A stretch of DNA of 43,662 bases from positions 1 through 43,662 of IMG/VR virus record IMGVR_UViG_3300025769_000235; one strand, 5' to 3'. Positions 1-43,662 of the stretch are shown in pieces; position 1 is the first letter of the stretch, and each line of letters opens with the position of its first letter. The notes beneath the pieces are model-generated. The model was not told the DNA's origin and did no database searches. It was given only the letters and a program-made list of their open reading frames with translations. The position numbers and the translations under genes are program-made. This stretch comes from a virus.

Positions 1-528
1 TGTCACCCCTGTTGTAAAAGCAGAGCCGCCATTAGATGTTCTAATCTGCAAAGGATGGCTACCTACATTAGCTGAGTTGTCAATTAGGTATGTGTGACCC
101 TTGTAGAAGGTAAAGTTCGGGTTGTTACCTGAAGTCGCCCCGGGACCAGTGAAGGTGTACGCGGTGGATCCATTTACACCAGCGGTGTACTTGGTTAGGG
201 GACCGCTTGCTTCATCACTTAAACGTACCCAAGCTCCGCCGTGAGCAAAGTACAATCCTCCGAGCGCATGAACATGAGCAACCGCCCCGTGATATGTTGA
301 TGCACTGGGTAGATCGCTAAAAGCCGCATAGTAGAAAACGATCTTATTAGCGCCTTGACTAACGTCAAGAACGCCGTTTGTGTCGATAATATCCGTAAGC
401 GTGGTTCCATTACCTAACGCACTGTAGATTTCATCGAAGTTATCGTTTATCTTGTCCGCGCCTGCGCGAAGGGTATCACCCGTTCCATCATTAGCTGATG
501 TTCCAATTCCTACTGCTTGTTTTGCCAT
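1..528 (-). CDS. Tail-fibre-like virion protein, 3' part cut by window edge
   Basis: Open frame from an ATG at 528 to the left edge without a stop (176 codons seen). The N-terminus (about residues 8-42) has the motif GTSANDGTGDTLRAGADKIN followed by DNFDEIYSALG, which I know from the start of many marine phage tail-fibre and baseplate proteins. Residues 110-176 look like a beta-rich domain (YTFTGPGATSGNNPNFTFYKGHTY then LIDNS..GSHPLQIRTS) seen repeatedly in such fibres. It follows the stop of the upstream gene directly (TAA then ATG). The role in host contact is inferred from family resemblance and position. Confidence 0.75.
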   Translation of the reverse strand, partial: MAKQAVGIGTSANDGTGDTLRAGADKINDNFDEIYSALGNGTTLTDIIDTNGVLDVSQGANKIVFYYAAFSDLPSASTYHGAVAHVHALGGLYFAHGGAWVRLSDEASGPLTKYTAGVNGSTAYTFTGPGATSGNNPNFTFYKGHTYLIDNSANVGSHPLQIRTSNGGSAFTTGVT

Positions 529-1098
529 TTAAGCCTCGTCAAAAGTCTCGCTTGCCGAATCGAATGTAACACTTATCGAATCAAACGTCGATGATGTTGT
601 TGCCACACCAGCGGCAGCGGTTGCAACTCCGCCTCCGCCTCTTGTGCCGCCAATGGTTGCTGTTTCGCCAATAACTGTGATTGTATACGAATTGGCATCA
701 ACAACGGTGATTGTGTACCCCGCAGCTTTGTTCAAAACGGTTGTGGAAAAACCGTCAAATGCTTGTGTTTTACGGAAAATAACAACATTAGCTGTGCTGC
801 GTCCATGAGATGGTTCAAACACAGTAATCACAGAAGAACCCGCACTCCCTGACTGAAAGGGGTTCATCACTAAAAGAACCTGACCAGCTACCTCGGTGGC
901 TGTGTCCGGTCTAGGTTGTAAAAGAGCCTGTGGGTCCGGCCCTATTCTGCGTGGATTTAGTTGTGGGTGTTTTTCTTCGTACTCGTCTGGTCCAACTTTA
1001 AGACCATTCCACTCAACCAACATCTCTGCAAGACGATACCGAAACCCGGAACGATCCGAAAGACCCCAAGCCCTTTTACCAGATGCATGTCTTGCCAT
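529..1098 (-). CDS. Conserved virion-module protein
   Basis: 189 aa. The N-terminal 60 residues (ARHASGKRAWGLSDRSGFRY, then EMLVEWNG and HPQLNPRR) resemble a short conserved domain that I recall from marine phage structural modules. The C-terminal half is low-complexity and Gly/Ala/Thr-rich and ends in a repeat (FDSISVTFDSASETFDEA), suggesting beta structure. It lies between the gp4-like adaptor and the tail-fibre gene, so a role at the tail is plausible, but no specific function can be named. The start at 1098 overlaps the upstream gene's stop (TAATG). Confidence 0.7.
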   Translation of the reverse strand: MARHASGKRAWGLSDRSGFRYRLAEMLVEWNGLKVGPDEYEEKHPQLNPRRIGPDPQALLQPRPDTATEVAGQVLLVMNPFQSGSAGSSVITVFEPSHGRSTANVVIFRKTQAFDGFSTTVLNKAAGYTITVVDANSYTITVIGETATIGGTRGGGGVATAAAGVATTSSTFDSISVTFDSASETFDEA

Positions 1099-1766
1099 TA
1101 ATTAACCCGAAGATATTGAATACTTGGCTGAAGCTTCAGCGGCACCCTGTCCTCGTCCTCATCTGCTGCACGTTGAAACTCTTCTTCGTACACCGATTTT
1201 AAAAGCTGGATTCTATCCGGGGCTTTCTTCATCGCGACGTAATAAGCTAGACCCGCAACCATACAAGGATAGAACCGAAACGGTGCATCTGCCGTATTAA
1301 CTAAAGTGTCTGCGTCATCCATCCGCTGCACAAAATAGTAAATTAAAGTATCTGTGGAATTATCTGGGGTAGGCCACAGCGTCACCTGCGGCAGTGTTTG
1401 ACGGTTATAAAAATACTGACTCGGACGGCCTTCTGTTGTTTTCGCAGGTAGTGTTAAGTAATCACCCCTAGACATCCGCGATAACTCAAAGTCTGTGCCA
1501 CTGCGACGTATTACTACTTCTAACAAGTCGGTGTAATCCGCTGTGAAAGTGTATGTCGCTGTTCCTGATGTCAGAGCCTGTGTGCCTTGCTTAACAGTCC
1601 ACAGGTTAAGACCCCTGTTAGCCCAGTCAGCAAACATCAAATTAAGAGACCGCCTTGCTGTTTTAAAGTCATAACCAGTACGAGCCTCTAACCCACACCG
1701 CTCATACGCCTCTTCGATAATTTCAGCGACGTTTAGCTCGAAGTTTCTGGATCCTGAAAGAGCCAT
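1098..1766 (-). CDS. P22 gp4-like head-tail adaptor / tail accessory factor
   Basis: 222 aa. Helical N-terminus (FELNVAEIIEEAYERCG, then RTGYDFKTARRSLNLMFADW) followed by ANRGLNLWTV and a mixed domain carrying the patch RPSQYFYNRQ..PQVTLWPTPD. This pattern matches the podoviral tail-accessory family related to P22 gp4, which docks under the portal and closes the packaged head. The length is a little above P22 gp4. Position between the small virion genes and the fibre gene fits. The assignment rests on recognised pattern, not on a search. Confidence 0.72.
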   Translation of the reverse strand: MALSGSRNFELNVAEIIEEAYERCGLEARTGYDFKTARRSLNLMFADWANRGLNLWTVKQGTQALTSGTATYTFTADYTDLLEVVIRRSGTDFELSRMSRGDYLTLPAKTTEGRPSQYFYNRQTLPQVTLWPTPDNSTDTLIYYFVQRMDDADTLVNTADAPFRFYPCMVAGLAYYVAMKKAPDRIQLLKSVYEEEFQRAADEDEDRVPLKLQPSIQYLRVN

Positions 1767-2041
1767 TATTTTTTCCTTCTTAAAGATTTTACTCTGCGTG
1801 GCTTACCCGCTGGCTGTCCTAGTCTCTTCTTTTGTGATATTCTACTACGTTTTTCGGCTGCTGTCATTTCTTTGGATGTCTTAGGGGTCTTAGAAGACAC
1901 GCGCTTAGAGGGGCGGCAATATGGAGTACCCCGTTTTTCACCCTTGCCACGCCCACACGCTTTGCCCGTGCGAACATCCTTCCAGTCCTCTTTGAACCAC
2001 CGTTTAAGGGCCGCTCCCTTTTTAGTCTTTCGTACTGCCAT
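1766..2041 (-). CDS. Small basic protein, DUF5872-like
   Basis: 91 aa, very rich in Lys/Arg. The motif KRWFKEDWKDVRTGKACGRG, then KGEKRGTPYCRPSKRV and SSKTPKT, matches what I remember as DUF5872, a small domain found in marine phages and large algal viruses. Function is unknown; the charge suggests nucleic-acid contact. It is one of several tiny basic proteins in this late module. Its stop overlaps the ATG of the gp4-like gene. Confidence 0.72.
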   Translation of the reverse strand: MAVRKTKKGAALKRWFKEDWKDVRTGKACGRGKGEKRGTPYCRPSKRVSSKTPKTSKEMTAAEKRSRISQKKRLGQPAGKPRRVKSLRRKK

Positions 2042-2054
2042 ATCTCATCCATAC

Positions 2055-2537
2055 TTACTGAATAACTGCAAACAAATAAACAAATAAACCAAGAGAAATA
2101 ACTATAATACTAGCGACAAGAACAATTTGCTTTATCAGTTCTTCAAATTCTCTGGACTTTTGTAGCTTTCGCCTACGCTCTGCCGCCACAGCCTCTTTTG
2201 CTTCTTGTATCCTTTTTTGTCTTTCTTCTAAAATATTCTTCCATGTATTCGGTCCAAAGCGCATATTCACCATAGTAGCTACTTCTTGTAGCTTTTCCGC
2301 CGCTAACTTAGCATCGATCATCTCACGAGCAACGGACTCTACACCAAACTGATCTGTCAGCCCAACGCCAGACTTTTTATTCCTAGCCTCGTTTACCTGC
2401 TTTTGACCTGTAAACAAAGCATCTATCTGACCCGCGATGTCTCCTATATCATTAGCTGTGCCAATGGCACTTTTAATACCGTCAACGGCGCTCTTAACTA
2501 AAGCTATTCCAGCCAAGGCCGTTGATATTGGTTCCAT
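2055..2537 (-). CDS. Virion-module protein with coiled coil and C-terminal membrane segment
   Basis: 160 aa. An Ala/Gly-rich amphipathic N-terminus (residues 1-45), a charged helical middle (about 85-132, QKRIQEAKEAVAAERRRK) and a strongly hydrophobic C-terminal stretch (about 138-157, IVLVASIIVISLGLFVYLFA). Proteins with this order of parts are common in structural modules of marine myo- and podoviruses, usually listed as virion proteins. It may be a minor ejected or membrane-contacting protein; this is inference. Confidence 0.7.
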   Translation of the reverse strand: MEPISTALAGIALVKSAVDGIKSAIGTANDIGDIAGQIDALFTGQKQVNEARNKKSGVGLTDQFGVESVAREMIDAKLAAEKLQEVATMVNMRFGPNTWKNILEERQKRIQEAKEAVAAERRRKLQKSREFEELIKQIVLVASIIVISLGLFVYLFAVIQ

Positions 2538-2539
2538 AA

Positions 2540-2722
2540 CTATCTCTTTGGTGTAGGTTTACAAATCGCATGCATCTTCAATCTTTTGCCATCGCCCGTA
2601 GGAACAGGAGATTGTCTTGAAAGTTTGGACGAAAAGTATAAACATCGGTCCATATCTCTAAATCGTTGTGTGCTATCAATCAACTTACCGTTTAAGTACA
2701 CAGCTAAAACGAACTCAATCAT
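2540..2722 (-). CDS. Small conserved hypothetical protein
   Basis: 60 aa. Begins MIEFVLAVYLNGKLID and contains CLYFSSKLSRQSPVPTGDGK with a conserved-looking Cys pair. Short proteins of this pattern recur in marine phage late modules; the plus-strand gene at 36039 has a similar opening (acidic residue, hydrophobic stretch, Cys). Function unknown. It ends 2 bases before the upstream boundary of the coiled-coil gene, in a tight operon. Confidence 0.62.
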   Translation of the reverse strand: MIEFVLAVYLNGKLIDSTQRFRDMDRCLYFSSKLSRQSPVPTGDGKRLKMHAICKPTPKR

Positions 2723-2746
2723 GGTCTTAAAACTATAGGGCCGCTA

Positions 2747-2920
2747 TCAATATATCTTGGTTGTTCGGTATTTAAATGTTCCCCCTTTTGCTTTTTTCTT
2801 GCTGTTTCCCCAATTGGCTGCGCCGACTTTCCGGCACTTGGCGATTGCCCCGCTTGCATACGCTGACGGGAAGACCTTATAGCGGCGCTTAACCTTGCTG
2901 TAACATGCATCTTTAGCCAT
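2747..2920 (-). CDS. Small basic Cys-containing protein
   Basis: 57 aa from the ATG at 2920, preceded by the purine-rich AGAAGGAAAAAAAGGA; a GTG at 2941 would add seven residues but lacks a better ribosome site. The sequence KDACYSKVKRRYKVFPSAYA, then SGAIAKCRKVGAANWGNSKK, is a pattern I recognise from many marine phages and some large viruses. Two conserved Cys residues and a high positive charge are visible. Function unknown. Confidence 0.68.
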   Translation of the reverse strand: MAKDACYSKVKRRYKVFPSAYASGAIAKCRKVGAANWGNSKKKAKGGTFKYRTTKIY

Positions 2921-3053
2921 TCCTTTTTTTCCTTCTCGCACGTTTAGTTACTTTTCTTCTGTCATTTAAAACAGTGCCGCACCCCCTAGCAACTCTGGGA
3001 TTACTGGATGGTCTTTTTCGTCTTTGCGGTGGCTTTGATATTTGCTTCGCCAT
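2913..3053 (-). CDS. Tiny basic protein with RGCGTVLNDRRKVTK motif
   Basis: 46 aa when started at the ATG at 3053 (an earlier in-frame start at 3095 would lie deep inside the upstream gene). It overlaps the end of the upstream membrane-protein gene by about 53 bases and the next gene's start by 8. The C-terminal motif RGCGTVLNDRRKVTK recurs in small marine phage proteins. The long overlap with another plausible gene lowers confidence. Confidence 0.5.
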   Translation of the reverse strand: MAKQISKPPQRRKRPSSNPRVARGCGTVLNDRRKVTKRARRKKRNG

Positions 3054-3234
3054 TGATCCACGCGAGATTGTCATTTTTCTTCTCCAAGAAATCATCCCAC
3101 AAAACGCTTAACATCTTGTGGTTTTCCGTGACCTTCATGTTAACCACTGCGACTTCGGTTTTTAAGTCTGTGACAGACATACCAATCCACCCACAAAAGC
3201 CCAACAGGGCTACAATAAATATCTTATTGTCCAT
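3001..3234 (-). CDS. Small single-span membrane protein
   Basis: 77 aa from the ATG at 3234, which sits at the stop of the upstream DUF6321-like gene (TAATG). N-terminal hydrophobic segment (residues 2-19, DNKIFIVALLGFCGWIGMSV) followed by a polar, partly helical tail. It could be an inner-membrane or spanin-type protein, but nothing specific supports that. Confidence 0.6.
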   Translation of the reverse strand: MDNKIFIVALLGFCGWIGMSVTDLKTEVAVVNMKVTENHKMLSVLWDDFLEKKNDNLAWINGEANIKATAKTKKTIQ

Positions 3235-3521
3235 TAGCACTTCCACCTCCGCCGTGCAGCGCAAATACGTTTTTTAGGTGTTTTGCTGCAATTAATATTA
3301 TGCATCTTCATCTGCCCTTTTGAACGGCTACAATATGAAGAACGACGTTTAGCAGCTTCTGACCCCTTCTTTACTTTACCAGTAACAGCGGTCTTTAACT
3401 TTGACCCGGGGTTGGCGCGGCGGTACGCCGCCACACCAGCCTTGGTCATTCCCGCTCCAGATTTTGTAGAGCGGAAATTTTTCTTATTACGACTTGGCAT
3501 CTTGGCTGGTTTTCTAGCCAT
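3234..3521 (-). CDS. Small basic Cys-rich protein, DUF6321-like
   Basis: 95 aa from the ATG at 3521, which overlaps the upstream stop as TAATG; the upstream in-frame start at 3572 would overlap the previous gene by 50 bases. The core KSGAGMTKAGVAAYRRANPG, then SKLKTAVTGKVKKGS and AAKRRSSYCSRSKGQMK, matches a domain I recall as DUF6321, found in marine phages and algal viruses. Strongly basic with four C-terminal Cys. Function unknown. Confidence 0.72.
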   Translation of the reverse strand: MARKPAKMPSRNKKNFRSTKSGAGMTKAGVAAYRRANPGSKLKTAVTGKVKKGSEAAKRRSSYCSRSKGQMKMHNINCSKTPKKRICAARRRWKC

Positions 3522-3793
3522 TAGCCAAAGAATCCAGTAAGCGAATCTACGTTGGTAAGTGTCACATGACACTCGTCATCAAAGATCATACCGTGGTCAG
3601 GTATGGTGATCTGATTGTCGTCGGATGTGTGGAACACCATCGACAATAGAGTTGCACCGGCACTGCCGTTTTTAAACACCACCGCAGGTGAACCGCTAGA
3701 AGCTGTCTTTACATAGAAAGCTTTTAAACGAGTTCTACCACCCAGCACTGTTCCGGTAGCTGTAACTGTTTTTGCTGTGATAGAAGCAGCCAT
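3521..3793 (-). CDS. Small virion protein, beta-rich
   Basis: 90 aa. Alternating pattern typical of a small all-beta capsid or tail accessory protein (TRLKAFYVKTASSGSPAVVF, KNGSAGATLLSM). Small proteins of this style are common next to capsid genes in marine phages. The exact role, decoration or tail accessory, is inferred from position only. Confidence 0.62.
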   Translation of the reverse strand: MAASITAKTVTATGTVLGGRTRLKAFYVKTASSGSPAVVFKNGSAGATLLSMVFHTSDDNQITIPDHGMIFDDECHVTLTNVDSLTGFFG

Positions 3794-3805
3794 TCCGCCC
3801 TCCTA

Positions 3806-4267
3806 TTAAGCAAGGTTGTTGTTCTGCTGATACAGGATTGTAAAACGAACAAGACCCGCGTTTGTTGCAGCAGAAGCTGTCACAGTCAAACGAATGTCTG
3901 CTGTACCAGTGTCCTGCCAAGCTAATGCAGCACCAGCCTGAGTTGTTGGGTACTTACGCCCAGCAGTTGTGCCGCTTGCAAAAGTGTTCAGAATTGTAGC
4001 TGCACCTCCTACAGTATCACCGATACTAAGGTTGGTTGTAGCGTTAGCGGCTGTAATAACGTCAATCACACAGTCAATAATCTGAGAGTTTGCAGGGATA
4101 ACAACATCAGTAACTTGAGCAGCTAGAGCGCCGCCTGATAGATCTGCTGAAAATGTTTGAGCCATAACAACTTGACCGACGTTAGCAATGTTTGAGCCGA
4201 GAGTCGTGCCTGTTGTGTTCTTGATAGTTCCGGCCTTAATAGGACCAGAGAAAGTAGTGGTAGCCAT
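3806..4267 (-). CDS. Virion structural protein
   Basis: 153 aa. Starts MATTTFSGPIKAGTIKNTTG and continues with a beta-rich pattern (VVIPANSQIIDCVIDVIT). I recognise the N-terminal TFSGPI(K)AG motif from structural proteins in many marine phage genomes. It is the first gene after the capsid terminator and has a clear AGGAG ribosome site ten bases before the ATG. Likely a head- or tail-surface protein. Confidence 0.7.
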   Translation of the reverse strand: MATTTFSGPIKAGTIKNTTGTTLGSNIANVGQVVMAQTFSADLSGGALAAQVTDVVIPANSQIIDCVIDVITAANATTNLSIGDTVGGAATILNTFASGTTAGRKYPTTQAGAALAWQDTGTADIRLTVTASAATNAGLVRFTILYQQNNNLA

Positions 4268-4334
4268 TTAAGTCTCCTGTCGTGGCTAGTGTCAACCGCC
4301 CAATGCAGTTGTCAGGAATAAAACATTGTACAAC

Positions 4335-4363
4335 AAAAAAGGGCAGCATGGAAGCTGCCCTTT
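4335..4363 (-). terminator. Rho-independent terminator after the major capsid gene
   Basis: Read on the minus strand, AAAGGGCAGC - TTCCAT - GCTGCCCTTT forms a 10-bp perfect stem with a 6-nt loop, followed by a run of T. It lies 20 bases beyond the capsid stop and before the next gene, so it can lower expression of the downstream virion genes relative to capsid. Confidence 0.88.
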
Positions 4364-4382
4364 AATATCATTTTGCCTACAC

Positions 4383-5294
4383 TTATGCGCCCGGTGAACC
4401 GAACACTGCGCGAGGATCTGAGAAGCCGAAGCTGTAACGCTCACGAGCTTTGTACCGCATGTTGCCAGTGTCGAAGTCTGGGTCCATTGCAGTTGACAGA
4501 GCCATACGCTCAAAGTGCTTGAAGCCGTTTGGCGCATCAGTCTTAATGAAGAATGCGTCTGTGTCAGTTAGGAAGTCGTTGACTACATAACCGTCTGGAA
4601 GCATGCCCATTGAGCGCAATGCGTTTGTGTCGTTGTCTGCTGTACCTACCCGAAGGTTTGATACCATAAGACGCTCGGCAACAAACTGAAGCTGGCGAGG
4701 AACGATAAGCTTCATGCCTTTAAGGGCAATGATCAAACCGCGCTCGTCAGTGAAACCAGCAATGCTGATGAGAGAGTCTTCAAGAGAAGTCTCATTCAGG
4801 TCAGCGGCAGTTGCTGGCTCATTGGCGAATGTGCCACCGTTTGTAAGCGGGTGGTTAGTGGCGCAGAGAGCAACACCGTCACCACCAGCAAATGCGCCAG
4901 CGGAGAAAGCGTTGTTAAGAACTGCGGCAGCTTTAACCTGCTTTGTGTGTGCCATTGAACGAGCAAGGGCACGAGTGTACCGAGAAGCAAGACGATCGTA
5001 AAGATTGTCCTCAACTGCTTCTTCAGTGATTGAGAAGGCCATTGCCACTGTCTCGTGGTTGTAACGAGCAGTGTAAGCTTCGTTGGCATCGTCAAAAGTG
5101 ACACCTGTGCCTTCACCCTTAACAGGTGCTGCACCGAAACCTGACAGCATCACCTCTTCTTCAAACGCCCGGTCTGATGACTCGGTGTCGAAGATTTCAG
5201 CATGCTGACCTTCGTATCGGGTGTATTCCATTCCAAAGAGAGCGTTTAGACCGGGCTCTAGTTCTTTGGCAAGTTGTGCGCGAGAAATAGCCAT
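4383..5294 (-). CDS. Major capsid protein
   Basis: 303 aa. Order of neighbours (GroES, scaffold, head protein, this gene, terminator) and sequence pattern point to the main HK97-fold head subunit. The N-terminal region has ELEPGLNALFGMEYTRYEGQ and FEEEVMLSGFGAAPVKGEG; the central part has TARYNHETVAMAFSITEEAV, then YTRALARSMAHTKQVKAAAV, resembling the spine helix of gpT/HK97-type capsids. NLRVGTADND and FKHFERM occur in the C-terminal half. The strong terminator right after it fits high-level expression. No N-terminal prohead-protease target is obvious. Confidence 0.88.
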   Translation of the reverse strand: MAISRAQLAKELEPGLNALFGMEYTRYEGQHAEIFDTESSDRAFEEEVMLSGFGAAPVKGEGTGVTFDDANEAYTARYNHETVAMAFSITEEAVEDNLYDRLASRYTRALARSMAHTKQVKAAAVLNNAFSAGAFAGGDGVALCATNHPLTNGGTFANEPATAADLNETSLEDSLISIAGFTDERGLIIALKGMKLIVPRQLQFVAERLMVSNLRVGTADNDTNALRSMGMLPDGYVVNDFLTDTDAFFIKTDAPNGFKHFERMALSTAMDPDFDTGNMRYKARERYSFGFSDPRAVFGSPGA

Positions 5295-5305
5295 TATCTA
5301 ACTCC

Positions 5306-5923
5306 CTATGAAATTGCCGCTTCAGAATCGGCCTGAAGCAATGCATGGTTGTTGATCATCACAATCATAGGAATACCTGCGGCTGCAAAGTCTTCGTTGT
5401 CTACATCATCAAGAATGCCAACAATCTTCAAAGGAAGAGAGGCGTTTGATGAGTCTAGTGTAGCAACATCCATCTTTGCGGATGAGATTCCTGTGGTTGT
5501 ACTTCCGCTTGCGCCGCCATCCAACTGTGTGTTTTCAAAAATAGCTGCTTTTGCGGTTGCTTCATCTGTAATTGTCGCATCAGTAGCGATAATGAAGCGC
5601 TGAAGTGGGTTGTCATACACAAATCCTGTGATCGGGAAATTTGTGTCTGCACTTCCTGAACCGGCCCATGTGTTCGAGAACACTTTCTTTCCGGTAGTGG
5701 CTGAAACATACTCACATCCTTGGAACACGCCAACAAAAGCCACGGTGTCTCCTGAAGCAGAGCCAACAACGATTGAACCACCGTTGTCACACTTTACTGG
5801 AGTACCTTGGAATATTGCTGCTGCGGAACTGCCGATGGGGTATGCATTTACACCACTTGTAGCTGGAGCGCTACCAGCAGTGTTAATCGGCTTGAGGCCG
5901 AAGGCAACATTAGTGTTTGCCAT
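5306..5923 (-). CDS. Head-associated / decoration-like virion protein
   Basis: 205 aa, directly upstream of the capsid gene. It starts MANTNVAFGLKPINTAGSAP, a start pattern (MA..N.FGLKP) I know from structural proteins of marine phages, and continues as a beta-rich, Gly/Ser-rich chain with no charged helices. Position and composition suggest a capsid accessory or decoration protein. The final residues contain NEDFAAAGIPMIVMINNHA. Confidence 0.72.
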   Translation of the reverse strand: MANTNVAFGLKPINTAGSAPATSGVNAYPIGSSAAAIFQGTPVKCDNGGSIVVGSASGDTVAFVGVFQGCEYVSATTGKKVFSNTWAGSGSADTNFPITGFVYDNPLQRFIIATDATITDEATAKAAIFENTQLDGGASGSTTTGISSAKMDVATLDSSNASLPLKIVGILDDVDNEDFAAAGIPMIVMINNHALLQADSEAAIS

Positions 5924-5948
5924 TGCTTACTCCTTGTTTTGTAGGAGG

Positions 5949-6413
5949 TCAGCCATCTGACTTACCTCCGAATGATACACGGCTTTTCCTATCCGAATGG
6001 ATAGGCATTGAGGGATGTTGTTCCCTCATCAGGCTTTGGTCCACGGCTTCCATTTGTTGACGGGTCTGCTCCCGATAGTATTCAGTTCGCTCTTCTACCG
6101 TTTCCTCTGGGATACGAGCAAGCATTAAGCCACCTACTCCTATTACACCTGCATGCTGACCATCATCGATAGTTGGATACTTACCAGCCATCTCAGGATA
6201 TTCGTCAGCCCGTACAGGCTCCCAACCTTCCCGAAGCTTGGCGTTTACATTCATCTTGTCATCCTCACCACGAAGTGATGTACGAATCCAACGATGTTGG
6301 TAACCGTCCGGTGCTTTCGGGGCCTCCAATTTTGAAGGCGGTGCCCAAGGCTTGCGCCGCTGGGTCTTAGCGCGAGTTGTCGCTTCGCGTGGCGTTCTTG
6401 TAGAATCAGTCAT
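5949..6413 (-). CDS. Conserved head-region protein
   Basis: 154 aa. Contains a block (APDGYQHRWIRTSLRGEDDK, then MNVNAKLREGWEPVRADEYP, then HAGVIGVGGLMLARIPEETV and SLMREQHPSMPI) that I recognise as strongly conserved between scaffold and capsid genes of marine podo- and siphovirus metagenomes. No enzyme motif is visible. It probably works in head assembly; the precise role is not known to me. Confidence 0.75.
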   Translation of the reverse strand: MTDSTRTPREATTRAKTQRRKPWAPPSKLEAPKAPDGYQHRWIRTSLRGEDDKMNVNAKLREGWEPVRADEYPEMAGKYPTIDDGQHAGVIGVGGLMLARIPEETVEERTEYYREQTRQQMEAVDQSLMREQHPSMPIHSDRKSRVSFGGKSDG

Positions 6414-6416
6414 CTC

Positions 6417-7310
6417 TTACTCCTTAACATACTTAGCATATTCTTCAAGCGGAACATTTAACCTTTTCGCTATTGCGATCTGCGAAGGAGTCAATTTGAC
6501 TGTTCTGCGCCCCTTTCCTGACGGTGCTTTAGAAGCACTGGACTCCGCAGAAGCGACTCGGGGTCCAGAATCACCGCGCTTTGTTTCCTTAAATTTTTGT
6601 GGAAACTCTGCACGAATCCTCTTGTCAAGTTCATTATAGTACTCATCGGACGCTGGGTCAAATCCTTCGTCCTCGATTAACTGTCTGTGTACGCCAAAAG
6701 CAGCGTATGTCATGGGTTGATCAGTGCCAAACCATTCATTACTAGAAGCCCAAGCCTCCGCTTTCGGATCAGGTGGAGCAGGTTGTTGCGCCGCTTGTTG
6801 TTGCGGAGCCGGAGCATTATTTGCTTCTTCTTTGGCAACACTGGCTCTTTCTTGCCTTTTTCGAGCTTGATCCAACTGCGCTTCGTCTAGAGCTAAACGA
6901 CTTATGTTCTTTTGAGCCTCGAACATGCCGTCGGCATCGCCTTCTTCGTAAGCTTTTTGGTACGCTTGTTTAGCAGCCTCCGCCTGTGATTTAATTCTAG
7001 TGTCAAATTCACCGACGTAAGATTGATCCAAAGACTCTAAACGATTTTTTAGCTCGTCGTTCTGTTTCTTTACTTCTGCTGCAAAGTCAACAGCGGCTTT
7101 TCTTTGAGCTTCCTCCTCACGATACCTGTGCGTTAATTTATTAATTCTAGTCTGCACAGATTTAGAATACTGCTCAATCTCATCTTCTTTTGACTCGGAT
7201 CCTTCCTCTTGTTGCTCCTCTTCAACAACCTCGAGCTCCGCAGAAGTATCATCCTCTGCCTCTATAACTTCGATTTCTTTTTCTTCAGTTTCTGCGGCGT
7301 TAGTTGACAC
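6417..7310 (-). CDS. Capsid scaffolding-type protein
   Basis: 297 aa. The first 50 residues are very acidic (Glu/Asp runs), followed by a long coiled coil (about 50-160), a Pro/Gln/Ala linker (about 165-180) and a basic C-terminal helical segment (about 260-297, TVKLTPSQIAIAKRLNVPLE). Acidic N-terminus, coiled coil and small basic C-terminal domain just upstream of capsid is the classic layout of phage scaffolds. Overlap-free spacing of 2 bases to the GroES gene. Confidence 0.78.
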   Translation of the reverse strand: MSTNAAETEEKEIEVIEAEDDTSAELEVVEEEQQEEGSESKEDEIEQYSKSVQTRINKLTHRYREEEAQRKAAVDFAAEVKKQNDELKNRLESLDQSYVGEFDTRIKSQAEAAKQAYQKAYEEGDADGMFEAQKNISRLALDEAQLDQARKRQERASVAKEEANNAPAPQQQAAQQPAPPDPKAEAWASSNEWFGTDQPMTYAAFGVHRQLIEDEGFDPASDEYYNELDKRIRAEFPQKFKETKRGDSGPRVASAESSASKAPSGKGRRTVKLTPSQIAIAKRLNVPLEEYAKYVKE

Positions 7311-7312
7311 AA

Positions 7313-7744
7313 CTACCCTCCGTATGACTTGATATCGTCTGGATCGACGATGGTTGCGATGACTTCGTCATCGTTGATAATGCGGACTTCACCGCCCTCG
7401 ATACTAAACCGAGATCCAGCGTAGCGCCCGATACACACCCAATCACCCACTTTACACCAAGGATCACCGCCACCAAATTTGTCGGCATCTTTGTATGCTA
7501 GAGGTCCAACCTTGACGACATAAGCCACAACAGTAGCCTTTGACTCACGGTCTCTAACTTGATCAGGAACATAAATACCCCCTTCAGTCTTATCACGACC
7601 CATATACGGCATGACTAATATACGCCATCCAGTGGGTTGTGGAATTCTTTCTGTAAGGGATTTTTTCTTTGCGGCCTCTTCGGCCTTCTTTTTCGCCTCG
7701 CGTTGCGCGACAACGTAGTCAGGTACTATCAGTGTCTTCGACAT
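7313..7744 (-). CDS. groES: Phage GroES-like co-chaperonin
   Basis: 143 aa. Residues 38-133 match the Cpn10/GroES fold: PTGWRILVMPYMG, then a mobile loop at about 50-66 (GRDKTEGGIYVPDQ), then ATVVAYVVKVGPLAY, KVGDWVCIGRYAG and DDEVIATI. The GGIYVP triplet sits where GroES has its hydrophobic GroEL-binding triplet. Host GroES is about 95 aa; this one has an extra 37-residue Lys/Ala-rich N-terminal helix. It probably replaces host GroES on GroEL to fold the capsid subunit, as T4 gp31 does. It is the gene next to the scaffold, consistent with that use. GroES identity is read directly from motifs; the capsid client is inference. Confidence 0.88.
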   Translation of the reverse strand: MSKTLIVPDYVVAQREAKKKAEEAAKKKSLTERIPQPTGWRILVMPYMGRDKTEGGIYVPDQVRDRESKATVVAYVVKVGPLAYKDADKFGGGDPWCKVGDWVCIGRYAGSRFSIEGGEVRIINDDEVIATIVDPDDIKSYGG

Positions 7745-7928
7745 AATTCACCTTTTTCAGCAGGGCCTTTAATTCATCAAGAGCATAAGCGACACCCTGT
7801 ATTTCGCCGACTCTTGCCTTGTAGTCCTCCCAATCGGAAACACTACCACTTGTGATGGATTGACTTATGTCATCCATCCTATCAATCAATCTCTTGTTGT
7901 ATTGACTAATAAAATTATAAACGTCCAT
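7719..7928 (-). CDS. Small helical hypothetical protein
   Basis: 69 aa, overlapping the GroES start by 26 bases. All-helical prediction by eye (SDWEDYKARVGEIQGVAYAL, DELKALLKKV). Small proteins of this type, with a W/F-E-D-YK motif, recur between portal and capsid genes of marine phages. Function unknown. Confidence 0.65.
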   Translation of the reverse strand: MDVYNFISQYNKRLIDRMDDISQSITSGSVSDWEDYKARVGEIQGVAYALDELKALLKKVNYVEDTDST

Positions 7929-7937
7929 ACATGCCCC

Positions 7938-8075
7938 TTATTTCTTTTTTATAGCGCCCCCGCGCATACGACGCATAGCCATCTTCTTGGCTTTGTTCAT
8001 GCCGCCCATCATTTTTTTAGCTACTACATTACCACCACGATTGCGGCGCATAACTTTCTTTTTAGCTCCAGCCAT
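7938..8075 (-). CDS. 45-aa Lys/Arg/Gly/Met-rich micro-protein
   Basis: ATG at 8075 preceded by GAAGGAAACGAGAAA, stop TAA at 7938. Translation starts MAGAKKKVMRRNRGGN and ends MRRMRGGAIKKK; about 40% of residues are Lys or Arg and there are no acidic residues. It overlaps the end of the upstream gene by 14 bases. The extreme basic charge suggests DNA or RNA contact, perhaps inside the head; this is inference. Confidence 0.68.
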   Translation of the reverse strand: MAGAKKKVMRRNRGGNVVAKKMMGGMNKAKKMAMRRMRGGAIKKK

Positions 8076-8529
8076 TTTCTCGTTTCCTTCTTCGGGTTAA
8101 GATTAGACCTATATAATCGTCTTTTGTGTAGTTTTCGTAGTATCCCATTTTCTCTAGCTTTTTGCTAGCGTCATCTAACTCTGACAACCTTTGTATGAAT
8201 ACCATTGTAAAATCTGTTTGAAAAGCTAATAACCATAAATCTATCTTATTAGCAGCGAACCATTCATTCATTACCACACATGCGGCTTCAACTTGATCAT
8301 AAGGCTGTTCTGCATTTTCCTCAACACAAATAACAACCGAGTGGTTAGACGTAAATCTTTTGCACTGTGCTACTACAGTCTTCCACAGATCTTCCTGATC
8401 CAGACACTCAACAACTTTTAACCTATCGTCCTGTAGTGCCTTCTTTGCAAAAGGACAAGGAGCAAAGCCAGCTTGTGCGTCAACCACACTTAAATCAGTG
8501 TGCACCCAATTCTCTATTAGTTCTCTCAT
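8062..8529 (-). CDS. Conserved hypothetical protein (DUF1415-type pattern)
   Basis: 155 aa. The motif GFAPCPFAKKALQDDRLKVV, then CKRFTSNHSVVICVEE and a stretch ending YDQVEAACVVMNEWF..NKIDLW, matches a family I recall from cyanophages and other marine phages, with a conserved C-P-F/Y-A-K near the N-terminus and MVFIQRLSELDDASKKLEKM-GYY near the C-terminus. It resembles DUF1415 proteins in outline. Biochemical role unknown. Confidence 0.7.
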   Translation of the reverse strand: MRELIENWVHTDLSVVDAQAGFAPCPFAKKALQDDRLKVVECLDQEDLWKTVVAQCKRFTSNHSVVICVEENAEQPYDQVEAACVVMNEWFAANKIDLWLLAFQTDFTMVFIQRLSELDDASKKLEKMGYYENYTKDDYIGLILTRRRKRENGWS

Positions 8530-8535
8530 TCTTGC

Positions 8536-9921
8536 TTAATTTCTTAAATTATCAAACATATCACCAAAGAAACTAGAAGAGCCGCTTGGAGAGTAAATCT
8601 GTCCACTTGGTTTTCTTTTGCGCTCTCTCATCCCGAACCTCTCAAGGAAGCTGTCAAAAGCACTGGTCTCAGGAACAGGCTGATACATGTTGCCCCCAAC
8701 ATTTTTGAGGTTTGAGTAATCTACTTGAGCAAATTGATTAGCTGTTGAGGAACCACGACCTAGCTCCATGCCGTATGGTTCAAGTATATTATTTAACTCA
8801 TCCGGCGTTAACGGAGTCTGGTTCGGCATCCCCGGGCCGTACATGTTTTGATCGTCGGGTAAATTTTCTCCGTCAACAACCGACTTTATCATTCCCTCAA
8901 GATCGCGAAAACCAGCCGTTCTAGGATCCTCACCAAAAAGTCCCGCTAACTGTTCGCCAGCGGTGGTTGCATTAAGAGAGCTTTGCGGCCCACCAAACAG
9001 GTTCGTTCCAAACACTGCACCTGTTTCTTTATCCACAGTAATCGTCCTACCATCTGGCAGTGTTTCAGTTGTTGCGCGGCTAAAACCCGGCTGGAGGGTG
9101 TTGTCAACAGGAGTAGATACTGTTTTCTCTCCAGTCAGAGGATGCTGACTACGCTTTTCCTCAAAACCTGTTGTATTTACTGGAGCAGTGCCGATTGGAG
9201 TAGGTTCTGGGGCTGGGGCCACAGGAGCGAAAGCACCAACAAGCGCATCTTTGGCTTGAGTTGGATTTAACCCACCGAGAAACTGGCCTAGAATACCACC
9301 ACCCGGGCGAGGGTTATTAGGATCAAAAGAATCAAAACCAGTCACACCGGGCAAGCCGTACTCTTTAGTACCCAACTGAGCCAAGGCCATTCCAATGGGT
9401 CCACCAACAAGACCCATTGCTCCACGAGCAAGCATTTCACCTGTGCCTTGCTTTCGAGCCTGCTCCATCACAGGACCATATGCGGTCTGATAATTCGCTT
9501 TTTGCACTCCCGAGCGTAGCTGACCCGTAGGAGCGGTATCAAATTGACGGTTATAACCAAGCCGACCCGGAGTGTTTGTTGGATTTGCAAATTTTGAAAA
9601 CTGGTTGTTCGCAATAGAAGAACGAGTATTTAAATCCATTAAATTTGAGTAATCAATTTTAGATGGATCTATGCCAAGAACTCGACTAAAAATTCCATCT
9701 TTTCCGTAAGGATTTTTATCGGTGATTTGATTTACGGCATTAAACGAAGCTCTCACATGATTTTCGCTTAATCCACCTAAATTATTCGGCCCACCATACT
9801 CTTGCTGACCGAACGAGTCGTCATGCATGCCAAAGTTATCCGACATTCCGCTAGAAGCCGAGCCACTAGAAGCCGAGCCGCCGACGCTGTCTACTGTATC
9901 AGTGCCGTCTTCCCTGCCCAT
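8536..9921 (-). CDS. Large Gly/Pro/Asn-rich late protein, probable virion component
   Basis: 461 aa. Low-complexity N-terminus (Gly/Ser/Asp), then Pro- and Asn-rich segments with short hydrophobic helices (about 155-185, ARGAMGLVGGPIGMALAQLG). A repeated theme of NPNNPRPGGG and proline-rich linkers suggests an extended protein. No family recognised. It sits in the late unit between the small lysis-type genes and head genes. Its TAATG start overlap and the SD inside the preceding gene's last codons show tight coupling. Confidence 0.68.
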   Translation of the reverse strand: MGREDGTDTVDSVGGSASSGSASSGMSDNFGMHDDSFGQQEYGGPNNLGGLSENHVRASFNAVNQITDKNPYGKDGIFSRVLGIDPSKIDYSNLMDLNTRSSIANNQFSKFANPTNTPGRLGYNRQFDTAPTGQLRSGVQKANYQTAYGPVMEQARKQGTGEMLARGAMGLVGGPIGMALAQLGTKEYGLPGVTGFDSFDPNNPRPGGGILGQFLGGLNPTQAKDALVGAFAPVAPAPEPTPIGTAPVNTTGFEEKRSQHPLTGEKTVSTPVDNTLQPGFSRATTETLPDGRTITVDKETGAVFGTNLFGGPQSSLNATTAGEQLAGLFGEDPRTAGFRDLEGMIKSVVDGENLPDDQNMYGPGMPNQTPLTPDELNNILEPYGMELGRGSSTANQFAQVDYSNLKNVGGNMYQPVPETSAFDSFLERFGMRERKRKPSGQIYSPSGSSSFFGDMFDNLRN

Positions 9922-10238
9922 TAGCTAACTCCACGGAACTTTCCACCTTGGATTGCTTTGCCCATGCCACGACATGACATGTACTTGCCATCCTTGGCAT
10001 TTATTTCTGCCTCTTGAGCTTCACGGAGCTTCTTGGAACGATCGAATTTTTTTCTCATCCGCTCCTTAGTCTCTTCGTCTTCTTCCTTGGTCTGGGGCTT
10101 TGCAACTGATGACATGTGTTTCTCCAATGTCTCTGACCCGCCGTCTTTGCGACCACGGGCTTTCTTCATAAGTTTCTTTGCGGAAGAACGGTTGATACCA
10201 AGATCATCTGCAAACTGATTTATTCTTGGTCCTGCCAT
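9921..10238 (-). CDS. Small basic protein with N-terminal HTH-like segment
   Basis: 105 aa. Residues 5-27 (RINQFADDLGINRSSAKKLM) read like a winged-HTH or MerR-type helix-turn-helix; the middle is a charged coil; the end is SCRGMGKAIQGGKFRGVS. That C-terminal motif recurs in other small proteins of this window (13784 and 14119). The last codons CGT GGA GTT supply a Shine-Dalgarno for the next gene, which starts within the stop (TAATG). Function unknown; DNA contact is possible. Confidence 0.7.
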   Translation of the reverse strand: MAGPRINQFADDLGINRSSAKKLMKKARGRKDGGSETLEKHMSSVAKPQTKEEDEETKERMRKKFDRSKKLREAQEAEINAKDGKYMSCRGMGKAIQGGKFRGVS

Positions 10239-10351
10239 TTCTTTCCCCAGTTAATGATCTCGTCTATGGTACGCCCACAGCCGATACATCTTACACGTTC
10301 TTCGTCTAAGACACAAATACCTACACACGGGCTAGGTTTATTTGTGCTCAT
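10220..10351 (-). CDS. DUF1289-like cysteine protein, 43 aa
   Basis: ATG at 10351, TAA at 10220; too short for most gene finders. The sequence has SPCVGICVLDEERVRCIGCG followed by RTIDEIINWGK. This is the DUF1289 signature, with Cys at 9, 13, 22 and 25 and the conserved R-T-x-x-E-I-x-x-W. The four Cys suggest a metal or Fe-S site. It overlaps its upstream neighbour by 14 and its downstream neighbour by 19 bases. DUF1289 proteins are common in Proteobacteria; their function is unknown. Confidence 0.85.
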   Translation of the reverse strand: MSTNKPSPCVGICVLDEERVRCIGCGRTIDEIINWGKKWQDQE

Positions 10352-10535
10352 GGCCCATCCAGATTCCAAAAACGCCAGTCATGGCACCAACCACCACCGA
10401 AACAAAGGCTGATTGCTGCGAAGTTGGGTCTGGTAAATCCATAAACCATTCGGCGCAGCGCCAAGACATTATCGTACTAGCCAGCATCATAAATCGCGGC
10501 AGGATCTTCCACCTGAGAAAAGTCTCGACAGACAT
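10338..10535 (-). CDS. Small two-span membrane protein
   Basis: 65 aa with two hydrophobic segments (about 12-30, LPRFMMLASTIMSWRCAEWF; and about 42-60, FVSVVVGAMTGVFGIWMG). Its start shares the A of the upstream stop (TAATG). It sits one micro-gene away from the 3-TM holin, so a role as a second holin, antiholin or pinholin is possible but not shown. Confidence 0.68.
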   Translation of the reverse strand: MSVETFLRWKILPRFMMLASTIMSWRCAEWFMDLPDPTSQQSAFVSVVVGAMTGVFGIWMGHEHK

Positions 10536-10642
10536 TACTTACACAGATCTTCATACTTGGTTGTGTGCACTCTGTGCTGCGCCATGTCACCTACATGATT
10601 ATTCAAAAACAGCATGTCTAATAGTCTCCGTAAAAAGCTCAT
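10535..10642 (-). CDS. 35-aa micro-protein in the lysis cassette
   Basis: ATG at 10642 overlaps the holin stop (ATGA) and the TAA at 10535-10537 overlaps the next ATG (TAATG), so translation would be coupled on both sides. The holin's last codons AAG GGG give a Shine-Dalgarno. The sequence opens MSFLRRLLDMLFLNNHVGDM, an amphipathic helix. The perfect fit between two genes is the main evidence; function unknown. Confidence 0.6.
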   Translation of the reverse strand: MSFLRRLLDMLFLNNHVGDMAQHRVHTTKYEDLCK

Positions 10643-11034
10643 TTGGTTAACCCCTTTGCCTTCTCGAAGCTACGCATTCCCCCCAAACCAAGCATACCCA
10701 ACAAGACAGTCATTAAGCTGTCCATATCAAAAGATGGATACGCTACTGCCTCAACACCCATATATGCAGTCACTACATCCATAGTCGGGAAGACCAAAAA
10801 GTGAGCGAATAGGGCCAAGCTACAGCACCATCCCACGCTCGGTCGCCAACCCGCCACAAACAGATTCCGTGACTTGGCTTCTTCAGCATTGATAGCTAAC
10901 TGGCCCTTGGCAAGTTCCTGTGCATGGCGCTCCGCCATAGTGGCAATCTCATGCGCCAACTTGTTCTTCTGGTCTTTGTCCTCGACAAACTTACCAATTA
11001 ACTCGGTCGCCGGACCAATCAGAGCTTGTAACAT
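10639..11034 (-). CDS. Holin, 3-TM superfamily (GTA holin type)
   Basis: 131 aa. A charged helical N-terminus (residues 1-50, including KNKLAHEIATMAERHAQELA) precedes a membrane part with the family signature GWRPSVGWCCSLALFAHFLV, then PSFDMDSLMTVLLGMLGLGG and MRSFEKAKG. This is the pattern of the Holin_3TMs family found in gene-transfer agents and tailed phages. It should form the membrane lesion that releases the lysozyme, which lies at 36437 in the other late block. Confidence 0.85.
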   Translation of the reverse strand: MLQALIGPATELIGKFVEDKDQKNKLAHEIATMAERHAQELAKGQLAINAEEAKSRNLFVAGWRPSVGWCCSLALFAHFLVFPTMDVVTAYMGVEAVAYPSFDMDSLMTVLLGMLGLGGMRSFEKAKGLTK

Positions 11035-11324
11035 TACTTATCCCCTAACATTAATTTTATTCGAGCTAACTCAATCTCCAGATCATGCACTCGCTTGACA
11101 GTGTCCTGCACAGATTTTGGCGGCTCAAAGTCATCAATCCAGTTATCATTCTCTTCTACTTCTTGCATAGTTAGCTCAAGGTTATGCTCAAGGAAAGCGA
11201 TACGCTCAACCAAACCAAAATAAACCCAAACAGAAACGCCGGTAAAAGCAATCATACTAATCAGGTTGCGGAGAGGTATCGTGACCTCGCTTGCCTCATT
11301 TAACCTTGTGGCTGTGCTTTTCAT
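11034..11324 (-). CDS. Single-span coiled-coil membrane protein, possible lysis accessory
   Basis: 96 aa. One N-terminal hydrophobic segment (about 17-39, IPLRNLISMIAFTGVSVWVY) followed by two coiled-coil stretches (about 43-60 and 73-93). The layout of short cytoplasmic part, one span and long coiled coil is that of an i-spanin, and the gene directly precedes the holin. No outer-membrane partner gene with a lipobox was found, so spanin is a guess. TAATG overlap with the holin gene. Confidence 0.7.
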   Translation of the reverse strand: MKSTATRLNEASEVTIPLRNLISMIAFTGVSVWVYFGLVERIAFLEHNLELTMQEVEENDNWIDDFEPPKSVQDTVKRVHDLEIELARIKLMLGDK

Positions 11325-11391
11325 TGGATTTCCTGTTTTTTTCCGCCTGCTTCTTAGTGGTGTGGTTGTGCATGTCCCACATCATCATCAT
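11296..11391 (-). CDS. 31-aa His/Lys-rich micro-ORF after the portal
   Basis: ATG at 11391 overlaps the portal stop (ATGA); TGA at 11296. It begins MMMMWDMHNHTTKKQAEKNR and contains several His and Lys. It overlaps the following gene by 29 bases. The portal's final codons AGA GGT give a weak Shine-Dalgarno. Position at an ATGA junction is the only support, so this is tentative. Confidence 0.4.
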   Translation of the reverse strand: MMMMWDMHNHTTKKQAEKNRKSNEKHSHKVK

Positions 11392-13784
11392 TGACCTCTC
11401 TTCAGATCAGCTTGAGTGTTAATACGATAGACGTTTACTTCGTTACGATCATTGGCAATACCCTGCTGTGCCTGCATACGCTGCATAGCCAGTTGTGCCG
11501 ACTGCTCTAACTTAGCCTGATCAATCTGGAAGTCCATTGCATCATTCTGCATCTTACGCTGGATCTCTGTGGTATCGTTCTGCAACTCCTGCTGGCGAAT
11601 CTCAACCAGTGGGTCAGGCTTTTGCGGTGGGATAAGAAGAGGTGCCAACTGTTCAAGTGTTTCTGAAATCTGCTGTGCAACCATAGCTTCAACAGCCATT
11701 GGGTCAACCTGTGGCACTACCTCTCCTGCCATCTGTGCCTGTTGAACTGCTTTTTGGAATACATCTTCAACAATATCCCTAGCAAACAAAGACACATGCT
11801 CCTGAACGTGAGCCTGCAACAATAGGAAAGCCTGCGGACTAGCCTGAATAGCAGGAGACTGAATCATGGATGCATGCACTCTGATATGAGCACGATGATC
11901 TTGCTCCTTAAATGCCTGACTAGGTGCACCCTTGAGAGCCATAGCATTTTCCATAGCCGGATCATTAGGCTGTGGAGGCTGCGGTGCGGGTAGGATAGCG
12001 TCGATGTTCTTTACATCCAACGCATCATACATCCGACGATAGGCTTCATACAGATTATGCATCTGCGGCGCGGCCTGTGCTAACTGCAACTGTGTCTGGG
12101 CAAGAGACAGTCGCTGGGCCATAGAAAAGATTGACGGGTCGGAGACAGGGAGAATATCTACACGCCCGTCAAAGTCTTGTGCCATTATCTGTGGGTTGAC
12201 ATTCGGACCAACCATGTATGGATACGGCATCGGATTCGTAGCAAAGATCTCCGCTAACATACGGAACTCTGCTTTTTGTGCGTAATGTAGGCGCTTATGA
12301 ATGCTTGAGATAATCTTCGAGCCCTGTTCGATAAGAGCTACCGTTGTTCCCACGGGGGCCTGTGAATTTACATCCGCGACCTTTGTGTCTGCAACTTGTG
12401 CAAAGCGTCTACCTGAATCAACGACCACCCCGAGTAATTGAGCCAGCGTTGCAGAAGGCTCCTTGTACGGGAGTGGGATAATAGAATTGCGAACATCACC
12501 GCCGGGAACATCGATATCGCGGAACTCACCCGGGTTAATAGGTTCATCGTCATTTCGTACACGAACACCACGGGCCTTGAAACCACCCGGTAAATTCGAG
12601 AGCGTACCCGCATCAATAAGCTGACGGAGAATAGATGTAGCGGCACGAGATAATCCTCCAATCATATGCAGTAAACCAAACCCGTAGAAACCAAAACCGG
12701 GCAGGAACTTGAAGTGAACAAAGTAATCACGCTTGCGGCGCATTGGATCCTGCTCACGATAGTTTCTTACTACCGAGAGAATCTGTCCCGAATCACCGTC
12801 CATAGTGACGATATACGGCAGCTTGATACCCGTAGCTTCACCTTCCTCATCCAGATCCTCAAATCCCTCAAGGTCAAGATCAACATGGACTTCATGGATA
12901 GTATAAAGCTCGTCACTGTATCCCGGGCGCAATCCCTGAAGCTCGTCAGCCTTTCCACGAATTGTTGAGTCAGACTCTTCATCTTCTGTTGCAGACAAGT
13001 CAACATCTCGATATACACCTCCTACCTGTAACTTACGGATTTCATTCTCGCTCATACGAACGACATGTGTGTAACGCTCCGCTGTACGCAAATCTGATGC
13101 AGCATACGGCACAACCAAATCTTCAGCCGGAACAAACTTAGACACAGCACGTTGCCGTGTCGGATCAAAATAAACCTTCTTAAATGTAGAACCAGTAATC
13201 GGAAGGTAAAACAACATCTGATCCGTGTCCTGATCAAACTCCTCCATTATCTCCGTAATCTGGTAATTCATAAAGTCCTTAACACGCTGGGCCTGATCCT
13301 CAACTTCCTTAGTCTGCTGACCAAGTATCTGCGTCTTTACAGGACCACCCGGAGGCAACATCTCTTTGTATGCCTGCGCCTGAAACTGCGTCACAGCTTC
13401 ACTCAATAACGGATGCGTTACACCAGACGAACCAAGAAACGGCTCGGAACGCTCCTCGTAATTAATCCCCAGTAATACTAAACCCTTCGATATAGTCTCT
13501 TCCCACTCCTCACGAGAAGACTTATCCTCATCTACCTTAGAACCAAGGTCCGAGGACAAAGCTCCAAGTACCGAGTCATCAAGTACTTCAGCCAAGTTAG
13601 CATTGTGATCGTACTCTTCAGCCTCAACCTCGATCATCTGTTCTTCGCCAACAATCTCAATGCCCGGAGGTAACATTTCCTGCTGATCCATAGGTACTTG
13701 GACCTCGGTCATCTGTTCTTCTGCGGTCATCCCCGGTCCGCCGGGACCCATTGCAGGTGCAACCATCTGTGGAGGTAATGCCAT
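11388..13784 (-). CDS. Portal protein (P22-like, podovirus type)
   Basis: 798 aa. Long acidic N-terminal tail (residues 1-70), then a portal core starting SSREEWEETISKGLVLLGIN and ERSEPFLGSSGVTHPLLSEA, with FQAQAYKEMLPPGGPVKTQI, FYLPITGSTFKKVYFDPTRQ and FVPAEDLVVPYAASDL. The C-terminus (about 680-798) is Gln-rich coiled coil, like the barrel of P22 portal. P22 gp1 is 725 aa, so the length fits. It forms the dodecameric ring for DNA packaging and tail attachment. It lies two small genes and one large gene after the terminase. Confidence 0.9.
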   Translation of the reverse strand: MALPPQMVAPAMGPGGPGMTAEEQMTEVQVPMDQQEMLPPGIEIVGEEQMIEVEAEEYDHNANLAEVLDDSVLGALSSDLGSKVDEDKSSREEWEETISKGLVLLGINYEERSEPFLGSSGVTHPLLSEAVTQFQAQAYKEMLPPGGPVKTQILGQQTKEVEDQAQRVKDFMNYQITEIMEEFDQDTDQMLFYLPITGSTFKKVYFDPTRQRAVSKFVPAEDLVVPYAASDLRTAERYTHVVRMSENEIRKLQVGGVYRDVDLSATEDEESDSTIRGKADELQGLRPGYSDELYTIHEVHVDLDLEGFEDLDEEGEATGIKLPYIVTMDGDSGQILSVVRNYREQDPMRRKRDYFVHFKFLPGFGFYGFGLLHMIGGLSRAATSILRQLIDAGTLSNLPGGFKARGVRVRNDDEPINPGEFRDIDVPGGDVRNSIIPLPYKEPSATLAQLLGVVVDSGRRFAQVADTKVADVNSQAPVGTTVALIEQGSKIISSIHKRLHYAQKAEFRMLAEIFATNPMPYPYMVGPNVNPQIMAQDFDGRVDILPVSDPSIFSMAQRLSLAQTQLQLAQAAPQMHNLYEAYRRMYDALDVKNIDAILPAPQPPQPNDPAMENAMALKGAPSQAFKEQDHRAHIRVHASMIQSPAIQASPQAFLLLQAHVQEHVSLFARDIVEDVFQKAVQQAQMAGEVVPQVDPMAVEAMVAQQISETLEQLAPLLIPPQKPDPLVEIRQQELQNDTTEIQRKMQNDAMDFQIDQAKLEQSAQLAMQRMQAQQGIANDRNEVNVYRINTQADLKRGQ

Positions 13785-14119
13785 TAAAATGTTCCTTTAA
13801 AAGTTCCGCCACGAGCTTTTAGTACAGCCTTGCTCATACCGCCAGTCTTATATTTCTTTGCAAGCTTTGGATCTATCTTCTCCTGCACACCTTCTGGTAA
13901 CTTTGAAAAGCCTTCATACTTGGAAGGTACAGCATTCATGCCGCCGGACTTTGCATTCTTAATTAAGCTTCCAATGTCTTTTTTGTCTTTCTCACTGATT
14001 GGCTTATCAGGTTCCATTTTTTTAGGTTTAAAAGTTTTTCCAGTATCCCGAATTGCTTCTAAAGCTTCTGGTGACATTTCTGTTGTCTTTGCTTTAGTAC
14101 TTTTGTTTTTTTCACCCAT
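13784..14119 (-). CDS. Small basic protein with FKGTF C-terminus
   Basis: 111 aa, Lys-rich, with charged helices and the C-terminus KTGGMSKAVLKARGGTFKGTF reduced to the key residues GG..K....GG.FKGTF. The codons for the last residues, AAA GGA ACA TTT TAA TG, contain a Shine-Dalgarno for the portal gene and a TAATG overlap. No function recognised. The same ending occurs in the next gene upstream. Confidence 0.7.
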   Translation of the reverse strand: MGEKNKSTKAKTTEMSPEALEAIRDTGKTFKPKKMEPDKPISEKDKKDIGSLIKNAKSGGMNAVPSKYEGFSKLPEGVQEKIDPKLAKKYKTGGMSKAVLKARGGTFKGTF

Positions 14120-14313
14120 TAGAATGTTCCTTTGAATCTCTGTTGACGGGCAATAGGACTAAAGCCCTTGATCATGCCGCCATCAGCTTTTGCCAACTTA
14201 TCCATTCTCTCCCGCTTGATTTTTTCAAGCACAAGAAATCTATCGTACTCGTTGTCAGGGAGCTTTGTTACATCCCTGTCAGCCTGTTTCATAATTTCTT
14301 TGTCTGTTCGCAT
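14119..14313 (-). CDS. Small protein with FKGTF C-terminus
   Basis: 64 aa, charged N-terminus (MRTDKEIMKQADRDVTKLPD) and the ending GGMIKGFSPIARQQRFKGTF. Its final codons AAA GGA ACA TTC TAA TG again combine a Shine-Dalgarno with a TAATG overlap to the following gene. Small proteins with this ending are common beside portal genes in marine phages. Function unknown. Confidence 0.7.
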   Translation of the reverse strand: MRTDKEIMKQADRDVTKLPDNEYDRFLVLEKIKRERMDKLAKADGGMIKGFSPIARQQRFKGTF

Positions 14314-14314
14314 T

Positions 14315-16291
14315 TTATGAATATACCTTAAATAAGTCGCCTATACCAGAACGCATGTCAACCTTGCCACCCACAGCCTTTTTCACTAGCCTCAAGTTAG
14401 GCTTCGGAGGAGTGGGATCAGGAATACCTGCCCCAGAAATACCAGACTGTTGCTTATTGGCAAAGTCCATAATAATTCTCTGAGCCTCTTCCGGCGGAGT
14501 ATCATCAGTAATACCCAAAGACTGACGAAACTGTTGCTTCTCAGCCTCCAACTCCGCAAAACGAGCCTTGTTCTGCTTTGTGCTTAACTCCGCTTCCAAA
14601 GCTTTGCGGTTAGTCTGACCCTCACGAAATCTTCCAAGAGCCTGATCAAAACCAAAGTCGTCATTCACGTTACGAGACACATCGTCAAGAACAGAATTCA
14701 AATCCAACGCATCAGGATAAATATTGTTGTAGTCATCAACTCTCTCACGAACAGCAGATATCAAAGCCTCGCCACGGCTAAAGCCCTCTTCCCGAGCAAA
14801 CTCATAAGAATCCTTGACAGAGTCAACAAACTCGTCAGACGTAGATCGAACCGGATCGCCGCCACTTACAAAATCAAAAGACTTGTCAATGTTTATAGAT
14901 GCGTTGCCAGTATTAAACGCATCGTCTACACCCTGAAGCTCCATGTTCAACTCTTTTAAAGAACGAATGCCCGAGGATCCAGTTTCAACGGCCTCCTTTT
15001 CCAGCTTCGCATACGCGGCGCTCTTCTCCCCTACAATCTCACCCTCAAGGACTTCTTTCTTAGACACAGGTGCAAGGTCCGAGGACCGAGATTGACTCTT
15101 CGCCATTAACTGAGACAAGCGAGGAAGATCCTGCATCCCCGCAGCTTCGTTAATAGCCAAAACCTCATCATCGTCAAGCACACGGTTTATTCTCATCTGA
15201 CCAGATATAATCCAGTTACCATCTCGAGCCTGACCTTGCTGGTACTTGTAGCTACCACCCATAGGTAACTCATCTGTAATCTGAGCCTCGGCGCGATTAA
15301 TCTCACCCTTACGAGGACCTGACTTAACAATCGATGCTCGTGCGTCCGCAACACTTTGCAAGTCTACGTCATCTGGAACTTCGACTTCAGCCCAAACCTG
15401 ATTACGCCCACGAGTCTTCATCCTCTGTCCCAGAAACATTTCTTCAGGGCCAATGTGCGAGGCAACCGGGAACTCACCAGAATGCCACCCCGGACGTAAC
15501 GCAACAGCCTTTATTGTTTTTGCCTTTGACCCTTGCGGTAAATAACCTTTTTCTATGAGCATGTCTCGTGTGGCTTGATCAGGAATAGCAACACTATCTC
15601 CCGTTCCTGCCGAACCATCCCACTTTTTAGAAGGTACATACTGCTTGCCGTTAGGTGCGGCAAAATTAAATGGGATCTCTGCTGTTTGCCACTCACCAAC
15701 TTTAACCGGAGTCTTAGCGTCCACAAACAAAGGATATAAGGTCCCAGTTTCGGGATCCTTCTCAAAAAGTTTATAAGCCTTCTTTGTCTTAACAATTTCT
15801 TTTGCTTGCGCGGATCCAACACCTTTTTTCTCGGTCCCCGAGCCACGGGTCTTATTCATAAATTTTCCAACTAACGGAGCTATGCCATCGAATGCTTTCT
15901 CAGCAATCTTACCACCAGCGGCACCAAGTCCTGCACCCAAAGCTGCACTGGTCGCGGTTCCAGTTACCCCTTCACCCTCACCTGCGCCATAGATGCTACC
16001 CTCTAAAGCACCAATCTTCGCCGCACCCTTCAAACCACCACGAAGAGCTAAACCAGCAAGTCCAAAGCCCGTGGGTATCGAACCTGCGATTTCTGATCCG
16101 TAAGCAGCGACAGGATTAGTGTCACGAAATTCTGATATGGATTTACGGATGTCGGCAACTTCTTCGTCATAGGATCTATCACTTCCTAACGAACGAATGC
16201 CAGCTTCGATCTCATCGCCAAAGCCAAAGGTTACCCCCTGACCAACTGCTCTGGCTAGATTACCTGCATAACTTGTGGGGGCTTTAGCCAT
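14315..16291 (-). CDS. Large virion/ejection-type protein with a polyvalent-like middle domain
   Basis: 658 aa between terminase and portal. Residues about 5-130 are Gly/Ala-rich with VGQGVTFGFGDEIEAGIRS and NPVAAYGSEIAGSIPTGFGL, then EGSIYGAGEGEG, a hydrophobic N-terminal pattern known from phage ejection-type proteins. The middle (about 165-395) has KLFEKDPETGTLYPLFVDAK, ALRPGWHSGEFPVASHIGPE, QVWAEVEVPDDVDLQSVADA and NWIISGQMRINRVLDDDEVL, which resembles a domain I recall from mobile-element and phage multi-domain proteins with LYPLFVDA and RPGWH motifs. The C-terminal part is charged and helical. Probably injected with DNA; the enzymatic meaning of the middle domain is unknown to me. Confidence 0.75.
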   Translation of the reverse strand: MAKAPTSYAGNLARAVGQGVTFGFGDEIEAGIRSLGSDRSYDEEVADIRKSISEFRDTNPVAAYGSEIAGSIPTGFGLAGLALRGGLKGAAKIGALEGSIYGAGEGEGVTGTATSAALGAGLGAAGGKIAEKAFDGIAPLVGKFMNKTRGSGTEKKGVGSAQAKEIVKTKKAYKLFEKDPETGTLYPLFVDAKTPVKVGEWQTAEIPFNFAAPNGKQYVPSKKWDGSAGTGDSVAIPDQATRDMLIEKGYLPQGSKAKTIKAVALRPGWHSGEFPVASHIGPEEMFLGQRMKTRGRNQVWAEVEVPDDVDLQSVADARASIVKSGPRKGEINRAEAQITDELPMGGSYKYQQGQARDGNWIISGQMRINRVLDDDEVLAINEAAGMQDLPRLSQLMAKSQSRSSDLAPVSKKEVLEGEIVGEKSAAYAKLEKEAVETGSSGIRSLKELNMELQGVDDAFNTGNASINIDKSFDFVSGGDPVRSTSDEFVDSVKDSYEFAREEGFSRGEALISAVRERVDDYNNIYPDALDLNSVLDDVSRNVNDDFGFDQALGRFREGQTNRKALEAELSTKQNKARFAELEAEKQQFRQSLGITDDTPPEEAQRIIMDFANKQQSGISGAGIPDPTPPKPNLRLVKKAVGGKVDMRSGIGDLFKVYS

Positions 16292-17781
16292 TAGTAGTAC
16301 TCTCTTGCTACGCGGGGCGGATCGTCTTCAAATTCTTCGCCGTCCAAACTAACAAAACCACCCTGACGAAATCTCATCAAGGCCATCGTCATGCTGTCAC
16401 AAAAGTCATCGTGATCGCCATTGGGAAATGACGCAACTTCCTCGATAACTTCCTCTGCAAACTTTTCGCCTTCAGGATACCATACTTTTCCCGACTCGAA
16501 TATAGGAGAGACTATATGCATACGAGTTGTTTTGTCCATACCTCCCCCACCACGTTTCCGACCCGGGCTAAATGTAGCTACAGGGAGGTTCAGTAACCTC
16601 ATTTCGTCCGCTAATGGTGTACCAGAAGCCTTCGCCTCGATTAACATCAACTCCGGCTCCCAGTATTCGTACTCTTCCTGTGCAATGGCCTTTAGTTCAG
16701 GGAAATTCCACCGCCCCTTCTTCGCATCCATCAATATCAGGTGCTGATCCCCGTTTCTGTAGGGCTGAAACACACCCCACGTTGTAACAGCAGAGTAATC
16801 GGCAGTTTCTTTCTTGCTATACGCAGTATCATAGGACTGAATTACATAATCTAGGTCAGGAATGTCATCTTCTTCCCAGACTTTCCACCAATCCCGCTTG
16901 ACCATAGCAGTAGCTTCAGACGTAGGGTTCTGTTGCCACTGTGCGTTCCACTTTCCTACCGAAAGTGAAGCCTTTACCTTTAAAAGCTCGTCCTTTTTCC
17001 AGAACTCAGGCCATAATGGTTCCCCCGAAGGCATGATTGCAGGGAATTCCACCACATCCCACTGGTCAGCCATCAGATCTTTCTGCTGTGCTTGCAGTAA
17101 CCGGCCCGTAATATCCTTCTTGGACCACCTAGTCTGCACAATGATGATGGTTCCCCCCGGCTGAAGACGCTGACGAGGCCCAGATGTGTACCATTCCCAT
17201 GCATTATCATACGCACTAGGCGATAATGCGTCCTGCTCCGAGTGCGGATCGTCAATAATAAGTAAATCAGCACCACGACCAGTCATTGCAGCACCCACCC
17301 CGGCTGCAAAATATTCCCCACCAGCGCTAGTCTCCCATCGACCTGCCGCTTGGCTGTCCGGTTTCAGGTCCGTGTTTGGGAAGATCTCCTTATAAATAGG
17401 ATCAGCAATCAAATCTCGAACCTTACGACCAAATCTTACAGCAAGTTCGGTGTTCATGGTAGCTTGAATGATTTTTAACTTAGGATTGCGGCCCAAGAAC
17501 CAACTAGGCATGAGGTAGGATGCAAATTCTGACTTGGAATGCCGGGGCGGCATGTTGACAATCAATCTTTTTAAGTCACCCCGGGCTATCCGCTCTAGCT
17601 TCTCGGCTATGATTCTATGATGGGTCCCCTCTATAAACCCGTCATACACATGTTTCGCGTAGGCCATGAATTTATCTTGAGCTATGTCTCTGGTTTCAAG
17701 ACGCTTCTGCTGCTCCTCCAGTAACAGGATCTCTTTAAGGACATCCTCTGGCAGCAGTTCTAGGTTCGCTGTGTCATTCAT
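16291..17781 (-). CDS. terL: Terminase large subunit
   Basis: 496 aa. ATPase: Walker A-like MPPRHSKSE at about 78-85, Walker B LLIIDD at 173-178, coupling motif VQTRW at 215-219. Nuclease: first acidic motif QSYDTAY near 315-321, then the ELMLIEAKASG strand and a final NGDHDDFCDSMTMAL with adjacent Asp residues. This is the Terminase_6 type that packages DNA with a headful or site-specific cut. The ATG at 17781 begins the leftward late unit at the divergent control region. The small subunit is not beside it but at 20818-21396. Confidence 0.95.
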   Translation of the reverse strand: MNDTANLELLPEDVLKEILLLEEQQKRLETRDIAQDKFMAYAKHVYDGFIEGTHHRIIAEKLERIARGDLKRLIVNMPPRHSKSEFASYLMPSWFLGRNPKLKIIQATMNTELAVRFGRKVRDLIADPIYKEIFPNTDLKPDSQAAGRWETSAGGEYFAAGVGAAMTGRGADLLIIDDPHSEQDALSPSAYDNAWEWYTSGPRQRLQPGGTIIIVQTRWSKKDITGRLLQAQQKDLMADQWDVVEFPAIMPSGEPLWPEFWKKDELLKVKASLSVGKWNAQWQQNPTSEATAMVKRDWWKVWEEDDIPDLDYVIQSYDTAYSKKETADYSAVTTWGVFQPYRNGDQHLILMDAKKGRWNFPELKAIAQEEYEYWEPELMLIEAKASGTPLADEMRLLNLPVATFSPGRKRGGGGMDKTTRMHIVSPIFESGKVWYPEGEKFAEEVIEEVASFPNGDHDDFCDSMTMALMRFRQGGFVSLDGEEFEDDPPRVAREYY

Positions 17782-18021
17782 GCCCGAATGATAATACCCA
17801 GCAATGAATTTATCAACCCAGCAAAATGCGCCCGTATGTCAAGAGGCCAGCCCCAAAATATAGGGGGCGGGGGTTCGAGCAGCGCGAAAACTGATTGCCG
17901 ATCGATGCCAGTAACCCCAAAAACCAGCGATTTAATCGGTTTTATATGCATTTTATGTTTGATTTAATAAATAATCTCTATAATCTAATCATATCAAAAC
18001 AAATATAAGGGGTAATTAGAT
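17782..18021. promoter_or_regulatory. Divergent control region between late and early modules
   Basis: 240 bp without a gene. It separates leftward terminase from rightward early genes. It has a GC-rich half (CCCCAAAATATAGGGGGCGG and a run around GCGCGAAAAC) and an AT-rich half near the early genes. An imperfect palindrome lies at 17920-17943 (AAAACC..CGATT-T-AATCG..GTTTT), a possible operator. On the minus strand a TTGACA at about 17839-17844 may belong to a late promoter, but no good -10 lies at the usual distance. Confidence 0.6.
17956..17984 (+). promoter_or_regulatory. Early promoter P1 (candidate)
   Basis: TGTTTG (17956-17961) and a perfect TATAAT (17979-17984) separated by 17 bp, followed by CTAATCATA. 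The -35 match to consensus is poor, but the same TGTTTG-N17-TATA layout with ATCATA downstream is found again at 19452-19480, and the block GCATTTTATGTTTG recurs at 21571-21585. It would drive the gene at 18022 and those after it. Confidence 0.6.
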
Positions 18022-18294
18022 ATGACATTAAGAAACCAAATCATCGAGCAGCTTGGCGGACGCTTGTTCACCGTGACATTCACCAAGGCCGACGGCACGA
18101 CGCGCCATGCATATGGTCAAGTCGTTTCCGACGATCGGTTGACCGACGATCATCCAAACGTGATCACGTTCATCGACTACTCGATCGCTGCCGATACATT
18201 TGCGGAAGGCAAGTCTAACGTGCGTCGTATGAAGCTCGAAGCCGGAACGTATACGATCAAGTCCGGCAAAACCATCATCTCAGACAAAGTATAA
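18022..18294 (+). CDS. First early gene, SH3-like/DUF2693-type small protein
   Basis: 90 aa with a TAAGGGG ribosome site. The segment RLFTVTFTKADGTTRHAYGQ resembles the DUF2693-type FTVTF.K.DG.LR pattern of small phage proteins; the rest (NVRRMKLEAGTYTIKSGKTI) fits a small beta barrel. Very early position suggests a host-takeover or regulatory role, which is inference. Confidence 0.7.
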   Translation: MTLRNQIIEQLGGRLFTVTFTKADGTTRHAYGQVVSDDRLTDDHPNVITFIDYSIAADTFAEGKSNVRRMKLEAGTYTIKSGKTIISDKV

Positions 18295-18306
18295 GGGGAA
18301 TACATT

Positions 18307-18510
18307 ATGACCAGAACATTACAAACCATTCTTCACGAAGTTGCACTAGCCAATGACAAGGTAGACCATGCATTGGAAATTATCGAGAATGTCTTACAAG
18401 ACAACGGCCACTGGTGTGAAGATTTATCCGGCAATATCGAAGATATCAAAACCGATCTTGAAAACCTTCAATACAAAATGGTGACGGTCTGGAATGAGGA
18501 AGACGACTAA
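18307..18510 (+). CDS. Small early hypothetical protein
   Basis: 67 aa, acidic and helical (NDKVDHALEIIENVLQDN, GNIEDIKTDLENLQYKM). The leader AAGGGGAATACATTATGA (18293-18310) is repeated exactly at 18594-18611 in front of the gene after the ribozyme. No family recognised. The hammerhead ribozyme follows 20 bases after its stop. Confidence 0.65.
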   Translation: MTRTLQTILHEVALANDKVDHALEIIENVLQDNGHWCEDLSGNIEDIKTDLENLQYKMVTVWNEEDD

Positions 18511-18516
18511 GACATA

Positions 18517-18530
18517 GGGGCGAAAGCCCC
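18517..18530 (+). other. GNRA-capped hairpin abutting the ribozyme
   Basis: GGGGC-GAAA-GCCCC: 5-bp perfect GC stem with a GAAA tetraloop, ending at the base just before ribozyme helix III begins. It could stack on the ribozyme or protect the 3' end of the upstream transcript after cleavage. It has no T-run, so it is not a normal terminator. Confidence 0.75.
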
Positions 18531-18583
18531 TACCGTCCGGCAGTGTGTGCTGCCGCTGATGAGGCCAAGAGGCCGAAACGGTA
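18531..18583 (+). ncRNA. Type III hammerhead self-cleaving ribozyme
   Basis: All hammerhead parts are present on the plus strand. Helix III: UACCGU (18531-18536) with ACGGUA (18578-18583), 6 bp. Cleavage nucleotide C17 is 18537 (GUC). Helix I: CGGCAG (18538-18543), loop UGUGUG, CUGCCG (18550-18555). Core CUGAUGA at 18556-18562. Helix II: GGCC (18563-18566), loop AAGA, GGCC (18571-18574). Core GAA at 18575-18577, then A15.1 pairing with U16.1. Helix III is the open end, hence type III. Cleavage is predicted between 18537 and 18538, separating the 18307 gene from the genes at 18608 onward on a shared transcript. Loop I starts UGUG, like the tobacco ringspot satellite ribozyme, so a loop-loop contact with helix II is possible. 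Structure is read directly; activity is inferred. Confidence 0.93.
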
Positions 18584-18607
18584 AACCAAATAGAAGGGGA
18601 ATACATT

Positions 18608-18838
18608 ATGAAACCAGCATTTATCGCTCACCATAGGACGGTTGCCAAGAAGATGGCATACGTTTGGGGTATGATGATCATCGCCACCGGCACCATCGGA
18701 CTGGCTGGCCTCGAGTGTTTATTTATGGATGACATGTTTGCCATCGTCACTGGCATCGGTATGATATCGATCGCTAGCGTCGGAGTGCCTTGGTCTATCC
18801 TTGGCTGTTTGTTTTCAATTCAAGATATGAGGAATTAA
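18608..18838 (+). CDS. Small membrane protein, two or three spans
   Basis: 76 aa with hydrophobic segments at about 17-35 (MAYVWGMMIIATGTIGLAGL) and 43-68 (FAIVTGIGMISIASVGVPWS). Ribosome site GAAGGGG 8 bases before ATG, within the duplicated leader. It is the first gene on the 3' product of the hammerhead ribozyme. Could alter host membrane early in infection, for example as superinfection exclusion; this is a guess. Confidence 0.65.
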   Translation: MKPAFIAHHRTVAKKMAYVWGMMIIATGTIGLAGLECLFMDDMFAIVTGIGMISIASVGVPWSILGCLFSIQDMRN

Positions 18839-18840
18839 TC

Positions 18841-19131
18841 ATGGCTAAAATTTACTATCACACTCAGAGAGCTTCCGATAACGCTGCGTACACTTACATG
18901 AAGGGACTTGTCATCTGGTCTCATGCAAGCTCTCTAACTGAGATTGGCAAAACACTCGCCAAGCATAACAAAATCTGGCCTGACTCTTCTAGCGAGGGTC
19001 AGGTGATCACGATCGGCAAGAAGCAGCGAGGCCGTCACGGGATCCGACCCGTAAAAGAGTATCGGCTATTCGGTGACAAGCTGGTCAAGATAGCAGACTT
19101 CTTTATAACCGATGGGTGGATAAGGGGATAA
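18841..19131 (+). CDS. Early hypothetical protein
   Basis: 96 aa from the ATG at 18841, two bases after the previous stop; an in-frame upstream start would lie inside the previous gene. Basic, mixed alpha/beta, with GQVITIGKKQRGRHGIRPVK in the middle. No family recognised. Confidence 0.62.
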   Translation: MAKIYYHTQRASDNAAYTYMKGLVIWSHASSLTEIGKTLAKHNKIWPDSSSEGQVITIGKKQRGRHGIRPVKEYRLFGDKLVKIADFFITDGWIRG

Positions 19132-19133
19132 TC

Positions 19134-19316
19134 ATGGATCAGGTGACAGTCAAATGCACAAAGAAAGGCTGGACGGTATATGTACCGTCCAGCCAGTGCG
19201 ATGCATTCCAATGGATTCTATCGGAGGGGATGGAGGGGCTTGCGGCTATGATAGATGAAGGGCAGCAGGTTATCGAAAGCCAAGACGATTGGAATGGGAT
19301 CGAGTGGAAAATCTAA
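19134..19316 (+). CDS. Small early hypothetical protein
   Basis: 60 aa from ATG at 19134, with TAAGGGG nine bases upstream. Short beta strand (QVTVKCTKKGWTVYVPSSQC) then an acidic helix. It ends 8 bases before a strong terminator, so it closes the first early transcription unit. Confidence 0.65.
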   Translation: MDQVTVKCTKKGWTVYVPSSQCDAFQWILSEGMEGLAAMIDEGQQVIESQDDWNGIEWKI

Positions 19317-19324
19317 CCAACACC

Positions 19325-19365
19325 GGATCGAGGGGCTCCGCCCCTCGATCCTTTTTGCTTTTTTT
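19325..19365 (+). terminator. Rho-independent terminator of the first early unit
   Basis: GGATCGAGGGG (19325-19335), loop CTCCG, CCCCTCGATCC (19341-19351): 11-bp perfect stem followed by TTTTTGCTTTTTTT. It ends the leader transcription unit that carries the ribozyme. Confidence 0.92.
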
Positions 19366-19417
19366 ATATATACAGGGGAACAAGGCCGCAGGCCGCAGGC
19401 CGTTGTATATATAAAAA
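19361..19417 (+). repeat. Long AT-rich inverted repeat enclosing a GGCCGCA repeat
   Basis: TTTTTATATATACA (19361-19374) pairs perfectly with TGTATATATAAAAA (19404-19417); the 29-nt loop contains the first GGCCGCA block. The left arm uses the T-run of the preceding terminator. It could act as a second, bidirectional terminator or a recombination scar. Confidence 0.7.
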
Positions 19418-19442
19418 GAGGAATAAGGCCGCAGGCCGCAGG
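19384..19442. repeat. GGCCGCA repeat cluster A (two copies)
   Basis: Copy 1 at 19384-19402 (GGCCGCA x2 plus GGCCG) and copy 2 at 19427-19442 (GGCCGCAGGCCGCAGG). Both follow an AT-rich stretch and AA. Three more copies lie at 20459-20574, so the five copies bracket the genes at 19515 and 20136. Not a CRISPR array: units are only 7 bp and have no spacers. Confidence 0.85.
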
Positions 19443-19451
19443 TTAAAATAA

Positions 19452-19480
19452 TGTTTGCATAAGATATCTAATAGTATAGA
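19452..19480 (+). promoter_or_regulatory. Early promoter P2 (candidate)
   Basis: TGTTTG (19452-19457), 17-bp spacer, TATAGA (19475-19480), then ATAAAATCATA. Same layout as P1 at 17956. It follows a terminator and precedes the gene at 19515, as expected for a promoter. Confidence 0.58.
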
Positions 19481-19514
19481 ATAAAATCATAAACTGATAA
19501 CAAGGGGAATTGTT

Positions 19515-20126
19515 ATGAATAAGCTTGATAAGAAAATGTTGTCTAATGTTTCTAAAATGCCCGGGCATTCGATCAGCCGATCAGCCCGGCTATGTCACGT
19601 TGGGCAAAAGCTACGCAAGATTAAGGGCAGTACCTGCGAAAAGTGTTATGCGCTTAAAGGCATGTACAACATGCCAAACGTAAAGCAGGCAATGGAACGT
19701 CGCGAGGTTTTCTTTCACTCGATCGATTTTGTGCCGCGAATGGTCTCTGTATTGAAGCCACTACGCAAGCCCGAATTCAGGTGGTTCGATAGCGGCGACG
19801 TTGACAGCGTCGCAATGGGGCATAACATTCTAGACGTTTGCGAGGCGACGCCCCATCTCGTGCATTGGATACCGTCACGAGAATATAAGATTTGGGGCGA
19901 TGTATTACGCACAAGAAACTTGCCAGCCAATGTTACGCTTCGCATGTCCGCCCATATGATCGACGATGCACCGGCCAAGGCATGGCAGAACACAAGTACC
20001 GTTGCCAGTCATGGCGGAAATATTACCGGCCACCTATGCCCTGCGCCTACGCAAGAAGGCAAATGCGGCGATTGTCGCGCTTGTTGGGATCGCAAGGTTT
20101 CAAACGTCACCTATTATCAACACTAA
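19515..20126 (+). CDS. Gp88 / DUF7227-like protein
   Basis: 203 aa with the AAGGGG site before ATG. Shows GHSISRSARLCHVG, then GSTCEKCYALKGMYNMPNVK, FRWFDSGDVDSVAMG, LDVCEATPHLVHWIPSREYK and a C-terminal Cys cluster HLCPAPTQEGKCGDCRACW. This pattern, with paired Cys motifs and WFDSGD, matches the phage family named after mycobacteriophage gene product 88. The Cys groups suggest metal or Fe-S binding. Function is not established. Flanked on both sides by GGCCGCA repeats and its own promoter and downstream terminator, so it looks like a discrete cassette. Confidence 0.82.
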   Translation: MNKLDKKMLSNVSKMPGHSISRSARLCHVGQKLRKIKGSTCEKCYALKGMYNMPNVKQAMERREVFFHSIDFVPRMVSVLKPLRKPEFRWFDSGDVDSVAMGHNILDVCEATPHLVHWIPSREYKIWGDVLRTRNLPANVTLRMSAHMIDDAPAKAWQNTSTVASHGGNITGHLCPAPTQEGKCGDCRACWDRKVSNVTYYQH

Positions 20127-20135
20127 GAGGCAATC

Positions 20136-20390
20136 ATGCGATTATTTAGCGGGTTAAATTTACACATGACCGAAGACAATGACACAGTGCAAGGAATTGC
20201 GCTGCGTCACCTAAACGTAGGCGACCTAGTGAAGCGCAAGCCGAATGCCAAGGCCGTCTATGTTATTAATCACCGGAACAAGGCCACCAAGACAAGGCCA
20301 GCAGAATATTCACTATCAGACTATGAAGACATGAACCGCGAGATATTCTTAAAGGAAGATACCGTTGTCTACACTGGCTTCATATACTAG
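20136..20390 (+). CDS. Small hypothetical protein, cassette partner
   Basis: 84 aa, ribosome site AAGAGG before ATG at 20136. Basic, with RHLNVGDLVKRKPNAKAVYV, reminiscent of a small beta-barrel (SH3/KOW-like) fold. It shares promoter P2 and the terminator at 20402 with the Gp88-like gene. Function unknown. Confidence 0.65.
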   Translation: MRLFSGLNLHMTEDNDTVQGIALRHLNVGDLVKRKPNAKAVYVINHRNKATKTRPAEYSLSDYEDMNREIFLKEDTVVYTGFIY

Positions 20391-20401
20391 GGTTTCCCCT
20401 G

Positions 20402-20441
20402 ATCCCTTGCCAGCTTTGCTGGCAAGGGATTTCTTTTTTTA
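20402..20441 (+). terminator. Rho-independent terminator of the Gp88-like unit
   Basis: ATCCCTTGCCAGC (20402-20414), loop TTT, GCTGGCAAGGGAT (20418-20430): 13-bp perfect stem followed by TTCTTTTTTTAT. Very strong by inspection. Confidence 0.93.
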
Positions 20442-20458
20442 TATATCCATAGGACATA

Positions 20459-20574
20459 GGCCGCAGGCCGCAGGTCATCGACTCATGGCATCAGACCATA
20501 GGGCGCAGGCCGCAGGCCGCAGGCTCTCAATCAACCCGCGCATATCACCTATATACAAGGCCGCAGGCCGCAGG
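20459..20574. repeat. GGCCGCA repeat cluster B (three copies)
   Basis: Copies at 20459-20474, 20502-20523 and 20559-20574. The first and third are followed by the same TCATCGA. Two of the three lie inside the 3' end of the minus-strand nuclease gene (stop at 20475), where they encode RPAA-type segments. See cluster A. Confidence 0.85.
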
Positions 20575-20894
20575 TCATCGATCCTCGAACCTAGCAACTC
20601 GATCGCTTTGTCCGCGCCAAATAAAAATAGGTCGCTGGTCGAGGGGTCGTGCAGCAAGAAAAAACTCACGCCTTTACATCTAAAATGTGAGGAATGCCAA
20701 GCTATCTGTGATTTAGATAAGCTGACCCTGTTGTTTTTAACTATTTTTAATTCCAACCATACTGGCACACCGTTCATGCATAGGTATACGTCCGGCATTC
20801 CTTCACCAGTGCGGTTTTCAATCCTCTCGAAGTGCGTTTTCTTTGGCAGGTTCTGTTTCAATAACGTCCACAGTGATCGTTCTGTCTTTGGCAT
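20475..20894 (-). CDS. VRR-NUC/Holliday-resolvase-like PD-(D/E)XK nuclease
   Basis: 139 aa from the ATG at 20894 with AGAGGG upstream; the TTG two codons earlier is less likely. The core FERIENRTGEGMPDVYLCM, then GVPVWLELKI and SLSKSQIAWH, gives D35, E48 and K50 of the PD-(D/E)XK site plus a Gln at 63, as in VRR-NUC and phage resolvase-like nucleases. It overlaps the small terminase gene by 77 bases and may assist packaging or recombination by cutting junctions. The last 35 residues (LRPAALYIGDMRGLIESLRP, then AACALWSDAMSR) are encoded by the GGCCGCA repeats and look acquired. Confidence 0.8.
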   Translation of the reverse strand: MPKTERSLWTLLKQNLPKKTHFERIENRTGEGMPDVYLCMNGVPVWLELKIVKNNRVSLSKSQIAWHSSHFRCKGVSFFLLHDPSTSDLFLFGADKAIELLGSRIDDLRPAALYIGDMRGLIESLRPAACALWSDAMSR

Positions 20895-21396
20895 CTTCAA
20901 CCCTCTTCATATCGTCACCAAAAGCGTGTGGGTAGTTCTTCCTGATCGCGCTCAGTCGAGCGACAATATCTTCACGCGACAGATTGTCGAGTTGATGAAC
21001 GTGGTTTTGTTCGCGTCTGTCGATAGTCAAGCCACCCAGACTAGAGCGAATTTTCTCAGCGTTGATGGCGGCAGAAAACTGACCAGCATCTTCAGCAGCA
21101 TGAGACAATTCATCGAAGCGTTTAAGTTGGTTGACCAAGGTCACGCCATATTTTCTCTCGCGCTCTTCTCGAAGTTCTTTGATAAGTTCCGGCACTTCTG
21201 GAAAAGATTTACCGTCAAGAAGTTTAGCAGCATGGTTCCTCGCGCTGTCGGCAGAATAGCCTGCCTTCCTAGCGCATTCAGCATTGCTGTATCTGCCATC
21301 GATATAATGTTTGGCAAACTCTCTCTGTCTATTAGTCAAGCCTGCGGGTCTACCGCCTTTCCTAATAGTGTTTTCTGTGGGTTCACTCTTTTTCAA
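20818..21396 (-). CDS. terS: Terminase small subunit
   Basis: 192 aa. Residues 19-60 have LTNRQREFAKHYIDGRYSNA and ECARKAGYSADSARNHAAKL, the HTH signature of phage small terminases (Terminase_2 type). A coiled-coil middle (about 68-115) fits oligomerisation, and the C-terminus is acidic. It recognises viral DNA and loads it on the large subunit. The start appears to be TTG at 21396 (codon after GCT, AAAGG eight bases upstream), as no ATG is in frame nearby. It is 3 kb from terL, in a two-gene minus-strand unit inside the rightward early block, which is unusual. Confidence 0.85.
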   Translation of the reverse strand: MKKSEPTENTIRKGGRPAGLTNRQREFAKHYIDGRYSNAECARKAGYSADSARNHAAKLLDGKSFPEVPELIKELREERERKYGVTLVNQLKRFDELSHAAEDAGQFSAAINAEKIRSSLGGLTIDRREQNHVHQLDNLSREDIVARLSAIRKNYPHAFGDDMKRVEDAKDRTITVDVIETEPAKENALRED

Positions 21397-21444
21397 AGCA
21401 AAAAACCTTTCTTGTCCGACTTGAAGAGGGTTAAAAGTGTGACA

Positions 21445-21514
21445 GTGGTACAGAAGTGGTACAGCTACAACCGTTGCTCAGTAAGCGTTGTATCACTTGT
21501 ACCGTTTGTATCAC
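21445..21514. repeat. Phased GTGRTACA repeat cluster, possible origin or operator
   Basis: GTGGTACAG at 21445-21453 and 21456-21464 (11-bp spacing), and on the other strand TTGTATCAC at 21488-21496, TTGTACC at 21497-21503, TTGTATCAC at 21506-21514 (9-bp steps). The two groups face each other around GCTCAGTA. An AT-rich tract with long T-runs follows (21515-21550). The layout fits iterons plus an unwinding element, or a repressor site between divergent genes. Confidence 0.65.
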
Positions 21515-21570
21515 CTTTTTCAGAATTTTTATTTTATTTTTCTTCAACCCAAAAAAATCCTTATTCGCAT

Positions 21571-21606
21571 GCATTTTATTGTTTGTGCTATTGGATATAG
21601 TATGAT
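21571..21606 (+). promoter_or_regulatory. Early promoter P3 (candidate)
   Basis: GCATTTTATTGTTTG (21571-21585) repeats the P1 upstream block with one extra T. TATGAT follows at 21601-21606, 15 bp after TGTTTG, with TGATAAGACTTATATA beyond. It would drive the run of small genes starting at 21688. Spacing is shorter than in P1 and P2. Confidence 0.5.
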
Positions 21607-21687
21607 AAGACTTATATAAGATTATATATCTAACCAGTATATCATATATATCAAAGGTTCGAGGATCAAGGGGCAAGGGGCAAGGAC

Positions 21688-21837
21688 ATGAAAGCGAAGC
21701 CGCCATATATTCATAAAGTAGGTTTAAGGAAGCCGATACTGGGTGCGCGTATCTTGCATATCACTATTAACAATCGGGCTTGGTTGTATAACGCGATGAT
21801 CAAGCCATTAAAACGAGGGAGTAAGAAGTATGACTAA
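21688..21837 (+). CDS. 49-aa basic micro-protein, first gene of the middle operon
   Basis: ATG at 21688 is preceded by CAAGGGGCAAGGGGCAAGGA, a doubled Shine-Dalgarno. The stop TAA (21835-21837) overlaps the next ATG at 21830. Sequence begins MKAKPPYIHKVGLRKPILGA and ends MIKPLKRGSKKYD. Strongly basic; no family recognised. Ribosome site and overlap make it a credible gene. Confidence 0.65.
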   Translation: MKAKPPYIHKVGLRKPILGARILHITINNRAWLYNAMIKPLKRGSKKYD

Positions 21838-22282
21838 CGATAAACCAAACCTGACTAACACTGCTTTTGCAGACATGCTGGCAGAGCCGTTCGCGGAGTT
21901 GCTGAAGCCGAAGAAGTTCTATCCGACTATCATGGTTGAGTACACACCCAGCCGCGATGAGTGGGCGCAGATTGCCGAAGCCATCTGGATTGGTGCATTG
22001 GAAGGTGGATCGAACCACTGGATTGATTACATCCACACTGGTGGTCATGTCTTAAAGTCTGGGTTCGATGTTGTGGACTCTAACTTTGATATCGTCATTC
22101 ACCATGACGATGATGAAGTCGAGAAGGTCAAAGCTTTTGATGTGATTGTTGACGGCATTAATTTGCTAGATCCAGAGCGGCAGCGGCTGGCATTGACTGT
22201 CGATGAGTTGGGTCAGTTGGATGCTAACGATTATGATTATATCATCCAGTTGGGTGTATTTGGTAAGGAGGTGTATTGCTAA
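21830..22282 (+). CDS. Hypothetical acidic protein
   Basis: 150 aa, acidic, mixed alpha/beta. Central motif EIA-like WAQIAEAIWIGALEGGSNHW then IDYIHTGG and DSNFDIVIHHDDDEVEKVKA. Ends at a TAATG overlap with the next gene, and an AAGGAGG site for that gene is inside its last codons. No family recognised; position suggests an early accessory role. Confidence 0.68.
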   Translation: MTNDKPNLTNTAFADMLAEPFAELLKPKKFYPTIMVEYTPSRDEWAQIAEAIWIGALEGGSNHWIDYIHTGGHVLKSGFDVVDSNFDIVIHHDDDEVEKVKAFDVIVDGINLLDPERQRLALTVDELGQLDANDYDYIIQLGVFGKEVYC

Positions 22283-22572
22283 TGGGATCGACATTAAACA
22301 CACCAAGAATGCAAGGATTTTTGGGTAGAGAATTACCGTTTGAATGTATCGTGGGCGATGAGCCGGAGGTCTGTGAAAACATATTCAGTGGCGAGAAAGT
22401 GGGTTTGCCTGCCGATGCGGTTGCAGTTTATGACGTTATCATGGGTGCTCAATTGATGGCTGAAAAGACCAGTGATCCAAAGATGCAGGACAAGCTATAC
22501 AAGGAAGTCCGCAAGGGTTGCGATTGGTTTATGAAGCACGAGCCGCATGCCTATATGGTTCTGTTGGATTAG
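22282..22572 (+). CDS. Hypothetical protein
   Basis: 96 aa from ATG at 22282 (TAATG overlap, AAGGAGGTG upstream). Helical C-terminal half (DPKMQDKLYKEVRKGCDWFM). No family recognised. Part of the operon of small genes. Confidence 0.66.
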   Translation: MGSTLNTPRMQGFLGRELPFECIVGDEPEVCENIFSGEKVGLPADAVAVYDVIMGAQLMAEKTSDPKMQDKLYKEVRKGCDWFMKHEPHAYMVLLD

Positions 22573-22584
22573 GAGGGTAGTAGG

Positions 22585-22767
22585 ATGAAAACCTATGTTG
22601 TGGAAATCAATGCGGTGATCTGGAAGCAGGTTGATGTTTGCGCGGACTCTGTCGAAGAGGCAGAAGAGAGAGCGCATGAGATGTTTAATCTGGCTGCGGA
22701 CGGTTGTCCGGAGCGTTATGACCAACAGACTAGCCAGATTTGGTTAGATGGTAAGGAGATGATGTGA
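22585..22767 (+). CDS. Small DpnD/PcfM-like protein
   Basis: 60 aa, ribosome site AGGAGGG. Pattern TYVVEINAVIWKQVDVCADS then VEEAEERAHEMF, a beta strand pair followed by an EEA helix as in DpnD/PcfM-type small proteins. The gene at 24138 has the same outline. Function unknown. Confidence 0.64.
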   Translation: MKTYVVEINAVIWKQVDVCADSVEEAEERAHEMFNLAADGCPERYDQQTSQIWLDGKEMM

Positions 22768-22940
22768 TGAACTATTTAAAAGATATGACGAATGAAGATT
22801 TGAAAGAGTGTCTTTTGTGTGACATGGAAGGTTTACGCGAGGGCGGATGGATTCCTGATGATGATAGCATTGACGCTACGGTTTCAGTGATCGAAGAAGT
22901 GTTCAGACGCATTGACGTTTATTCAAGGGAGAAAGTGTAA
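22767..22940 (+). CDS. 57-aa acidic hypothetical protein
   Basis: ATG at 22767 overlaps the previous TGA; TAA ends at 22940 and overlaps the next ATG (TAATG). GTAAGGAGATG precedes the start. Sequence begins MNYLKDMTNEDLKECLLCDM. Acidic and helical, no family recognised. Confidence 0.65.
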   Translation: MNYLKDMTNEDLKECLLCDMEGLREGGWIPDDDSIDATVSVIEEVFRRIDVYSREKV

Positions 22941-23098
22941 TGAGTAAGGAAGCTTTTGCAGACAGCCTAGATCATTGGGCTAAGTGTTTTAGGGATGGAA
23001 CATTGGATGATTCATTCGCCAATGAGATTGCCTATCTGCTTGAGGACAAGGCGCAAGATCTCAGGGTCGATGACCGCGATGAAAAGGGAGCGAAGTAA
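22940..23098 (+). CDS. 52-aa acidic hypothetical protein
   Basis: ATG at 22940 inside TAATG, stop TAA at 23096-23098. Contains KEAFADSLDHWAKCFRDGTL and an acidic helical C-terminus. Ribosome site CAAGGGAGAA lies in the preceding gene's last codons. Function unknown. Confidence 0.62.
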   Translation: MSKEAFADSLDHWAKCFRDGTLDDSFANEIAYLLEDKAQDLRVDDRDEKGAK

Positions 23099-23099
23099 T

Positions 23100-23375
23100 A
23101 TGGCAAAGCTAACGAAATTGAAGCATGGCTATAGCCTGCAAATGTCTGACAAAGAGTTCGAGCTTTATCGAAGAGCGATGAGTGATGGCTTTGGTGAAAT
23201 TGCAGAAGATGAAAACATGAATGACCCAGTCGCAAATTATTTCACAAACGAGGTAAACGGCACTGAAAAAGTAACTTCATGGTTTACCGTAAAAGAGGAC
23301 AAGCGGATCGATGACCGCCATGCGTTGTCCAACAAGTTAATCACAAATGCTTTGAAGCGAGGGGATATCCAATGA
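23100..23375 (+). CDS. Hypothetical protein
   Basis: 91 aa from ATG at 23100, after AAAGGGAGCGAAG. Contains LKHGYSLQMSDKEFELYRRA and GTEKVTSWFTVKEDKRIDDR. No family recognised. Its TGA overlaps the next ATG (ATGA). Confidence 0.64.
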   Translation: MAKLTKLKHGYSLQMSDKEFELYRRAMSDGFGEIAEDENMNDPVANYFTNEVNGTEKVTSWFTVKEDKRIDDRHALSNKLITNALKRGDIQ

Positions 23376-23659
23376 AATATTATATTGGAAATATTGACGA
23401 GCAATATGGTGAGTTCGAGGTTCAACAATCCATCCTGTTCGCAACCGCTGGTGATCCTGATGAGATTATGGAACAGCTTGCCAAAGAATGGTATGGGCTG
23501 GATGAGCATGACTCTGATGGTCTGCGTGAAGGTATGTACTGGAATGACACTATGGCCTATGGGGCTGGCCGTCACTACGAGGTGACCAAGGCCACATATG
23601 ATGAACTGAAAGACAAGCGTGTCTTCACTGAAATGTGGGGGGATGGAGATGATGATTAA
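23372..23659 (+). CDS. Acidic hypothetical protein
   Basis: 95 aa, acidic, ending WGDGDDD. Begins MKYYIGNIDEQYGEFEVQQS, a beta-strand rich start. ATGA overlap with the gene before. No family recognised; small acidic early proteins of this kind are sometimes DNA mimics, but there is no direct evidence here. Confidence 0.65.
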   Translation: MKYYIGNIDEQYGEFEVQQSILFATAGDPDEIMEQLAKEWYGLDEHDSDGLREGMYWNDTMAYGAGRHYEVTKATYDELKDKRVFTEMWGDGDDD

Positions 23660-23680
23660 AACTTTTGAGGAGGTGAAGTA

Positions 23681-24145
23681 ATGGCATTTTTATATAAGGG
23701 TACAGACGATTGGTCTGGGGTTAAGTGGTGTGTTCGGACGGTGTACTGGCACGACAGCTATGGTCTCAACGACATGCTGGTTTATGGTGGTGATTACAAT
23801 CCATATGAAAGCCCCGAAAATCCTATGGTTGAATTCTACGACATGGATTCACTGGTCGCTAACACAGAGACAGGCGATGAGGAGCATGACGCAAGGATCA
23901 AGGAGCGAGGTCAGTTTGTCAGTCGGTATTATTTGAATACGTTGAACGGCACTGATCGGGCAACCTATGCATCTGCGCCACAGTTCGAGGACAACTGGGC
24001 TAATGGTTTGAACCTGCATGGTGCAGTGGAACGGTGGTCGATATCTGGTGAGTTTTACACCAAGGCTATGCAGGCAGTGAACGCTGACTTTAAAGAGTGG
24101 AAAGAAAACTGGATGCTGGAGCATGAGGAGATCGAAGATGCCTAA
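23681..24145 (+). CDS. Acidic Trp/Tyr-rich hypothetical protein
   Basis: 154 aa, start with GAGGAGGTGAAGTA. Acidic and aromatic (KWCVRTVYWHDSYGLNDMLV, EFYDMDSLVANTETGDEEHD). No family recognised. Overlaps the following gene by 8 bases. Confidence 0.66.
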   Translation: MAFLYKGTDDWSGVKWCVRTVYWHDSYGLNDMLVYGGDYNPYESPENPMVEFYDMDSLVANTETGDEEHDARIKERGQFVSRYYLNTLNGTDRATYASAPQFEDNWANGLNLHGAVERWSISGEFYTKAMQAVNADFKEWKENWMLEHEEIEDA

Positions 24146-24296
24146 CTTTAAGGTTTACGTCACGGTGTATCACCGGATTGATGTTGAAGCTAATAACGCG
24201 GAAGACGCAAAAGAATTAGCTAAAGAAGAAATATGGGACGATCACATTAAGGATGTGATCTTTGATGTCGAGGAGGTTGACAATGATAACGCTTGA
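24138..24296 (+). CDS. 52-aa DpnD/PcfM-like protein
   Basis: ATG at 24138, TGA at 24294-24296. Reads PNFKVYVTVYHRIDVEANNA then EDAKELAKEEI and an acidic tail, the same beta-beta-helix outline as the 22585 gene, so the two may be distant paralogues. Ribosome site GAGGAGATCGAAG. Confidence 0.62.
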   Translation: MPNFKVYVTVYHRIDVEANNAEDAKELAKEEIWDDHIKDVIFDVEEVDNDNA

Positions 24297-24507
24297 ATTG
24301 AGCCGTATCTGTAAGAATTCAGGGCGCGATGAAGGAAAGATTTTACTGACTGGTACTACGTTCGCCGTGACAAGCGAACATCGTAGATGGGGCAAGTTTG
24401 AACGCGACATATGTGTCGTGGATAATGGAACCAGTAACAATGGTGGTTACTGGGTGGCTGAGTCGTATGAAGATATACGCGGATACATGAGTCGCAGGGT
24501 CACATGA
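24283..24507 (+). CDS. Hypothetical protein
   Basis: 74 aa from ATG at 24283 (GAGGAGGTTGACA just upstream); an earlier in-frame start overlaps the previous gene further and lacks a ribosome site. Contains GRDEGKILLTGTTFAVTSEH and a C-terminal YEDIRGYMSRR. No family recognised. Confidence 0.62.
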   Translation: MITLELSRICKNSGRDEGKILLTGTTFAVTSEHRRWGKFERDICVVDNGTSNNGGYWVAESYEDIRGYMSRRVT

Positions 24508-24695
24508 TTAAGTGTGGTCATCGGTCGAGTGTAGTGCTGGACAGCAGGATGAAGCATAGCCCGAAACTAGGCTGGCATAAACACAGACGCAGGCAGTGTG
24601 ATGATTGCGGGGCTAAGTTTTCCACAAAAGAGGTTCGGTCTATTTTATATGAGCAGTTAAAAAAAAGTTCTGAAAGGGAGATACCCGATGAGTAA
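24504..24695 (+). CDS. NrdR-type zinc-ribbon protein
   Basis: 63 aa. The core RRRQCDDCGAKFSTKEV resembles the C-terminal half of the NrdR zinc ribbon (RRR.C..C..RF.T.E), and an upstream CGH supplies further ligands. Small phage proteins of this type may bind nucleic acid or host regulators. The ATP-cone of NrdR is absent, so this is not a full NrdR. ATGA overlap at its start. Confidence 0.7.
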   Translation: MIKCGHRSSVVLDSRMKHSPKLGWHKHRRRQCDDCGAKFSTKEVRSILYEQLKKSSEREIPDE

Positions 24696-24831
24696 TAAAT
24701 CATCTATCAAAGTACCGACGTTCGAGGAAATAAGGGAAGCGTTGAAGCTACCTTTGGAAATAACTGTCCGGCATGACGCTATGGGCAGGGTGATCAGGAA
24801 GAAGAAGGAGGAACTTGCTGATGGGAAGTAG
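24688..24831 (+). CDS. 47-aa hypothetical protein
   Basis: ATG at 24688 after AAAGGGAGATACCC; TAG at 24829-24831. Contains VPTFEEIREALKLPLEITVR and a basic patch RVIRKKKEEL. Overlaps both neighbours by a few bases. Function unknown. Confidence 0.6.
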   Translation: MSNKSSIKVPTFEEIREALKLPLEITVRHDAMGRVIRKKKEELADGK

Positions 24832-25057
24832 ACTATTTAAGGATCAGTATAACACATGGGCTGATATGCCTTTTGCTGCGATGAACAAGGTCGAGGGCGA
24901 AGAGCGCAGGGCAAGGATCGAGGCCAACAGAAAATCAACCGAAGGGCTAGCCCCAGATGCTTTTGCTGACGAGGCTAATATTCCAGAGTCGGATGCCCAA
25001 GGAACTTACTACCCTGTAGCAAACATTCTTTATGAACGAGGAGATAATAATGACTAA
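24821..25057 (+). CDS. Hypothetical protein
   Basis: 78 aa from ATG at 24821, with AAGAAGGAGGAACTTGCTG upstream. Polar, Ala/Glu-rich helix (EEERRARIEANRKS as EGEERRARIEANRKSTEG). No family recognised. Confidence 0.6.
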   Translation: MGSRLFKDQYNTWADMPFAAMNKVEGEERRARIEANRKSTEGLAPDAFADEANIPESDAQGTYYPVANILYERGDNND

Positions 25058-25310
25058 TGGTAAGAGAGTAACAAGGGATATGCGTATCAAGCTTTTGGAT
25101 ATGCATAATAAGTTGAAGAATATGTGCAACATGATCGAAGAGACTTCAGACTGCAATCTGTCTGACGTTAGGAATCTGCGTCAAGCTGTCGATTCACTAA
25201 AGGAAGAGTTTTGTTTCGCCCCGCCTACAAGGCAGGGTTATTACTGGGCTGACTATGTGTTGGAAGAGGACGTTAAAGAAGAGGACGTTAAGGAAGAGGA
25301 GGCTGCGTAA
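25050..25310 (+). CDS. Hypothetical protein with acidic tail repeat
   Basis: 86 aa from ATG at 25050 (CGAGGAGATAATA). Helical, with a repeated C-terminal EEDVK-EEDVK-EEE tail encoded by a direct DNA repeat (AGAGGACGTTAA twice). The TAA overlaps the next ATG (TAATG). Function unknown. Confidence 0.64.
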   Translation: MTNGKRVTRDMRIKLLDMHNKLKNMCNMIEETSDCNLSDVRNLRQAVDSLKEEFCFAPPTRQGYYWADYVLEEDVKEEDVKEEEAA

Positions 25311-25507
25311 TGGGCAGAATGAAACAGATGGCCTTAGAGCTTGAAGAACAGTTCATGGACAAAATGCTTGAGGTCGCAGACCGGAGTGAAACATATCTTA
25401 GTTTCACTTCGGAGATGGAAGGTCACATGGATATGGTCAGTCACTTAGGTTTATCTGACATCCATGACATGATGGCTGAAACGTGGGGCAACCATGCCGA
25501 TGATTAG
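25310..25507 (+). CDS. Small acidic Met-rich helical protein
   Basis: 65 aa, Met- and Glu-rich (GRMKQMALELEEQFMDKMLE). TAATG start. Helical; no family recognised, though short MGR-x-K-x-M helical proteins are common in phages. Confidence 0.62.
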   Translation: MGRMKQMALELEEQFMDKMLEVADRSETYLSFTSEMEGHMDMVSHLGLSDIHDMMAETWGNHADD

Positions 25508-25859
25508 TGCTGGCGATGGCTCATGGCAAAAGCGGTTGGACGCAGGTCAGTGTCCGAAGTGCCGCCACAAACTAGAGCCTCACACCGTCATAGCCGGTGT
25601 GAGGGAGGGTACACAATTATTAAAGTGTCCTTTATGCAAGCTAGAAATAATTCAAAGAGACCCGAAGGAGGCTCCGATGATGGAAACTAAATTGATGCCA
25701 AGCGAAGAAGATCTTTGCGCCGTTCCAGAAAAGATGTCATGGCAGGATGCCGTGTCTTGTATCGAAGAATTCATGTTGAAACGAACAGCCCTGTGGTCTA
25801 AGGATGATGATGAAGAAGAAAGAGTGAGAGCAGCATGGAAAAGAATTTTGCAGGGATGA
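25494..25859 (+). CDS. Zinc-ribbon protein with C-terminal helical domain
   Basis: 121 aa. CPKCRHKL (about 20-27) and CPLCKLEI (about 45-52) form a zinc ribbon; the C-terminal half is acidic and helical. A perfect 10-bp DNA hairpin (25578-25604) lies within the ribbon coding region. The start at 25494 overlaps the previous gene by 14 bases; an alternative ATG at 25500 is possible. May act in transcription or nucleic-acid binding. Confidence 0.68.
   Translation: MPMISAGDGSWQKRLDAGQCPKCRHKLEPHTVIAGVREGTQLLKCPLCKLEIIQRDPKEAPMMETKLMPSEEDLCAVPEKMSWQDAVSCIEEFMLKRTALWSKDDDEEERVRAAWKRILQG
25578..25604 (+). other. Strong hairpin inside the zinc-ribbon gene
   Basis: CCTCACACCG - TCATAGC - CGGTGTGAGG: 10-bp perfect stem, 7-nt loop. 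It lies between the two CxxC codon pairs. No T-run, so not a terminator; could be a protein-binding or processing site, or chance. Confidence 0.6.
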
Positions 25860-26026
25860 ACCGGATCATTCGTATCCTCGATGAGGAGCTTACAGAGCAA
25901 ATGGCTGCGGGTTTGTATCGTGAATCGGAGAAAACCAGAAAGCGGCTTGAGGCGTACATTGACATGAGAAACACGGCTCGTATTATAAATGATGCAGTTT
26001 ATGAGAAGGATGGCTCCGATGACTGA
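25835..26026 (+). CDS. Small helical hypothetical protein
   Basis: 63 aa, helical and charged (MNRIIRILDEELTEQMAAGL, RESEKTRKRLEAYIDM). Overlaps the previous gene by 25 bases. No family recognised. Confidence 0.6.
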   Translation: MEKNFAGMNRIIRILDEELTEQMAAGLYRESEKTRKRLEAYIDMRNTARIINDAVYEKDGSDD

Positions 26027-26267
26027 TGATAAAGATAATATCGTTTATTTGAACGATAGGATAAAATACATGGTTGATCCCGTGCCTATGGTGTGTGAGG
26101 TCGCAGGTCGCATGCTCTCAGATGTTGTTATTGTGGGCACTGGCAAGGATGGTTCCATAAAAATGATGACCACTGTTGAAGATATCCCAGACATTGTGTG
26201 GTATCTCGAGACTGCAAAACATTCTCTGTTATCCGGTGGTCTCGAAGAGCCGGACGATCAACAGTAA
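26019..26267 (+). CDS. Hypothetical protein
   Basis: 82 aa from ATG at 26019 (TGACTGATG overlap with the previous gene's end). Contains NIVYLNDRIKYMVDPVPMVC. No family recognised. Last gene before the helicase; a hairpin follows. Confidence 0.62.
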   Translation: MTDDKDNIVYLNDRIKYMVDPVPMVCEVAGRMLSDVVIVGTGKDGSIKMMTTVEDIPDIVWYLETAKHSLLSGGLEEPDDQQ

Positions 26268-26269
26268 CT

Positions 26270-26301
26270 ACGGTGTATGGTAGGGGCTTTACTTACACCG
26301 T
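26270..26301 (+). promoter_or_regulatory. Hairpin before the helicase gene
   Basis: ACGGTGTA (26270-26277) pairs with TACACCGT (26294-26301) around a 16-nt loop. It lies 17 bases before the helicase ATG and has no T-run. Similar gene-gap hairpins occur at 28398 and 29825. Confidence 0.5.
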
Positions 26302-26317
26302 GATCTTGGAGGAGACT

Positions 26318-27772
26318 ATGAAGTTTAAATACAAAACCAAACCGTATGAGCATCAGCGTGTTGCGCTCGAGCGTTCATACGACAAAGTAAACTACGGCTA
26401 TTTCATGGAGATGGGGTGTGGAAAATCAAAAGTTCTTATCGACAACATGGCGTGGCTATACGAGCAAAAGAAGATCGACACAGCGATCATCGTTGCACCC
26501 AAAGGTGTGTATCGCAACTGGCAGATATCTGAAATACCTGCTCATTTACGAGAGGACATTGAGCACGAGGTATATGTTTGGAATCCGAACCCAAACAAGG
26601 ATCAACAAAAGAACCTCGAGGAAGGTGTTAAGGAGCGTAAGAAGCTCCGCATCCTTCTCATCAACGTCGAAGGTTTTGCGACAACCAAGGTACGAAAATA
26701 CATGGAGATGTTCGTTCGCGGATCGTCGTTTCTACTTGCGGTTGATGAGTCAACGACTATTAAAAACCCAAAGGCCAAGAGGACTAAGGCTCTGGTTGCA
26801 ATTGGTAAGAGTGCATCGTTTCGCCGTATACTCACTGGATCACCCGTTACGAAATCACCAATGGATCTTTACTCGCAGTGCGCCTTCATGGACACCGGAC
26901 TCTTGGGGCATGACTCCTACTATTCATTCCAAGGAAGGTACGCCATCGTCAGAACTCAACGGATGGGCAGTCACAGTTTTCAACAAATTGTGGGATACAG
27001 AAACCTTGAGGAGTTGTCTACCAAACTGGATAGTTTCTCGTATCGTGTGACCAAGGAAGAGGCACTCGATCTTCCGGCAAAGGTGTACACCATACGTCAT
27101 GTCAGCCTGACCGACGAACAGATCAAGCATTACATGTCACTGAAGAACGCAGCTATTGCTTTGCTGGAGGATGGTGAGATGGTAACTGCACCTTCGGTTA
27201 TGACGCAACTGCTCCGGTTACAACAGGTGTTGTGTGGTCATGTGATGAGTGATGACAAGGAACTGGTGGAATTCAAAACCAACCGCATCACTGCGTTGAT
27301 GGAGACCATCGAGGAGATGTCTGGCAAGGTAATCATATGGTCGAGGTTCAGGTACGACATACGAAACATCGAAGCTGCGCTGTCCAAGGTTCACGGTTCG
27401 AGCTCCACTGTCAGTTATTTCGGGGACACATCTGATGATGACAGGCAGAAAGCGATTCAGGATTTTCAGTTTGGAGATGCGAGGTTCTTCGTGGCTAACC
27501 CTCAGACCGCAGGCTATGGCCTGACGCTGACCGCAGCAACCAACGTGATTTACTACGCAAACGACTTCAACCTCGAGACCCGGGTACAGTCGGAGGATCG
27601 ATGTCATCGTATCGGGCAAGAGAGCAGCGTCACTTATGTGGACTTTGTGTCTAAGGGCACGGTCGATGAGCACATCGTTCAATCCCTTCGAGCAAAGATT
27701 GATCTATCTGCCAAGACACTGGGCGAAGAAGCGCGGCAGTGGCTCGAGTTATCCCCGAAGAGGGGTGGGTAG
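26318..27772 (+). CDS. SNF2-type superfamily 2 DNA helicase/translocase
   Basis: 484 aa from ATG at 26318, preceded by GGAGGAGACT (a longer frame starts upstream but runs through the previous gene). Motif I EMGCGKSK (31-38), motif II VDEST (142-146), motif III LTGSPV (172-177), and motif VI QSEDRCHRIGQ at 424-434, which is diagnostic of SWI2/SNF2-like enzymes. Such phage helicases remodel DNA in replication, recombination or start of late transcription. It begins the replication block. The nuclease gene that follows starts in its stop codon. Confidence 0.9.
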   Translation: MKFKYKTKPYEHQRVALERSYDKVNYGYFMEMGCGKSKVLIDNMAWLYEQKKIDTAIIVAPKGVYRNWQISEIPAHLREDIEHEVYVWNPNPNKDQQKNLEEGVKERKKLRILLINVEGFATTKVRKYMEMFVRGSSFLLAVDESTTIKNPKAKRTKALVAIGKSASFRRILTGSPVTKSPMDLYSQCAFMDTGLLGHDSYYSFQGRYAIVRTQRMGSHSFQQIVGYRNLEELSTKLDSFSYRVTKEEALDLPAKVYTIRHVSLTDEQIKHYMSLKNAAIALLEDGEMVTAPSVMTQLLRLQQVLCGHVMSDDKELVEFKTNRITALMETIEEMSGKVIIWSRFRYDIRNIEAALSKVHGSSSTVSYFGDTSDDDRQKAIQDFQFGDARFFVANPQTAGYGLTLTAATNVIYYANDFNLETRVQSEDRCHRIGQESSVTYVDFVSKGTVDEHIVQSLRAKIDLSAKTLGEEARQWLELSPKRGG

Positions 27773-28194
27773 TGGTTAGGCGCACAAAAAAAGTGGGGGA
27801 TGGCCCTGATACGAACATAGCTGTAGGCAAGAGATCAGAGTTGATTGCTGCTAGTTATTTTATATCGAGGGGCTGTCACGTTTACTTTCAGGTAATGGAG
27901 CAAGGCCCTGTTGATTTGGTTGTATTAGATAAGTCGGGTGAGTGGCATTACTTTGATGTCAAGACCGTGTCGAGGAGAAAGAAAGGTACTATTATTTCCA
28001 GAACCTTGACCGATCTTCAAAGGCAGCTAGGGGTGCAACTGGTTTATGTGGATCTTGAAACAGGTGAGGTACATAAATACCCGCATCAATTCTCAAGGAA
28101 ATCGCCTCCCAAAGATTCGGAACAACATGCCGCGAACCGCAGGTTCAATGGTGTAATACCTAAGACACTTGATGAAGTTATAAAAGACAGTTGA
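27772..28194 (+). CDS. PD-(D/E)XK nuclease, resolvase-like
   Basis: 140 aa, best started at GTG 27772 inside the helicase stop (TAGTG) with AGAGGGG upstream. Core: GKRSELIAASYFISRGCHVY, then QGPVDLVVLDKSGEWHYFDV and KTVSR, giving E23, D48, D62 and K64. This matches PD-(D/E)XK enzymes such as Holliday-junction resolvases or replication-linked nucleases. Coupling to the helicase suggests a joint job in recombination or DNA processing. Confidence 0.78.
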   Translation: MVRRTKKVGDGPDTNIAVGKRSELIAASYFISRGCHVYFQVMEQGPVDLVVLDKSGEWHYFDVKTVSRRKKGTIISRTLTDLQRQLGVQLVYVDLETGEVHKYPHQFSRKSPPKDSEQHAANRRFNGVIPKTLDEVIKDS

Positions 28195-28216
28195 CGGTGT
28201 ATGCGTTTTATATAAT
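28191..28216 (+). promoter_or_regulatory. Weak promoter candidate before the RHH gene
   Basis: TTGACG (28191-28196) overlaps the previous stop; TATAAT lies at 28211-28216, only 14 bp later, and TAATAA/AATAAC would give 16-17 bp. Either element is good but the spacing is off. It lies before a gene with a good GAAGGAG site. Confidence 0.35.
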
Positions 28217-28239
28217 AACATAGTAGGAAGGAGCATACC

Positions 28240-28392
28240 ATGACTAAACCTAAATCTAGTACAGTATGGAGATCAGTAGCCATTGAAAAAACTGTTTATG
28301 AATCTTTAAAACATATGGCAGAAACAGAAGACAGAAGTGTTAGCAAGCAACTGGCACATCTAATTAAGGTGGCCGCAAAAGAAGCTGCTTGA
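28240..28392 (+). CDS. Small ribbon-helix-helix DNA-binding protein
   Basis: 50 aa, ATG at 28240 with GTAGGAAGGAG upstream. RSVAIEKTVYESLKHMAETE followed by DRSVSKQLAHLIKVA has the strand-helix-helix pattern of CopG/Arc-type repressors. It may control the replication operon; two hairpins follow its stop. Confidence 0.78.
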   Translation: MTKPKSSTVWRSVAIEKTVYESLKHMAETEDRSVSKQLAHLIKVAAKEAA

Positions 28393-28397
28393 CAACT

Positions 28398-28422
28398 GAA
28401 GGTGGTACGTCGTATCACCTTC
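28398..28422 (+). promoter_or_regulatory. Strong hairpin between the RHH and 28465 genes
   Basis: GAAGGTGGTAC - GTC - GTATCACCTTC: 11-bp stem (one GU) with a 3-nt loop, followed by a smaller hairpin AACCC-GAAG-GGGTT at about 28427-28440. No T-run after either. As DNA, it is also a near-perfect palindrome and so could be an RHH operator. Confidence 0.65.
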
Positions 28423-28464
28423 ATCCAACCCGAAGGGGTTAAACTTTAACGAAGGAGTAGGAAG

Positions 28465-29028
28465 ATGGGCGATATATTCTCGCTAATGAATGAGGAAGTC
28501 GATGCCGGTAAGTTCGACGGTGTAAGCGGAGAGAAGGGCAGTGCGCTGTCTACTCTTATCCGCCAGTCTATGAAGATCGATGAAGAGATTGCTTCAACAG
28601 AGCAGTATCTGAAGGATCTTAAATTCAAAAAAAGAAAAGTAAACGAAGAAGACATTCCCGCTCTTATGCAAGAGATGGGCATGGACAGTATTACCGTGGA
28701 CGGTAATAAGGTTGCCTTACGTCAGTTTGTTCACGCTCGAATAGCAGAAGACAAACGTGACGAAGCTTTCCAGTGGCTACGTTCCATTGGTGAGGGAGAC
28801 CTAATTAAACATGATGTAACTGTTTCATTCAAAGCTGGACAAGACAATGTTGCCGGATCCGTAGTCGCGGATCTCGAGGAGCAGGGTTTGGACCCAGCCC
28901 AGAAGACGCATGTGCACCCGCAGACTTTGAAGGCTTGGGTGAAGGGGCGTATTGAATCAGGAAAAGATATCGACTTTGACACCTTCGGTGTTTTTGTCGG
29001 AACCGAAGCCAAGATATCGAGGAGTTAG
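28465..29028 (+). CDS. Conserved replication-module protein upstream of SSB
   Basis: 187 aa. N-terminal coiled coil (about 30-60), then a domain with MDSITVDGNKVALRQFVHAR, EAFQWLRSIGEGDLIKHDVT and a C-terminal KTHVHPQTLKAWVKGRIESG followed by FGVFVGTEAKI. I recall this pattern immediately before SSB-like genes in several phages, with no firm function. It may be an accessory protein for recombination or nuclease control. Confidence 0.7.
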   Translation: MGDIFSLMNEEVDAGKFDGVSGEKGSALSTLIRQSMKIDEEIASTEQYLKDLKFKKRKVNEEDIPALMQEMGMDSITVDGNKVALRQFVHARIAEDKRDEAFQWLRSIGEGDLIKHDVTVSFKAGQDNVAGSVVADLEEQGLDPAQKTHVHPQTLKAWVKGRIESGKDIDFDTFGVFVGTEAKISRS

Positions 29029-29030
29029 AG

Positions 29031-29819
29031 ATGGCTGATACAGCAGTAGCAGAAGCAAAGACCACAGCAGTGGCAAATATCATGGACGATCTGTACGCAA
29101 GCGCAGGTCAGGGCATGGAGACAATTGGTGCAGACGATATGCAGATTCCGTTTCTACGGATTCTACAGCCGCTGTCACCGCAACTTTTGAAGACAGACTC
29201 TAAGTTTATAAAGGGTGCGTCGGCAGGAGATATTTTCAACACAGTAACTGGTCAGTTCTGGGAAGCTGACAGTGGCCTTACAGTGTTGATGTGTGCATAC
29301 ACTACCAAGTTCCTAGAGTTCCAGCTTCGAGAGTCTGGCGGCGGGTTCATGGGTGAGCTAGATGCAGGTGACCCTGACATCCGCAAGACTGAAAGGAATG
29401 GTTCGGCTGAGATGTTACCTTCAGGTAACGAGCTTGTTCGATCCGCGCAGTTCTTGGTCTTAGGTGTCGATAGTAACGGTGCCACAACGCAAATGATCTG
29501 TGACATGAAGAAGACACAGATGAAAGTTGCAAAGCAGTGGAACACTCGTCGTGCGGGGCTAAAGATTATGCACCCAGAGAAGGGCTTGTTCAACCCACCG
29601 ATGTGGGCTGTGCCGTGGAAGCTGACATCTGTACAGGAGAGCAACGACAAAGGTTCGTGGTTCAATTACTCAGTCTCTCAGTTAGAGATGAGCGATGTAC
29701 CCCAAGCTGCGATCGTCGAGGCTCGTGATCTGTACAACTCATTCAGGGCTGGTGATATTAAAACAGGTACTGGTGAAGATAAACGGAGCGAACCCGAAGG
29801 AGCAGACGTACCGTTTTAA
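29031..29819 (+). CDS. Single-stranded DNA-binding protein (phage type)
   Basis: 262 aa. Contains GADDMQIPFLRILQPLSPQL, the patch FIKGASAGDIFNTVTGQFWE and KLTSVQESNDKGSWFNYSVS, a pattern of phage ssDNA-binding proteins in replication operons. The acidic C-terminus ends GADVPF, matching the SSB C-terminal tip (D-x-P-F) that recruits partners. It sits directly before the primase, whose own end is DEVPF. Confidence 0.75.
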   Translation: MADTAVAEAKTTAVANIMDDLYASAGQGMETIGADDMQIPFLRILQPLSPQLLKTDSKFIKGASAGDIFNTVTGQFWEADSGLTVLMCAYTTKFLEFQLRESGGGFMGELDAGDPDIRKTERNGSAEMLPSGNELVRSAQFLVLGVDSNGATTQMICDMKKTQMKVAKQWNTRRAGLKIMHPEKGLFNPPMWAVPWKLTSVQESNDKGSWFNYSVSQLEMSDVPQAAIVEARDLYNSFRAGDIKTGTGEDKRSEPEGADVPF

Positions 29820-29824
29820 ACCTC

Positions 29825-29865
29825 TTGGGGTGTCGTTTATATGTTCAGTCTGGACGGCATCCCAA
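29825..29865 (+). promoter_or_regulatory. Hairpin between the SSB and primase genes
   Basis: TTGGGGTGTCGT (29825-29836) pairs with ACGGCATCCCAA (29854-29865), 12 bp with two GU pairs and a 17-nt loop. No T-run. It lies 18 bases before the primase ATG. Confidence 0.6.
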
Positions 29866-29883
29866 ACCAACTGAGGACAAACC

Positions 29884-31416
29884 ATGACCTATTTAAAAAG
29901 GTTCATGGCTGCGTTTGAAGGATTCAGCGCGGCGCATGGACAGACACAGATATCGAATGAGAGAAGGGCTGGCAAACAAAAAGCCAAGTCGTTCATTGTT
30001 CGCAAGCCGTTGACGATAGAACTTATCGAAGGACACATAAATGGTTCTCACGGTGTAGGCTCTATCCCGATCAACGAAGACAACAACTGTAAGTTCGGTG
30101 CGCTAGACATCGATCAGTATCCACTGGATCTGGTGGCACTGGACAAGAAGCTTCGTAAGATGAAGGTTCCTTGTGTGGTGTGCCGTTCAAAGTCTGGTGG
30201 TGCACATATATTCTTTTTCTTCCAAGACTACATAAATGCAGGAGAGTTCCGTGATAAAGCTTCAGAGATTTCTGCCGTACTTGGTTACGGCGGCTGTGAA
30301 ATTTTCCCAAAGCAAGAACAGATTCTTGTCGAGCGTGGTGATGTGGGGAACTTTATTAACCTGCCGTACTTTGATGAGAAACAAACTCTCCGCTACGCGA
30401 TTAAGGAAGACGGAGAGCCAGCGTCGTTAGAAGAATTCCTTGACCTTGTTGACGCGAGGTCTGTATCACCAGATGGATTTGTTGGTTTGACATTTGGTAA
30501 ACAGGTTGACGAGTTTAAGGATTGGGCCCCCTGTCTGGCATGTATGTTCGGACAGGGGATTCCCGAAGGCACACGCAACACAGTTATGTTTGCAGCAGCC
30601 GTGGGCTGTAAGAAAGAGCAGCCCGACAACTGGAAAGCCAGACTCGAAGAAATTAACAGTAAGTATTGCACTCCTTCCCTGCCAGCGTCAGAGATCGTAA
30701 CGATCCAGAGCCAGCATGAGAAGAAGGAGTATGGATTCCCGTGTGATCAGGAGCCACTTAAAAGTTTTTGCAACAAGACACTTTGCAAAACAAAGAAGTT
30801 TGGTATTGGCAGTCATGTATCGAACATGGATGTGTCGGGGTTATGTGTTGTTAAGTCGGAGCCGCCCGTGTGGTTTTGTGATGTAGCTGGGCAACGTGTC
30901 GAGCTAACGACTGATGACTTGCAGACACCGCAGAGATTTCAAAAAGCTTGCATGGAACAGATCCGCAAGATGCCGCCCCTGATGAAGATGGATGCTTGGC
31001 AGCAGATAGTTTCTATGATGATGGAAGACATGAGCGAGATCGAGGTTCCAGAAGAGCTAACATACAAGGGTCAGTTCATGGATCTACTTGAAGGATTTTG
31101 TGACGGCAGGGTGCAGGCTCAGTCGGCGGAAGAGATTACTCTTGGTAAGCCATTCACCGACGAAGACAGCATGACGTACTTCAAGATAGAGGCACTGATA
31201 AAGTTTCTTCGGAACAACAAGTTCGAGACATACAGTCGTGGGCAAATACAAGAGCGTTTAAAAGAGCTTAACTCTGGTGGGGCGGCTAATGGTCAGAGAA
31301 GGTTTAAGACCACAAAAGGGGATAGTAAGCCTCTTCGTGTGTGGTGGGTTCCTGCGTTCAACCAAGAGGTCCAAGTTCCGGGGATCGAGGTCCAAGGTGA
31401 TGAGGTGCCGTTCTAA
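29884..31416 (+). CDS. AEP-superfamily DNA primase (TOTE-type)
   Basis: 510 aa with GAGGACAAACC before ATG. Catalytic LDID at 74-77 (D75, D77) followed by SKSGGAH at 102-108 is the DxD..sGGxH signature of archaeo-eukaryotic primases as found in phage TOTE-type proteins. Several Cys groups (CLACMFGQG, FCNKTLCKTKK) suggest a zinc element in the middle. The C-terminus ends GDEVPF, an SSB-type tip. Primes DNA synthesis at the fork; it replaces the DnaG/T7 gp4 type of primase. Confidence 0.85.
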   Translation: MTYLKRFMAAFEGFSAAHGQTQISNERRAGKQKAKSFIVRKPLTIELIEGHINGSHGVGSIPINEDNNCKFGALDIDQYPLDLVALDKKLRKMKVPCVVCRSKSGGAHIFFFFQDYINAGEFRDKASEISAVLGYGGCEIFPKQEQILVERGDVGNFINLPYFDEKQTLRYAIKEDGEPASLEEFLDLVDARSVSPDGFVGLTFGKQVDEFKDWAPCLACMFGQGIPEGTRNTVMFAAAVGCKKEQPDNWKARLEEINSKYCTPSLPASEIVTIQSQHEKKEYGFPCDQEPLKSFCNKTLCKTKKFGIGSHVSNMDVSGLCVVKSEPPVWFCDVAGQRVELTTDDLQTPQRFQKACMEQIRKMPPLMKMDAWQQIVSMMMEDMSEIEVPEELTYKGQFMDLLEGFCDGRVQAQSAEEITLGKPFTDEDSMTYFKIEALIKFLRNNKFETYSRGQIQERLKELNSGGAANGQRRFKTTKGDSKPLRVWWVPAFNQEVQVPGIEVQGDEVPF

Positions 31417-31592
31417 TGTATGTAGCTTATTTTTTATGTGACACCTGTGGTCACCGTTGGAAAACTTATTACGGCAAGATAAAGCTATTAGAGCTCGGCG
31501 ATACTTGTGACAATTGTATCGACCAGCTTCCCTATAAAGAAGATTTTCGGGGGTATGTTTCTGAGCCGCACTTTTTTGAGAAGGCGGATTAA
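31416..31592 (+). CDS. 58-aa zinc-ribbon micro-protein
   Basis: ATG at 31416 in TAATG after the primase stop; TAA at 31590-31592. CDTC at 8-11 and CDNC at 31-34 form a zinc ribbon. Starts MYVAYFLCDTCGHRWKTYYG. Too short for standard gene calls; ends two bases before the next ATG. Function unknown, perhaps a primase or helicase partner. Confidence 0.75.
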   Translation: MYVAYFLCDTCGHRWKTYYGKIKLLELGDTCDNCIDQLPYKEDFRGYVSEPHFFEKAD

Positions 31593-31593
31593 A

Positions 31594-33108
31594 ATGGAAA
31601 CAACTATCTTCGGACCCCCGGGCACGGGTAAGACAACACGGTTGATTGAGATCGTACAACAGGAACTGGACAGCGGCACTAGGCCAGAGTCAATAGCATT
31701 TGTTTCGTTCAGTCGTAAGGCGGCAGAAGAGGCTCGAGAGAGGGCAGCGTCAAAGCTGAACATGGATGTAACCCAGATGGTCTGGTTTCGCACACTACAT
31801 AGCTTTGCGTTTCAGGTGTTGGGGCTACAGGTTAAGCAGGTATTGAGCGGTAAGGACTATTCTAAGATAGGTAAATTACTGGGGCTTGAGTTCACATCCA
31901 ACTCATCTGCAACGATGGCTGAAGGTATTTTGTTTAGACCCGGCAAAAGTGGTGATGCGTACCTTTCCATAATTCAGATGGCACGGGTTCGAGGGGTGAG
32001 CATCGAGCAACAGTTCAACGAGGTGGCTGATCGTAGGCTGCACTACCAGCAACTCAAGCTGGTGGATGAGGTGTTTCGTGATTATAAAAAAGAGACAGGC
32101 AAGGTAGACTTTGTAGATATGATCGAGAACTTTATCGAGCAGGGCGAGTGTCCGCTACTCGATGTCTTGATTGTGGACGAAGCACAGGATCTTGTCCCGC
32201 TTCAGTGGCGTATGGTGCATGAAGTAATGAAACCCAATGCCAAGCGCATATACTACGCTGGCGATGACGATCAGTGCATCTATTCTTGGATGGGTGTGAA
32301 CGTAAGAGATTTCTTAGGGGCATGCGATAACAAGATAGTATTAAACAAATCATATCGTCTTCCCATAGCTATACATAAAGAAGCAGATAATTTAGTTAAA
32401 CGCCTGCAAACGAGGCAAGAAAAAACATGGTCAAGCACTAAAGAAACTGGAAGTATAGTCTGGCATCGTGATATCATGGATGTGGACATAACAACTGGTG
32501 AGTGGCTAATCCTTGCTCGTACCAATTACATCGCCAACAGAATCGCAAATGACCTTAAAGAACAAGGGTTCCTGTACTGGCGTGAAGGTTCCGGTTGGTC
32601 CATCTCTCCAAATGTATTAACAGGTATCGAGGTATGGTTAAAACTATGCAAGGATCAGGAACTGTCTGCACAAGAGTTGAAGAAGCTGTCCACCTTACTA
32701 ACGCCAACCATAATTACAAAGGCTGGCAAGAAAGTCCTCGCAAACTTAGACCCCGAACAAACCTACAGGCTAACCGACATTCAGAACCAGTGCTCCCTGT
32801 TAGCAACGAAGGAGACACCGTGGTACGAAGTGCTGCGGGTGAGCGAGACAGAGAGAATATACATTACATCAGTACGTCGTATGGGCGAGTCTATTTTGAC
32901 GGGGACCCCGAGGATCAAGATATCGACGATTCACAAAGCAAAAGGTGGCGAGGCGGATAACGTCGCGCTATTATTAGATTCATCTAGAGCATGCGCTGAA
33001 AGCCTCGATCAGGACTCCGAAGTTCGGACGTTCTACGTCGGCTTGACCCGTGCTCGAAAATCACTACACCTTATAGAATCACAATCACATTATGGATTCC
33101 CGCTATGA
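31594..33108 (+). CDS. UvrD/PcrA-like superfamily 1 helicase
   Basis: 504 aa from ATG at 31594 (GAGAAGGCGG upstream); the longer upstream frame is the zinc-ribbon gene's shadow. Walker A GPPGTGKTT (7-15), motif II VDEAQD (194-199), motif III AGDDDQCIYSW, motif IV RLPIAIHKEA and motif VI YVGLTRARK (481-489). The set matches SF1A 3'-5' helicases. Likely the replicative or recombination helicase paired with polymerase and primase; no DnaB-type helicase is present. Confidence 0.92.
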   Translation: METTIFGPPGTGKTTRLIEIVQQELDSGTRPESIAFVSFSRKAAEEARERAASKLNMDVTQMVWFRTLHSFAFQVLGLQVKQVLSGKDYSKIGKLLGLEFTSNSSATMAEGILFRPGKSGDAYLSIIQMARVRGVSIEQQFNEVADRRLHYQQLKLVDEVFRDYKKETGKVDFVDMIENFIEQGECPLLDVLIVDEAQDLVPLQWRMVHEVMKPNAKRIYYAGDDDQCIYSWMGVNVRDFLGACDNKIVLNKSYRLPIAIHKEADNLVKRLQTRQEKTWSSTKETGSIVWHRDIMDVDITTGEWLILARTNYIANRIANDLKEQGFLYWREGSGWSISPNVLTGIEVWLKLCKDQELSAQELKKLSTLLTPTIITKAGKKVLANLDPEQTYRLTDIQNQCSLLATKETPWYEVLRVSETERIYITSVRRMGESILTGTPRIKISTIHKAKGGEADNVALLLDSSRACAESLDQDSEVRTFYVGLTRARKSLHLIESQSHYGFPL

Positions 33109-33383
33109 AAACACGCGAAGACTTTCTTAATAAAGCTGAAGAGCTAATCAACGGTCCGAGGGCCAAGGAATATGGGCCAGCTAAGTTTAACCATGAACGT
33201 ATAGCAACCATATGGAGCGTGATCTTAGGCAGGTGCATAACACCAGAGCAGGTGGTCGCTTGTATGATCGGGTTGAAGTTAGCTAGGTTAGCCGAAGATT
33301 CAACAAAGGATGACTCATGGGTAGATATCATAGGTTATGCCGCACTAGGAGGAGAAATTGTAAATGACTGCGATGATTGCTGA
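33105..33383 (+). CDS. DUF6378-like protein
   Basis: 92 aa. LINGPRAKEYGPAKFNHERI, then TIWSVILGRCITPEQVVACM, then KLARLAEDSTKDDSWVDIIG and YAALGGE match the family I know as DUF6378, found in many phages near nucleotide and replication genes. ATGA overlap with the helicase. Function unknown. Confidence 0.82.
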   Translation: MKTREDFLNKAEELINGPRAKEYGPAKFNHERIATIWSVILGRCITPEQVVACMIGLKLARLAEDSTKDDSWVDIIGYAALGGEIVNDCDDC

Positions 33384-33615
33384 CGGATTTGATAGAGCTA
33401 TACTTGGTATAGCTGAGAGATGTGGGGATGATAACGTGTTGGCGTATGACGCTGCCAAATGTATCGAGATCCTTGTAGAAGAACACGACATGACGCATGA
33501 GGAGGCGGTGGAATACTTTTCGTTTAACGTATCAGGTGCTTATGTAGGCAAAGGAACGCCTATATTTGTTTGGACACAAAACCCTGTAGACGCTTTGGAG
33601 CGAGTAAATGAATGA
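33364..33615 (+). CDS. Small conserved hypothetical protein
   Basis: 83 aa. DRAILGIAERCGDDNVLAYD, then AAKCIEILVEEHDMTHEEAV and GAYVGKGTPIFVW, a pattern I recall from marine phage genomes. Overlaps the previous gene by 20 and the polymerase start by 8 bases. Function unknown. Confidence 0.7.
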   Translation: MTAMIADGFDRAILGIAERCGDDNVLAYDAAKCIEILVEEHDMTHEEAVEYFSFNVSGAYVGKGTPIFVWTQNPVDALERVNE

Positions 33616-35518
33616 TAACCAGATCAATCTTCTTGACATAGATGTAAAAGAAGCTGCGCTTGGGTTCGGGGATGATGAGTGGGCACCTCCATCTTCGTTC
33701 CCTGACCTTACAAATTGTGAGCGGATAGCTATTGACTTGGAAACCAGAGACCCGAACCTAACTACGTTAGGGCCGGGGTGGTGTAGGGATGATGGCTACG
33801 TTATCGGCTACGCTGTGGCGGCTGGTGACTTCGTTGGCTACTATCCGGTGCGCCATGAGGATGGCAACTTACCAGAGAAATCTGTAGTCAACTGGCTCAA
33901 GAAACAAATGGCAACACCCAACATAGAAAAGGTTATGCATAACGCTATGTATGACCTTGGTTGGATGCGCTGGGCAGGGATCGAGGTCCAAGGTCCGATA
34001 ATCGACACCATGATAGCGGCTCCCATACTTAACGAGAACCGTAGGTACTACAATCTAAACTCTCTGACGGGCGAATACCTTGGGGAGTACAAGAACGAGA
34101 AGATGCTCAAGGCTGCGGCTGCGATGTATCATGTCGATCCCAAAAGCGGGATGTGGAGATTGCCGTCAAAGTTTGTGGGCAGCTACGCCGAACAGGATGC
34201 TGCGGTGACCCTACGTCTTTGGGACAGGCTGCGTCCTGAGATTATCAAGGATGAAGTCAGCAGCATCTTCGAGCTAGAGTCCAGTCTCCTGCCGTGCCTG
34301 CTAGACATGAAGACAAAGGGCGTTCGGGTTGACATAGACAAAGCTGAATTAGTCAAGAAAGATCTAAAGAAACGAGAGGATATTTTACTTAAACAAATAA
34401 AGGAAGAGACCGGGGTCGCTGTCTCCCCTTGGGAAGCTGCATCTATAGCACGAGCGTTCGACTCTCTTGGCATCTCGTATAAAAGGACAAAGAACACGAA
34501 TGCTCCCTCCTTTACAAAACAATTTCTTGTGAACCACACGCACCCAATTGCACAGAAAATTGTGAAATTGCGTGAATTTAACAAGGCAAACACTACTTTT
34601 GTTGAGACAATCCTTGAACATTCGTGTAAAGGGCGCATTCATTGTGACTTTAATCCTCTTCGTTCTGATGAAGGTGGCACGGTAACCGGGCGATTTTCTT
34701 CAAGCAACCCCAATCTACAACAAATCCCGGCGAGAGATCCAGAGATCAAGTCATTGATCCGTGGGCTGTTCCTGCCAGAAGAAGGGACAAAGTGGGGAAG
34801 CTTTGACTACGCTTCTCAGGAGCCTCGATGGTTAGCGCATTACTGCGCTCAACTGACCGGAGTAAATCGTCACCCTCAAATTGATACTGTAGTTGAAATG
34901 TATAAAGAGGGCAACGCTGACTTCCACCAGATGGTGGCAGATCTTGCCGACATAACCCGTAAGGAGGCCAAGACTGTAAACCTTGGTATTATGTACGGTA
35001 TGGGGCGCAAGAAGCTGGCTGGTGTAATGGACATCGAGGAAGATGAAGCCAAGACATTGCTTGAAAAGTACCATGAGAGGGTGCCTTTTGTGAAAGGTAT
35101 TGCAGATCTAGCAGCCGGGACAGCAGCTACCAACGGTGCTATCCGAACATGGCTTGGTCGCAAGTGCAGGTTTGATATGTGGGAGCCTAAGTCTTTTGGC
35201 TATAACAAAGCTATGAAGCTCGAGGAAGCTGCCAAGGAGTATGGCGGCAAGGGTATGATACGTCGTGCCTTTACATACAAGGCGCTGAACAAACTGATCC
35301 AAGGTTCGAGTGCCGACCAGACAAAGAAAGCGATGGTGGACTGTTATAAGGAGGGCCTGCTTCCTATGTTAACCGTACATGATGAGCTTTGCTTTAGCAT
35401 CGAATCTAAGGAGCAGGCAGATAGGATAGTTGATATCATGGAAAATTGTATCCCGAAACTTAACGTACCATTTGAAGTTGACATGGCTTTGGTAGATAAC
35501 TGGGGGGAAGTAGAATGA
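33608..35518 (+). CDS. polA: Family A DNA polymerase with 3'-5' exonuclease
   Basis: 636 aa. Exonuclease: DLETRDP (43-49), HNAMYDLG (111-118), YAEQDAAV (193-200). Polymerase: TVTGRFSSSNPNLQQIP, motif A FDYASQEPRW (399-408), motif B RKEAKTVNLGIMYG (451-464), motif C VHDELC (590-595). No 5'-3' exonuclease domain, as usual in phages. The motif B residue equivalent to E. coli Phe762 is Leu459, the low-speed/high-fidelity-linked variant. Replicates the phage genome with the AEP primase and UvrD helicase. Confidence 0.93.
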   Translation: MNDNQINLLDIDVKEAALGFGDDEWAPPSSFPDLTNCERIAIDLETRDPNLTTLGPGWCRDDGYVIGYAVAAGDFVGYYPVRHEDGNLPEKSVVNWLKKQMATPNIEKVMHNAMYDLGWMRWAGIEVQGPIIDTMIAAPILNENRRYYNLNSLTGEYLGEYKNEKMLKAAAAMYHVDPKSGMWRLPSKFVGSYAEQDAAVTLRLWDRLRPEIIKDEVSSIFELESSLLPCLLDMKTKGVRVDIDKAELVKKDLKKREDILLKQIKEETGVAVSPWEAASIARAFDSLGISYKRTKNTNAPSFTKQFLVNHTHPIAQKIVKLREFNKANTTFVETILEHSCKGRIHCDFNPLRSDEGGTVTGRFSSSNPNLQQIPARDPEIKSLIRGLFLPEEGTKWGSFDYASQEPRWLAHYCAQLTGVNRHPQIDTVVEMYKEGNADFHQMVADLADITRKEAKTVNLGIMYGMGRKKLAGVMDIEEDEAKTLLEKYHERVPFVKGIADLAAGTAATNGAIRTWLGRKCRFDMWEPKSFGYNKAMKLEEAAKEYGGKGMIRRAFTYKALNKLIQGSSADQTKKAMVDCYKEGLLPMLTVHDELCFSIESKEQADRIVDIMENCIPKLNVPFEVDMALVDNWGEVE

Positions 35519-36039
35519 CAAATCCCATAGATGAAAATCTTGTGCAAGAAATGAAAAAGTATTTGCATTATGACCCAGAAACAGGAGTGTTTACTTGGAA
35601 AAAACAAAAAAGCGGCGCACCCAAGGGTTCAGTAGCAGGGTTTCTGGTGCCTGACAGAAAACGTGTAAGAAGAAAAATTAGATTTGATGGAACGAAGTAT
35701 TTTAGTAGTCGTTTAGCATGGGCTTTTGTGCACGGTTCCATATCTACTGAAATTCTAATTGACCACATTAATGGTGATCCTTTGGACAACAGAATAGAAA
35801 ACCTTAGACTAGCTACACATTCATTGAACGCCCGAAACAGAAAGATATGTAATAACAATAAAACAGGGGTAACTGGAGTTAAGAAAAGAGAAAAAAAATC
35901 AGGAATTTTTTGGGAAGCCACAATTTATAATATGAAAAGAATACATTTGGGATTGTTTAGATCAAAAGAAGAAGCAATTGCGGCAAGAAAAGCCGGGGAA
36001 AAGTTACTTGGTTATATCTCAAGAAACGGAGAAGCGTAA
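35515..36039 (+). CDS. HNH homing-type endonuclease with AP2 domain
   Basis: 174 aa, ATGA overlap with polA. Residues 17-75 hold the N-terminal pattern HYDPETGVFTWKK..SG then KRVRRKIRFDGTKYFSSRLA; HNH core LIDHINGDPLDNRIENLRLA (81-100); AP2-like GVTGVKKREKKSGIFWEATI (118-137) then HLGLFRSKEEA. Free-standing mobile endonucleases of this type often invade next to polymerase genes. The DNA is visibly richer in A and T than its neighbours, consistent with recent arrival. Confidence 0.88.
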   Translation: MTNPIDENLVQEMKKYLHYDPETGVFTWKKQKSGAPKGSVAGFLVPDRKRVRRKIRFDGTKYFSSRLAWAFVHGSISTEILIDHINGDPLDNRIENLRLATHSLNARNRKICNNNKTGVTGVKKREKKSGIFWEATIYNMKRIHLGLFRSKEEAIAARKAGEKLLGYISRNGEA

Positions 36040-36245
36040 TGTTTGAAGCAATGATATTAGTGTGTCTGATTGTTGACACATCAAGCTGCAAAGTGTTCGA
36101 GGACATGCGTGGACCGTATGAGACCATCGGTCAGTGCAACGATCGGGCAGCAGAGATGACCATCGAAGTGATGAACAACCCAGAGTTGTCTAAGTTTGTG
36201 GTTAGCGGAGCTAGGTGCGATAAGATTTCTGGTCTGAAGACGTAA
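36039..36245 (+). CDS. Small Cys-containing protein, possibly exported
   Basis: 68 aa, TAATG start. A hydrophobic N-terminus (FEAMILVCLIVDTSSC) then GPYETIGQCNDRAAEMTIEV and a final Cys (GARCDKI). Resembles a family of short marine phage proteins with G-P-Y..T..C...A. The last plus-strand gene; its 3' end overlaps the convergent zinc-ribbon gene by 35 bases. Confidence 0.65.
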   Translation: MFEAMILVCLIVDTSSCKVFEDMRGPYETIGQCNDRAAEMTIEVMNNPELSKFVVSGARCDKISGLKT

Positions 36246-36393
36246 CCGAACAGGTTTCGCCCTGACAACAGTCATCGATCACCGCCTTACAGTAGCTGCA
36301 CTGCCCATGACCATGCACTTGAATCACTTTTAGTGGTGCTTGGCACCTCGGACAGCGATTCTCAGGGCCTTGAGGGTATACTGGTACGTTCAT
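36211..36393 (-). CDS. Small zinc-ribbon protein at the end of the late unit
   Basis: 60 aa. CPRCQAPL (14-21), CSYCKAV (32-38), then DDCCQGETC: three Cys pairs, a compact zinc ribbon. Similar short proteins occur in marine phages. It follows the lysozyme gene on the same strand, and its 3' end overlaps the convergent plus-strand gene. Confidence 0.72.
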   Translation of the reverse strand: MNVPVYPQGPENRCPRCQAPLKVIQVHGHGQCSYCKAVIDDCCQGETCSVTSSDQKSYRT

Positions 36394-36436
36394 TGATCAC
36401 GAGCTCCACGAGAATCGATGTTTTTATTTAATGATT

Positions 36437-36886
36437 TCAGTCTTTTGCTAGATCACGGATACGCTTGACCAAACGCTTGGCCCGGTTCGGAACCTGATCA
36501 TGCCACCGCGAATCGACCATTTCGTCCGCCATTTTGTTCCAGTCCCGGGCATCGCATCCAGCTTTCATACCTTTGAACTTGGATAGGCGAGGCCGACCCA
36601 TGTTAAACATCATATTAGCTATAACGTGCTGGCACTCTTCGGGCAGATCATCGAAGTCATCGTACAATACTTTGCATTCGTCTATGGTTACAGCTACGTC
36701 TAGGAGAAATGCTCTACGCACTCGCTCTTCAGACACCTCCGTACCAATGGGTTCACCGAACTCTGGGTCCGCCTCGGTAATGAGGTGACCAATTCCCAGC
36801 GTGGGTAAATTTAAATGATCTAAATAAATCGAATACTTACAGCCCTCGTCGTCTGCAAGCTCCATTCTTAGCTGATCTTTATTCAT
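36437..36886 (-). CDS. Endolysin: GH24 lysozyme (T4-type)
   Basis: 149 aa. Catalytic triad by spacing: E14 (DDEGCKYS), D23 (LDHLNL) and T29 (PTLGIGH), the same E-9-D-6-T spacing as T4 lysozyme E11, D20, T26, with GIGHLIT following. C-terminal NMMFNMGRPRLSKFKGMKAG matches the family helix. No signal peptide or SAR span, so it needs the holin at 10639 for release. ATGA junction to the 1387-aa gene. Confidence 0.92.
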   Translation of the reverse strand: MNKDQLRMELADDEGCKYSIYLDHLNLPTLGIGHLITEADPEFGEPIGTEVSEERVRRAFLLDVAVTIDECKVLYDDFDDLPEECQHVIANMMFNMGRPRLSKFKGMKAGCDARDWNKMADEMVDSRWHDQVPNRAKRLVKRIRDLAKD

Positions 36887-39800
36887 TATACCGTCCTTGA
36901 AATCTGTGCATTTTTAGCAGCATTGATCGGGTTACCACCACCAACAAGCTGCTGTTGTAGCTGCTGGTTGCTGGCGATAGAAACTGGTGCGGAGGTTGAC
37001 AAGGGGCTACCAACCTCCGCTTGCGCTGCCACGGGAGGAGCCGAGGCTGCGGCAATTTGTTGTGGTTGCTGTACTGGTTGTGCTTGTGACAAAGGTCCGA
37101 GGTCCAAGGTGGGAGTTTCTTCAACCTGTGGTTCTGCTGGAGGATCCATAGACCCAAGCGGAAGGTTCCTGTACTCATTTCTCAGTTTATTAATTTCTTT
37201 TCTAGGTATGTCAAGTTTGTTATCCCGAGCATTTTTACGAACAGTGGGGCTAATATCAATGGGGTCAAACTTACCTCTTAGTATTGCATCAATACCTCCA
37301 ATACCTGCTTTTTTAAACACTCGTCTAATTTGCGGCTTGGTCATACCCAACACTTTCATATCTTCCACAATATTAAACATTCTACTTTGAGCACGAAATT
37401 GTGCTTCAGTGGCTGAAGTGTACGCACTAATAAAATCTTGAGGCGTGGTGTTAGATCGATTAGATACTGTGGTAAAAATGTTTGAAGCATTTTTTCTACT
37501 TTCAGCGTACTCATAACCCTTGAACTTCAGCGCCGTAGATTCGATAGGATTTTCTGTAATACCTGAAAAAGCTCTAGCTAACTCTTTTGAAAGCTCACGC
37601 TCTCTACCCATTCTGTCTTTGCTAGATACGCCTAATTCTTCCAATCCAAAACCGTTTACAAAACCTCTTGCAAATCTACTGGCTTCAAATTCTCCTGAAC
37701 GAGTATCAATGGGGATGATCGAAGGCAAAATTCCATCCACTATATGGGCAAAACTTTTCCCTAGCTTGTCCCCCACTGAATCCTCTTGATTATAAACTTT
37801 AGCACCAGTTACCGTTCTACCAGCACGACCACCCAGTAACTGTCCCGCCTGCCGAGCGCCCAACAGTGTGGCTTCTGGATCCAAAACATCGCGAATTTTA
37901 GAAGTGATTATGGCTTCCTCTGTGAAAGGCGCAAATAATTCTGAAAGAGATTCGTTCGCTGCTTCAAGAGTAATTTGTGCTCCGTTCTTGCCCTCTATTT
38001 TTCCTTGCTCTGCTTTGTTAATGGCAGCGGTAGCTATTTTTTCTAGCATGTCATAGGGGTTGGAATAGCTATAATTTACATAAGTGGGTAGACCTGTTTC
38101 TTTATCTATCCCAGTAGGTAAAAGTCTAGCATTTTTCTCCCAAGATGGCGCTACAGATCTTTGATAAGCTTTCATCTGCTCTTCTGTAACCCCTGATATT
38201 TCATAGGCTGCGGCGGACATTGCGGCAGGCAATACCCCAAATGTTGTAGCAGCCCCTGTCAATCTTCTTAGTCCTATTTGTCTAATTGCTGCGTTAGTGC
38301 TGGCTAGCTCATCTATACCAATAGCTATTGTATTTGCACCTGTTCTAAGAATTTCATATGGGAATGCAATAAAGTTTCCGACAGGCGCTCGTCTTAATGT
38401 CTTAATAAGTTGAGGAGCCATATTGTAGTTGGGAACAGTATTGCGAACAATACGAGCAGCTTGCTGTTTCAGTATGGTATCAGAAGGGGCGTCAGCCGCA
38501 CCTCTATAAGCGTTCTTTAACTTGTTAAACTCAAAATTAAAGTTGTAAATTTTCCATATATCATCTCCCGCCTGATACATGTTTTCCGCTTGTTTACCTA
38601 CGTTGCCAACAAATGCACCTAATTTGTTGTCTGTAAATGCACTTCCAAATTTCCTGCCTACAGGGATACCGTTAATTTCATCCGCCCCGTACCCCAATCC
38701 TTTTTGAATAAGGTCCTGTAATTCACGAAGCTGCGCTTGAGTGCCAACAACTCCTAGTTCTTGCATCTCCTGAAAGTTTTTTAAAGCTTGCTCTGACCCA
38801 ACGTCCGTGAATAAATTATTGTAAACCAGACGAACCGACTCTCCGAGATTAGCTCCTCGTCCTACATTTCCTTGAGCCAATGCAAACAAAGAAGCAGTAG
38901 TTACGTTACGAAGCTGAGTAATCGGGGACAAAACAGTTTTACCAAACTGAGTGACACCTTTGGTTCTAAGAAATGCTGAATAAGTGTTAGTAATGGCGTT
39001 GCCCAAAACACCTTGGTCACCCAAAACAAAACGAGTCATATCCTTGTACACGGCAGGAGACACGGCAAAGTCACGAAGAGATCCAAATGATCCTTCAGTA
39101 AGCTTTGCCCCATCATCTAAGATTTGAAACCCCTCATCCTTTAAAGCTGTCTTTTGAGATTTTGTCATGTCGGAGGTATCTCTAAAAAGTTTAGCAATCC
39201 CCGGGTTAACTAAAATTTTGTTTCCTTCCGCGTCAGTGACAGTTTCTGTGGCAAGTTTTCTTACTCGTCCAAAGTAATCATCAACTGCGTTAAACTCAGC
39301 TAGATCCGCCACTGTACCTAAAAAACTTTCTTTGGAGTCGGTGATCTCCCCCAAAAGTTCTCTTTTATATTGAGGTAAGTTAATCCTAGCTGTGAAAAGT
39401 TTAGGGTTAACCTTGTACTCTGCCACTCGGCTAACACCTTTATTGCTTTTACCCGCCCGTAAGGAATGAGTTTTTAAGAAATGATCGGCGGCAGTTTTAG
39501 CTTGAAACTCTGACACTGCCTCATCAAGAAGTTCGTACTTTTCTTTTTCTATGTCATCAACCCTACGAAGACCAAACTCTTTCATTAAGTCAACCTTGTC
39601 TTCTTTAGGAGCGTGTCGAACAATTCTGCCTAACTCCTGCTGCACTGCTTTGGGATTTTCCTGAAAACCTTTTATTGATTTTGCCATAACTTCTGCGGTT
39701 GGCGTGTAGTTCTTAACCTCAAAAGATTGATATCGTCTACGAAGGTATGTGTTTATATTTTTTTCTATGTCGTTGCGAACTTTAGCCCCCACACTCTTTC

Positions 39801-41049
39801 CACCTTTTGTGGTCATATTATCTAGAGTCTGCATGTAGTCACTATTCAACACATCATTGTTAAGCCGCTTTACAAGAGAGCGCATCTGTCCTGCTTTTTG
39901 CGCTACAGTTTCAGGAAGTTCTGCAAGGGCACGATTCCTTGCAGCTTCTGTAGGCGCTGTCATAAACTCTTCTATGTTAGTAAACATGCTTTGCTTACTT
40001 AAAGGGCTAGCTCCATCAGAAACTTTATTGGCTTCTTTAAGAACTTTGTCTATTTCATTATCAAGACCTTTAAGAATTCCTTTTGCTTCTTTGATGGCTG
40101 AATCTGTTTTTCCTGTAACTAACAAACGAGCTTCAGCCACTTCCTCTGGTAAGTACCCTCGATAACGAAGAACAGAAGAAATGTCCGCAAGTGTGTTTGC
40201 TATAACGCCTTGCTCCTGCCCAAGCGCTCTTCTTGCTTCAGCAGTTTCAAGGCCACTGGTTAGCTTTCTTGCTCCTGCTTGTACCCCACGGGCTGCACCA
40301 GAAACAGCATCAGAGAGGATGGGTGTCTCGGTTAGAACTTTTCCTGCCACTGCTCCTGTGCCCATGAGAGCAGCAGGCACAACGGCGGTAAGTGTTCCTG
40401 TTTCTACACCTACTTTTAATTTATTTGTTAACCTACGAAGAGCCTCTTCTCTTCCACTCAAACCTATTTCTTGATCTGTCTGAGTTGGTCCCCCCTCGAA
40501 AAAATCAGCTATTGTTGTAACACCGTCTGTAGCTACAACAGCATCCGCTGCCCCCGCAGCAGCTACCTGTTGTGCGCCTAAAGATAGTCTTTCACCTTTT
40601 GTTATTGCTTTTCCCGGGATGGCTGAAGCTTTCCCCGATTTTAACGCATTACTTAACCTGCCAACTTTTGAAAGTTTGCTGGCTGCGCTAGCAGCGCCAA
40701 GGCCGGGTATTACGAATTGAGTAATAACTTCAGCGCCTTTGCCTATTAATCCTTCTGGATCAATCCCGGCAGCTTCACGAAGTTTAGTAGCAGCATCTGT
40801 CACAGTGGAGGCGTAATCTGTGTCTGCCACTAAATCCACACCAGAAGCACCCAGTTCCAAGATCCCCTGTGGTATGGCGATGAGTCCAGAAGCTACGCCC
40901 TCAAAGAACTCTTGAGCTACGCCTTCATCAGTCTCAGGTGTGGTTTCAGGCTCCACAGAAAAACCAAGATCTAACAGATCATCGTCTGTATTTTCAGGTT
41001 CTTGTGTAGGTGCTGCAAAAGTACCAAGGTCTAATAATTCTTCAGCCAT
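36886..41049 (-). CDS. Very large virion/ejection protein
   Basis: 1387 aa. Acidic N-terminus, then hydrophobic Gly/Ala-rich stretches (about 60-250, VASGLIAIPQGILELGASGV, EVITQFVIPGLGAASAA), long charged coiled coils (about 290-600), a mixed region with FGKTVLSPITQLRNVTTAS and PVGNFIAFPYEILRTGANTI, and a Gln/Pro-rich C-terminus. Size, composition and place near the end of the late unit fit an internal virion protein that forms a DNA-ejection channel. No peptidase or transglycosylase motif was spotted. Confidence 0.75.
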   Translation of the reverse strand: MAEELLDLGTFAAPTQEPENTDDDLLDLGFSVEPETTPETDEGVAQEFFEGVASGLIAIPQGILELGASGVDLVADTDYASTVTDAATKLREAAGIDPEGLIGKGAEVITQFVIPGLGAASAASKLSKVGRLSNALKSGKASAIPGKAITKGERLSLGAQQVAAAGAADAVVATDGVTTIADFFEGGPTQTDQEIGLSGREEALRRLTNKLKVGVETGTLTAVVPAALMGTGAVAGKVLTETPILSDAVSGAARGVQAGARKLTSGLETAEARRALGQEQGVIANTLADISSVLRYRGYLPEEVAEARLLVTGKTDSAIKEAKGILKGLDNEIDKVLKEANKVSDGASPLSKQSMFTNIEEFMTAPTEAARNRALAELPETVAQKAGQMRSLVKRLNNDVLNSDYMQTLDNMTTKGGKSVGAKVRNDIEKNINTYLRRRYQSFEVKNYTPTAEVMAKSIKGFQENPKAVQQELGRIVRHAPKEDKVDLMKEFGLRRVDDIEKEKYELLDEAVSEFQAKTAADHFLKTHSLRAGKSNKGVSRVAEYKVNPKLFTARINLPQYKRELLGEITDSKESFLGTVADLAEFNAVDDYFGRVRKLATETVTDAEGNKILVNPGIAKLFRDTSDMTKSQKTALKDEGFQILDDGAKLTEGSFGSLRDFAVSPAVYKDMTRFVLGDQGVLGNAITNTYSAFLRTKGVTQFGKTVLSPITQLRNVTTASLFALAQGNVGRGANLGESVRLVYNNLFTDVGSEQALKNFQEMQELGVVGTQAQLRELQDLIQKGLGYGADEINGIPVGRKFGSAFTDNKLGAFVGNVGKQAENMYQAGDDIWKIYNFNFEFNKLKNAYRGAADAPSDTILKQQAARIVRNTVPNYNMAPQLIKTLRRAPVGNFIAFPYEILRTGANTIAIGIDELASTNAAIRQIGLRRLTGAATTFGVLPAAMSAAAYEISGVTEEQMKAYQRSVAPSWEKNARLLPTGIDKETGLPTYVNYSYSNPYDMLEKIATAAINKAEQGKIEGKNGAQITLEAANESLSELFAPFTEEAIITSKIRDVLDPEATLLGARQAGQLLGGRAGRTVTGAKVYNQEDSVGDKLGKSFAHIVDGILPSIIPIDTRSGEFEASRFARGFVNGFGLEELGVSSKDRMGRERELSKELARAFSGITENPIESTALKFKGYEYAESRKNASNIFTTVSNRSNTTPQDFISAYTSATEAQFRAQSRMFNIVEDMKVLGMTKPQIRRVFKKAGIGGIDAILRGKFDPIDISPTVRKNARDNKLDIPRKEINKLRNEYRNLPLGSMDPPAEPQVEETPTLDLGPLSQAQPVQQPQQIAAASAPPVAAQAEVGSPLSTSAPVSIASNQQLQQQLVGGGNPINAAKNAQISRTV

Positions 41050-41053
41050 TGCT

Positions 41054-43240
41054 CTACCTCACAGGTACTAAAGTGCCATCTGAAGATAATATAAAGATAC
41101 CTTGTTTTGTTGTGACCTTTTCCCCAACTTTGTATTTATCAGTTATTGCTTTTTGTTTGTCGGCTGGCAGGTCTGATATTTTAATAGAAGCAGGTGCTGG
41201 TGACTGTCCTTCGCTATTCATCAGACCACCTATAGTACCTTGGGCGTCTTCTACACCTAGCTGCTTAAACATTTCGGTTGTAACACCAGTCTGTGCAAAT
41301 ATTATAGCTTGAGATGGGGGCATACCACTAGCCACTAGCCTGCTGTAACGCTGCTGTTCATCCGTAGGTCTAGAAGTGGAGGTAGCTTTTGTTGCAGCGT
41401 ATGCATCAGCAAGGGTTGGGTACAGTTCAGGGTTAGCTGCCATTATTGCTTTTGCAGTTTTTATGGCTGCGCTATCTCCTTGATTTTTTAGATCCTGAAG
41501 CTCAAGATTAAACTCGTTTTGTAGTTGTTGCAGACCTTCTGCATTCTCTGCTTTAATGCCGAGCAACGCTATATTTTGTCTAAAGTCTCTGTTGTTCATT
41601 AACTCTTTAAATTCAAATTTCTGAATCTGCAACACTTCTTGAGAAGTTAACTGCCTGTCCAACCGCTTTAACGCCGCAACATCTTTTCGATCTTGTAAAT
41701 TAAGATCGTGTCGTCTTGAATCAGCCCTGACCTGATTGTCATACATACGTTTTTCTTCTTGAGAAATTTCTACTCCGACCTCGTCGAGTGCTTTCAATGC
41801 TATGGCTCTATCTTCTTTGCGCTTGGCCTGACTTCTTTCGCCTTTAACTTTTGCAAAACTACCAAGAGTTGTTTTTGCAGCTTCAGCAAAATTAGTAATA
41901 GCATTTTCACTTTGCCCACTAGCCATCAATAATCCAAGCATAATTAAGTTATAGTTAGCATCAGTACGCATGTCTTTTGCTTCATCTTCACCAACCAGTT
42001 CTTTTATCAAAGCCTGACGAGCCTTAACTCTTTCTTTCCTAGCCTTGGCTGTAATACCCAGAATTGAGTCAGTTGCATCTGCTTTTTCTTTATCACTGGC
42101 ATTAGATTGTTGGGTCTCTAAAGCGGAAGCTATGGCAGCATTAATATTTTCATTACTTGTCGCCCCAATAACTGTCTTCTCTGCTGAATCGACAGTGCTT
42201 TCATTTTCGTCTGCTAGATCAATTGCTATCTCAACAGCAGTCTTTTTCTTTTTAACTTTTTTAGGAGGCTCAGTGCCTATAACACCAGCCCTTACTCCGG
42301 GATCCTGTGTAGCTGGATCAATGGTTGTTGTTGGAAGAGCAGCAGCAGCCTCTGCTGCTAGCCCCGGATCTTGTGTAGATACTGGTCTTGCTGTGCCGAA
42401 AGTGCTAGATCCTTGAGCAAGTATTTCTGCTTCTGTTTGTGGGACCACTTCATCAGAAAGTCTGGCGTTTAAACTAGCGTCTATGTTTCTAGCAGTCGCC
42501 GATGTAAGGTTTCCAGTACTTGGGTCACGAACTAATCTCTCTGACCCGTCCTCGTTTAAATAAGGATCATCGTTCAGACCCATAGCTACATCACTACGCC
42601 TTTTTAGACCCGCAGGAGTGCTTGCACGAAGCGCAGCTAAATTGCTTCTATTCCCTGCCATTCTTTCTGCGTCAGAAAGAGGTGCCTCAATTGTAGAACT
42701 CGAGGAAGAACCTGAACCTTGAAAGTCCGTGCTAGCGCCTTGGTCTAAGCCTTGTGACGCACGAAACGCAGCTAAGTTACTCCGCGCATCAATCGCAGGG
42801 GCAGTGTTGGTAATACCTCCAGACATAGAAAGGTCAGCCCCTTGATCTAAACCTTGTGCCCCCCGAAGCGCACCTAAATTACTTCTATTAGCCGCCATTC
42901 TTTCTGCGTCAGAAACAGGAGCGTCAACAGCAGCATCTGTAGATATCTGTGTTGATTGTGTAATAGCTTGCCTCGCCAAACGAAGAGCGTTCTGACCATC
43001 CGGGGTCCTAGCTGCGGCACCATAGTTAATAGGTTTAGCAAGTTCCTGAAGTGCTCTTTTGTCTCCAGCTTGCACTGCTCTTTGCACTGCGGCGGTGTAA
43101 GTATTAGTGCCACCATTAGCCATACGCACAGGCTGACGGTTGGCTACGGTGTTAGCAAGCTGCGGCGAAGATGCGAGGATCCCGGCAGGCTGTCGTGACA
43201 TACCGGGCTGGCGAAACATTCTACGATTTAATGGGTTCAT
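41054..43240 (-). CDS. Large virion protein with internal repeats and coiled coil
   Basis: 728 aa. Three related N-terminal repeats: SDAERMAANRSNLGALRG (about 110-127), DARSNLAAFRASQGLDQG (151-168) and SDAERMAGNRSNLAALRA (189-206). A Ser/Thr/Pro-rich linker follows, then a long coiled coil (about 400-600) and a C-terminal beta-like end. It lies just upstream of the 1387-aa ejection protein and likely works with it in the virion core. Confidence 0.72.
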   Translation of the reverse strand: MNPLNRRMFRQPGMSRQPAGILASSPQLANTVANRQPVRMANGGTNTYTAAVQRAVQAGDKRALQELAKPINYGAAARTPDGQNALRLARQAITQSTQISTDAAVDAPVSDAERMAANRSNLGALRGAQGLDQGADLSMSGGITNTAPAIDARSNLAAFRASQGLDQGASTDFQGSGSSSSSTIEAPLSDAERMAGNRSNLAALRASTPAGLKRRSDVAMGLNDDPYLNEDGSERLVRDPSTGNLTSATARNIDASLNARLSDEVVPQTEAEILAQGSSTFGTARPVSTQDPGLAAEAAAALPTTTIDPATQDPGVRAGVIGTEPPKKVKKKKTAVEIAIDLADENESTVDSAEKTVIGATSNENINAAIASALETQQSNASDKEKADATDSILGITAKARKERVKARQALIKELVGEDEAKDMRTDANYNLIMLGLLMASGQSENAITNFAEAAKTTLGSFAKVKGERSQAKRKEDRAIALKALDEVGVEISQEEKRMYDNQVRADSRRHDLNLQDRKDVAALKRLDRQLTSQEVLQIQKFEFKELMNNRDFRQNIALLGIKAENAEGLQQLQNEFNLELQDLKNQGDSAAIKTAKAIMAANPELYPTLADAYAATKATSTSRPTDEQQRYSRLVASGMPPSQAIIFAQTGVTTEMFKQLGVEDAQGTIGGLMNSEGQSPAPASIKISDLPADKQKAITDKYKVGEKVTTKQGIFILSSDGTLVPVR

Positions 43241-43662
43241 CCTGTTGCCCTTACCCCCGTATTAAACAAGTTACCAAAGCCGCCTGCTGCCCCTGCTGCA
43301 CCGAGACCCGCAATTCCGAGACCCGCAACCTGTGAGAATAGGCTAGGATTAGGAGTGCTTGTCTGACTTGTTGTCTGTTGTAACGAAGGAACACCACGGA
43401 ACAGGTCAGATAGGAAACCTATCTCCTGATAAGGAGCATTCTGTTGACCCATTATGTTAGCACGTTCTAGGTCCAACGCCGCCTGACCTTGGAAACCAGC
43501 ACCATCTCCGAACTGCTGTGTAAGTCCACCAATACCAAGCAAGCTGTTCACATCCTGCACACCCATTGCCTGAGATTGACCACCAAGAGTTCCGTACATC
43601 CCGGCTTGTTGTGCCTGTAATTGTGCTGCATTTTGTGCTGCCTGCTGCGCTTGTGCATAACC
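43237..43662 (-). CDS. Gln/Ala-rich virion protein, 5' part cut by window edge
   Basis: The frame is open from the right edge through the ATG at 43599 down to the stop at 43237, so the true start lies outside the window. Sequence: AQ-rich coiled coil, then NAPYQEIGFLSDLFRGVPSL and a Gly/Ala-rich C-terminus (SQVAGLGIAGLGAAGAAGGF). I recognise the SDL.RGVP..Q.TT element as the C-terminal hallmark of a tail- or core-associated protein of marine phages. Confidence 0.75.
   Translation of the reverse strand, partial: GYAQAQQAAQNAAQLQAQQAGMYGTLGGQSQAMGVQDVNSLLGIGGLTQQFGDGAGFQGQAALDLERANIMGQQNAPYQEIGFLSDLFRGVPSLQQTTSQTSTPNPSLFSQVAGLGIAGLGAAGAAGGFGNLFNTGVRATG

Follow-up and report, generated by a model that had tools for sequence, protein, structure and literature searches.

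What does a self-cleaving ribozyme do between two genes of a phage operon? The question was raised by the window, by which we mean the whole analysed stretch, an IMG/VR virus record of 43,662 bases, where positions 18531–18583 of the plus strand encode a complete type III hammerhead ribozyme that matches at all conserved core positions. Helix III (UACCGU at 18531–18536 with ACGGUA at 18578–18583; 6 bp) is open-ended, helix I (CGGCAG at 18538–18543 with CUGCCG at 18550–18555; 6 bp) is closed by the loop UGUGUG (18544–18549), and helix II (GGCC-AAGA-GGCC at 18563–18574; 4 bp) is closed by the loop AAGA (18567–18570); pairing is perfect in all three. This is the type III arrangement of three helices round the core, with I and II loop-closed and III open, and covariation was found in all three. 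The core strings CUGAUGA (18556–18562) and GAA (18575–18577) supply C3, U4, G5, A6, N7, G8 and A9, and G12, A13 and A14, the U16.1-A15.1 pair is present, and position H17, which may not be G, is a C at 18537. From hammerhead numbering and established chemistry, cleavage is predicted after this C17 (18537/18538). The first-pass annotation had described such a ribozyme in sense orientation, and its description was confirmed for the core, C17, the 6 + 6 + 4 perfect pairs and all coordinates.

The ribozyme splits a rightward operon of five genes (all on the plus strand), sitting, as had been annotated, between two co-directional phage genes, genes 2 and 3. Gene 1 (90 aa; 18022–18294) matched phrog_2267 (E = 4.9e-6) and, weakly and below the cut-off, WYL_2. 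Gene 2 (67 aa; 18307–18510) ends with a stop codon at 18508–18510 and has nine homologous loci. Gene 3 (76 aa; 18608–18838; 25 homologous loci) is small and hydrophobic and probably encodes a membrane protein (hydropathy 1.86 in its homologue L143); its start codon is 24 nt past the ribozyme end and is preceded by the Shine-Dalgarno sequence AAGGGG (18594–18599). Genes 4 (96 aa; 18841–19131) and 5 (60 aa; 19134–19316) showed no family match, and the operon is closed by an intrinsic terminator found by the terminator scan (19325–19356; a 12-bp stem followed by TTTTT). Of the promoter that had been named P1, a perfect TATAAT was found at 17979–17984, which is putatively the −10 box of the operon, whereas a −35 match was absent and the consensus scan did not list the site. 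To the left of the operon lie leftward packaging and structural genes (terminase, portal, capsid) and to the right GP88, helicases, primase and DNA polymerase; from this position beside the replication module the operon is probably early. The terminase had Pelagibacter phage HTVC027P (59%) and Phage DSL-LC04 (58%) as nearest relatives, and the nearest isolates by terminase (HTVC027P, DSL-LC04, 023Pt_psg01, HTVC023P and MinM2) gave no hammerhead match with RF00008. Elsewhere in the window, a Mu-gpT-DE RNA (RF03012, 67 bits) was found at 4265–4317 on the minus strand, just past the gpT-like capsid gene and extending to where the next gene starts; this RNA was also found in L039. A perfect 12-bp inverted repeat (19167–19194) is present within the coding sequence of the 60-aa gene, and past the terminator, at 19380–19442, there are repeated GGCCGCAGGCCGCAGG units between inverted TATATATA arms.

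A search with the RF00008 covariance model, as the first-pass annotation had suggested, gave 44.2 bits for the ribozyme (E = 6.7e-8 for 1.9 kb; 3.7e-10 in the search of the whole record). The E-value supports the motif; the score is below the Rfam curated cut-off of 48.5 bits, so that the Rfam gathering scan missed the window ribozyme and the annotation's own refuting outcome, a score below threshold, formally occurred. That cut-off is a database setting, not a defining property of hammerheads. Across 28 records, the matches in 23 uncultivated phages scored 21–47 bits and none reached it, and the gathering scan did not find a hammerhead at 12 phage loci. As none of the phage matches reaches the cut-off, the score was not counted against the motif. 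The Rfam curated cut-off is unsuitable for the phage type III class, and annotation pipelines undercount this class as a result. Chance is a poor source of the motif: the expected number of core-pattern matches is 0.01 per window, and the type III descriptor (helices of at least 6, 4 and 5 bp) gave no match in 500 randomised windows.

Relatives of the locus were first gathered through the flanking proteins, not through the ribozyme. The homologues of the 67-aa gene were followed by hairpin and hammerhead in 9/9 loci, even though L004–L006 have a different downstream gene. In an alignment of 16 ribozyme sequences from two protein searches (alignment A1), 97.5% of pair cells were paired and 10 of the 16 pairs had changes on both sides, which none of 500 shuffles reached. 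Sliding the register by one base reduced the paired fraction to 31–32%, and the best slid register gave 50%. Compensatory changes included GGCC/GGCC to GUCC/GGAC or GAUC/GAUC in helix II, with GGCC/GGAC of L145 resembling an intermediate, and CGGCAG to CGCUAG with CUAGCG in helix I. As the structural descriptor picks paired helices, only alignment A1 gives unbiased evidence of covariation. The compensatory changes that the annotation had asked for in related phages are thus present, and by comparison of these sequences the window ribozyme is intact and its base pairing under selection. The first U of loop I and the last A of loop II, both unpaired, were invariant in A1 and conserved at 90% or more in alignment A2, which suggests a tertiary contact between loops I and II.

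Upstream of the homologues of the 76-aa gene the picture was more mixed. Among the 24 loci with a readable upstream region, 16 had an intact core, three had a damaged ribozyme (A9C in L148 and L149; a broken helix II closing pair in L158), four the hairpin alone (L152, L155, L156 and L157) and one neither element (L153). Loss of the core in close relatives had been named as evidence against the ribozyme; the core stood in 16/24, core or helix II was damaged in 3/24, and the ribozyme was absent from 5/24. Since it is damaged or absent in 8 of 24 related loci, the ribozyme is not essential. L100 and L153 are alike in both flanking genes and differ by the whole hairpin-ribozyme block, indicating that the block is gained or lost as one unit. 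The copies in L148, L149 and L158 are natural loss-of-function versions that could be used as controls.

The hairpin in question, UA-GGGGC-GAAA-GCCCC-UA (18515–18532, plus strand), starts 4 nt past the stop codon of gene 2 and, through its outer UA/UA pairs, shares the first two bases of helix III. It is predicted by folding, its stem is retained in relatives with other loops and stem sequences, and hairpins are enriched at this position. In a first set of 61 dereplicated type III ribozymes (from viral-contig scans, the protein searches and genome-contig loci), a GC-rich hairpin ending at or a few bases from the start of helix III was found in 45/61, while the same hairpin score was obtained at 6.1% of random positions and, in a matched control, at 6.3% of sites 85 nt upstream of other ribosome-site starts. 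The prediction of a hairpin was then written down beforehand and tested on contigs fetched with a different pattern; among the matches listed, 56/72 type III ribozymes had the hairpin, against 5.3% at random, the contigs being uncultivated and partly fragmentary and the dereplicated sets still holding some shared ancestry. The last base of the hairpin was 5–6 nt from the cut in 37/45 cases of the first set and, among the matches listed, in 46/56 of the replicate. About a quarter of the type III hammerheads had no flush hairpin at the threshold used. Loops were often of the GAAA, UUCG or UCCG kind, yet variable, and stems varied widely, so that shape rather than sequence is kept. By these comparisons of position and fold, the hairpin recurs as a partner of phage type III hammerheads and is locked in its position.

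Two other roles for the hairpin were considered and rejected. As an anti-Shine-Dalgarno element, its CCCC arm could pair with AGGGG here, but cassettes with AGGAG or without a Shine-Dalgarno sequence keep similar hairpins; many hairpin-bearing phages are of the latter kind, and the hairpin is hence not tied to the ribosome-site sequence. As an intrinsic terminator it lacks a U tract, the stem being followed by ACCGUC, and the terminator scan listed none there.

Type I hammerheads provide a natural control. In these, the product upstream of the cut has, by construction, the hairpin of helix III at its end, whereas in a type III hammerhead it ends in one unpaired strand of helix III. Were the companion hairpin there to give the upstream product a structured 3′-end, only type III ribozymes would need one. 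In the same collections, a flush hairpin was found in 0/40 type I hammerheads (p = 2e-15) and, in the replicate, in 2/31 among the matches listed (p = 6e-12). A separate observation concerns the hammerhead-like sites of L037, L061, L078, L081 and L093, whose helix III contains a hairpin like that of an intrinsic terminator, with a T7 tract; the sites of L037, L061, L078 and L093 were fitted as type I. With a terminator inside helix III, transcription would end with the ribozyme still incomplete, leaving cleavage to read-through RNA alone.

Placement between genes was regular. Across the set, the distance from stop codon to hairpin was mostly 3–9 nt and that from ribozyme end to start codon mostly 15–30 nt; the cassette thus appears to fill the untranslated slot while leaving room for an initiating ribosome. 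At least 51 different pairs of genes were found to flank cassette sites. Six families of downstream genes each followed two or more upstream families, and the converse also held. The 76-aa gene stood behind at least five unrelated upstream genes, a lower bound because one upstream family, U9 of L014, probably represents an ORF read in the wrong frame. The cassette thus marks joints of phage gene exchange. Several contigs (L105, L107, L114, L213, L232 and L245) have two to four hammerheads in a row flanking successive small genes, in nearly all cases with a hairpin for each hammerhead. Two type III hammerheads 270 nt apart were also present in L122, a bacterial metagenome-assembled contig (Polynucleobacter MAG) that is possibly phage-derived. 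BLASTN of the window locus against phages gave no match, and isolate phages and plasmids, queried with the cassette and with the ribozyme, yielded short fragments only. Two inspected fragments, from Rhizobium phage TRX32-1 and Cellulophaga phage phi18:3, look like type I, which was confirmed for phi18:3. The variant hammerheads of the published phages PaP3 and Bcep176 were not picked up by the Rfam models.

We consider the element, with a probability of roughly 0.7 and on the strength of sequence comparison, to be an intercistronic mRNA punctuation cassette in which a GC-rich hairpin is joined to a type III hammerhead. The five-gene transcript would cut itself cotranscriptionally after 18537. 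The upstream two-gene mRNA would then end 5–7 nt past a stable hairpin, with a cyclic phosphate; this 3′-end would be terminator-like, made by cleavage while transcription continues. The downstream three-gene mRNA would begin with a 5′-OH within the stem of helix I, its start codon lying 70 nt further on. Both types of end are expected to resist decay, by 3′-exonucleases and by 5′-end-dependent RNase E respectively. Each half would have a protected end and a lifetime of its own and would be insulated from whatever neighbour recombination brings. The first-pass annotation had proposed a product layout of this kind, a hairpin-ended 5′ mRNA and a stem-first 3′ mRNA before a ribosome site. That layout was strengthened: it recurs in many unrelated gene pairs, and the type I product, which already ends in a hairpin, goes without an extra one.

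The hairpin might instead be an aid to folding, stacking on a short open helix III (4–6 bp) and holding the ribozyme in its active shape, with the effect on the product end incidental. Its position flush with helix III, with an overlap of 0–2 nt in many loci, would suit such a role, as would a weak tendency for ribozymes with a helix III of 7 bp or more to go without it (hairpin in 1/4 against 44/57, p = 0.05). Type I ribozymes, with an equally open helix I, nevertheless had no such hairpin in the first collection (0/40), and its persistence where the ribozyme is gone (L152, L155, L156 and L157) argues against a role in folding alone. Nor does the predicted fold support helix III; it competes with it. 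When the hairpin and upstream bases were included, helix III formed in only 1–7% of the ensemble of an energy model that ignores ribozyme tertiary contacts, and an alternative pairing of GAC (18511–18513) with GUC (18535–18537) was favoured over helix III by 1.4–2.6 kcal/mol; low helix III values were typical of the set (median 0.06). A role confined to folding is, on this evidence, unlikely. The same fold invites a reading as a switch, in which the hairpin and GAC trap the GUC triplet and cutting would depend on a factor or on whether the 67-aa gene is being translated. Folding does predict this alternative structure as the minimum, and in several cassettes the stop codon is followed by GACA. 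But 19/45 loci allow the GAC/GUC pairing, close to the one third or so that three bases would be expected to reach in such a space, and the close relatives L003, L004 and L007 lack it, making a switch very improbable.

It could also be that the ribozyme is a relic or a passive hitch-hiking repeat that travels with gene shuffling as shared homology, its cleavage unused. We judge this quite unlikely: it fits the position at mosaic junctions, the presence or absence at like junctions (L100 and L153) and the mutated copies (L148, L149 and L158), but compensatory changes in 10/16 pairs and a core that is invariant in most copies require continued selection on pairing, and the spacing to stop and start codons is tightly held. 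Near-identical cassettes beside unrelated genes, and phages with at least two of them (L028, L105, L113 and L114), would be in keeping with an RNA circle or retrozyme-like mobile RNA element moving by cleavage and ligation. With one ribozyme in the window and most relatives there is, however, no circle to excise between two, and recombination of double-stranded DNA explains the mosaics; such an element is scarcely credible here.

Extended beyond the window, the punctuation reading would make phage type III hammerheads in general four-helix modules, in which a hairpin 5–6 nt before the cut provides a terminator-like 3′-end without ending transcription, and which are shuffled between genes as standard punctuation, type I reaching the same product shape by its own helix III. 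We give this generalisation slightly better than even odds. If true, it would explain the purpose of many prokaryotic hammerheads.

The sTRSV-type hammerheads of plant satellite RNAs (RF00008) have the same permutation, with an open helix III, and the same core as the window ribozyme, and loop I of sTRSV likewise begins with UGUG. The plant satellite ribozymes process circular RNA replicons, whereas the phage copies fall short of the Rfam cut-off and have an extra hairpin and a ribosome site. RiboJ is a synthetic insulator in which hammerhead cleavage, together with a hairpin before the ribosome site, standardises mRNA ends; it is an engineered part that serves to trim promoter leaders, and the hairpin added to it lies on the downstream side of the ribozyme. 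The phage ribozyme too is located in an untranslated region before a ribosome site (with the start codon 24 nt past the ribozyme in the window and 15–30 nt past it in the set), but its added hairpin is upstream and serves the other product, and its site is between genes. By analogy, the cassette resembles a natural RiboJ insulator, with its function predicted, and phage cassettes could supply many natural insulator parts.

Hammerheads of phages and prophages were described in 2011 as intergenic in phages and proposed to turn long transcripts into gene-length mRNAs; some phage hammerheads cleave in vitro and cloned ones do so in E. coli (Perreault et al. 2011, PMC3088659). The window ribozyme shares with them the catalytic core and the position between phage genes. 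The sections of that paper compared here make no mention of a flush companion hairpin, a restriction to type III or a fixed stop-hairpin-ribozyme-start spacing; the comparison covered open-access literature, and earlier notice is possible. The ribozyme itself is a further member of a known phage family, and the hairpin-ribozyme composite looks new. The HDV-like theta ribozymes of gut phages are tRNA-linked, and tRNA 3′ processing has been discussed for them (PMC10879173); they resemble the cassette in self-cleaving to make RNA ends, but have a different fold and are not at mRNA borders. A 2017 review regarded the roles of prokaryotic hammerheads as an open question (PMC6155905). The layout, its absence from type I and the fixed tail length turn the statement that such ribozymes may process transcripts into a specific and cheaply testable one.

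A further type I hammerhead, with a 10-bp helix III, was found directly before a tRNA-His (anticodon GTG) on the 166,771-base phage contig L101 (12183–12320, minus strand). The predicted cut after C12258 would leave exactly G12257, the extra G-1 needed by tRNA-His. If true, this single instance would be a striking case of a hammerhead in place of RNase P. G12257 lies opposite an encoded C73-CCA, and the CCACC strand of the ribozyme copies the 3′ acceptor strand of the tRNA.
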